Origin: Ferranicluibacter rubi
GTDB lineage: Bacteria; Pseudomonadota; Alphaproteobacteria; Rhizobiales; Rhizobiaceae
Direction of reading: 5' to 3'
Length of the DNA: 39,485 nucleotides
NCBI RefSeq assembly: GCF_011603255.1
Contig: NZ_JAANCM010000022.1
Location: 1 to 39,485, forward strand
Shown: positions 1-39,485 of the stretch, in pieces
Layout: every line of letters starts with the position of its first letter
Numbering within the stretch: the first letter of the stretch is position 1
The notes under the pieces: model-generated
Told to the model about the DNA's origin: nothing
Databases searched by the model: none
Seen by the model: only the letters and a program-made list of their open reading frames with translations
Made by a program: the position numbers and the translations under genes

Positions 1-366
1 CCCCTCCAACCTGCCCCCTCCGGAATCGTCCGAACCCACATCGAAATCGACGGGCGCCTCCACGCCGTCGGCCTGCCGGCGATGCTGCTGGCGGGCTTCG
101 GCTCGGGCAACGGCTCGAACGGCGCAACGCCAGCAACGGCACCGTCCGAAACCGACCCCGCAATCGTCGCCGCACCGATCTCGGGAACGCTACAGGTGTG
201 GAAGGCTGCGGACGGCGCGGAGGTTCAGGAGGGCGATCTCATCGTCGTTCTCGAGGCCATGAAGATGGAAACCCAGGTCACCGCTCATCGCACAGGGCGT
301 CTGCGTATCACGGCCGAACAGGGGACGTATCTGAACGCGGGCACGGCCATCGGCTCGATCAATTGA
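1..366 (+). CDS. Acyl-CoA carboxylase biotin-containing subunit, C-terminal fragment (5' truncated)
   Basis: The reading frame is open from base 1, so this is the 3' end of a longer gene cut by the window edge. The ATG at 82 lies inside it and is not a credible start. About 121 residues remain. The last ~75 form a biotinyl/lipoyl domain with the biotinylation motif E-A-M-K-M-E; the modified lysine is codon 262-264. Before it come a short beta segment (IEIDGRLHAVGLP) and an Ala/Pro/Thr-rich linker, as in the C-termini of fused biotin carboxylase-BCCP subunits of acyl-CoA, methylcrotonyl-CoA or propionyl-CoA carboxylases. In such proteins the domain carries carboxybiotin from the biotin carboxylase to the carboxyltransferase subunit in the cytoplasm. 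The substrate cannot be decided from this fragment. A urea-carboxylase-type protein is a less likely alternative. Confidence 0.85.
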   Translation, partial: PLQPAPSGIVRTHIEIDGRLHAVGLPAMLLAGFGSGNGSNGATPATAPSETDPAIVAAPISGTLQVWKAADGAEVQEGDLIVVLEAMKMETQVTAHRTGRLRITAEQGTYLNAGTAIGSIN

Positions 367-580
367 CCGAAACTCGTTCGCAATAAGCGAGAATTCAGTG
401 AAAACTCGCGCGGGTTCTTACTGCGCGAGGTCAACGGCACAACCTTTAACGCCATCATAAGCAAAGTGCGCCTGAGCGATATTTTCTGTCGCAGCCCCTA
501 TTTTCCCACTCTAAAAACACCCCTTCGCCCAGCATCTTATCAAGCACACTGCCGTAGCATTGACGAATGCCACATTCCGG

Positions 581-618
581 CTTACGACTGACGAAATACA
601 AAATTCGTTAGTCGTAAG
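581..618. promoter_or_regulatory. 38-bp palindrome upstream of tetR: probable TetR operator
   Basis: The left arm CTTACGACTGACGAA (581-595) mirrors the right arm TTCGTTAGTCGTAAG (604-618), with one mismatch in 15 pairs. It ends 11 bp before the ATG of the TetR-family gene at 630. Large palindromes in this position are typical operators of autoregulating TetR repressors, and here it would also control the downstream adaptor and pump genes. The rest of the 367-629 gap holds only a short GC hairpin (arms CTCGCGC at 405-411 and GCGCGAG at 423-429) after the carboxylase gene. It has no T-tract, so it is a weak terminator candidate. Confidence 0.75.
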
Positions 619-629
619 GTCTTGGCAAC

Positions 630-1235
630 ATGAGCATGGAAACGATCGAGATCGATAGCGCGCGGCAGGATACCGTCATGCGCATTCTCGATGCCGCCGA
701 GACGCTGTTCCGGCATTACGGATACAGCAAGACCAACGTCGCCGACATTGCGCGCGAACTCAGCATGTCAACAGCCAATATCTATCGTTTCTTCGCCTCG
801 AAGGTCGAGATCCATCAGGCGCTCTGCAGCCGCATGCTGGGGGCCAGCTATGATCTGGCGCTGCGCAGCGCTGCCTTGCCCTTGAGCGCGAGTGAACGGC
901 TGCGCCGATATGCGCTCGATCAGCACCGCCAGACCATGGAAACCATGATGGACGAGGAAAAAGTCCATGAGATGGTCATCGTCGCCATAGAGCGCGACTG
1001 GCATGTCATCGAACGACACATCGATCGCCTCAACGACTTGGTCGCAAGCGTTATCGCCGAAGGCATCGCTGCCGGAGAGTTTCTGGATCAAGACCCGCAT
1101 ATCGCGGCCAAGTGTTTCGGCGCAGCCACCGTGACGCTCTGTCATCCGCAGATGGCGGCTCAGTGTGTTGCGAAGGAAAATCGCGCCCAGCCGGAAGATC
1201 TCGTCGATTTCGCGGTCCGAGCGCTGAAGCCATGA
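630..1235 (+). CDS. TetR/AcrR-family transcriptional repressor of the adjacent RND pump
   Basis: A 201-residue protein of normal length for TetR regulators. Residues ~14-60 form the helix-turn-helix: an opening helix (ILDAAETLFRHYGYSKTNVADIAREL) followed by S-T-A-N-I-Y-R-F-F, the classic TetR recognition helix. The remaining ~140 residues are the helical ligand-binding/dimerisation domain, which varies too much to predict a ligand. The gene is the first of a co-directional tetR-adaptor-RND set. Its TGA lies 68 bp before the adaptor ATG, and the palindrome at 581-618 is the obvious operator, so autoregulation together with the pump genes is inferred. The start at 630 (MSMETIE) could instead be the ATG two codons later. 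Confidence 0.9.
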   Translation: MSMETIEIDSARQDTVMRILDAAETLFRHYGYSKTNVADIARELSMSTANIYRFFASKVEIHQALCSRMLGASYDLALRSAALPLSASERLRRYALDQHRQTMETMMDEEKVHEMVIVAIERDWHVIERHIDRLNDLVASVIAEGIAAGEFLDQDPHIAAKCFGAATVTLCHPQMAAQCVAKENRAQPEDLVDFAVRALKP

Positions 1236-1303
1236 CCGACCTTCACGACCACGCCGACGCGGAACACCGGACCGCACGCCCCACACGCAACAGGAATACG
1301 ACC

Positions 1304-2452
1304 ATGTCGAAACCATTCGCCCCAGCGACCCGCCACGCGGCCATGATCGCTCTGGTCGCAGCAACGGGTTTGCTTCTTGCAGGATGCTCCGAGGAGAAGG
1401 CAGAGGTGAAGGCGGAGGTGGTACGCCCGGTGCGGGTGATGACCGTGGCGCAAAACCAGACCAGCCGCACGCTGGACTATTCTGGCTCCGTCCGGGCGCG
1501 CACGGAAACCGCCCTAGGCTTCCGTGTGGCCGGCAAGGTGACGGAGCGTCTCGTGGATGTCGGAGATCATGTGCAGAAGGGAGAGATCCTTGCCCGCATC
1601 GACACCACGGATTACGCCCTGTCCGTGCGCTCGGCAGAGGCCAATCTTTCTGCCGCCGAACGACAGGTCGAGACGGCGGAACTCTCCCGCAAGCGCGCCG
1701 AGGATCTGTTTGCGGCTCAGGTCTCTCCCAAGTCTCAGCTAGAACAGACGCAACTGACCTATAATCAGGCGGTCTCCACCCGCGATTCCGCCCGCTCCGC
1801 GCTTGAGCAGGCGCAAAACCAGGTTTCCTACGGCGCGCTACCGGCCGATCGTGACGGGATCGTCACCGCTGTCGATGCTGAGGTCGGACAGGTGGTTGCG
1901 GCGGGAACGCCGGTCCTCACCGTTGCGGCCGATGGCGAGAAGGAAGTTCTCGTCGGCGTGCCCGAGACGGATATCTTCGCCTTTACGCCGGGCAAGACGG
2001 TCGATGTCACGCTCTGGTCGAGCGCCGGCCTGACGCTGCCGGGCAAGGTCCGCGAGGTCGCCGGCAGCGCCGATGCCCGTTCGCGCACGTTTGCGGTCCG
2101 TATCAGCCTGCCGGAAAACGAGCGCGTTCGCCTTGGCATGACGGCATCGGTCACGGCTGCGCAGGAGAACGGCCCTGCCCTCGTCTCCGTGCCGTTGAGT
2201 GCGCTCGCCAAGGACGGCGACAAGACGCTTGTCTGGATGGTCGATGCGGAGACGGAAACCGTGCATGCACGGCCCGTCTCGGTCGCCGATTTCACCGGCG
2301 TCTCCGTCCGCATCGCCGATGGCCTGAAGCCGGGCGACATCGTCGTAACGGCCGGCACGCAGTTCATGCGCGAAGACCTGAAGGTGAAACTGCCGAACGA
2401 GGCACTGGCCCATCAGGCCAGCGCGGAGGGATCGGCCGCAGCCACCCGCTGA
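1304..2452 (+). CDS. RND efflux periplasmic adaptor subunit (HlyD/AcrA family lipoprotein)
   Basis: A 382-residue membrane fusion protein that would link the inner-membrane RND pump encoded next to it with an outer-membrane channel. The N-terminus is a lipoprotein signal (LLLAGC; the Cys is the predicted lipidation site). It is followed by a barrel-sandwich strand ending in VGDHVQKGEILARID, an alpha-hairpin coiled coil rich in A/E/R/Q (about residues 95-165), the second lipoyl half (PADRDGIVTAVDAEVGQVVAAGTPVLTVA) and beta-barrel/membrane-proximal domains. The start at 1304 is chosen because AGGAA lies 7 nt upstream and the signal peptide begins properly there. An upstream in-frame ATG at 1232 overlaps the tetR stop as ATGA, but would add a non-hydrophobic extension before the signal peptide. 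Confidence 0.92.
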   Translation: MSKPFAPATRHAAMIALVAATGLLLAGCSEEKAEVKAEVVRPVRVMTVAQNQTSRTLDYSGSVRARTETALGFRVAGKVTERLVDVGDHVQKGEILARIDTTDYALSVRSAEANLSAAERQVETAELSRKRAEDLFAAQVSPKSQLEQTQLTYNQAVSTRDSARSALEQAQNQVSYGALPADRDGIVTAVDAEVGQVVAAGTPVLTVAADGEKEVLVGVPETDIFAFTPGKTVDVTLWSSAGLTLPGKVREVAGSADARSRTFAVRISLPENERVRLGMTASVTAAQENGPALVSVPLSALAKDGDKTLVWMVDAETETVHARPVSVADFTGVSVRIADGLKPGDIVVTAGTQFMREDLKVKLPNEALAHQASAEGSAAATR

Positions 2453-2549
2453 TCGCTTTCGCAAGACTGCATCGAGCATAACGAACCCCAGCCGAAACGC
2501 CTGGCCCCGCCTCTTACCACGCGCTGGCAACCGACAACGGAACGACGTC

Positions 2550-5500
2550 ATGATGTCCACAGGTCCCTTTTCCGGCCCGAAGAACGGCTCCCCGAGCGTT
2601 TCCGACGACCGGCTATCGTCCGGCGCAAGCGGTCGTCAGCGGTTCAATCTCTCGCGCTGGGCCATCGGCCATCCGAGCATCGCGCGCTTCCTGTTCGGGC
2701 TGATCATTCTCTCCGGCGTGTTCGGCCTCATGAATATGGGCCAGAAGGAAGATCCCGACTTCACATTCCGCGTCATGGTCATCCAGGCGCTCTGGCCCGG
2801 CGCCTCGATCGAGGACATGCAGGACCAGGTGGTGAACAAGATCGAGCGCAAACTGCAGGAAACCCCGCATCTCGACTTCGTGCGCTCGTACAGCCGTGCG
2901 GGAAGCACCATCATCACGCTGCAGGTGAAAGGCGATACAAATGCCCAGCAGGTCGCCGACGCCTTCTATCAAGTGCGCAAGAAGGTCGGCGACATCCGCT
3001 CCGAGTTGCCGTCCGGCATCGTCGGCCCCTTCTTCAACGATGAATTCGGCGATACGTTCATTACGCTTCACGCCCTGATGGGCAACGGCTACAGTTTTCC
3101 CGAGCTCAAGAGCTACGCCATCAAGGCGCGCGATATGCTCCTCTCGACGCCCGGCGTGGAGAAGGCCCTCATCATCGGCGACCAGCCGGAAAAAATCTTC
3201 ATAGACGTCTCCTCCAAGGCGCTCGCCGAACGCGGACTAACGCTGAACGATCTTCGGGATACGCTGGCGGGACAGAACGCGATCGATCCGGCCGGAAATG
3301 TCGATACAGGGGACCGCTCCGTGCGCATCTCCGTCGAGGGCGACGTTCGCAAGGTCGAGGACATCCAGAACCTGCGCCTGCGGTCAGGCGACCAGGTCAC
3401 GCGCCTCGGCGATATCGCAGCGGTGACGTCGGGCCTGGAGGATCCCTTTGCCCGCAAGTACCGGGTCAACGGGCAGGACAGCGTTCAGCTCGGCGTGGTC
3501 ATGGCCAAGGGCTTCAACGTCATCGACGTGGGCAAGGCCGTGGAGGCGACCTATGCGCGTTTCGAGGCATCGCTGCCCTACGGTGTCGAGATCGAGCAGA
3601 TTTCCAACCAGCCGGAGGTGGTGAACGAGGCCGTCGGAGAGTTCATGAAGGCACTGGCGGAAGCCCTGATCATCGTCCTCGTCGTGTCGTTCCTCTCGAT
3701 CGGCTGGCGCTCGGGTCTGGTCATCGCCATCGCCATTCCGCTCGTCCTCGCCGCCACCTTCGCCATCATGTACGAGATCGGCATCGATCTCCAACGCATC
3801 TCGCTCGGCGCCCTCATCATTGCTCTCGGGCTTCTGGTCGATGATGCCATGATCGTCGTCGAACTGATGGAACGCAAACTGGACGAGGGGCTCGTCAAGA
3901 TCGAGGCGGCGAGCTTTGCCTACTCCTCGACCGCCTTTCCCATGCTCACCGGCACGCTGATCACCACGGCAGGCTTCATCCCGGTCGGGTTTGCTGCCTC
4001 GACTGCCGGCGAATACGTCCGTTCGCTCTTTTACGTCGTCGGCATCGCGCTGGTGGTTTCCTGGTTCGTGGCGGTCTATTTCACGCCCTGGCTCGGCTAC
4101 ATGATCCTGAAGCAGCGTAGCCACGCCGGCGGGCACCATGACGTCTTCGATACGCGGTTCTACCGGCGCCTGCGTGCCACCGTCAGCTGGAGCGTGCGCC
4201 ATCGCCTGATCGTCATCGCGCTGACGCTTGGCACGTTCGTCACCAGCCTGTGGGCCTTCCAGTTCATCCCGCAGAACTTCTTCCCCCAATCCTCCCGTCC
4301 GGAAATCATGGTCGATCTCTGGCTGCCAGAGGGTACGAGCATCAAGGACGTCGAGGCCCAGACCAAGGCAATGGAAGCCCGTATTATGGAGGATCCAGAT
4401 AAGCGGTTCGTCGCAAGCTATATCGGCGAAGGCGCACCCCGCTTCTTCCTGCCGCTCGACCAGCAGCTTCGCAATCCGAACTTCGCCCAGCTCCTCGTCA
4501 TGGCCAACGACGAACCGGCGCGCGAACGCCTGATCCTGAAGCTGCGCGACATTCTTGCCAGCGACTTTCCCGCGATCCGGTCCAAGGTCGATCGCCTCTT
4601 CCTCGGCCCGCCGACCGGATGGCCCGTGCAGATGCGCGTCAGCGGCTCGGATAGGGCTGAAGTGCGCCGCATTGCAGACGAGGTGAAGAAGCGGTTCCAA
4701 AACAATCCGATGCTCGGTGCCGTCCATGACGATTGGCTGGAGCCCGTGCCCGCCATGCGCCTGATCGTCGATCAGGACCGCGCCCGCGCGCTCGGCGTGA
4801 CCTCCCAGCGCATCCGCCAGATGCTGCAGACCACAACGAATGGCGCACCGCTCGGCGATTTCCGCGATGGCGAGGAAACCATTTCGATCGTCGCGCGCGA
4901 ACCGGACGAAAACCGGAAGCTGCTGTCGGCCGTGAATTCCGTCTATATCCCGACCGATTTCGGCGGATTCATCCCGCTCTCGCAGATCGCCAAGGTCGTT
5001 CCGGTGCTCGAACAGGGCGTCGTCTGGCGGCGCGACCGGCTGCCCACCATCACCGTGCGCGGTACCCTGCCCGACGGCGTGCAGCCGAACGATGTGGTGA
5101 GCCAGATGTATGCCGGCATGCAGGATCTGCGCGACGGCCTGGCGCCCGGCTATAAGGTGGAAATCCAGGGCGGTGCCGAAGATGCGGCGGAAAGCCAAGC
5201 CTCGATTGCGGCCAAGGCGCCGATCATGCTGATGATCATCGTCATCCTGCTGATGATCCAGCTGCAGCACTTCGGCAAGGCCATGCTGGTGCTCGCCACG
5301 GGTCCGCTCGGCATCATCGGCGCCAGCGCGGCGCTGCTGATCAGCGGCGCTCCCTTCGGCTTCGTCGCCATTCTCGGCGTCATCGCGCTGCTCGGCATCA
5401 TCATCCGAAACTCGATCATCCTCATCGACCAGATCGATCAGGACATCGCGGCTGGCATGAACCGGATGGATGCGATCATCGGCGGTGCCGTTCTACGTTT

Positions 5501-5756
5501 CCGCCCGATCATGCTGACGGCGCTGACGGCGGTTCTCGCGCTGATCCCGATCTCACGCGGCGTCTTCTGGGGCCCCCTCGCCTACGCCATGATGGGCGGG
5601 ATCCTCGTGGCGACGGTCCTGACCATCTTCGTGCTGCCGGCAGCCTACGCCCTGTTCTTCGGCCGCGATCCGAAGCAGGCAAAGCCGGCGCCCGAGCAGG
5701 AGACAGAAGGCCGCCCGGACGATCTCAAGGAAATGCCGGCTCTTGCGGCGGAGTGA
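2550..5756 (+). CDS. RND efflux pump, inner-membrane permease (AcrB/TriC-like)
   Basis: A 1068-residue protein, the usual length of hydrophobe/amphiphile RND transporters. TM1 begins near residue 43. The porter-domain segment with K-E-D-P-D-F-T and W-P-G-A-S is typical of the TriC/VexF-like branch rather than AcrB/MexB proper. TM4 carries the proton-relay Asp pair D431-D432 in GLLVDDAMIVVEL. The two halves repeat the TM/porter arrangement, and the C-terminal TM bundle (about residues 890-1040) is intact. The gene is 97 bp downstream of the adaptor and surely works with it. No TolC-type channel is encoded in the window, so the pump must use one encoded elsewhere. The substrate is unknown. Confidence 0.95.
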   Translation: MMSTGPFSGPKNGSPSVSDDRLSSGASGRQRFNLSRWAIGHPSIARFLFGLIILSGVFGLMNMGQKEDPDFTFRVMVIQALWPGASIEDMQDQVVNKIERKLQETPHLDFVRSYSRAGSTIITLQVKGDTNAQQVADAFYQVRKKVGDIRSELPSGIVGPFFNDEFGDTFITLHALMGNGYSFPELKSYAIKARDMLLSTPGVEKALIIGDQPEKIFIDVSSKALAERGLTLNDLRDTLAGQNAIDPAGNVDTGDRSVRISVEGDVRKVEDIQNLRLRSGDQVTRLGDIAAVTSGLEDPFARKYRVNGQDSVQLGVVMAKGFNVIDVGKAVEATYARFEASLPYGVEIEQISNQPEVVNEAVGEFMKALAEALIIVLVVSFLSIGWRSGLVIAIAIPLVLAATFAIMYEIGIDLQRISLGALIIALGLLVDDAMIVVELMERKLDEGLVKIEAASFAYSSTAFPMLTGTLITTAGFIPVGFAASTAGEYVRSLFYVVGIALVVSWFVAVYFTPWLGYMILKQRSHAGGHHDVFDTRFYRRLRATVSWSVRHRLIVIALTLGTFVTSLWAFQFIPQNFFPQSSRPEIMVDLWLPEGTSIKDVEAQTKAMEARIMEDPDKRFVASYIGEGAPRFFLPLDQQLRNPNFAQLLVMANDEPARERLILKLRDILASDFPAIRSKVDRLFLGPPTGWPVQMRVSGSDRAEVRRIADEVKKRFQNNPMLGAVHDDWLEPVPAMRLIVDQDRARALGVTSQRIRQMLQTTTNGAPLGDFRDGEETISIVAREPDENRKLLSAVNSVYIPTDFGGFIPLSQIAKVVPVLEQGVVWRRDRLPTITVRGTLPDGVQPNDVVSQMYAGMQDLRDGLAPGYKVEIQGGAEDAAESQASIAAKAPIMLMIIVILLMIQLQHFGKAMLVLATGPLGIIGASAALLISGAPFGFVAILGVIALLGIIIRNSIILIDQIDQDIAAGMNRMDAIIGGAVLRFRPIMLTALTAVLALIPISRGVFWGPLAYAMMGGILVATVLTIFVLPAAYALFFGRDPKQAKPAPEQETEGRPDDLKEMPALAAE

Positions 5757-5765
5757 CACGATAAA

Positions 5766-5788
5766 TGTGGCTGCCTTTGGCAGCCGCG
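5766..5788. terminator. Short hairpin between convergent genes, possible terminator
   Basis: GGCTGCC (5769-5775), loop TTT, GGCAGCC (5779-5785) form a perfect 7-bp stem in the 36-bp gap between the converging RND pump and cytochrome c genes. It has no strong T-tract on either strand, so it is a modest candidate for a shared terminator. Confidence 0.45.
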
Positions 5789-5792
5789 TTCG

Positions 5793-6176
5793 TCACGGGA
5801 ACGTCTTGAGATACGCGATGACGTCGCGGATCTCCGCCTCGCTCCACAGGCCCCAGAAACGCATGCTCGTGCCCGGCACTTTCTTCTTCGGGCTGTAGAG
5901 AAAAGCGGCGAGCGCCTCGTCGTCCCAGACGAGACCTGCGGCGCCCGCGTCCGTCATCGCCTGTGAATATCGGAAATCCGGCACCGCGCCCGCCTTCCGC
6001 CCGAAGATGCCCTTCAGATGGGGGCCGTACTTGTTCGTCTCGGCATCCGGCACGTGACAGGAGGCGCAGGTCTGGAAGATCCGACGGCCGTGATCGATGT
6101 CTTCCGCATGTGCAACCGGTGCCGCGATCAGGCACATTGCAGACAGCAGAATGGTGGCGGGTGGAAAAGCGCGCAT
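5793..6176 (-). CDS. Class I c-type cytochrome (cytochrome c2/c550-like), exported
   Basis: A 127-residue protein with an N-terminal signal peptide (cleavage after the A-H-A near residue 24). The haem attachment motif C37-A-S-C40-H41 is followed by Y-G-P-H-L-K-G-I-F-G-R-K-A-G, the hallmark of the mitochondrial-cytochrome-c/c2 subfamily. The likely distal haem ligand is M105 in VPGTSMRFWG. It would be a soluble periplasmic electron carrier. The start at 6176 is preferred because GGAG lies about 6-9 nt upstream and the signal peptide starts there; an upstream extension to 6329 reads into non-coding sequence. It is divergent from the stress-promoter membrane protein gene at 6412 and convergent with the RND pump. 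No oxidase or reductase partner is nearby. Confidence 0.92.
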   Translation of the reverse strand: MRAFPPATILLSAMCLIAAPVAHAEDIDHGRRIFQTCASCHVPDAETNKYGPHLKGIFGRKAGAVPDFRYSQAMTDAGAAGLVWDDEALAAFLYSPKKKVPGTSMRFWGLWSEAEIRDVIAYLKTFP

Positions 6177-6344
6177 GCTGTCACTCCAGATCGCATGATG
6201 GTGTTGAACGCGACACGCTTTCTCGATGATCGAAGGCCGAGGTCGCAAACCGCCGTAACCATTAATGAACAATGGAGATTTCGAGAATACCCGCCTCCGA
6301 TCCCGACGAAAAACGCTCCATATGTTCATGTTTTTCTAATGTCT

Positions 6345-6369
6345 GGAACTTGTTGCGAAATCTTGCGTT
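6345..6369 (+). promoter_or_regulatory. EcfG/RpoE2-type general stress promoter
   Basis: GGAAC at 6345-6349, then exactly 16 nt, then CGTT at 6366-6369, matches the alphaproteobacterial general-stress sigma factor consensus GGAAC-N16/17-CGTT. It sits 43 bp upstream of the ATG at 6412 and points at that gene. The rest of the 235-bp gap toward the cytochrome gene shows no other clear signal. Confidence 0.65.
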
Positions 6370-6411
6370 CTTCGACCGCTCGCACGTCTGCGATACGATC
6401 TAAAGGACCCG

Positions 6412-7314
6412 ATGATCATGACAATCCCAGCTTCTCCCTATCGTCCGACCGAAACCGTCTACGGTGGTGTGCCTTCAGTAACTGCGTCTTTGCACAAAGT
6501 ATCCTGGGGTTCCATCTTCGCCGGTGTCGCACTGGCACTTGCCGTTCAGTTTCTCCTCAATCTGCTTGGCGTCGGCATCGGCGCTGCCGTGATCGATCCT
6601 GCACAGTACGATAATCCTCAGGCAAGCACCTTCTCCATCGCCGGCGGCGCGTGGTTTGTGGTCTCTGGCATCATCGCTTCGTTTGTCGGTGGCTATGTCG
6701 CAAGCCGTCTTTCGGGTCGCGCCAGCAAGTCGACCGGTGGCTACCATGGTGTTACCGCCTGGGCTGTGACTGCTCTCGTCGTTCTCTACCTGCTGACCAC
6801 GTCGGTCGGCGCGATCGTCGGCGGTGCCTTTAACGGCATTTCCAGCGTCGTCGGTGGTGTTAGCCGTACGGCTGCCACAGCTGCAACAACTGCGGCACCG
6901 GCACTTTCCGACGTTACCAACCCGATGGCCGGCATCGAGCAGCAGATCCGCAATACGACGGGCAATGACCCGCAGGCCCTGCAGAACGCAGCCGTATCCG
7001 CCATCCAGGCTGTCGTCACCGGCGACGAAGCTAGCGCCGAAGAAGCCCGCACCCGTGCTGCCGAAGCTCTGGCCCGCGCTCAGAACATCCCGGTCGATCA
7101 GGCTCGCACCCAGGTTCAGCAGTATGAGCAGACCTATCGCCAGAACATGGAAGCTGCCAAGCAGCAGGCTATCGACGCCGCTCAGACTGCAACGGCTGCC
7201 GTATCGACAGGCGCCATTCTCGGCTTCATCGCTCTCGTCCTCGGCGCCATTGCAGCCTGGTTCGGCGGCGTTGCTGGAACCAAGCGCGATCTGGACGACG
7301 TCCGCGCCGTATAA
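6412..7314 (+). CDS. Membrane protein of unknown function, stress-promoter controlled
   Basis: A 300-residue protein not assigned to a characterised family. An N-terminal ~25-residue polar tail is followed by hydrophobic segments at roughly residues 30-50 (SIFAGVALALAVQFLLNLLGVG), 78-98 (VVSGIIASFVGGYVASRL) and 117-140 (AWAVTALVVLYLLTTSVGAIVGG). Then comes a ~110-residue Ala/Gln/Glu/Arg-rich helical region (about 150-255) and a final C-terminal membrane segment (GAILGFIALVLGAIAAWFGG). The helical stretch may form a coiled coil. AAAGGA lies just upstream of the ATG at 6412; the ATG at 6418 is an alternative. The EcfG-type promoter upstream suggests a general stress envelope protein, but no biochemical role can be read from the sequence. 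A strong terminator follows. Confidence 0.8.
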   Translation: MIMTIPASPYRPTETVYGGVPSVTASLHKVSWGSIFAGVALALAVQFLLNLLGVGIGAAVIDPAQYDNPQASTFSIAGGAWFVVSGIIASFVGGYVASRLSGRASKSTGGYHGVTAWAVTALVVLYLLTTSVGAIVGGAFNGISSVVGGVSRTAATAATTAAPALSDVTNPMAGIEQQIRNTTGNDPQALQNAAVSAIQAVVTGDEASAEEARTRAAEALARAQNIPVDQARTQVQQYEQTYRQNMEAAKQQAIDAAQTATAAVSTGAILGFIALVLGAIAAWFGGVAGTKRDLDDVRAV

Positions 7315-7340
7315 ATCCGGCTAACGATATCCGAAACATA

Positions 7341-7368
7341 AAGCCGCCGGTCGCAAGACCGGCGGCTT
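7341..7368. terminator. Strong bidirectional terminator hairpin
   Basis: AAGCCGCCGGTC, loop GCAA (7353-7356), GACCGGCGGCTT: a perfect 12-bp stem in the gap between the converging membrane protein and HWE kinase genes. The stem ends in AA/TT, so a short U-run follows in either direction. Confidence 0.85.
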
Positions 7369-7379
7369 TGTCGTGTCTG

Positions 7380-9257
7380 CTAAGCGATGAATTCGACGGG
7401 AAAGCGCGAAACGAGCGTGCAGACGAGACCACCCGGGACGTAGTCGAGCTTGACCTGGCCCTTGAAGTCCGCAGCGAGAACCCGGGTTATCAGCCGGGAG
7501 CCAAATCCCGACCGGGTCGGGGGCACGACAGGTGGGCCGTTCTTCTCTTCCCACCGCAGCGCAAAGGCCTGAGCGTCGGAACCATTCGCGTTTTGATCCC
7601 AGCTGATCACAATCTTTCCGTTCGGCGACGAGAGCGCGCCGTATTTCGCGGCATTGGTGGCCAGTTCATGCATGGCGAGGGCGAGCGAAAGCGTTTGTTT
7701 CGGGGAAAGCGGGAGGTCGGGACCGGCAATGTCGAACTGAGCGGCACCGGCCCGATGCGGTGCCAGTGCCGTTTCGATGACCTCGCGGATACTGCCCTTC
7801 TCCTGCGCTTCCCCCATCAGGAGGTCGTGCGCGTGAGCCAGAGTGTGCAGGCGAGCGTTGAAGGTGTCGCGCTGCTCCAGAATCGCGTCGCCCTTCAGCG
7901 TCTGCGACGCGATGGCGCTGACCATGGCCAGCGTGTTCTTGATCCGGTGCTGAAGTTCGCCATTCAACAGGGCATATTGGCTTTCGGCATCCTTGATGGC
8001 CGTGATATCGCGGACGGTGCCGACGAGCCGCGTTGCATCCTTGCCGTCAACAACCCGTGCTCTGGCGTGAATCCAGCGCTCCGGCCTGTTCTCGCCGGAC
8101 AGCACCCGGTATTCGACATCAAGATGCCCTTCCCCGAGAGGATCCATGGCCTGCTCGACAGATCGACTGAGGGCCGGTCTGTCGTCGGGATGTACGCGGC
8201 TGACAAAAGTCTCGAAGGATGGCTGCTGATCGGCCGGCTGGCCCAGCAGAAACGACGCCCTCGCATCCTCTGTCGTCGAAACGATACGTCCATTGACGAG
8301 AACGGCCTCCCAGACACCCATTTCCGCGGAATCAAGTGCCAGTTGCAGCTGGAGTTCTCTCCGTCGTAACGCAATCTCAGCGCGTTTCAGGTCGGTCACA
8401 TCATGCCCTTCGATGAAGAGGCCGGTTACTTGGCCTTGAAGATCGCGAATGGGCTGGATGACGAAGTTGAGGAAGATATCCTCCTCCCCTCCCCCCTCGA
8501 CGCGCATTAAGCGGATCAACTCGCCCCGACCTGTCATGGCCTCACCCGTGGCGTAGACACGGTCGAGAAGCGTGATGACCTGCTGGCGCTCCAGTTCCGG
8601 CAGAACAGACCGAAAGGGACGACCAACCATCGCGCGGGGGCCAATCAGGCGCGAAAACGCGCCGTTGACGATCTTGACGACGTGATGCGGCCCTTCCAGC
8701 GTACAAAGGAAACTTGGAGCACTCTCAAAAAGGCGGCGCATGCTATCGGCCTCTCGCAAGGCCGCATTTTGAAGATCGACGGTGAGCTGTCTCGCCTCTT
8801 CCCGGGCGAGTTTCGTCTCCGTGATATCTCTGGAGATCGACAAAAGATGAGTTGGTTTCCCATCAGCGCCGGGAACCGGCAGGACCTGCACATCCCAATA
8901 GCGTGGATTGCCTTTGACGGTGACAGCCGATCCCGAAAACCGCGCGGGAATACCCTCCCTTGCAGACGCTATGGCGGCCTTCGCAACATCATTCCCCTCC
9001 CCGGTCCAGAAATCTGGCCAAGGGCAACCCTTGATCCCGCTGAAATCGTCCACCCCCATGACCTGCTTCCCGCCATCGCTCATAAACTGGAGATTTCCGT
9101 CCAGATCGAGGATCTTGATGCAGTCTCCGGAGCCTGAGAACACAGCGGCTAGAAGATCTGCATTTCCAACGAGTGCCGGGTCCGCGGCCGCAAGTTCACC
9201 ATTCATGCGGAAGACGGCAGAAGAAACAGTCGCAGGGCTCATCGATATCATGTCCAT
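7380..9257 (-). CDS. PAS-PAS-PAS sensor histidine kinase, HWE family
   Basis: A 625-residue soluble-looking kinase with no membrane segment. Three PAS-like domains lie at about residues 32-150, 172-295 and 302-425; the first and third end in the typical D-I-T linker and the second in D-V-T. The kinase core begins with LNGELQHRIKNT, where H437 is the probable phosphoacceptor. The N-box is H530-E-L-A-T-N535, and the W569-E motif in RWEEKNGP, together with the N-box His, defines the HWE class, which is common in Rhizobiales. The G-box is short (SGFGSRLI). There is no receiver domain and no response regulator gene next to it, so it is an orphan. No LOV-type cysteine motif is visible in the PAS domains, so the signal is unknown. 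No good ribosome-binding site precedes the ATG at 9257; ATGs at 9251 and 9242 are alternatives. Confidence 0.92.
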   Translation of the reverse strand: MDMISMSPATVSSAVFRMNGELAAADPALVGNADLLAAVFSGSGDCIKILDLDGNLQFMSDGGKQVMGVDDFSGIKGCPWPDFWTGEGNDVAKAAIASAREGIPARFSGSAVTVKGNPRYWDVQVLPVPGADGKPTHLLSISRDITETKLAREEARQLTVDLQNAALREADSMRRLFESAPSFLCTLEGPHHVVKIVNGAFSRLIGPRAMVGRPFRSVLPELERQQVITLLDRVYATGEAMTGRGELIRLMRVEGGGEEDIFLNFVIQPIRDLQGQVTGLFIEGHDVTDLKRAEIALRRRELQLQLALDSAEMGVWEAVLVNGRIVSTTEDARASFLLGQPADQQPSFETFVSRVHPDDRPALSRSVEQAMDPLGEGHLDVEYRVLSGENRPERWIHARARVVDGKDATRLVGTVRDITAIKDAESQYALLNGELQHRIKNTLAMVSAIASQTLKGDAILEQRDTFNARLHTLAHAHDLLMGEAQEKGSIREVIETALAPHRAGAAQFDIAGPDLPLSPKQTLSLALAMHELATNAAKYGALSSPNGKIVISWDQNANGSDAQAFALRWEEKNGPPVVPPTRSGFGSRLITRVLAADFKGQVKLDYVPGGLVCTLVSRFPVEFIA

Positions 9258-9652
9258 TATGTAGGAAGCTCGGAGAGCGAGGCGTTCAGGTCAACGCAGT
9301 GTCGTTTTATGTTAGCTACAGCGAAATGGATACGGGTAACGGCAGGATTCTCGCGTCTAAGAATCGAGCAAAACGGGAAGGCGATTCTCATATCGAAACA
9401 TCTCGCGAAGAGTTTACGGGTGGCGCAACCGCGCTCTCGCCTCTCAATAGCGGCGGAACGAGGGCAGAGCCACATTTCGACCCAATACGTATCAACACAC
9501 TGTTAACTATAAGATTTCTCGGATAGCGTCGTAAATCTTCCTTAGCCGGCGTGCTGCCGATTTCGCTATTTTGCTGGACGCCGCGCGAGAATCGTGGCGT
9601 AGCTTAGCGATGAATGGCCGCTAAAACGCACATAGGCCGACAAGAGGGATAA
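9258..9652. promoter_or_regulatory. repABC upstream control region with GANTC sites and inverted repeats
   Basis: This 395-bp gap separates the divergent HWE kinase and repA genes. It contains four GANTC (CcrM methylation) motifs at 9346, 9361, 9383 and 9589. The first two form the arms GATTCT/AGAATC of a small inverted repeat (9346-9365). A second inverted repeat, AAGATTT (9511-9517) / AAATCTT (9533-9539), directly follows a TATAAG element (9508-9513) that may be a repA -10 box; no convincing -35 is visible. The second repeat is a candidate site for RepA/RepB autoregulation. No gene of credible composition lies here. Confidence 0.5.
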
Positions 9653-10879
9653 ATGGCGCTAAGAGATGACCTGCGGCGGGACACCGCCGGGCAAGAAGAT
9701 GCCGCCGCAAAGATCATGCGGCATGCTGGAATGCTGTCCAACCAGCTCCAGCAATTGCGCGCCCGTATGTATCCGCCAAAAGCCGAAAAGAACCTGCGCT
9801 TCTTTCTGACCAACGAAGTCTCGAAGCTGACATCCATTCCCGATTCGACGCTGAAGCTGCTGTCGATCGAAGGTCGCGGGCCGGTGCCGAGCCGTCTCGA
9901 GAACAACCACCGCGCTTACACATTAAACCAGATCAACGAGTTACGGAATTTCTTCGCGGAGCAAAAGCCGGCGGAGGCGCAGCGTTTCCTGCCGCATCGC
10001 CGTGGCGGAGAGCATCTTCAGGTTCTCGCGATATCGAACTTCAAAGGCGGAAGTGCGAAGACAACGACCAGCGTGCATCTCGCGCACTTCCTTGCCCTCC
10101 ACGGATACCGCGTTCTTGCGATCGACCTCGATCCACAGGCGTCGCTCTCCGCCATGTTCGGCGCGCAGCCCGAGGTCGATGTCGGCCCGAATGAGACGAT
10201 CTATGCGGCGCTCCGGTACGACGAACAGCGCCGTCCAATCCGCGACATCATTCGTAAGACCTATTTCGACGGGATCGACCTGATACCCGGCAATCTCGAA
10301 GTCATGGAGTACGAACACGACACGCCGCGTGTGCTTGCCCAGCGCGGCGGCGGCGGTAGCGGCGGGATTTTCTTCGAGCGGCTGAAAATGGCGCTTCTCG
10401 AAGTCGAGGCCGACTATGACGTCGTCGTTCTCGATACGCCCCCTTCCCTCGGCTTCCTCACGCTCGGCGCGATATATGCAGCGACCGGGATGATCGTCAC
10501 GGTACATCCGGCCATGCTGGATGTCGCGTCGATGAGCCAGTTTCTCCTGATGATGGGCGACTTGATTCAGGTTCTGAACGAGAACGGTGCCGAGTTGAGC
10601 CAGGATTTCTTCCGGTACCTGATCACGCGGCATGACCCGAACGATCAGCCGCAGTCGCAAGTCGTTGCAATGCTTCGGCATTTGTTCGGTTCGGATGTTC
10701 TTCTGGCAACAGCCGTCGAGAGCACGGCCGTGGAGGCGGCGGGGCTCGCAAAGCGCAGTCTCTACGAGCTAGAAATCGGGCAGGTGGGGCGTGACACGCA
10801 TCGGCGCGCACGCGAGGCGATGGATGCCGTCAATGAAAGCATTCTGGACCTCGTCCGCGATAGCTGGGGCAGAACATGA
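9653..10879 (+). CDS. repA: Plasmid/chromid partitioning protein RepA (ParA-type ATPase)
   Basis: A 408-residue protein, the normal size of RepA in repABC operons. The N-terminal ~115 residues are the RepA-specific region with a DNA-binding-like segment (LTSIPDSTLKLLSIEGRGPVPSR). From ~125 the ParA ATPase domain follows, with the deviant Walker A K131-G-G-S-A-K-T-T and a Walker A' aspartate in VLAIDLDPQA; VVLDTPPSLGF is the Walker B region. RepA moves the replicon apart with RepB and represses its own operon. AGAGGGA lies about 5 nt upstream of the ATG. Its TGA overlaps the repB ATG (ATGA), as is usual in translationally coupled repAB. Confidence 0.97.
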   Translation: MALRDDLRRDTAGQEDAAAKIMRHAGMLSNQLQQLRARMYPPKAEKNLRFFLTNEVSKLTSIPDSTLKLLSIEGRGPVPSRLENNHRAYTLNQINELRNFFAEQKPAEAQRFLPHRRGGEHLQVLAISNFKGGSAKTTTSVHLAHFLALHGYRVLAIDLDPQASLSAMFGAQPEVDVGPNETIYAALRYDEQRRPIRDIIRKTYFDGIDLIPGNLEVMEYEHDTPRVLAQRGGGGSGGIFFERLKMALLEVEADYDVVVLDTPPSLGFLTLGAIYAATGMIVTVHPAMLDVASMSQFLLMMGDLIQVLNENGAELSQDFFRYLITRHDPNDQPQSQVVAMLRHLFGSDVLLATAVESTAVEAAGLAKRSLYELEIGQVGRDTHRRAREAMDAVNESILDLVRDSWGRT

Positions 10880-11922
10880 GCAAGACCAAGAAATCCATCA
10901 TTGCCAGTTTCGGCCTCTTGTCCGCTGCCGTCGAAGCAGACCCGCAGACGATCGAACAACCGGCCGGCGCAAGTCCACAGGCAATGCCTGCGCTGCCGCG
11001 TGTCGGTGCCGGCGTCATCGGTGCCGCGCAACGCTCGATCGGCGAACTGCGGGACGAGCGTGACCGTCTGAAGGCGCTTGTTGAATCGGGCTCAGGCGCG
11101 AGTCTTGAGCTCGATGCGTCTCTCATCGACCCCTCGCCGTTTCCCGATCGCCTAGCCGACGACAATGATGCGGACTTCGCGGCCTTCAAAGCGACTTTTG
11201 AAGCTGAGGGCCAGAAGATTCCGATACAGGTTCGGCCCCATCCCGAGCATGTCGGGCGGTATCAGGTCATCTATGGTCATCGTCGTCTTAAGGCGGCTAA
11301 AGAGTTGAAGCTGCCGGTGCGTGCGCTGGTGGTCGAGATGTCGGACCGCGACCTTGTCGTCTCGCAAGGGATTGAGAATGCGGCGCGCCAGGACCTCACC
11401 TGGATCGAACGCGCGCTCTTTGCCGCCCGCATGGACGAGGCCCAAATCAAGCCAAGGGACATCAAGGCAGCGCTCGCCATCGATGACGCCGAACTCGCGC
11501 GCATGCGCGGTGTCTACCGCGCGGTGCCGCTGGATGTCATCGAAGCGATCGGACGCGCGCCGAAGGTCGGGCGACCGCGGTGGGGCGATTTCGCAAAGCT
11601 TTTTTCCGCGACGGAGGATGCCTCGGCCCTTCTGGGGAAGACCCTGCAGGCCGATGGAAAGCCTGTGGCAAGCTCGGACGAGCGTTTCCGAGTGGCGCTC
11701 GCTGCCCTGAAGGCTCCTAAATCACGATCTGAAGACGCGGAGGATGATGTTCTCGCGTTACGGGATCCGGACGGGCAGGATATCGCTCGGGTAAAGGTTT
11801 CTTCGAAAGAATTACGCATTGTCCATCTCGGACCGAAAGGCGCTGCCTTTTCCGCTTTCCTGCAGGCTGAAATGCCACGATTGGTGGAGAAGTTCGAGCG
11901 TCGGGACGACGAGGACGATTAA
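10876..11922 (+). CDS. repB: Plasmid/chromid partitioning protein RepB (ParB-type)
   Basis: A 348-residue ParB homologue that would bind the centromere-like parS sites and stimulate RepA. The ParB N-terminal domain spans about residues 75-190 and includes IPIQVRPHP and the nucleotide-binding-type G-H-R-R-L-K-A-A-K motif. The central HTH region (about 160-215) has QDLTWIERALFAARM and IKAALAIDDAELARMRG, followed by an alpha-helical part and a C-terminal dimerisation region. It overlaps repA by 4 bp. A 24-bp perfect palindrome starts directly after its stop codon and is the best local candidate for its binding site. Confidence 0.97.
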   Translation: MSKTKKSIIASFGLLSAAVEADPQTIEQPAGASPQAMPALPRVGAGVIGAAQRSIGELRDERDRLKALVESGSGASLELDASLIDPSPFPDRLADDNDADFAAFKATFEAEGQKIPIQVRPHPEHVGRYQVIYGHRRLKAAKELKLPVRALVVEMSDRDLVVSQGIENAARQDLTWIERALFAARMDEAQIKPRDIKAALAIDDAELARMRGVYRAVPLDVIEAIGRAPKVGRPRWGDFAKLFSATEDASALLGKTLQADGKPVASSDERFRVALAALKAPKSRSEDAEDDVLALRDPDGQDIARVKVSSKELRIVHLGPKGAAFSAFLQAEMPRLVEKFERRDDEDD

Positions 11923-11946
11923 AAACCCTGTCACGTGACAGGGTTT
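11923..11946. repeat. 24-bp perfect palindrome after repB, candidate parS (RepB site)
   Basis: The half-site AAACCCTGTCAC is followed by its exact reverse complement GTGACAGGGTTT, beginning one base after the repB stop. A diverged copy with the same outer halves lies at 13414-13437, just after repC. Two related palindromes flanking repC fit RepB-bound partition sites. The sequence does not match the commonly quoted repABC consensus GTT-N4-GC-N4-AAC, so this would be a different specificity. A C4T5 run follows (11947-11955), so a role as terminator or attenuator between repB and repC is also possible. Confidence 0.6.
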
Positions 11947-11999
11947 CCCCTTTTTAAGGGCTATCGAAACAACGAACAGGAAAGGATGCAGTATCGGTT

Positions 12000-12055
12000 A
12001 AACGAAAGGCCCCCAAGCGGCGAACCACCTGAGAGCCTTTGTTATCTTCTAGCAG
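12000..12055 (-). ncRNA. ctRNA: antisense RNA repressor of repC (incompatibility RNA)
   Basis: On the minus strand a perfect -35 TTGACA (12084-12089), a 17-bp spacer and a -10 TAATCG (12061-12066) predict a start near 12055. The transcript ends in a 16-bp stem (with several G-U pairs) closed by a UUCG tetraloop, covering 12005-12040, then CGTTTAA. The predicted size of about 55 nt and the location between repB and repC match the known ctRNA of repABC replicons, which pairs with the repC leader and blocks RepC synthesis. On the plus strand, AAGCGGCG near 12015-12022 can pair with CGCCGCTT near 12099-12106, fitting a switchable repC leader. A GANTC site (12076-12080) lies within the promoter spacer. 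Confidence 0.85.
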
Positions 12056-12060
12056 AGAAA

Positions 12061-12089
12061 CGATTAGCTCCCTTCGAATCACTTGTCAA
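12061..12089 (-). promoter_or_regulatory. ctRNA promoter (sigma70-type)
   Basis: Read on the minus strand: TTGACA at 12089-12084, 17-bp spacer, TAATCG at 12066-12061. The -35 is a consensus match. The spacer includes GAATC at 12076-12080, a CcrM target, so methylation state could change promoter strength. Confidence 0.75.
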
Positions 12090-12147
12090 TGTGAGAACGC
12101 CGCTTTGGTGACTGGAATCGTTTGCCCTACGCTTGGAGGCAACGAAA

Positions 12148-13368
12148 ATGGACACGAACTTTGTGACGACGCCCTTTGGGCGGCGGGCGATGACGCGTGC
12201 CATGCTCACAGGACAGAGCAAGGCACGCGACGTCAACCCCGCGCATTCCGTCGATAAATGGAAGCTCTACCGCGCTCTGTGCGAGGCACGCGGGCGTCTT
12301 GGTATATCCGATCGAACATTGGCGTTGCTCAACGCCCTTCTCTCTTTCTATCCCAAGACGGAGATCTCCTCCGAGACGGGGCTCGTTGTTTTTCCCTCCA
12401 ACCAGCAACTGTCTCTGCGTGCAAATGGCATGGCCGAACAGACCATCCGACGACACCTGGCGCTTCTCGTGAACGCCGGGCTGATTGCGCGCAAAGACAG
12501 CGCGAATGGCAAACGCTACAGTCGTCGTCACCGTGATGGCGAGATCCGCGAAGCATTTGGCTTCTCTCTGGCACCACTTCTCGCCCGGTCATCCGAGATC
12601 GAAGCGATGGCTCAAGACGTGATTGCCGATCGCCTGCGCCTTCAGAACGTTCGTGAAAGCATCACCATCTGCCGCCGAGACATCGCCAAGCTCATCGCTA
12701 TGGCGGAAATAGAGAATGCGCCGGGGGAATGGCCTGCGCATTACCAGACATTCCGTGACATCATCGACAGCATCCCGCGCAATGCTGATATCGATCTCAT
12801 CACGACAGCGCTTCAAAAACTTCGCGCTCTTCGGGTCCTGATTATCAACACATTGGATACATGGAAAGATTCGAGAATTCTGGGCGGCAATCCCTCTCAG
12901 AATGAGCGGCACATACAGATATCAGAATCCGAATCTTCTCTTGATTCTGAACCAGAAACTGTGACGGAAATTGCCGAGAATGTTCGGAGCGACAGTTCAT
13001 CATCGAGAACGCCAAACGGAACAATTCCGCTTTCACTGGTTCTTTCGGCATGTCCAGCGATTGCGGACTATGCTCCATGCGGGGATATCCGAGATTGGCG
13101 AGACTTGTCGGCAGCTGCCAACGTCGTCGGCCGCATGTTCGGGATCAGTCCGTCGGCCTATCAGGCGGCATGTTCGACAATGGGCGCAATTTCAACGGCC
13201 GTTGCAGTTAGCTGCATTCTTGAGCGCAGTGAGCATATCCAGTCGCCAGGAGGCTATCTGAGACATCTGACACGACAATCTGAAGCAGGATCATTCTCGG
13301 CTGCACAGATGCTGATGGGACTGATGAAAACGAGAGAGCAGGCGATAGCTGAGCTAATACGGAATTGA
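12148..13368 (+). CDS. repC: Replication initiator protein RepC
   Basis: A 406-residue replication initiator of the repABC family, with typical opening residues (TPFGRRAMTRAML) and KWKLYRALCEARGRLGISDRTLALLNALLSFYP. It has an N-terminal winged-helix DNA-binding domain (about 50-160), a hydrophilic Ser/Glu-rich hinge (about 252-275) and a C-terminal domain (about 300-400) containing CPAIADYAPCGDIRDWRDL. RepC binds the origin inside its own gene and is rate-limiting for replication. ATG 12148 is chosen because GGAGG lies 8 nt upstream; the TTG at 12133 is in frame but overlaps that ribosome site. Expression should be limited by the ctRNA just upstream. Confidence 0.97.
   Translation: MDTNFVTTPFGRRAMTRAMLTGQSKARDVNPAHSVDKWKLYRALCEARGRLGISDRTLALLNALLSFYPKTEISSETGLVVFPSNQQLSLRANGMAEQTIRRHLALLVNAGLIARKDSANGKRYSRRHRDGEIREAFGFSLAPLLARSSEIEAMAQDVIADRLRLQNVRESITICRRDIAKLIAMAEIENAPGEWPAHYQTFRDIIDSIPRNADIDLITTALQKLRALRVLIINTLDTWKDSRILGGNPSQNERHIQISESESSLDSEPETVTEIAENVRSDSSSSRTPNGTIPLSLVLSACPAIADYAPCGDIRDWRDLSAAANVVGRMFGISPSAYQAACSTMGAISTAVAVSCILERSEHIQSPGGYLRHLTRQSEAGSFSAAQMLMGLMKTREQAIAELIRN
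12868..12960. other. Candidate oriV: AT-rich, GANTC-rich segment inside repC
   Basis: This part of repC encodes the linker region and is richer in A+T than its surroundings. It holds four GANTC motifs (12868, 12925, 12931, 12943) and a perfect inverted repeat TCAGAATC (12922-12929) / GATTCTGA (12943-12950). In repABC replicons oriV is known to lie within repC in an AT-rich stretch, so this is the most likely origin position. The exact boundaries are inferred. Confidence 0.55.
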
Positions 13369-13411
13369 GATGCGCCGTATCAACCGCTATGGCAATTCAA
13401 CTATATGCTTC

Positions 13412-14323
13412 TCAAACCCTGTCAGCTGGCAAGGTTTGCATGAGCTTGGCGAGCCAATCGACGAACACACGCACCTTGTTGCTCAGATGCCGTCGTTGCG
13501 GATAGACGATGTAGAGCGGAACCGGTTCGATAGACCACCCCGGGAGAACCTCGACCAGCGCGCCACTTTCGATGGCGCTGTTGATCATGAACCCGGGTGC
13601 GACGGCAATTCCGAGACCACCGATTGCAGCATTCACATAAGAACGCGCATCATTCACGGAGAGAATGTAGTTCGGGATGATCTCAATGGTGCGCTCGTCA
13701 CTGACAAATTCAAGATCGAGAACGCGACCAGACTGTGCCATCAGGTAACCGACAGCGACGTGATCACGGGAAAGATCCTCGGGCTCGCTCGGCGTACCAA
13801 ACTTCTGGAGGTAGAACGGAGCAGCACAAGCCTTCATAGACATCTCACCAACCTTGCGGGCGATGAGAGATTGATCGGTCGGCGTTCCCCCGCGAAGGGC
13901 GCAGTCAACATTCTCGGCAACGTAATCCACAAGCCTGTCGCCAACACCGATATCGAGCTTGATCTGCGGGTAACGTTGGTAGAAGTCGCAGAGGGCAGGG
14001 ATGACGACGAGATCGGCAAAGGCACCCGCCATCTCCACACGCAACCGGCCACTGGGCTGGGCTTGGGAGTTGCTTAGACTGTTGTCCAACTCATCCAGCT
14101 CGGACAGAATCTGGATTGCGCGCTCATAGTAAAGGGCACCATCCGTGGTCACAATCACACGTCGCGTCGTTCGATTCAAAAGCGTGGTTTTCAGCCGCGC
14201 TTCGAGGCTCTGGACCAAATTCGTGACTGTCGTCTTCGGCATGCCCAACGTTGATGCAGCACGGGTGAAGTTGCCCGTCTCGACGACACGTACAAAAACA
14301 CGCATGGCGGAAAGTTGATCCAT
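13412..14323 (-). CDS. LysR-family transcriptional regulator of the divergent RND efflux operon
   Basis: A 303-residue protein, the standard LysR length. The N-terminal winged HTH (residues ~1-60: MDQLSAMRVFVRVVETGNFTRAAS, then T-T-V-T-N-L-V-Q-S-L-E) is followed by a periplasmic-binding-like effector domain starting near residue 90 (GRLRVEMAGAFADLVVIP). The CrgA-like subtype ends with VRVFVDWLAKLM. It is transcribed away from the hydrolase/adaptor/RND operon that starts 118 bp upstream, the usual position for a LysR activator of that operon (compare MexT and mexEF-oprN in Pseudomonas). Its last eight codons contain the second 24-bp RepB-like palindrome (13414-13437), so gene end and replicon site overlap. 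Inducer unknown. Confidence 0.92.
   Translation of the reverse strand: MDQLSAMRVFVRVVETGNFTRAASTLGMPKTTVTNLVQSLEARLKTTLLNRTTRRVIVTTDGALYYERAIQILSELDELDNSLSNSQAQPSGRLRVEMAGAFADLVVIPALCDFYQRYPQIKLDIGVGDRLVDYVAENVDCALRGGTPTDQSLIARKVGEMSMKACAAPFYLQKFGTPSEPEDLSRDHVAVGYLMAQSGRVLDLEFVSDERTIEIIPNYILSVNDARSYVNAAIGGLGIAVAPGFMINSAIESGALVEVLPGWSIEPVPLYIVYPQRRHLSNKVRVFVDWLAKLMQTLPADRV
13414..13437. repeat. Second, imperfect copy of the 24-bp palindrome, after repC
   Basis: AAACCCTGTCAG is followed by CTGGCAAGGTTT: 10 of 12 positions pair, and the outer half-site AAACCCTGTCA is identical to the copy at 11923. The central dinucleotides differ (AGCT here, ACGT there). It covers the last codons and part of the stop of the LysR gene. 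Its position about 45 bp after the repC stop is where parS sites are known in several repABC replicons. Confidence 0.55.
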
Positions 14324-14353
14324 TTTGAACGTGTCCTGTCTCTACGCTTAGAT

Positions 14354-14404
14354 TGTTCGAATTTCCGGAACATTGATACCGAATAACGGCAGCTTGTGAA
14401 GCTG
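14354..14404. promoter_or_regulatory. Divergent LysR/hydrolase promoter region with two palindromes
   Basis: The 118-bp gap between the two divergent genes holds TGTTC (14354-14358), 9 bp, GAACA (14368-14372), which is a spaced dyad of the size LysR proteins bind. It also holds a perfect dyad CAGCTT-gtg-AAGCTG (14390-14404). The first is the better LysR recognition candidate and the second may be the activation site; both are inferences. No confident -35/-10 pairs were found. Confidence 0.45.
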
Positions 14405-14441
14405 ACACGAACAATACTAGATATGACCAACGAAGAGCAAG

Positions 14442-15281
14442 ATGCTCGCACATGGAACGATCGACATGAATGCGCCCTGGCAGACAATCGATATCTCGGC
14501 AGAGGTTGGTCCAACCTTGGGTGCACGCGTCTACAAAGGCAAGCACTCGCAGAAGCCTCTTCCGCTCGTTCTCTATTTTCATGGCGGAGCTTTCCTCGGT
14601 CAGGAGCGCCCAGAGACGGAGCGGCCCATTCCAAGGGCGATCGCCAACACCGGTGCGGTCGTGGTGGAGGCCGAATACGGCGAAGCGTCGGATTTCTGCT
14701 TTCCTCAGGTTTTGGATCATGCCTGTTCGGCACTTCGCTTCGTGGACGAACAGCGCAAACAACTGGGCGGAACGACGAAGTCACCTATTTTCGTGGTGGG
14801 GAACGAGGCTGGGGGCAATATTGCGGCTGGCGTCGCACTCAAGGCCCGAGATCGGTTTCCCGGGCGTCTGGCTGGACAGATGCTTCTGTCACCGCTGATC
14901 GATCCGCGGATGACGTCGATCTCGATGCGCGAGGCAGACATCGGTCTGCGCGAGCGATGGGCGGATGGTTGGCGGCACTATATGCGGGCCGTCTGCGGCG
15001 GGCAGCATCCCTATGCTGCCCCTTGCGAATGTTCGCGCCTCACCGGCGTAGCCCCGGCTCTTCTGGTGACGTCGGAGGACGATCCCCTTCGAGACGAAAC
15101 CAAGTCCTATGCAGAACGGCTGAGGGGGGCGGGCGTTCGTGTCCGGGAGCAGGTTTTGCCCGCGAGCTTCGGGTGGACCGGGATTTACAGAGAACACATG
15201 GGGCCGTGGATCGAGGCGGTAGGCGCCGGATTCTCGGCCTTTGTCGATGAACTCCGATCAGCAGATCGGGCAAGAGTTTAG
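14442..15281 (+). CDS. Alpha/beta-hydrolase-fold protein (HSL-like) lacking the nucleophile serine
   Basis: A 279-residue protein with the hormone-sensitive-lipase-like fold. The oxyanion-hole motif is H47-G-G-A-F, the strand before the nucleophile is IFVVG, and the acid region is EDDPLRDE with D214. The nucleophile elbow reads G-N-E122-A-G-G-N where active esterases have G-D-S-A-G-G-N; codon 14805-14807 is GAG. Ser to Glu cannot arise by a single base change and should abolish ordinary esterase chemistry. The expected C-terminal catalytic His is also not clearly placed (H252 in YREH is the only candidate). It heads an operon with an RND adaptor and pump under a LysR regulator. It may act as a binding or sensory protein, but this is inference. 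Neither start (14442 or 14466) has a strong ribosome site. Confidence 0.8.
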   Translation: MLAHGTIDMNAPWQTIDISAEVGPTLGARVYKGKHSQKPLPLVLYFHGGAFLGQERPETERPIPRAIANTGAVVVEAEYGEASDFCFPQVLDHACSALRFVDEQRKQLGGTTKSPIFVVGNEAGGNIAAGVALKARDRFPGRLAGQMLLSPLIDPRMTSISMREADIGLRERWADGWRHYMRAVCGGQHPYAAPCECSRLTGVAPALLVTSEDDPLRDETKSYAERLRGAGVRVREQVLPASFGWTGIYREHMGPWIEAVGAGFSAFVDELRSADRARV

Positions 15282-15311
15282 AGCGGCTCGCTGAGAGCCA
15301 AGGAGTTGACC

Positions 15312-16499
15312 ATGACAGCAAAGAACAACCGCTGGGCCCTGATGGGCGCCGGCCTGACCATTGCTGCGTCCGTTGCGGGGGCAGCGTTCTACTTCGAAAG
15401 GACGGAAGGGGCCGTGGCCGCGGAACCGGCCGCCGCGGCAGCGCCACAGGCCATTCCTGTGACCGTTGCAGCCGTCGAGACGCGAAACGTCGCGACCTGG
15501 CAGGAGTTTTCCGGTCGTCTTGAAGCCGTCGGCCGGGTCCAGATCCGTCCGCGCGTGGCCGGAGCGATCCAGTCGATTGAATTTCGTGAGGGCGCACTGG
15601 TCAAGGCCGGGGGTCTTCTCGTCACGATCGATCCCGAACCCTACAAGGCAGCCGTGGCGCAGGCAGAAGGGCAGGTCGCATCGGCCGAAGCGCGGCTGGA
15701 TTACGCCACCACCGAGCTTGAGCGCGGCGAGCGGCTGACGTCGAAGAACGTGCTCTCCGACAGCGATCTCGCACAGCGTCGCAGCGCCAAAGCCGAAGCT
15801 GTCGCTGCCGTGCAATCCGCCAAAGCTGCCCTGCGCGTTGCCGGATTGGAACTCGGCTATACCGAAGTTCGTGCACCGATTTCGGGACGGGTGGGTCGCC
15901 GGGAGATCACCGAGGGAAATCTCGTGGCTGCCGGATCCGGATCGCCTGTTTTGACGACCCTGGTGTCGGTCGATCCGATCTATGCCAGCTTCGACGTCAA
16001 TGAGGATCTCATCGGCCGCACGCTCGCGCAACTTGGCCGAGGCAGCACGGAAACACCGGATCTCGCCCTCATACCCGTGGAACTGGCCACCGGAGCAGGG
16101 GAGGGGACGGCCATCCGCGGAAAGCTGCAGTTGATCGACAACGAAGTCAACGCGCAGAGCGGTACGGTGCGGGTTCGCGCCATCTTCGACAATCCGGGCG
16201 GTCAATTGCTGCCGGGCCAGTTCGTGCGCATCCGCATGGGCGACCCCACGCCTGAAAATCACCTGATGATCAGCGAAAAGGCCGTCGGGACCGATCAGGA
16301 CAAGAAGTTCGTCTTCGTCGTCGATCCCCAAAACACGGTTGCCTACCGGCAAATCGAACTCGGCAGTGCCGTCGATGGTCAGAGGATCGTCGAGAAGGGC
16401 TTGAACGCCGGCGATCGCATCGTGGTCAATGGATTGCAGCGCATTCGTCCCGGCGCGCTGGTCGATCCGCAGACGGAGGCCAAGGTCGCGCAACAGTAG
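15312..16499 (+). CDS. RND efflux periplasmic adaptor subunit (MexE-like)
   Basis: A 395-residue AcrA/MexE-family adaptor. It has an N-terminal membrane anchor/signal (WALMGAGLTIAASVAGAAFYF) and a low-complexity Ala/Pro stretch. The first lipoyl half has S-G-R-L-E-A-V-G-R-V-Q-I-R-P-R-V, and the coiled coil (about 110-165) is rich in A/E/R. The second lipoyl half has Y-T-E-V-R-A-P-I-S-G-R-V-G-R-R, and the C-terminus has R-I-R-P-G-A-L-V. No lipobox cysteine is present, unlike the first adaptor in this window. AAGGAG lies 7 nt before ATG 15312. It follows the hydrolase-like gene by 30 bp and precedes the pump by 200 bp, in a gap with two hairpins. Confidence 0.93.
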   Translation: MTAKNNRWALMGAGLTIAASVAGAAFYFERTEGAVAAEPAAAAAPQAIPVTVAAVETRNVATWQEFSGRLEAVGRVQIRPRVAGAIQSIEFREGALVKAGGLLVTIDPEPYKAAVAQAEGQVASAEARLDYATTELERGERLTSKNVLSDSDLAQRRSAKAEAVAAVQSAKAALRVAGLELGYTEVRAPISGRVGRREITEGNLVAAGSGSPVLTTLVSVDPIYASFDVNEDLIGRTLAQLGRGSTETPDLALIPVELATGAGEGTAIRGKLQLIDNEVNAQSGTVRVRAIFDNPGGQLLPGQFVRIRMGDPTPENHLMISEKAVGTDQDKKFVFVVDPQNTVAYRQIELGSAVDGQRIVEKGLNAGDRIVVNGLQRIRPGALVDPQTEAKVAQQ

Positions 16500-16527
16500 G
16501 CGTCAGACCGGAATAGCCTTCAGCTAA

Positions 16528-16654
16528 GGGTGCCTCAAGAGAGTGAGGCACCCGGTGAGTTTGCTCAAAACCATCAGAGCGCCGGTCCGACCCGGGACCT
16601 GCGCCGCCATGCCATCCATCCATCTGCCCAAACTCGCGGTCGCAACGCCGCGAG
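16528..16654 (+). other. Two hairpins in the adaptor-pump intergenic gap
   Basis: The 200-bp gap between adaptor and pump contains GGGTGCCTCA (16528-16537) / TGAGGCACCC (16544-16553), a perfect 10-bp stem with a 6-nt loop. A second hairpin is CTCGCGG (16633-16639) / CCGCGAG (16648-16654). Neither is followed by a T-tract, so they are more likely to stabilise mRNA or act as a processing or attenuation site than to be full terminators. Confidence 0.5.
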
Positions 16655-16699
16655 CCGGGGCCTTTCGTCTTCTGATCATTCCCGGAGAGGGGCTATGAC

Positions 16700-19600
16700 A
16701 TGAATATTTCCCGATTCTTCATCGACAGGCCGGTCTTTGCCGGTGTTCTGTCGGTCCTTATCGTCGTCGCGGGCCTGATTGGCATGCGCGCACTGCCGAT
16801 TTCCGAGTATCCGGATGTCGTTCCGCCATCCATCGTCGTGCGCGGCACCTACCCGGGTGCCAACCCGAAAGTCATCGCGGAAACGGTGGCCACGCCGCTC
16901 GAAGAGTCCATCAACGGCGTCGAGGACATGCTCTACATGTCGAGCCAGGCCACGGCCGACGGTGTCCTCACGCTGACGGTGACCTTCAAGCTGGGGACGG
17001 ATCCCGACAAGGCCCAACAGCTCGTTCAGAACCGCGTATCGCAGGCAGAACCGCGTCTCCCGGCAGAGGTGCGGGCGCTCGGGGTTACCACGGTCAAAAG
17101 TTCGCCCGACCTGATGATGGTCGTCAACCTCGTTTCCGCCGGCGGGCGCTACGATCTCACCTATCTGCGTAACTACGCCGTTCTGAACATCAAGGACCGG
17201 CTTGCCCGCATCGAAGGTGTTGGCCAGGTGCAGGTCTTCGGCGCGGGGGATTACTCCATGCGCGTCTGGATCGATCCGCAGAAGGCCGCCGAATACTCCC
17301 TTGCTGCGAGCGATATCACCACAGCCATTCGCCAGCAAAACGTTCAGGCGGCCGCCGGCATCATCGGGGCATCGCCCACACTGCCCGGCGTCGATCTGCA
17401 GCTCTCAGTCAATGCACAAGGCCGCCTGCAGACGCCGGAACAGTTCGGTAACATCATCGTCAAAAGCGGCGCCAACGGCGAAATAACCCGGCTACGCGAC
17501 GTTGCCCGTATCGAGATGGGCGCTGCCGATTACACGCTCCGCTCCTTGCTGGATGGCGAGCCGGCCGTGGCCGTGCCCGTGTTCCAGGCACCGGGCTCCA
17601 ATGCCATCGCCATATCCGACGATGTCCGCGCAACGATGGCGGAGCTGTCGAAAGCCATGCCGGAAGGCGTCACGTTCGAGATCGTCTATGACACCACGGA
17701 ATTCGTTCGTGCGTCGATCGAGAAGGTCATCGATACGTTGCTTGAAGCGATTGCGCTCGTCGTGGTCGTGGTCATCGTGTTTCTCCAGACATGGCGGGCG
17801 TCGATCATTCCCTTGATCGCGGTTCCCGTCTCGATCATCGGTACCTTCGCAGTCATGTATGTCTTCGGCTTCTCGGTGAACGCGCTGACGCTGTTCGGTC
17901 TCGTGCTCGCCATCGGTATCGTCGTCGACGACGCGATCGTTGTGGTGGAGAATGTCGAACGCAACATCGAGAACGGGCTTGCGCCACGCGAGGCGACCTA
18001 TCGCGCGATGCAGGAAGTCTCCGGGCCGATCATCGCGATCGCCCTGGTTCTGGTGGCGGTTTTCGTGCCGTTGGCATTCATTACGGGGCTTTCCGGGCAG
18101 TTCTACCGACAGTTCGCCCTGACCATCGCGATTTCCACCGTCATTTCCGCCATCAACTCGCTCACCCTGTCGCCGGCGCTCGCAGCCCTCCTTTTGAAGG
18201 GCCACGACGCCAAGAAGGACAAGCTGACGATCGTCATGGACAAGGCGTTCGGCTGGTTCTTCCGCGGGTTCAACCGTGCCTTCGGCGCCGCATCCAACGG
18301 TTACGGCCGCAGCGTCGGCGGGCTCCTGTCACGCAAGAGCGTGGTCATGGTCATCTATCTCGCGCTTGCCGGCGCCACCTACGGTATGTTCAATGCGGTG
18401 CCGGGGGGCTTCGTGCCGGCGCAGGATAAACAGTATCTCATTGGTTTCGCACAGCTCCCCGATGGGGCAACGCTCGATAGAACAGAGAGCGTCATCAAGA
18501 AGATGAGCGATATCGCCCTGCAGCAGCCGGGCGTGAAGAACGCAATTGCCTTCCCCGGACTGTCGATCAATGGCTTCACGATCGGCTCGAATGCCGGCAT
18601 CGTCTTCGCCATCCTCGACGACTTCGAGAAGCGCACGACGCCGGAGCTTTCGGGCGGCGCCATCGCCATGCAACTGAACCAGAAATATGCTGGCATCCAG
18701 GATGCCTTCATCGCCATGTTCCCGCCGCCGCCGGTCAACGGTCTCGGGTCCACGGGTGGCTTCAAGCTGCAGATCGAGGATCGCGCCGGCTTCGGCTATC
18801 AGGCTCTGGACGAAGCGACGAAGGCGTTCATCGCCAAAGCCTACCAGACACCGGAACTCGCAGGTATCTTCTCGAGCTTCCAGATCAACGTACCGCAGCT
18901 TTTCGCGGACCTAGACCGGACGAAAGCCGAACAGCTTGGCGTGTCTGTCACCGATGTCTTCGATGCATTGCAGATCTACCTAGGCTCGCTCTATGTGAAC
19001 GATTTCAACGCGTTCGGCCGCACCTACAGCGTCCGGGTCCAGGCGGATGCGAAGTATCGCGCAAAGCCTGAGGATATCGGACAGCTGAAGGTTCGCTCGC
19101 AGACGGGTCAGATGATCCCGCTTTCGGCGCTCCTGAAGGTGGATGCGACCACCGGGCCCGAGCGTACGACACGCTACAACGGCTTCCTTGCGGCCGATGT
19201 GAATGGCGCACCGGCACCGGGCTTCTCGTCCGGTCAGGCCCAGGCGGCCGTCGAGCAGATCGCCCGGGAAACGTTGCCGTCGGGTATCGACTTCGAGTGG
19301 ACGGATCTGACCTATCAGCAGATCCTGGCGGGAAGCTCCGGCTTCCTCGTCTTCCCGCTCGCTTTGCTGCTGGTCTATCTGGTGCTCGCGGCACAGTATG
19401 AGAGCCTGACGCTACCGGTCGCCATCATCATGATCGTCCCGATGGGCGTGCTTGCAGCGCTGACCGGGGTCTGGTTGACGGGGGGAGACAACAACATTTT
19501 TACCCAGATCGGGCTCGTGGTCCTTGTGGGATTGTCGGCGAAGAACGCGATCCTGATCGTGGAATTCGCCCGCGAACTCGAGTTCGAAGGACGAACGCCG

Positions 19601-19882
19601 GTTCAGGCGGCTGTCGAGGCGAGCCGGCTGCGGTTGCGGCCGATCCTGATGACCTCGATGGCATTCATCATGGGTGTTGTGCCTCTGGTGATCTCGACCG
19701 GGGCAGGGGCCGAGATGCGCGCCGCCATGGGTATCGCCGTCTTCTCCGGCATGATCGGCGTGACCTTCTTCGGCATCTTCATGACACCGGTCTTCTACGT
19801 GTTGGTTCGCAAGCTCGCCGGAAACCGTCCGCTGAAGACCTCGACGGACGCGCACGACACGCATCTGGTTCCGGCTGAGTAG
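16700..19882 (+). CDS. RND efflux pump, inner-membrane permease (MexF/BepE-like)
   Basis: A 1060-residue hydrophobe/amphiphile RND transporter. It opens with MNISRFFIDRPVFAGVLSVL, the typical HAE1 start. It also shows LPISEYPDVVPPSIVV, a porter segment with Y-P-G-A-N-P, and the TM4 proton-relay pair D410-D411 in GIVVDDAIVVVENVERN. The C-terminal half ends with the TM region GLSAKNAILIVEFA and a short hydrophilic tail. The Y-P-G-A and NVQAAAGIIGASP features place it nearer MexF/BepE than the first pump of the window, so the two are not recent duplicates. It should pair with the adaptor encoded upstream and be controlled by the LysR regulator. No outer-membrane channel gene accompanies it. GGAGAGGGG precedes the ATG. 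Confidence 0.96.
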   Translation: MNISRFFIDRPVFAGVLSVLIVVAGLIGMRALPISEYPDVVPPSIVVRGTYPGANPKVIAETVATPLEESINGVEDMLYMSSQATADGVLTLTVTFKLGTDPDKAQQLVQNRVSQAEPRLPAEVRALGVTTVKSSPDLMMVVNLVSAGGRYDLTYLRNYAVLNIKDRLARIEGVGQVQVFGAGDYSMRVWIDPQKAAEYSLAASDITTAIRQQNVQAAAGIIGASPTLPGVDLQLSVNAQGRLQTPEQFGNIIVKSGANGEITRLRDVARIEMGAADYTLRSLLDGEPAVAVPVFQAPGSNAIAISDDVRATMAELSKAMPEGVTFEIVYDTTEFVRASIEKVIDTLLEAIALVVVVVIVFLQTWRASIIPLIAVPVSIIGTFAVMYVFGFSVNALTLFGLVLAIGIVVDDAIVVVENVERNIENGLAPREATYRAMQEVSGPIIAIALVLVAVFVPLAFITGLSGQFYRQFALTIAISTVISAINSLTLSPALAALLLKGHDAKKDKLTIVMDKAFGWFFRGFNRAFGAASNGYGRSVGGLLSRKSVVMVIYLALAGATYGMFNAVPGGFVPAQDKQYLIGFAQLPDGATLDRTESVIKKMSDIALQQPGVKNAIAFPGLSINGFTIGSNAGIVFAILDDFEKRTTPELSGGAIAMQLNQKYAGIQDAFIAMFPPPPVNGLGSTGGFKLQIEDRAGFGYQALDEATKAFIAKAYQTPELAGIFSSFQINVPQLFADLDRTKAEQLGVSVTDVFDALQIYLGSLYVNDFNAFGRTYSVRVQADAKYRAKPEDIGQLKVRSQTGQMIPLSALLKVDATTGPERTTRYNGFLAADVNGAPAPGFSSGQAQAAVEQIARETLPSGIDFEWTDLTYQQILAGSSGFLVFPLALLLVYLVLAAQYESLTLPVAIIMIVPMGVLAALTGVWLTGGDNNIFTQIGLVVLVGLSAKNAILIVEFARELEFEGRTPVQAAVEASRLRLRPILMTSMAFIMGVVPLVISTGAGAEMRAAMGIAVFSGMIGVTFFGIFMTPVFYVLVRKLAGNRPLKTSTDAHDTHLVPAE

Positions 19883-19908
19883 CGGATCAGAGAAACGTCA
19901 GAGACGAC

Positions 19909-19940
19909 ATGCCGCCGAGCTTAAGGTTCGGCGGCATTTT
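19909..19940 (+). terminator. Rho-independent terminator after the MexF-like pump
   Basis: ATGCCGCCGA (19909-19918) pairs with TCGGCGGCAT (19928-19937); the loop is GCTTAAGGT, and TTTT follows (one shared T). It closes the hydrolase-adaptor-pump operon before the Lrp-type gene. Confidence 0.85.
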
Positions 19941-20026
19941 GCATTCGGAATTCGCCAGTTGGGATGACAAGCCGCAAGAAGCAGTGTTCAATCCGTCAGA
20001 GGATTGGACAAACGGAATGCCACGCT

Positions 20027-20482
20027 GTGAAATATACCCGAAATGCCGCATCCGCGACCTATGTCCCTGATGACCTCGACAGGCGTATCATCGCCCATCT
20101 CAGGGTCGATGGTCGGGCGTCGCTGTCGAAGCTTTCGGACGCGTTGGGTGTTGCCCGCGGCACCGTTCAGAACCGGCTGGATCGCCTTCTGGAGACGGGA
20201 ACACTGCTTGGCTTTACCGTGCGCGTGCGCGAAGATTTCGATGCGCAGACCATCCATGCGGTCATGATGATCGAGGTTGTTGGAAAATCGACAACGCAGG
20301 TCATTCGTCGTTTGCGCGACATTCCGGAGATCTATGCGCTCCACACGACCAACGGCAATTGGGATCTCGTCGCCAATATGCGGTCCGCTACCTTGTCGGA
20401 TTTCGACCGAGTGCTGCGCGAGGTGCGGATGATCGAAGGCGTGTCGAACAGCGAGACGAGCCTGCTTTTAAGCAGTGTATGA
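20027..20482 (+). CDS. Lrp/AsnC-family transcriptional regulator
   Basis: A 151-residue regulator if translation starts at GTG 20027. The N-terminal winged HTH (LDRRIIAHLRVDGRASLSKLSDAL, then G-V-A-R-G-T-V-Q-N-R-L-D-R-L) is followed by the RAM/ligand-binding domain (about 70-150) with V-M-M-I-E-V and T-N-G-N-W-D-L-V. Lrp-type proteins sense amino acids as octamers. An in-frame ATG at 19964 would add 21 residues not expected in the family, so the later GTG is preferred; GGAA lies about 10 nt before it. It is 17 bp upstream of a RidA-family gene, and the pair suggests control of amino-acid metabolism. Confidence 0.9.
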   Translation: MKYTRNAASATYVPDDLDRRIIAHLRVDGRASLSKLSDALGVARGTVQNRLDRLLETGTLLGFTVRVREDFDAQTIHAVMMIEVVGKSTTQVIRRLRDIPEIYALHTTNGNWDLVANMRSATLSDFDRVLREVRMIEGVSNSETSLLLSSV

Positions 20483-20499
20483 GAAGGGGAGGGGAGGCG

Positions 20500-20958
20500 A
20501 TGAGCGTCTATCGGCGGCTTGAGGAACTAGGGTTGGTCTTGCCTGTGCCGCTGGCACCCGGCGGTAATTATGTGCCGGCTAAGAGAGCCGGTGACATGCT
20601 CTATCTGGCAGGGCAGGGGGCGGCGCGTGCCGAGGGTGGATGGCACACCGGCAAGGTCGGTCGCGATGTTTCGATCGAGGAGGCCCGCGCCCATGCCCGC
20701 ATCGTTGCGTTGCAGGTTTTGTCGACCGTGCAGCACGCGGTTGGCGATCTCGACGTGGTCGAGGTCGTCAAGGTTTTCGGCATGGTCAATGCCGTGCCGG
20801 AGTTCACCGAGCACCCCTTCGTCATCAACGGCTTTTCGGACCTGCTGATCGAGGTCATGGGCGAAGACGGTCGCCATGCGCGGTCGGCCATCGGCATGGG
20901 CTCGCTTCCCAATGGCATGACGGTCGAGATCGAGACGATCCTCAGGATCAAGGGCTGA
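20500..20958 (+). CDS. RidA (YjgF/YER057c/UK114) family protein
   Basis: A 152-residue protein of the RidA superfamily. Members typically hydrolyse reactive enamine/imine intermediates from amino-acid dehydratases, as trimers. It shows L-Y-L-A-G-Q-G near residues 32-38, the central helix (ARIVALQVLSTVQHAVGDLDVV), VVKVFGMVN, and the C-terminal A-R-S-A-I-G-M-G-S-L-P-N-G-M-T-V-E-I-E with the conserved arginine that binds the substrate carboxylate. It is slightly longer than archetypal RidA (~128 aa) and belongs to the longer YjgF-like group. The start at 20500 follows a strong GGGGAGG site. It is likely co-transcribed with the Lrp-type gene and converges on the hybrid kinase with only 10 bp between stop codons. 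Confidence 0.92.
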   Translation: MSVYRRLEELGLVLPVPLAPGGNYVPAKRAGDMLYLAGQGAARAEGGWHTGKVGRDVSIEEARAHARIVALQVLSTVQHAVGDLDVVEVVKVFGMVNAVPEFTEHPFVINGFSDLLIEVMGEDGRHARSAIGMGSLPNGMTVEIETILRIKG

Positions 20959-20968
20959 AGCATCGAGT

Positions 20969-23038
20969 TTAAGGCTGGCAGACGATCCTTGCGATCTCGG
21001 TTGCGAGTTGATCCTGCGAATATGGCTTGCCGAGCCTCGGAATGTTCAGCTCGGTACCGGCCGGCAGCTCGGCATAGCCGGTTGCGATCAGGATCTTCAG
21101 CTCGGGCCGCATGGCAAGTGCCTGGCGGGCAAGTTCTGCACCGTTCATGCCCGGCATCGAGAAGTCCGTGATCATCAGATCGAAGGCATCCCCGCTTTCC
21201 AAAACGCCCAAGGCTTGGCGTCCGGAATTGGCCTCCACGACGCTGTGACCGAGATCTTCCAGCATATCCACCGTGCTCATCGCGATCAGAGCGTCGTCAT
21301 CGACCATGAGAATACGAAGGGCTTCCGATCTCTCTGACTTTTCCACCGGTGGAACCTCCTGCGGCAGCGCCTTTTCGCTAGGATCGCTTGCGCGCGCGAC
21401 CGGCAGGCGCAGCACGGCCGTTGTCCCTTCTCCGGGGCGGCTCGATAGCTGCAGCGCCCCTTTCAGCTGAATGGCAAGCCCGTGGATCATGGACAGTCCA
21501 AGACCGGTGCCCTTGCCCAGCTCCTTGGTCGAAAAGAAGGGGTCGATCGCCTTCCGGAGTGTGTCCGGGTTCATCCCCACGCCCGTATCGGTAACGGACA
21601 GCGTAAGATAACGACCCGCCGAAAGAACGTCCGTGGCTGTCGGGCGATCCTCCACATCGAGGCGAATGGTGATCGTTCCGCCGTCCGGCATCGCGTCGCG
21701 CGCGTTGACGACGAGGTTGAGGAGGGCAAGTTCCAGCTGGTTGCCGTCCGCTTCGGCCGGCGGCAGATCCTCCGCGATCTCGCTCTGCAGGGTGATGGCG
21801 GAGCCGACCGAGCGGCGCAGCAGGTCTTCCATTTCGCTCACCAGCTTACGCAGATCGACAGGTCCGACCTGGAGATCCTGCCGGCGGGCAAAGGCAAGCA
21901 GGCGCTGGGTCAGCGAGGCGCCGCGGCGCGCGCCCTGAACGGCGCCGTCGATCAGCCGCACCGCCTTGGCATCGCCATCGACATGTTTGCGGAGGAGCTC
22001 AAGATTACCGAGCACGGCCATCAGCAGGTTGTTGAAATCATGCGCGACACCGCCCGTCAGCTGCCCAATGGCTTCCATTTTCAGGGCCTGGCGCAGCTGC
22101 TCCTCCGCTTTCTCGCGTTGGGCCACCTCGCTCATGACGACGGCGTGGGCTTCCTCAAGCTCCGCCGTCCGCTTCGTCACACGCTCTTCCAGCGTTTCGT
22201 TGATCTGCCGCTGCTGATCCTCCACTCGTCGGCGCTCGGTGATATTGGCGGAAACGCCGACGAGCTTTGCGGGGCGTCCGCTCCGGTCCCTATAAACCTG
22301 CGCCCGGATCTCGGCCCAGTGCAGCGAGCCATCCGGCCAGATGACCTTGTACTCGATCGAATAGTCCTGCCCCGTCTCGACGGTCTTGCCGACGGCCGCA
22401 ATCATCCGCTCCCGGTCCTCCGGGTGGATGCTGGCGATCAGCTCCTCATAGCTCAGCGTTTCCGAGGCACTCCGCCCGAACGTGGATCGGCACATGACCG
22501 AGGTTGTGAGCGTTTGCGTTGCAAGGTCGAGCTCCCATGCGCCCAGCCGTCCCGCCTCGAGCGCCGTTGCCAGCCGCCTTTCGCCATCGTCCAGCGCCTG
22601 CATGCGCAGCCGCGCCTCGAACTGGCGGCGTCGTCCGCGCATCGCCGTGCGCGCGACGCTGATGAAGGTCGTTGCATGGAAGGGCCGCTCGATGAAACTG
22701 ACGTTTCCAAGCACCTCAGACAGTCGAGCCGCCGCAGGATTGCGCTCAGGTCCGCCGCCGCGTTGTGTCAGCACGATGAACGGCAGGTCCGACCAGCTCG
22801 GCTGCGCCGAAATCCAGCCAGAGAGCGGTTTCAGATCGGCGGAGCGGAGTGTCTCTTCGGTGATGACGCCGAAAGCCACGTCGTCGCTTAGCCCCTCAAC
22901 GAATTGGCCCATGGTCTCCGCAGGCTTGGATGCCATCCCGGCTTCGGCAAGCAGGGATGCGGCAATCTGAGCATCGCGCCCGGCCGGCGCCAGAACGAGA
23001 ACGGTCGCAGCGCGATCAGAAATTGTCGCCACTCCCAT
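20969..23038 (-). CDS. Hybrid sensor histidine kinase (pseudo-receiver, PAS, HisKA, HATPase, REC), paired with KaiC-like protein
   Basis: About 689 residues. The N-terminal ~130 residues resemble a receiver-type fold (VLVLAPAGRDAQIAASLL, then FIERPF as in the K-P motif) but lack a clear phosphoacceptor Asp. Then come a PAS domain (about 150-270), a coiled coil (275-315), HisKA with H333 in GGVAHDFNNLL, an HATPase domain (N-box LLNLVVNARDAM, G-boxes D-T-G-V-G-M and G-K-G-T-G-L-G-L) and a C-terminal receiver with D625 in MITDFSMPGMNG. Its 5' end overlaps the KaiC-like gene by 23 bp, so the two are translationally coupled and probably function together. ATG 23038 is chosen over the in-frame TTG at 23044; GTG 23032 is also possible. 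No membrane segment is present. Confidence 0.93.
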   Translation of the reverse strand: MGVATISDRAATVLVLAPAGRDAQIAASLLAEAGMASKPAETMGQFVEGLSDDVAFGVITEETLRSADLKPLSGWISAQPSWSDLPFIVLTQRGGGPERNPAAARLSEVLGNVSFIERPFHATTFISVARTAMRGRRRQFEARLRMQALDDGERRLATALEAGRLGAWELDLATQTLTTSVMCRSTFGRSASETLSYEELIASIHPEDRERMIAAVGKTVETGQDYSIEYKVIWPDGSLHWAEIRAQVYRDRSGRPAKLVGVSANITERRRVEDQQRQINETLEERVTKRTAELEEAHAVVMSEVAQREKAEEQLRQALKMEAIGQLTGGVAHDFNNLLMAVLGNLELLRKHVDGDAKAVRLIDGAVQGARRGASLTQRLLAFARRQDLQVGPVDLRKLVSEMEDLLRRSVGSAITLQSEIAEDLPPAEADGNQLELALLNLVVNARDAMPDGGTITIRLDVEDRPTATDVLSAGRYLTLSVTDTGVGMNPDTLRKAIDPFFSTKELGKGTGLGLSMIHGLAIQLKGALQLSSRPGEGTTAVLRLPVARASDPSEKALPQEVPPVEKSERSEALRILMVDDDALIAMSTVDMLEDLGHSVVEANSGRQALGVLESGDAFDLMITDFSMPGMNGAELARQALAMRPELKILIATGYAELPAGTELNIPRLGKPYSQDQLATEIARIVCQP

Positions 23039-24536
23039 CGGCAAGCGGCATCATCGTCTGGCCGCCGCTGGTCAGCACCGGTACGCCGCGAAGCACGCCC
23101 TGGAAGCCGGAAAGCGGCTCGCCGAGGCGGAGGCCGTCGGAGCCGATGCGGTATTCGCGGATCGTATCCTCATGCTGCCCGGTTCGTTTCTTGATGACGG
23201 AGACGGCTCGTCGCACGGTTCCCACCGCCTCGAAATAGCGCAGCAGAATGACCGTGTCGGCGAGATAGGTGACATCGACGGGTGACTTCATATCGCCGAC
23301 CAGCCCGTGCTGGGCAACTGTCAGGAAGGTGTTGGCACCCTGGCGGTTGATGTATTGCAGCAGCTCGTGGATATGGAGGATCAGCGCGTTTTCCTCAGGC
23401 ATGGCGGCCTGGTAGCCGTTTATGCTATCGATCAGAACCGTCTTCGCGTTGAAGCGGGTGACACTCTCGCGGACACGCTGTGCGAACTCCCCGGGAGACA
23501 GTTCGGCCGCATCCAGTTGCTCGATATACAGGCTCCCGGCGTCGCGCATGGCTTCCAAGTCCAGTCCCATGCTGCGGGTACGGGAGAAGAGGAGGCCCAG
23601 TTCCTCGTCGAAAACGAAGATGGCGGCAGTTTCGCCCCGCTTGATGGCAGCATCGACGAACTGAATCCCGAACAAGCTTTTTCCCGTGCCGGCGGGTCCG
23701 ATCAGGAGCGTACTCGATCCGCGCGAGATGCCGCCCCCGAGAAGGCCATCGAGCGCGGGAATACCGCTGCTCAGCACCGTCCGTTCGAAGTCCGTGCGAT
23801 GCTCGGTGGCGCGCAGGCGTGGAAAGACCACGACGCCCCCTGTCTCGATGATGTAGTCGTGATACCCGCCGCGATAGGCCTTGCCGCGATACTTGATGAC
23901 GCGCATGCGGCGGCGCTCTGCACCGTAGTTCGGAGCAAGTTCCTCAAGATGGATGACACCGTGGACGACGCTATGGACGGTCTTGTCGAGCGTGTCGGCG
24001 GTCAGATCGTCAAGGAGAAGAACGGTCGCGCCGGATTTCGAGAAATAGTGCTTCAGCGCAAGGATCTGACGCCTATAGCGCAGCGAACTCTGCGCGAGCA
24101 GGCGGATTTCCGACAGGCTGTCGATGACGACGCGGCTCGGGCGCACGCGCTCGAATGCCTCGAAGATCAGCTTGGTGGTTTCGCCCAGTTCAAGGTCGGA
24201 CGAATAGAGCAGGCTCTGCTGCTGATCGGAATCCAGCAGACTTTCCGGCGGCACCAGCTCGAAGATGGTGATGTCCTCGCCGAGCTCCATTCCGTGCGAC
24301 GCGGCGCTGTTGCGCAGTTCGTCTTCCGTTTCGGAAAGGGTGATGTAGAGGCAACGTTCGCCATGCGCTGCACCCTCCAGCAGAAATTGCAAGGATATGG
24401 TCGTTTTGCCGGTGCCGGGGGACCCTTCCAGCAGAAAGACGTGGCGGCGGGACAATCCACCGGCAAGCACGTCGTCGAGGCCTTTCACGCCGATCAGGGC
24501 CATCGAACCCAAGTCTATGGTCATCGTCTTTTCCAT
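23016..24536 (-). CDS. kaiC: KaiC-like double RecA-fold ATPase
   Basis: A 506-residue protein with two RecA/KaiC domains. Walker A motifs are G-S-P-G-T-G-K-T (residues 38-45) and G-P-A-G-T-G-K-S (280-287); each is followed by the KaiC layout (ISLQFLLEGA and FGIQFVDAAI). The length matches cyanobacterial KaiC (519 aa). By manual alignment around ADTVILLRYFE, the cyanobacterial phosphosites S431-T432 correspond to T423-Y424 here, and the CI glutamate pair reads S-E instead of E-E. KaiA and KaiB are not encoded in the window. In bacteria such KaiC homologues occur next to hybrid histidine kinases; here the partner overlaps the 3' end. ATG 24536 is preferred to GTG 24551; ATG 24524 is a further option. 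It is probably a timing or stress switch rather than a true clock. Confidence 0.9.
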   Translation of the reverse strand: MEKTMTIDLGSMALIGVKGLDDVLAGGLSRRHVFLLEGSPGTGKTTISLQFLLEGAAHGERCLYITLSETEDELRNSAASHGMELGEDITIFELVPPESLLDSDQQQSLLYSSDLELGETTKLIFEAFERVRPSRVVIDSLSEIRLLAQSSLRYRRQILALKHYFSKSGATVLLLDDLTADTLDKTVHSVVHGVIHLEELAPNYGAERRRMRVIKYRGKAYRGGYHDYIIETGGVVVFPRLRATEHRTDFERTVLSSGIPALDGLLGGGISRGSSTLLIGPAGTGKSLFGIQFVDAAIKRGETAAIFVFDEELGLLFSRTRSMGLDLEAMRDAGSLYIEQLDAAELSPGEFAQRVRESVTRFNAKTVLIDSINGYQAAMPEENALILHIHELLQYINRQGANTFLTVAQHGLVGDMKSPVDVTYLADTVILLRYFEAVGTVRRAVSVIKKRTGQHEDTIREYRIGSDGLRLGEPLSGFQGVLRGVPVLTSGGQTMMPLADGSGDNF

Positions 24537-24654
24537 CCCTCGACGGCGCACGCACCGACGTCTATTTTATCTGCGGCGCCCTGAGAACGAAAATCCGGCT
24601 CTGCTCTGTTTTCGACTGAAATCGCTGCGTTCGTTGTCTGCAAATTTATCTCTT

Positions 24655-24668
24655 ACGTTTTGAAACGT
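24655..24668. promoter_or_regulatory. Palindrome upstream of the KaiC-like gene
   Basis: ACGTTT-tg-AAACGT is a perfect 6-bp-arm dyad 119 bp upstream of the KaiC-like start, in a 220-bp gap that separates it from the AttH-like gene and is otherwise featureless. It could be a regulator site; no protein is suggested by the sequence. Confidence 0.3.
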
Positions 24669-24756
24669 CTAATCCTATTCGTGGGACGATGCGGTCAATT
24701 CAGCGTTAATACCGCTCCGGACGATGCTCTGTTGTCGCCATCACTTCATCAGCGCA

Positions 24757-25833
24757 TCAATATCCCGTCATTTCGAGATATCCACGTCCGGCATGGCTTC
24801 CGCCAAAGGTGATCGGACCCTCCCAATAGGGGGTGCGGGTCGCCATCCACGCATGCGGGTTGATGGCCGTCGTGGTGATGTCGAGACCGCGGGCGGGAAG
24901 GGTCAGGTGCCAGCCGACGGGCACCGTTCGTCCGGCGACCTCTGCTGTACTCACCGGCGATACGGAGAGAGCGCCGGGCGGAAGCGGGGAGGGGGTGCCG
25001 TCGGCCGCAATCCAGGTGGCCGAGGTGTAGCCGGCTCCGCTGTCGCGCAGGCGAAAGCCCATCAGCTTCTCGCCGCTGTCGAGATGCAGGGAAAACCAGT
25101 CCCAGCCGGTCTGGTCGGCAGCGAGTGGCTGCGAGGACCATTCGCGATCGAGCCAGGCCTGTCCGGTGACTGCGACATCGCCGCCGGGGAGGGAGAGCGT
25201 GCCACGCACGTCATAAAACGGTTGGGAGTAATAATAGCTCGCCTGCCCGGCCGCCGACTTGACCGAGTAGCCCTCCTGCCCCTGACGGACGATCGGGCCC
25301 TCCGCCGTGAGGTTGAGCGCGTAGCTGAAATCCTGTCCCGCAGCCTTCAGCGTCACATCCGCCACTGCATCGCGTCCGGCCACCGGAGCCGCCGCCTGCA
25401 TCCGCCAGTCGTCGATCCAGGCATCGAATGGTTCCGCCGTCACGCCGGCCTGCCCGATGCCACCGCGGGCAAGGCGCTCGGACACGAAATGCCGCTCCGG
25501 CGTCGTCACCGCCGCATGTCCCATCCAGATCTGCGGGCTGCTCCAGCCCTCGCGCTCACCCGGCTGCAGGGCCGAGCGGAAGAGGGTCCACTGCACGCCA
25601 TAGGCCTTGCCGTCGGCGCCGGTCAGATTGGCGGTGATGTACCACCACTCGATGCGGAAGTCGGGATGTGCGCCATGGTCGCTTGGGAAGGCGAAGGCTT
25701 TGCCGGGCTGTGGCACGGCAAAGCCTTCCGCCGTCGTGCCGAGCCCTGCGAATCCCTGAGCCACTGCGGCGATCGGCGGGCAAAGGCCGAGCAGAAGAGC
25801 CATCAGGAACGAAATGACGGTTCGAGCGGTCAT
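24757..25833 (-). CDS. Secreted AttH-like lipocalin/CrtC-fold protein (COG5621)
   Basis: A 358-residue protein beginning with a cleavable signal peptide (TVISFLMALLLGLCPPIAAVAQ). The mature part shows the AttH family signatures H-P-D-F-R-I-E-W-W-Y-I-T-A-N-L near residue 45, G-V-Q-W-T-L-F-R, GHAAV, and the later WLDREWSSQPLAADQTGWDWF block. The fold is the double beta-barrel shared with hydroxyneurosporene synthase (CrtC). These proteins are called predicted secreted hydrolases, but no catalytic proof is known to me. The gene follows the FtsX-type permease by 4 bp, in the ABC-permease-AttH order seen in many Proteobacteria, so it is probably the exported partner of that transporter. ATG 25833 was chosen over ATG 25848 because it starts the signal peptide cleanly. 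Confidence 0.88.
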   Translation of the reverse strand: MTARTVISFLMALLLGLCPPIAAVAQGFAGLGTTAEGFAVPQPGKAFAFPSDHGAHPDFRIEWWYITANLTGADGKAYGVQWTLFRSALQPGEREGWSSPQIWMGHAAVTTPERHFVSERLARGGIGQAGVTAEPFDAWIDDWRMQAAAPVAGRDAVADVTLKAAGQDFSYALNLTAEGPIVRQGQEGYSVKSAAGQASYYYSQPFYDVRGTLSLPGGDVAVTGQAWLDREWSSQPLAADQTGWDWFSLHLDSGEKLMGFRLRDSGAGYTSATWIAADGTPSPLPPGALSVSPVSTAEVAGRTVPVGWHLTLPARGLDITTTAINPHAWMATRTPYWEGPITFGGSHAGRGYLEMTGY

Positions 25834-25837
25834 GGGC

Positions 25838-28249
25838 CTACCGTTCATTGGCAAAGACTTTCAGAAGGTCCGAAGGCGAGATCGCTGCAAGCTGGCGCAG
25901 GGGGATGAAGGCCGAAAGCAGGCTTGCGGCGAGCGCGAGTGCTGCGAGACGCACCCAGTCGGCGGGAAAGATGTGCATCGGAAGCTGCCAGCCGAAAGCC
26001 TCGACGTTGACGACGGACAGCAGCACCCAGGCCAGCCCGAGCCCGACGGGAAGGGCCGCCAGAAGCGTGATCGCGGCGAGGACAAGGGTCCGGGCAAGCT
26101 CCAGAAGGATGAGCTGCCGGCGCGTCAGACCCATGGCCCAGATTGGCGCGAGCTGCGGCAGGCGCATGGTCGAGAGCGTCATGAGGCTCGCAAACATGGC
26201 GAGGCCGGCGACGCCGAGGGTGAGGATGTTGAGCGCGGCGGTGACCGAAAAGGTCTGTTCGAAGATGTCGAGCGAGCGCCGTTTGAGGCTCGCCTGATCG
26301 ACGAGGTTTTCCGGCGGTAGGTCGAACCGCTCGCGCAGCGCCTCAGAAAGCGCCCCGACATTGTCGGACGGCAGGCGCAGACCGTAGCGCAGGCGCGCAA
26401 CATCCGGGTAGTGCGTCGTCAGCGCATCGATACCGATCATCACCTGGGGGAGGGGGTTGCCATAGTCAGAGTAGACGCCGGTAACCGTCGTCGTCCAGCC
26501 GCCGGGAAGCATCAGGCTGTCGCCGATCACCAAGCCATCGCGGCGCGACAATTGCTCGTTGATCAGCGCACCCGTCCCCGTCGCCACGCGATCCCACGTG
26601 TCCGGTGCGCGTGCGAGAAGGGGCCAGTTGCCGCGGTAGGTCGGATCGTCGGCAACGCCGAAGATCTCTGCAGGCGCGCCGCGCACCTCGCCGGAAACGC
26701 TCCAGATCGGCAGGGCCGCATCCACCCGGCCGGTGAGCCAAGTGCGCAGATCCGCTGCCTGGGCCTCGTCGCGCGCGGTCACGTAGAGTTCTGCGGCCAG
26801 CCTCTGGTCGAGCCAGCCGGTAAAAGTCAGCCGGAAGCTCGAAACCATGGTTCCCACGCCGATATTGGCGGAGAGCGCGAGGAGCAGCGCCATCAGGGCG
26901 AGCGACAGGCCCGGAAGTTGCTGGCGCGTATCTGCCCAGAACCATTCGGCAATCGGCCGCCTGGTCAGGCGCTGCATGAGGGCGAGGAACAGGGCAAGGA
27001 GCACCGGCAGCAGCAGTGCGGCACCGAGAAGCAAGCCGCCGAGTACCGAGAAGCCGACGACGAGCCCGGAGCCGAAAACTGCAAGAGCGATTGTCGCCAC
27101 AAACAGCCCAATGGCCGCTGCCGCCTGCAGGCGAAGCCCGGACTCCGAGGCGCGAGCCCAGGCCCGCGGCTGAGCCGGTGCCAGAAGCGGCATGCGCCAG
27201 ACCCGCCAGAGGCTCTGTGCTGCCGCAGCCAGCGTTCCGAAAAGTGCGATCGCGAGCCCGGACGCCCACCATTGCGGCCGCAGCGTAAGGGTGCCGGGAA
27301 CGCTGGCGCCGTAGAGCCCTTGCAAGGTTGCGGCGACACCGGGCAGAAGGACCGACCCCACGAGATAGCCGAGCAGAACGCCTGCGATACCGGCGATGAT
27401 CGAGAACCCGACCAGTTCTGCAAGAAGCAGGCCGGTCAGCGTCGTTGCCGGCAGGCCGAGCGAGCGGAGCGTGCGAAAGGTCGCACGACGCTGCTCGAAG
27501 GCGAGGCCGATGGCGGAATAGACGATAAAGAGGCCGACGGCGAAGGCGAGGAATCCGAAGGCGGTGAGGTTGAGGTGAAAGCTGTCGGTCAGGCGCGCAA
27601 GATCGCCCTGCGCGTCCGGCGCCTTGGCGACCAGGCCCGGAGCGATCTGCTCGACCGGGGGCAGGCCCTGCCGCTGTCCGCGCGCTACGATCAGCTGGCT
27701 GATCTCACCCGGCTTGCCGAGAAGCTGCTGCGCGGTGCCGATATCGGTCATGCCGATGCCGGCAAGGAGCGACGCGGAGACCTTGAGCGGTGGCAGGGAT
27801 TGTCCGGAAAGTCTCTCCGCCGTTTCCGCGGAAACATAGAGAAGGCCGGGTGGCGTGAGGAAGGCGAGGAGATCGTTTGTTGCACCGATATCTCCCGCCA
27901 TCCCCTCGGCCGGCATGGTCAAAGGATCGATGCCGATGAGGTGCAGGCGTGTCGGCCCGAGACGGAGTGTTCCCTCGATCACAGGGGAGACAAGCCAGCC
28001 GGCGCGGCGAAGTGCGATGAACTCGGATTGCGCGATGGGCGCCCCGGTGCCGCTGACGATCCGGTCAAGACGGTCCTGCCCGAGCGTTGCGGCGGCGCGA
28101 TCATAGCTTGCGCGCGCTTCCGCGTTGATGGCTTGCACGCCGGACCAGAGGGCGGTCGCCAGCGACAGGCCGAGGAGCAGCATGACCAGCTGAAGGGGCC
28201 GTCGGCGCCAGTGCGACAGGAGCGCGCTCATCGCCGTGCGGCGCATCAT
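25838..28249 (-). CDS. FtsX/MacB-type ABC transporter permease (YbbP-like, two-repeat)
   Basis: An 803-residue permease, close to the size of E. coli YbbP. TM1 is near residues 17-37 (LQLVMLLLGLSLATALWSGV), followed by a large extracytoplasmic domain (about 40-225). TM clusters lie at about 228-250, 272-305 and 325-345, and around 375-440 before a second periplasmic domain (about 470-660). Three C-terminal TM helices follow, the layout of duplicated FtsX permeases. Such mechanotransmission-type ABC systems do not import a substrate but drive work on periplasmic lipids or lipoproteins. Its ATG overlaps the stop of the ATPase gene (ATGA), and the AttH-like gene follows immediately. Confidence 0.9.
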   Translation of the reverse strand: MMRRTAMSALLSHWRRRPLQLVMLLLGLSLATALWSGVQAINAEARASYDRAAATLGQDRLDRIVSGTGAPIAQSEFIALRRAGWLVSPVIEGTLRLGPTRLHLIGIDPLTMPAEGMAGDIGATNDLLAFLTPPGLLYVSAETAERLSGQSLPPLKVSASLLAGIGMTDIGTAQQLLGKPGEISQLIVARGQRQGLPPVEQIAPGLVAKAPDAQGDLARLTDSFHLNLTAFGFLAFAVGLFIVYSAIGLAFEQRRATFRTLRSLGLPATTLTGLLLAELVGFSIIAGIAGVLLGYLVGSVLLPGVAATLQGLYGASVPGTLTLRPQWWASGLAIALFGTLAAAAQSLWRVWRMPLLAPAQPRAWARASESGLRLQAAAAIGLFVATIALAVFGSGLVVGFSVLGGLLLGAALLLPVLLALFLALMQRLTRRPIAEWFWADTRQQLPGLSLALMALLLALSANIGVGTMVSSFRLTFTGWLDQRLAAELYVTARDEAQAADLRTWLTGRVDAALPIWSVSGEVRGAPAEIFGVADDPTYRGNWPLLARAPDTWDRVATGTGALINEQLSRRDGLVIGDSLMLPGGWTTTVTGVYSDYGNPLPQVMIGIDALTTHYPDVARLRYGLRLPSDNVGALSEALRERFDLPPENLVDQASLKRRSLDIFEQTFSVTAALNILTLGVAGLAMFASLMTLSTMRLPQLAPIWAMGLTRRQLILLELARTLVLAAITLLAALPVGLGLAWVLLSVVNVEAFGWQLPMHIFPADWVRLAALALAASLLSAFIPLRQLAAISPSDLLKVFANER

Positions 28250-28923
28250 GCGGGCCGTTCCACTGACTGGTCGATGCGGCCTGAGCGCAGATGGATGCGA
28301 CGATCGAGTTGTCCTGCGAGGCGATGGGAGTGTGTGACCATCAGCAGCGACGATCCGGTTTCCGCGACGAGCGACAGCATCAGCGCCATCACAGCGTCCC
28401 CCGTGGCTTCGTCCAGATTTCCGGTCGGCTCGTCCGCCAGCACCAGTTTCGGCCGCGCGGCCAGCGTCCGCCCGATGGCGACGCGCTGCTGCTGGCCGCC
28501 GGACAGTTGCTCGGGATACCGGGCCAACAGTTGTTCAAGCCCGAGCCTTGCGGTCAACGCCTGCTGCCAAGCCGCATCGAAACGCCCGGCGAGGCGCGCG
28601 TGAAAGGCCAGGTTCGCTGCAACGGTCAGCGAGGGAATAAGGTTGAACTGCTGAAAGACCATCCCCACCGTCGATCGGCGGAGGGCAGCACGCCCTTTGT
28701 CGTCGAGCCCGCCGATCTCCTGCCCATCGACGATGATTCGGCCATGGTCGGGATGATCGAGCCCGGCGACCAGATGGAGGAGCGTGCTTTTGCCGCTGCC
28801 GGATTCACCGGTCAGCGCCACGCTCTGACCGGAATCGAGCGAGAGGTCGATGCCCTGCAAGACGGTAAGCGGTCCTTCCGCCGTCCGGTAGCTCTTCGAC
28901 ACATCTTCTAGGACGACGAGCAT
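28246..28923 (-). CDS. ABC transporter ATP-binding protein (LolD/YbbA/MacB-type)
   Basis: A 225-residue ATPase of the LolD/MacB class: Walker A G-E-S-G-S-G-K-S-T near residues 38-46, Q-loop in MVFQQFNLIPSL, signature L-S-G-G-Q-Q-Q-R, Walker B LVLADEPTGNLD and H-loop LMVTHSHRLA. It partners the FtsX-type permease that starts 4 bp before its stop. It lies only 34 bp after the MFS transporter stop on the same strand, so read-through from the MFS gene is possible. No strong ribosome site precedes the ATG. Confidence 0.95.
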   Translation of the reverse strand: MLVVLEDVSKSYRTAEGPLTVLQGIDLSLDSGQSVALTGESGSGKSTLLHLVAGLDHPDHGRIIVDGQEIGGLDDKGRAALRRSTVGMVFQQFNLIPSLTVAANLAFHARLAGRFDAAWQQALTARLGLEQLLARYPEQLSGGQQQRVAIGRTLAARPKLVLADEPTGNLDEATGDAVMALMLSLVAETGSSLLMVTHSHRLAGQLDRRIHLRSGRIDQSVERPA

Positions 28924-28957
28924 GAATGTCCGATCAAGGGGCTTGGCACGGTTCTGT

Positions 28958-30244
28958 TCATGCGAGGCTCGTTCTGTCTCTGGCGGTCCGCCGGGCCGTG
29001 ATCCGCGCGGTCATGATAACGAGCAGTCCGGCGGCGGTCAGGCATGCCGCGAGGAAGAACATCGGCGCGATGGTGCTGCCGGTCGCGTCCTTGATCCACG
29101 GGACGACGTTCTGCGCGATGAACCCGCCAAGGTTGCCGACCGAATTGATCGCAGCAAGCCCTGCGGCAGCGCCAGCACCCTTCAGGAAGCGGGACGGCAG
29201 GCTCCAGAAGACCGGCTGGCCGGAGAAGATGCCGGCGGCGGCGATGCAGAGGAAAGTAAACTGCAGCGTGTGATTGGGAACGACGGCGGAGAGGACGAGG
29301 CAGGCCGCGCCGACGAAGGCGGGAATGACGATGTAGGGCGTCTTGGAAGAGGCCTTGTCGGCCATTGCCGGCACCGCCCAGAGCGAGATGGCGACGAGCA
29401 GCCATGGGATGATGTTGATGAAGCCGTTGACCGTGTTGCTGACGCCGAACTCCCGCACGATGGTCGGCAGCCAGTAGCTGAGGCCGTAGGCTGCGAGCGG
29501 AAAACCGATGTAGCAGAGCGCCATCAGCAGCACCTGAGGATTGATCAGCGCCTTAAAGCCGTTACCGGCGTGGTCGTCGATCCCGGCATTCTCTGCCGCC
29601 AGCGTATCGCGCAGCCACGCCTTTTCCTCGACAGAAAGGAAGTTCGCCTTCTCCGGGCGGTCGACGAGGTAGAACAGCGTGACGATGCCGGCGATGATGG
29701 CGGGGATGCCGGTCGCGATGAAGACCCATTCCCAGCCGGCATAGCCAAGCATGCCGTCGAGATCGAGCAGGATGCCGCCGAGCGGCGCGCCGATGGCATT
29801 GGCGATGGCGCTGAAGATCATGAACAGGCCGACCATGCGGGCGCGGTAGGACGACGGAAACCAGAGCGTCAACAGGTAGAGCACGCCCGGGAAGAAGCCG
29901 GCCTCGCAGACGCCGAGCAGAAACCGCAGGATGTAGAACATCGTTGGGCTGGACGTGTAGGCGAGCGCCACCGTGACCATGCCCCAGGTGACGAGGATGC
30001 GGGTGAACCACTTTCGCGCGCCGAATCGCTCTAGGAACAGGTTGCTCGGGACCTCGAACAGGAAGTAGCCGATGAAGAACAGGGAGGCGCCGAGGCCGTA
30101 GGCATATTCGCTCATGCCGAGCGCGCCGACCATGTCGAGCTTGGCATAGCTGACGTTCTGACGGTCGATATAGGCGATCAGGTACAGGATGCCGAGAAAC
30201 GGCATCAGTCTCCAGGTGATTTTCGAGATCACGGTCTTTTCCAC
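28958..30244 (-). CDS. MFS transporter, anion:cation symporter (ACS, phthalate/tartrate-type) family
   Basis: A 428-residue protein with 12 predicted membrane helices. It shows the ACS-family opening ISKITWRLMPFLGILYLIAYIDRQNVSYAK (TM1 with the family R-x-N-V motif), FFIGYFLFEVPSNLFLERFGARKW, and the R-F-L-L-G-V-C-E-A-G-F-F-P-G-V helix-4 signature. The helix 6-7 loop is hydrophilic (ERPEKANFLSVEEKAWL-like). Relatives import organic acids such as phthalate, tartrate, glucarate or hydroxyphenylacetate; the substrate is not predictable here, and no catabolic genes are adjacent. The GTG start at 30244 is chosen because GGGAGGA lies about 6 nt upstream. It diverges from the TonB receptor gene. Confidence 0.92.
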   Translation of the reverse strand: MEKTVISKITWRLMPFLGILYLIAYIDRQNVSYAKLDMVGALGMSEYAYGLGASLFFIGYFLFEVPSNLFLERFGARKWFTRILVTWGMVTVALAYTSSPTMFYILRFLLGVCEAGFFPGVLYLLTLWFPSSYRARMVGLFMIFSAIANAIGAPLGGILLDLDGMLGYAGWEWVFIATGIPAIIAGIVTLFYLVDRPEKANFLSVEEKAWLRDTLAAENAGIDDHAGNGFKALINPQVLLMALCYIGFPLAAYGLSYWLPTIVREFGVSNTVNGFINIIPWLLVAISLWAVPAMADKASSKTPYIVIPAFVGAACLVLSAVVPNHTLQFTFLCIAAAGIFSGQPVFWSLPSRFLKGAGAAAGLAAINSVGNLGGFIAQNVVPWIKDATGSTIAPMFFLAACLTAAGLLVIMTARITARRTARDRTSLA

Positions 30245-30401
30245 GATCAGTCCTCCCTCGTCGTCATGTCTGGCGTTCTCCGGCTTTCGCGGATGCGTAT
30301 CCCGTACCAACTAGAAGCGGCCGCAATCTTGTCCATGTCGCCACCGGTTTTCGCAGGTGCCGTGCCTCGACGGCGATCCTCGCAGACACTGATTTTTAAT
30401 A

Positions 30402-30430
30402 TTGACACAAATACTCATGTTTAATAGCTG
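30402..30430 (+). promoter_or_regulatory. Candidate promoter with an iron-responsive TGA-N9-TCA box
   Basis: TTGACA (30402-30407) is followed after 17 bp by a weak -10, TAGCTG (30425-30430). TGA-N9-TCA (30403-30417) overlaps the -35; this is the IRO-box pattern recognised by the iron repressor RirA in Rhizobiales. It lies 112 bp upstream of the TonB receptor ATG. The 297-bp gap toward the MFS gene shows nothing else convincing. Confidence 0.5.
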
Positions 30431-30541
30431 TCGTCCGGGGGCAGGCATTCGTCTGTCAGTTCATTGTGTCGGCCACGTCATGTCATCTCCGCGGGACCCC
30501 TGCGGCGAAAGGCTTTCGTGTGTCCGCTGAAAGGAAACAAC

Positions 30542-32746
30542 ATGGTATCCCGGGGCTCGCGGTCCGTACTCCTTGCCTGCTCATCCCTTATGGTCGTCGG
30601 GGCGTTTGCACCCATGACGTTGCCTGCCTTCGCGCAGGATACGCCGCCGGCGCAGGGCACCGCATCGACCCAGGAGCAGACGGCGCTGCCGACGATCATC
30701 GTCAAGGGCAAGCGCGTGCGGCAGGGGGCTCCGGAGGATACGCCGCTCGCCACCCGTACCACCGCAGAACAGATCGCCGAGAAAGACATCGACGATCTTG
30801 ACGATCTTGGCGATACGACCGAGCCGGGCGTCAGCTTCGTCTCCGCCACGAAGAGCGTCAACATCCGCGGCCTGGAAGCCGACCGCGTCCTGACGACGAT
30901 CGACGGCATTCCGGTGCCTTATCTGTCGGACGGCGTGCGCGGCTCCCAGGGCGGCGTCGACACCTATGATTTCGCATCGCTCGGCACGGTCGATATTCTG
31001 CGGGGCGCGGATTCCAGCCGTGCGGGTTCGGGCGCTCTCGGCGGTGCCGTTATCCTGCGCACGCTGGAGCCGGAAGACCTGATTGCGGACGGTGCGACGG
31101 TCGGTGGCGTCGCCAAGCTCGGCTATGACGGCTCAGACCGCTCGCTGACTGGGGCCGCAGCGGTCGCCAAGCGCTTCGACAACACCTCCGTGCTCTTCCA
31201 GAGCTCCTACAAATACGGACATGAAGACGAGACGGGCGGGGATGTCGGTGGTTACGGTGCAACGCGCACGGAAGCCGAGCCGATGGATCTCAACCGTCGC
31301 AATATCCTCTTCAAGGTGCGCCAGTCGCTCGAAGGTGGACACACGATCGGCATGACCGCCGAGCATTACGGCCAGAACACGACCACGGACCTGCGCGCGA
31401 CGCAGGGTTCGACATACCAGGCCGATGACTACGACCGGGATTCCGACAAGAAGCGCGATCGCCTGTCGCTCGATTATTTCTTCGACGCGACGAGCGGCGA
31501 CAGCTGGATCGACAGCGCCTTTGCGACCGTCTATTTCCAGAGGGCGGAGCGCGTCGAAGGCACGCATGGCATCCGCCTGACCCCGCCGCGGGGCTACTAC
31601 ATGCGTTCCAGCGATAACGAAGCACGCTCCTATGGCGCAAGCGGCTATGCCAATTCCAGCTTCGATACCGGCCTGCTCAATCATCAGGTCACCTTCGGCG
31701 GCAATATCGACTTCACCCAGACGAGCCAGTATCAGAAGGGTGACGACAGTTGCGACGTCCTGTTCGTGCCGACCTGCGTCAACTACCACAACAACCGCTC
31801 CGACATGCCGGATACCGACAGCCTGATGGTCGGCCTCTTTGCGGAAGACAAGATCGGGCTCGGCAATAGCGGCGTCTCCCTGACCCCCGGCCTGCGCCTC
31901 GACTGGTACCGCCACGATCCTCAGGAAACCTCGACCTACACCAGCATCGGCAACAGCCCGGATCTTCCCGAGGGCCAGAGCGATTTCCGGCTCTCTCCGA
32001 AGCTCCGAGCCGCCTGGCAGGTCCATTCGGATGTCGAACTGTTCGCGCAGGTCACCACCGGTTTCAAGGCGCCGAACGTCTCGCAACTCTACAGCAACTA
32101 TGACAATGCGCCGCTTTACCGGCAGATCGGCAATCCGGATCTCGACCCTGAAACGAGCTACGGCTTCGAAGCGGGTGCAAACTTCGGCGACGAGGATTTC
32201 GGCGGGCGGATTGCGGCCTATACCACGCGCTACAAGAATTTCATCGATTTCGAAACGACGCCCGAGGCAGGCTATCGCGTCGGGAGCATCGAATACTTTA
32301 ACCGCGACCGCGTCCGGATTTCCGGCATCGAGGCCCGCGCGCAGAAGACCTTCTCGTCCGGTATCGACCTCCATGGCTCGCTGGCCTATGCCCGTGGCAC
32401 CGATCTCGACACGGATGAACTGCTCGCATCCGTTGCACCGCTAAAGGCGATCGTCGGCGTCGGCTACAACACCGAGTTCTGGGGAACGGATCTCAGCCTC
32501 GTCACCGCGGCTGCCGTGGACGACGATTCCATCGCCTCGACCCGCCCCGGCGGCTACGGCATCGTCAACCTCACAGGCTGGTGGGAGCCGGAACAGACCA
32601 AGGGCCTGCGCATCCAGGGCGGCATCTACAATCTGTTCGACAAGACCTATTTCGACGCTCTCGAGGTCAAGAATATCGTCAACGCCTCCGAGCTCTATAC
32701 GGAAGCCGGGCGCTACTTCAAGATTTCCTTAACGCAGAAGTTCTGA
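30542..32746 (+). CDS. TonB-dependent outer-membrane receptor, heme/hemoglobin type
   Basis: A 734-residue receptor. A signal peptide (VLLACSSLMVVGAFAPMTLPAFAQ) is followed by a TonB-box-like P-T-I-I-V-K-G, a plug domain with VNIRGLEADRVLTTIDGIPVP and VDILRGADSSRAGSGALGGAV, and a 22-strand-type barrel ending in ...SLTQKF with the terminal Phe required for outer-membrane insertion. The heme-receptor motif pair FRAP/NPNL appears as F-K-A-P (near residue 522) and N-P-D-L, which assigns it to the hemoglobin/heme family. No histidine lies between the two motifs, unlike classic HemR-type receptors. AAAGGAA precedes ATG 30542. The promoter has an iron-box pattern. No heme ABC importer or heme oxygenase gene is nearby. 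Confidence 0.92.
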   Translation: MVSRGSRSVLLACSSLMVVGAFAPMTLPAFAQDTPPAQGTASTQEQTALPTIIVKGKRVRQGAPEDTPLATRTTAEQIAEKDIDDLDDLGDTTEPGVSFVSATKSVNIRGLEADRVLTTIDGIPVPYLSDGVRGSQGGVDTYDFASLGTVDILRGADSSRAGSGALGGAVILRTLEPEDLIADGATVGGVAKLGYDGSDRSLTGAAAVAKRFDNTSVLFQSSYKYGHEDETGGDVGGYGATRTEAEPMDLNRRNILFKVRQSLEGGHTIGMTAEHYGQNTTTDLRATQGSTYQADDYDRDSDKKRDRLSLDYFFDATSGDSWIDSAFATVYFQRAERVEGTHGIRLTPPRGYYMRSSDNEARSYGASGYANSSFDTGLLNHQVTFGGNIDFTQTSQYQKGDDSCDVLFVPTCVNYHNNRSDMPDTDSLMVGLFAEDKIGLGNSGVSLTPGLRLDWYRHDPQETSTYTSIGNSPDLPEGQSDFRLSPKLRAAWQVHSDVELFAQVTTGFKAPNVSQLYSNYDNAPLYRQIGNPDLDPETSYGFEAGANFGDEDFGGRIAAYTTRYKNFIDFETTPEAGYRVGSIEYFNRDRVRISGIEARAQKTFSSGIDLHGSLAYARGTDLDTDELLASVAPLKAIVGVGYNTEFWGTDLSLVTAAAVDDDSIASTRPGGYGIVNLTGWWEPEQTKGLRIQGGIYNLFDKTYFDALEVKNIVNASELYTEAGRYFKISLTQKF

Positions 32747-32802
32747 GCCTAAGGTTCGCTTACATTCTCTCCGGCGTGCCTGCGATGACACAAGGGAGAG
32801 GG

Positions 32803-32960
32803 ACATGCGGACAAGCCCACCAGCTTGCCCGCATGTCGCTTTCAGCCTGTGACGTACTTGCTTTAGACCTCTGGCGCCATGCATGACGGTCTCGTAAAAC
32901 CGCTGCAGACTTTCGGGCGACATGCGGTAGAAGGCTGCATCGGCGTTCTGCCGATGCAGC
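32803..32960 (+). promoter_or_regulatory. Structured leader with competing hairpins before the ABC exporter
   Basis: The 238-bp gap holds a 14-bp hairpin with one mismatch (arms 32803-32816 and 32823-32836) and a perfect 11-bp hairpin (32934-32944 / 32950-32960) ending 24 bp before the ABC ATG. CCGCATGTCGC (32829-32839), part of the first stem, can instead pair over 11 bp with GCGACATGCGG (32917-32927). The two pairings exclude each other, as in attenuators. No U-tract is evident after either stem. Confidence 0.45.
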
Positions 32961-32984
32961 CACACGCATATCAAGAGCCACGGC

Positions 32985-34715
32985 ATGAATGATCTTCTCA
33001 GGCGGTTTGCCGCCTACTACCGCCCGCACCGCCGCCTGTTCCTGCTGGATTTCTCCTGCGCGATCACGGCCGGCCTGCTCGAACTGGTCTTTCCCCTTGC
33101 CGTCAAACTCTTCATCGACCGGCTGCTGCCGACCAACCAGTTCGGCCTGATCGGTCTCGCCGGCCTCGGCTTGCTCATCATCTATGTCGTCAATGCCGGC
33201 CTTCAGGTCGTGGTGACCTATTGGGGGCATATGCTCGGCATTCGCATCGAGACGGAGATGCGGCGCAAGGCGTTCGACCATCTGCAGAAGCTGTCCTTCG
33301 GCTATTTCGACAACCAGAAGACCGGCCATCTCGTCGCGCGGCTGACGAAGGATCTCGATGAGATCGGCGAGGTCGCGCATCACGGCCCCGAGGACGTCTT
33401 CATCGCGGTCATGACGCTCGTCGGCGCCTTCATCCTGATGATGTTCGTGCATGTGCCGCTTGCTTTGATCACCGCGCTCATCGTGCCGCTCGCCGCTTTC
33501 GTCACCACGCGCTATGGAACGCGGATGACGGTCAACTCGCATGCGCTCTACGGCAAGGTTGCCGAATTCAACGCGCGCATCGAGGAGAATGTCGGCGGCA
33601 TCCGCGTCGTCCAGGCCTTCGCCAACGAGGATCATGAGCGCGCGCTGTTCGCGCAGAACAATGCCGGTTACCAGCGCACCAAGCTCGAAGCCTACAAGTT
33701 CATGGCCGCATCGACCTCGCTCTCCTATCTCTCGATGCGCCTCGTGCAGGTGGCGGTGATGCTGGCTGGCGCCTGGTTCGTCGTGCGCGGTGAACTCACG
33801 GCCGGCGGCTTCGTCGGCTTCCTGCTCCTCGTCGGCGTGTTCTTCCGGCCGATCGACAAGATCAACTCCGTCATAGAGACCTATCCGAAGGGCATTGCCG
33901 GCTTCCAGCGCTACCAGCAGTTCCTGCAGACCGAACCTGACATCGCCGATCGCGCCGATGCGGTGCCGGTCGATCGTCTGAGGGGCGATATCGTCTATCG
34001 CGGTGCCGGCTTCGGCTACCAGGGGGGCCGTCCGATCCTGCGCGATCTCGACCTCTCGGTGCGCGCAGGCGAGACCGTGGCCTTCGTCGGGCCGTCAGGC
34101 GCGGGCAAAACCACCATCTGCTCGCTGCTTCCGCGGTTCTACGACGTCACCGAGGGGACGATCACCATCGACGGCATCGACATTCGCGACATGACGCTGC
34201 GATCGCTGCGCTCCAACATAGGTATCGTCCAGCAGGACGTCTTCCTCTTTGCCGGAACGATCCGTGAGAATATCGCCTATGGGCGCCTCTGGGCCTCCGA
34301 GACGGACATCCTCGCGGCCGCCCGGCGCGCGCGTCTCGACGCGGTCATCGCGGCGTTGCCGGAGGGGTTGGATACGGTCATCGGCGAACGCGGTGTCAAG
34401 TTGTCCGGCGGGCAGAAGCAGCGGCTCGCGATCGCGCGCATCTTCCTCAAGAACCCGCCGATCCTCATTCTCGACGAAGCGACGTCGGCGCTTGATACGG
34501 AAACCGAGCGCGCCATCCAGCAGTCCCTCAGCGAGCTTGCGGAAGGGCGCACGACCCTCGTGATCGCTCATCGGCTGGCGACGATCGCCAATGCCGACCG
34601 GATCATGGTGGTGGAGGATGGACGGATTGCCGAACAGGGCACGCATGCCGACCTGCTTGCGATGCCCGACAGTCGCTACCGCCGTCTTCAGGCGCCGTCT
34701 GCCGAGGGCGCCTGA
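32985..34715 (+). CDS. ABC exporter half-transporter (MsbA/ABCB type, fused permease-ATPase)
   Basis: A 576-residue protein with six N-terminal membrane helices (about residues 17-305: FLLDFSCAITAGLLELVFPLAV is the first), then an ATPase domain. Walker A G-P-S-G-A-G-K-T lies near 368, the Q-loop in GIVQQDVFLFAGTIRENIAYG, the signature L-S-G-G-Q-K-Q-R near 471, Walker B ILILDEATSALD near 492 and the H-loop in VIAHRLATI. It probably works as a homodimer exporting a lipid, drug or siderophore-like compound. The start codon is preceded by a structured leader and a weak AAGAG site. It follows the heme receptor on the same strand, but a 238-bp gap leaves co-transcription uncertain. Confidence 0.93.
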   Translation: MNDLLRRFAAYYRPHRRLFLLDFSCAITAGLLELVFPLAVKLFIDRLLPTNQFGLIGLAGLGLLIIYVVNAGLQVVVTYWGHMLGIRIETEMRRKAFDHLQKLSFGYFDNQKTGHLVARLTKDLDEIGEVAHHGPEDVFIAVMTLVGAFILMMFVHVPLALITALIVPLAAFVTTRYGTRMTVNSHALYGKVAEFNARIEENVGGIRVVQAFANEDHERALFAQNNAGYQRTKLEAYKFMAASTSLSYLSMRLVQVAVMLAGAWFVVRGELTAGGFVGFLLLVGVFFRPIDKINSVIETYPKGIAGFQRYQQFLQTEPDIADRADAVPVDRLRGDIVYRGAGFGYQGGRPILRDLDLSVRAGETVAFVGPSGAGKTTICSLLPRFYDVTEGTITIDGIDIRDMTLRSLRSNIGIVQQDVFLFAGTIRENIAYGRLWASETDILAAARRARLDAVIAALPEGLDTVIGERGVKLSGGQKQRLAIARIFLKNPPILILDEATSALDTETERAIQQSLSELAEGRTTLVIAHRLATIANADRIMVVEDGRIAEQGTHADLLAMPDSRYRRLQAPSAEGA

Positions 34716-34748
34716 GAATCAGCATCGTAATCAGTCGTCAGCCTCGTC

Positions 34749-35636
34749 CTACGCCAGATACCGATTAAACCAGGCGATCGTCCGGTCCCAGGCAAGCTTG
34801 GCCGCAGCCTCGTCATAGCGCGGCGTCGAGTCGTTGTGGAAGCCGTGGTTGGCGCCGGGATAGATGTGGGCCTCATAGGTCGTGCCTGCCGCTTTCAGGG
34901 CAGCCTCGTAGGCCGGCCAGCCCTCATTGACCCCTTTGTCCAGCTCGCCATAGTGCAGGAGCAACGGCGCCTTGATGCGCGGTACGTCCTCGGCCTTCGG
35001 CTGGCGGCCATAGAAGGGCACGGCGGCGGCCAGTTCCGGATAGGCAACGGCTGTCGCATTGGAAACACCACCGCCATAGCAGAAACCGGTTATGCCGACT
35101 TTCCCGGTCGCAGCGTCGTGCGCCATCATGAACTCGACGGCGGCAAAGAAATCGTTCATCAGCTTCGTCGGATCGACGCTCTTCTGCAGTTCGCGCCCTT
35201 TCTCGTCATTACCCGGATAGCCGCCGACGGAGCTGAGACCATCGGGTGCCAAGGCGATGAAGCCGGCCTTCGCCACACGGCGGGCGACGTCTTCGATGTA
35301 AGGGTTGAGGCCGCGGTTTTCATGCACGACCACGACGGCCGGAACCTCGCCCTGCGCTTTGACCGGCCGCACGAGATAGCCGCGAACCTCTCCATGCCCC
35401 TTGGGGGAGGGGTAGGTAATATACTCTGCAACGATTTCGGGATCGGTAAAGGCAACCTGCTGCGCCAGTGCGTAGTCCGGGCTCATAGAGGAGAGGATGG
35501 CCGCAGCCGTCAGTCCGCCGATTGCAAACTTGCCCGCCCTGTCGAGAAACTCACGCTTGGAGATCTTTCCATGCGCATAATAATCGTAGAGTTCCAGCAG
35601 TTCCGGATCGAAATCCTTGGCCGTCAGACGCGTCAT
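34749..35636 (-). CDS. Dienelactone hydrolase family protein, exported (Tat-like signal)
   Basis: A 295-residue protein of the DLH alpha/beta-hydrolase family with the cysteine triad C186 ([10 protein letters not shown]), D233 (GELDKG) and H264 (NHGF); E106 in VVHENRGL matches the activating glutamate of dienelactone hydrolases. The N-terminus contains [16 protein letters not shown], a Tat-like motif with KR instead of RR, followed by a hydrophobic stretch and A-L-A, so export to the periplasm is likely; the hydrophilic segment before it (residues 1-25) is long for a signal. Substrate unknown; no aromatic catabolism genes are adjacent. GAGGGAGA precedes the ATG. It converges with the ABC exporter. 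Confidence 0.92.
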
Positions 35637-35728
35637 GGAAAAGTCTCCCTCTCATCCTGTTGCCGCCAAAGGTAGAGCGGAACGGGAAGAACGTCGCTTC
35701 ACAAGTTCGGCAACGACGGGTTTAGCAC

Positions 35729-36820
35729 TTAAGCTTGGGTCTTCGCCTTGTTGACGAAATGGGCGTTGCCAAGGCCGGTGCCGATGGTCAGCACGGCCCA
35801 TTTGGATACGTCGTGCATGAAGGGGATCTGCGACAGCCCCTGAACGACGGCATCATTGTGCATCATCACGAAGGTCTCATGCCCGCCGATCTCGGGAATG
35901 GCCTTCTTGATCGCTGCCGGCAGATTGAAGATGTCACTTTCCCAATTGCCGCCTGGCAAATTCTGCCCGCCGCGCTCGATCGAGCCGTCCGCCTGAATGA
36001 TGCCCGGGCAACCGATACCGATCAGCGGCGCTGGCGCCAGCTTCTCCTTCTCGGCGCGTGCGATCAGATCTTTCAGCATCGCGATCAGACGCTCGACGGC
36101 CACACTGCGGCTCGGACGATCATCCGAATGCCGCCAGATCTCCGACTGCCAGACAGCCGCCTCTTCCAGATAATGCTTGTCGTCGCTCTTTGCCTTGCCG
36201 AGGTCGACGACACCGGCGCGAATGTTCGTGCCGCCGATATCGACGGCGAAGATCGCCTTGTGCCCCTTCAGCATCCATGCCGGCATCAGGTGTACCGAAC
36301 CGATCAGCCCGGCATCATCAGGGTGGTGAACGACCGGGACCAGATGGACGTGCACGTCGCGCTCGGCAAGCAGCATCTCCGTACGGGCAATGGCAAGTTC
36401 GCCGGAGCGGCTCTGACGAAAGCCGCCCCCGACCACGATCCGCTCGGTGCCGGCCCAATGCTTCTGCTTCAGGAAGCGCGTGACCACATTGGCGAATTCC
36501 TGTGAAAAGTCCTCGATCGCACTCCACACCAGCGCGGCCGCCTGCGCGTCCTTGCCCTTGAGCAGCGCATCGATATCGCGCTTGGGAAGATCGGCTGTGG
36601 CAACCTTGCCGATCGGGTCGATGCCGACCTCCCGCATCACCTTTCGCCAGCGATGCAGCTTCTCACGGAACTCGCCCTTCGTCGCCTTGTCGCCGATGAA
36701 GCCGTCCTTGTCGCGAATCTCGATGTTGTAATCGTCGATGATGAGGGCTGGTAAGTCGAGGGCTCCATTTGTCAGGGGGCCGGTGGCCTGATCCTGTGTC
36801 GCAGTCTTTGACGTAGCCAT
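35729..36820 (-). CDS. ROK-family sugar kinase-like protein with circularly permuted motif order
   Basis: A 363-residue protein. Residues ~94-185 resemble the C-terminal part of ordinary ROK kinases (helix FSQEFANVVTRFL, then R-I-V-V-G-G-G-F near 127-134 and P-D-D-A-G-L-I-G-S near 167-175). Only after this comes the N-terminal ROK phosphate motif A-V-D194-I-G-G-T-N-I-R, then GIGCPGIIQADGSI, N-L-P-G-G-N-W, the catalytic-type H-N-D323 and the second phosphate motif G-T-G-L-G near the very end. The C-x-C-G zinc motif of ROK proteins is missing. The first ~90 residues are of unknown type. It is a predicted cytoplasmic sugar kinase or sensor. ATG 36820 is used; AAGGGA lies about 10 nt upstream. 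It is divergent from minCDE. Confidence 0.85.
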   Translation of the reverse strand: MATSKTATQDQATGPLTNGALDLPALIIDDYNIEIRDKDGFIGDKATKGEFREKLHRWRKVMREVGIDPIGKVATADLPKRDIDALLKGKDAQAAALVWSAIEDFSQEFANVVTRFLKQKHWAGTERIVVGGGFRQSRSGELAIARTEMLLAERDVHVHLVPVVHHPDDAGLIGSVHLMPAWMLKGHKAIFAVDIGGTNIRAGVVDLGKAKSDDKHYLEEAAVWQSEIWRHSDDRPSRSVAVERLIAMLKDLIARAEKEKLAPAPLIGIGCPGIIQADGSIERGGQNLPGGNWESDIFNLPAAIKKAIPEIGGHETFVMMHNDAVVQGLSQIPFMHDVSKWAVLTIGTGLGNAHFVNKAKTQA

Positions 36821-36973
36821 CAATCATCGATCCCTTCATTTGCAGGTGCGGTCGCAACGTATCGCTGCCGCGGATGTTCCCGCTAGGCTCCGCCCGCATC
36901 AACGAAACCCCTGAAATGGGATGGAAACAGCCGCTTTCGACCGTTTCGCAAGCCTTGGGCAAGGCCGTTCCTG

Positions 36974-37025
36974 TTAACCTTTCGTTAACCGTCATAGCGA
37001 TACATATTGTAAACGAATCCTTAAC
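36974..37025 (+). promoter_or_regulatory. CtrA-type boxes and a CcrM site in the minCDE promoter
   Basis: TTAA-N7-TTAA at 36974-36988 (followed by C) is an exact CtrA consensus. A second copy, TAAA-N7-TTAA (37010-37024), has one changed half-site base and ends 5 bp before the minC ATG. GAATC (37015-37019) within the second box is a CcrM GANTC target. The pattern suggests cell-cycle control of minCDE. No other clear element was seen in the 209-bp gap toward the ROK gene. Confidence 0.7.
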
Positions 37026-37029
37026 CTAG

Positions 37030-37776
37030 ATGAACAAAGTGCCAACAGACGCCCGCTCGATCCGTATCAAGGGCCGCTCCTTTCTCGCGGTCGTTCTCTC
37101 TCCGGACCTGCCGCTTGATGCGTGGCTGATTCGGCTGGACGACCTCGCTGCGCGCTCCGCCGGCTTCTTCTTCGGCCGCCCAGCCGTTCTGGACGTCGCC
37201 GACCTGAAGCTCGACCGGACCCAGCTGAAGGAACTGGTCGATGAACTGACCCGCCGCAATGTCAGCATCATGGGCATCGAAGGCGCGCGTCCCTCCGCGA
37301 TCGCGCCCGGAATGCCCCCGGCGCTGAAGGGTGGGCGTCCGGCGTCCGACTTCGAGGTCACGACCAGCGATCCGGCCGAAGCCGGGACGACGGACGATAT
37401 GGCGAGTGAGGCCGGTGAGGTCCGTGCGGAAGAACCCCGCCCGGCGCTCCAGTCGCTCGTCATCCGCGAACCGGTCAGGTCCGGGCAATCCGTCGTCTTT
37501 ACGGAAGGCGACGTCACCGTCGTCGGTTCCGTGGCCTCGGGTGCCGAGATCATCGCGGGTGGGTCGATCCATATTTACGGCGCACTGCGCGGCCGCGCCA
37601 TGGCGGGCGCCGTCGGCAACGCCAGCGCACGAATCTTCTGCCGGAAGCTCGAGGCCGAACTGGTCGCGATCGATGGCGTCTACAAAATGGCCGAAGACAT
37701 GGCCCCTGGTCTCCGCGGACAACCCGTCCAGCTGTGGCTGGAGGACGATGCGATCATGGCAGAGAAACTCAAGTGA
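37030..37776 (+). CDS. minC: Septum site-determining protein MinC
   Basis: A 248-residue FtsZ inhibitor. The N-terminal domain (about 1-100) has SIRIKGRSFLAVVL and P-A-V-L-D-V-A-D-L. An acidic/Ala-rich linker (about 100-140) leads to the C-terminal beta-helix domain (about 145-245) with REPVRSGQSVVFTEGDVTVVGSVA, ASGAEIIAGGSIHIYGALRGRA and ARIFCRKLEAELVAIDGVYK, the surfaces that bind MinD. No Shine-Dalgarno sequence precedes the ATG, and a CtrA-like box ends 5 bp upstream, so translation may be leaderless or weak; the family-conserved start (DARSIRIKG) supports 37030. It is the first gene of minCDE. Confidence 0.96.
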   Translation: MNKVPTDARSIRIKGRSFLAVVLSPDLPLDAWLIRLDDLAARSAGFFFGRPAVLDVADLKLDRTQLKELVDELTRRNVSIMGIEGARPSAIAPGMPPALKGGRPASDFEVTTSDPAEAGTTDDMASEAGEVRAEEPRPALQSLVIREPVRSGQSVVFTEGDVTVVGSVASGAEIIAGGSIHIYGALRGRAMAGAVGNASARIFCRKLEAELVAIDGVYKMAEDMAPGLRGQPVQLWLEDDAIMAEKLK

Positions 37777-37805
37777 GCCGGATACGGCCAAAACAGGAGA
37801 GCAAG

Positions 37806-38621
37806 ATGGGGAAAGTCATCGTCGTTACGTCAGGCAAGGGTGGGGTCGGCAAGACCACGTCCACGGCCGCCCTCGGTGCCGCCCTGGCTCAGAGGAATGA
37901 AAAGGTCGTCGTGGTCGATTTCGATGTCGGGCTGCGCAATCTCGATCTGGTGATGGGTGCGGAACGCCGCGTCGTCTACGATCTGATCAACGTCATTCAG
38001 GGCGATGCCAAGTTGCCGCAAGCGCTGATCCGCGACAAGCGGCTGGAAACGCTGTTCCTGTTGCCCGCGTCGCAGACGCGCGACAAGGACAACCTCACCG
38101 AAGAGGGTGTCGAGCGTGTCATCGGCGAACTGAAGCAGCACTTCGACTGGATTATCTGCGACAGCCCCGCCGGTATCGAGCGCGGCGCAACGCTGGCCAT
38201 GCGCCATGCGGATGTCGCCGTCGTCGTCACCAATCCGGAAGTCTCGTCCGTCCGTGACAGCGATCGCATTATCGGCCTGCTCGATTCCAAGACGCTGAAG
38301 GCCGAAAACGGCGAGCGTATGGAAAAGCACCTGCTCCTCACCCGCTACGATCCGATCCGCGCCGAGCGTGGTGACATGCTGAAGGTGGAGGACGTGCTCG
38401 AAATCCTGTCCATCCCGCTGCTCGGCATCATCCCGGAAAGCATGGATGTGCTTCGCGCTTCCAACATCGGCGCACCGGTCACACTCGCAGACGTGCGTTG
38501 CCCGCCCGCGATGGCCTATTTCGACGCCGCCCGTCGTCTTGCAGGCGAAACCCTGCCGGTCACGATCCCCGGTGAAAAGCGCAGCCTGTTCGGCAAGATC
38601 TTCGCACGGAGGGCTGCATGA
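37806..38621 (+). CDS. minD: Septum site-determining ATPase MinD
   Basis: A 271-residue deviant Walker-type ATPase: G-K-G-G-V-G-K-T-T near residues 10-18, switch segments [16 protein letters not shown] and [12 protein letters not shown], and a C-terminal amphipathic helix ([12 protein letters not shown]) that anchors it to the membrane. It binds and positions MinC and is displaced by MinE. The AGGAGAG site lies just upstream of the ATG, 29 bp after the minC stop. Its stop overlaps minE by 4 bp. Confidence 0.98.
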
Positions 38622-38878
38622 GCATTTTCCGCCTTTTCACCAAACAGAGGTCCGCGCCGATGGCGCGCGAGCGGCTGCAGGTTCTGCTTGCGCATGAACG
38701 CGGTGCCGCTGGCTCCGACCTCGTCGCCATCCTGCGCGAGGAAATCCTCGCTGTCATCGCCAAGCATGTGCAGATCGACAGCGACAAGGTCCATGTGAAG
38801 ATGGACCGGGACGAACACATGTCGATCCTGGAGATCGACGTCGAGATCCCGCTGGACGCCACCAAACAGGCGGCCTGA
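38618..38878 (+). CDS. minE: Cell division topological specificity factor MinE
   Basis: An 86-residue protein with the N-terminal membrane-binding/anti-MinCD part ([28 protein letters not shown]) and C-terminal dimerisation domain ([41 protein letters not shown]). It stimulates MinD ATPase activity and sets the Min gradient. The ATG overlaps the minD stop (ATGA), so translation is coupled. Confidence 0.97.
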
Positions 38879-38970
38879 TACCAGCAAGGCTCCTCCATCG
38901 GCGCGGCCGCGACACGATCGCAGCCGCGCCGATTTCGCTTTTAGGCGCTACCCCGCGCAACGCCCATGAC

Positions 38971-39008
38971 CGACGCCCGAGCCTGTGCTGCGGGCGTCGT
39001 TTTTGTTT
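38971..39008 (+). terminator. Rho-independent terminator after minCDE
   Basis: CGACGCCCG (38971-38979) pairs perfectly with CGGGCGTCG (38991-38999), followed by a run of T with one G (from 39000). It ends the minCDE transcript before the rRNA promoter region. Confidence 0.85.
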
Positions 39009-39097
39009 GTGGAAACGGGCTGGAATGGCATCCGGTTGGAATTCCATAGATATTACAGGTACTTGTCACTTTTATGAAGTTTTTCGGACGGGTGCTG

Positions 39098-39127
39098 TTG
39101 ACGAACCATCTGTCTCGGATCTATAAA
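39098..39127 (+). promoter_or_regulatory. rRNA operon promoter
   Basis: TTGACG (39098-39103), 18-bp spacer, TATAAA (39122-39127). Just downstream comes CCGCACACCAACGAGGGCGG, which resembles the early transcribed region of rhizobial rrn operons as I recall it. The surrounding 39060-39485 stretch has no credible protein-coding gene. Confidence 0.7.
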
Positions 39128-39485
39128 CCGCACACCAACGAGGGCGGCGGCGCTGCTGGCGACCAACGAACTCGCTCTGAAGTTTCTTGACTTTGTAGCG
39201 ACTTGGCGGTCTTAGGCAGAACGGCTTGAGGCTCTTGTTTGGACGATTTTGCGGTGATTGTGGCTTCAAGCTTTGATCATTCAGCGATGTGATGGACCGG
39301 TAAGGTTTGTCTGTTTTTTGACAATTGAAGATGAGAAAGAGAAACGTGGGCGGCGGACGTTGCGCGGATCTGAGAGAGCTTTCGGGCTTTTGATGGTTCA
39401 TGGAATAGACTTCGACGGTCACGTTTTTGGAATGGAAGTACAAGCGCTCTCGGCGCTGTTGGGTTTCGGCCTTTCGGTGTTTTGA
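39128..39485 (+). other. rRNA operon leader (5' external transcribed region), cut by window end
   Basis: A boxA-like antitermination element, TGTTTTTTGACA (39312-39323; 9 of 12 identical to E. coli boxA), is followed by AATTGAAGATGAGAAAGAG and AAACGTGGGCGGCGG, sequence of the kind that precedes 16S rRNA in Rhizobiaceae. The 16S gene itself (AGAGTTTGATC) has not started when the window ends. Open frames here on both strands have no protein-like features and are non-coding. Confidence 0.7.

Follow-up and report, generated by a model that had tools for sequence, protein, structure and literature searches.

A circularly permuted member of the ROK kinase family, conserved over many soil bacteria

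Introduction

The ROK sugar kinases (PF00480), among them glucokinase, NanK and BglK, form a large and well-studied family in which the motifs follow one linear order along the chain: DxGGT, ND, GTGxG, IVxGGG and AGLIG. The roles given to these motifs come from ROK structures, where GExGH is sugar-binding and the aspartate of ND is the base. Polyphosphate/ATP glucomannokinase ROKs are not known to have the zinc motif CxCGxxGC, which the protein described here lacks as well, and the example of known structure (PDB 1woq) has the normal order. In another part of the kinase world, ADP-glucokinase and 2-dehydro-3-deoxygluconokinase (KDG kinase) share the ribokinase fold. The accessible portion of PMC2213659 describes a segment swap between ADP-glucokinase (1gc5) and KDG kinase, which sets a precedent for sugar kinases related through altered segment order; the same portion contains no word starting with ROK, hexokinase or actin. 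Kinase fold groups related by permutation are mentioned, in general terms only, in the available excerpt of PMC1079889, and the main text of a 2025 superfamily review (PMC12696579) holds no word starting with “permut”. Excerpts of PMC7701253, PMC1976428 and PMC2876114 were not relevant to a permuted ROK, and we found no report of one among the matches listed in open-licence PMC.

Here we describe such a protein from a stretch of Ferranicluibacter rubi DNA (contig NZ_JAANCM010000022.1, 39,485 nucleotides, analysed as a whole and termed “the window”). It is like the ROK sugar kinases in its nucleotide-side motifs, in a catalytic-type ND and in the alignment of both structural parts, but differs from them in that the halves have changed places and both the zinc motif and GExGH are gone. 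We give a probability of roughly 85% to the explanation as a whole, namely a naturally permuted ROK-lineage actin-fold sugar kinase, including the reading of its substrate side and stress control set out below. The annotation gives no hint of swapped halves; in the annotated plasmid records among those seen, the group is mostly filed as “ROK family protein”.

The Gene and its Motif Order

The gene occupies 35729-36820 on the minus strand, according to the open reading frame list and its translation (363 amino acids plus stop; 35732-36820 without the stop), and starts with the ATG at 36820, with a TTG one codon farther out at 36823. All features below are on the same strand. The chain opens with a variable tail followed by a conserved LPSVxVDxYN strand (residues 1-39, 36704-36820), as seen in the family alignment. 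Residues 40-180 (36281-36703) are the equivalent of the ROK C-terminal part (profile positions 179-297) and carry the adenosine-side motif RIVVGGGF (residues 127-134, IVVGGG being 128-133; 36419-36442), placed by sequence and alignment, and DDAGLIG (residues 168-174, PDDAGLIG being 167-174; 36299-36319), placed by sequence, alignment and hhalign, which in ordinary ROKs lies near the C-terminus. By hhalign, a new junction between the old C-terminus and the old N-terminus follows at residues 181-189 (36254-36280), and the equivalent of the ROK N-terminal part (profile 1-145) takes up residues 190-357 (35750-36253; hhalign 71.4, Pfam ROK 2-142). This part holds the first phosphate loop DIGGTN (residues 194-199, 36224-36241), CPG (residues 271-273, 36002-36010), HND with the predicted catalytic Asp323 (residues 321-323, 35852-35860) and the second phosphate loop GTGLG (residues 347-351, 35768-35782), which ends exactly 12 residues before the chain does. 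An initial annotation, made from the sequence by a model, had proposed the permutation and placed these motifs, together with a chain end about 12 residues past GTGLG, just where they are in the 363-residue translation. It had also named a second, normal copy of the C-terminal motifs in the same chain as a finding that would undo its proposal, and no such copy is present.

For the family alignment, 45 relatives were read out, and 37 of them were aligned with the window's protein (P0001) into a set of 38 (alignment A1). Left aside were five near-duplicates (L002, L008, L030, L032 and L047) and three loci with in-frame stops as read (L015, L044 and L045); L014, which is the window's own gene, and L026, a fragment, stood outside the 45. 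The homologue search for a conserved order, suggested in the initial annotation, gave a uniform answer, as the motif order is permuted in all 38 sequences, the window's protein included. Throughout these 38, D194, G196, G197, N199, C271, P272, G273, H321, N322, D323, G347, T348, G349, L350, G351 and N352 are invariant, and the first loop reads D[IV]GG[TS]N in every case. Homology stops soon after GTGLGN, where some members have a lysine-rich tail.

As the reference we assembled 35 ordinary ROK proteins, a set biased to high-scoring, full-length ROKs, from 29 loci (L060-L088) and six of the 12 ROK rows of the window's own genome; these 12 include the permuted gene itself and two pieces of one frame, and the six taken are near full-length. 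The normal motif order was seen in 29 of the 35, and the remaining six each fail to match one or more of the three patterns in their written form.

Profile Comparisons

The Pfam ROK profile (PF00480) matches residues 191-358 with its positions 2-142 of 294 (30.4 bits, above the cut-off of 22.9), and the NCBIfam BglK profile matches residues 92-177 with positions 209-283 of 291, that is, with its last quarter. Thus the two matches to known families, one to the first half of a profile and the other to the last quarter, are crossed. Profile-profile comparison with hhalign, in which a ROK profile made from the 35 ordinary proteins was set against the family and the redundancy filter retained 30 of the 38 family sequences, found both halves homologous to ROK. 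In the natural order there were two matches, residues 191-361 to ROK 1-145 (score 70.4) and 40-180 to 179-297 (47.9), whereas rotation at residue 185 gave one colinear match of 6-358 to 1-297 over 291 columns with a score of 100.7. When the cut was moved along the chain, the top scores (97.0 to 101.3) fell to cuts at 180-192 and all other cuts gave 57.2 to 94.2, while for three ordinary ROKs, each compared with a profile built without it, the unrotated chain scored best. The N half alone reached 47.5, against a mean of 14.3 and a maximum of 27.2 for 200 column shuffles and 15.2 for the reversed half.

One may ask whether the C-terminal half alone is ROK, with residues 1-185 an unrelated cap in which GGG and AGLIG occur by chance. 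The N half is without a ROK Pfam hit and its single-sequence matches are weak (5.3 bits), but the profile-profile score far above all shuffles and the colinear match obtained on rotation both argue against such a cap. Placement of single sequences by HMMER points the same way, with C halves centred in the N-terminal half of ROK and N halves in its C-terminal half in 38/38 cases each; the centring of the N halves is a weak test, because 46% of the scored shuffles centre there too. More telling is that the N halves reach ROK position 280 or beyond in 34 of 38, compared with 3.9% of the shuffles that had a hit (539 of 760) and none of the reversed halves that had one (36 of 38). Taken singly, the sequences score low with HMMER (a median of 6.5 bits, where the best shuffle had 5.3), so it is the family profile that gives the comparison its strength. 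Taking these together with the single-body model described below, we regard an unrelated cap as highly improbable.

The breakpoint right behind the second phosphate loop agrees with the initial annotation. Its remark that an N-terminal “cap” of about 90 residues was unexplained needs revision, since from residue 40 onward this region aligns to ROK 179 onward and is thus largely the helix-rich segment that normally comes after the second phosphate loop.

Rotation brought little at the level of single sequences. The HMMER score was 30.6 bits after rotation and 30.4 in the natural order, almost no gain, and an attempt to lengthen the Pfam ROK match by rotating single sequences and re-scanning them was given up, as the match grew no longer. 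When eight rotated sequences were combined into a profile, a PDB search with it gave no match at E 0.01. The case for permutation therefore rests on the profile-profile comparison.

Several database matches touch on the nearest relatives. Searched as a single sequence in its natural order, the protein finds its best PDB match in the polyphosphate/ATP glucomannokinase 1woq (E 0.0047), of which the alignment covers only the N-terminal part, and the corresponding profile NF045942 matches all eight of the rotated members tried, with E values of up to 1; a search of 150 genomes of the window's phylum gave no match to this enzyme at E 1e-40. With the natural-order profile, ROK chains in the PDB were matched over short or partial stretches only, and the top match, 2yhy, was discarded as evidence on account of its taking in an expression-tag stretch of the chain. 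For the N-half profile, E. coli NanK (2aa4) was matched at the right place (E 0.12), with an unrelated t-SNARE ahead of it at 0.088. A Pfam match to baeRF_family10 (residues 72-136, E 0.0093, under its cut-off) was regarded as chance.

Predicted Structure

AlphaFold2, run on the 38-sequence alignment, gave the whole chain a mean pLDDT of 89.4 and a pTM of 0.89, with weak blocks at residues 1-10 (mean 47), 211-220 (65) and 361-363 (41); the new junction is modelled with a short helix at 181-184. By our reading, the order of elements in the model would fit a ROK fold opened behind the second phosphate hairpin. Folded in isolation the N half was less confident (pLDDT 75.4) than the whole chain. 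Its two best PDB matches in Foldseek were ROK kinases, without significance (E 0.022 and 0.031, rmsd above 8 Å), a result that leaves some room for the unrelated cap, against which the confident single body of the whole chain speaks.

Searched with the whole model, Foldseek returned hexokinases, MreB and exopolyphosphatases of the hexokinase/actin-fold (ASKHA) superfamily, from which the present protein differs by its permutation, and ROK chains that align sequentially to about half of it (2yhy: 173 columns, 2.2 Å, TM 0.43 by target). An alignment that runs across a tandem repeat is what one would expect of a permutant, and the top match is the tandem protein human hexokinase 2, with 433 columns including gaps. 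We take it as only suggestive, because the rmsd is 30 Å and the single-copy MreB likewise aligns at length (311-313 columns, rmsd about 6 Å, TM 0.33 by query); such long sequential MreB alignments mean that long matches alone are no proof of permutation. With the rotation scan and its shuffled controls, the placement of both halves in 38 sequences and the confident predicted fold in agreement, we consider it nearly certain that the ROK fold has here been circularly permuted, as the initial annotation had proposed, and that the permuted form is conserved.

Distribution

The permuted kinase is conserved over many soil bacteria. By tblastn, 207 of 72,556 plasmid records match, 204 of the 207 with at least 80% coverage at one place, and they are mostly from Rhizobium (111) and Sinorhizobium (79). 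Near full-length homologues are carried by 13 named genome loci, among them Methylobacterium and Xanthobacteraceae, and the gene was found in 12 of 289 genomes at the class level and 22 of 398 at the phylum level, its own genome being in both counts. The distribution is patchy, with two of the 17 own-family genomes listed (its own and G519) positive at E 1e-8 when at most five candidates were scored per genome. An assembly artefact or a recent rearrangement in a single strain is refuted by this conservation in named genomes, plasmids and both taxonomic samples, and its probability is close to nil; nothing was found in its favour, the contig end (39485) being about 2.7 kb from the gene.

Two full-length copies each are present in the genomes G484 (L035 and L046) and G468 (L036 and L047). 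L026 (G280:C38) is a second, partial match of residues 289-360 only, in a genome with a full copy elsewhere. In the Sinorhizobium meliloti 1021 pSymB record, no gene is annotated in the stretch homologous to the kinase, at about 477.1-478.2 kb.

Lost Motifs and Predicted Activity

The initial annotation had noted the absence of the zinc motif, and this holds for the 363-residue sequence and for the family (0/38, against 32 of the 35 ordinary ROKs, a control set chosen among high-scoring proteins); to this we add the loss of GExGH (0/38 against 31/35). In place of the lost GExGH/zinc segment the family alignment shows the conserved LPSVxVDxYN strand and GFxGDRAS. Judged by its motifs, the nucleotide side is apparently intact and the sugar side apparently rebuilt.

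We propose that the ancestral C-terminus (the DAGLIG helix) was joined to the ancestral N-terminus (the DxGGT strand) via about nine residues, and that the chain was reopened right behind the second phosphate loop, in the segment that bears GExGH and the zinc motif in ordinary ROKs. The protein would most likely keep the same two-domain clamp fold, binding ATP through DIGGTN, GTGLGN and IVVGGG, and Asp323 of HND would serve as the base for phosphoryl transfer to a small substrate that is a sugar or resembles one. Where ordinary ROKs have the GExGH/zinc loop, the protein would use its N-terminal LPSVxVDxYN segment, which may confer a different specificity.

A permuted ROK fold that is a kinase no longer could instead act as a sugar or osmolyte sensor, or as a partner protein, binding ligand and nucleotide without turnover. 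The loss of GExGH and the zinc motif from all 38 members would suit this, some ROK proteins are regulators according to the available part of PMC12696579, and no catabolic operon was recognised around the gene in the neighbourhoods examined. Against it stand HND and GTGLGN, invariant in 38, and the first phosphate loop, kept in every member, and Pfam finds no DNA-binding domain, so that we think a non-kinase unlikely. Given the invariant H-N-D, the most likely reading is that the protein is still a kinase but has had its sugar site rebuilt, and an active ATP-dependent kinase is, on these residues, a likely prediction. With GExGH absent, hexose phosphorylation is not to be assumed, and a glucose-like hexose as the substrate is possible but somewhat doubtful. 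Being opened at GExGH and the zinc motif, this conserved natural permutant is well suited to testing what in the ROK fold serves stability and what serves specificity.

A Candidate Stress Promoter

The sequence GGAAC-N16/17-CGTT is the EcfG/RpoE2 consensus of the general stress response. A pattern search located GGAAC-N16-CGTT at 36856-36880 on the minus strand, 60 nt upstream of the ATG. Of 46 loci, 19 (the window and 18 others) have the strict pattern in the 300 nt before the gene, at 53-78 nt from the start used in 18 of the 19 and at 248 nt in L015; the chance expectation is 0.14% when taken from shuffles and 1.4% when taken from random 300-mers of these loci. In a group picked after the result was seen (the window, L001-L011 and L027) it is present in 13 of 13, and plasmid-derived loci (L089-L095 and L116) have it in six of eight. 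It was not found in the other 27 of the 46 loci, including all five outside the window's class. The two Shinella loci have a version with one mismatch, and in 20 further alphaproteobacterial loci without the strict pattern the best version had one mismatch in 12, two in seven and three in one (spacings 15-18, a count made without control).

According to the accessible part of PMC3616915, RpoE2 reacts to heat, to osmotic and oxidative stress and to starvation, and stress sigma factors are the subject of the excerpt of PMC6180224; in open-licence PMC we found no paper mentioning both the ROK family and RpoE2. From the promoter motif, transcription by the general stress sigma factor is probable in Alphaproteobacteria, chiefly Rhizobiaceae, and for Rhizobiaceae we infer general stress control with good confidence. 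The only other strict match in the window lies at 6345-6369 on the plus strand, where 0.45 matches in all are expected by chance.

Genomic Neighbourhood

Divergent neighbours were searched with three query proteins in 42 loci, some of which are from the same or close species; the window and L001-L004 contributed just 2.3-2.7 kb of upstream sequence each. The trehalose-phosphatase gene otsB is divergent from the kinase in nine of the 42 loci. Five loci (Sinorhizobium and Ensifer) have as the divergent neighbour an M42 peptidase whose annotation places it in the NAGGN osmoprotectant system, and one locus, the source of the query, has a transporter of the glycine-betaine type. In some lineages the kinase adjoins osmoprotectant genes, and the divergent otsB suggests a role in osmotic stress. 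Since osmoprotectant genes are not among the kinase's neighbours in the window, where it lies between a dienelactone hydrolase and the pair of minC and a MinD-type ATPase, this link is suggestive and not general.

More speculatively, the opening of the chain within the GExGH/zinc segment may have rebuilt the sugar pocket so that a stress-induced kinase, spread on rhizobial plasmids, came to act on a substrate used by no known ROK, such as a sugar or polyol that derives from trehalose or is of the osmolyte type. For rhizobia, the gene may expose an unrecognised step of stress or osmolyte metabolism in nitrogen-fixing symbionts.

Among 20 neighbour proteins scanned with Pfam, eight had no match, and the only repeated ones were otsB (two) and a PF04143 sulphur-transport gene (two). 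The latter lies just upstream on the same strand in L108 (G646, 3439-4692) and L115 (G492, 6350-7624), both of one genus outside the class. The glycine-betaine type ABC transporter of L106 (G636, 3321-4871), also outside the window's class, has its OpuAC and permease domains in one protein. In the window, minC, the MinD-type ATPase and a minE-like frame of 86 amino acids follow one another on the plus strand at 37030-38878, directly past the kinase promoter.
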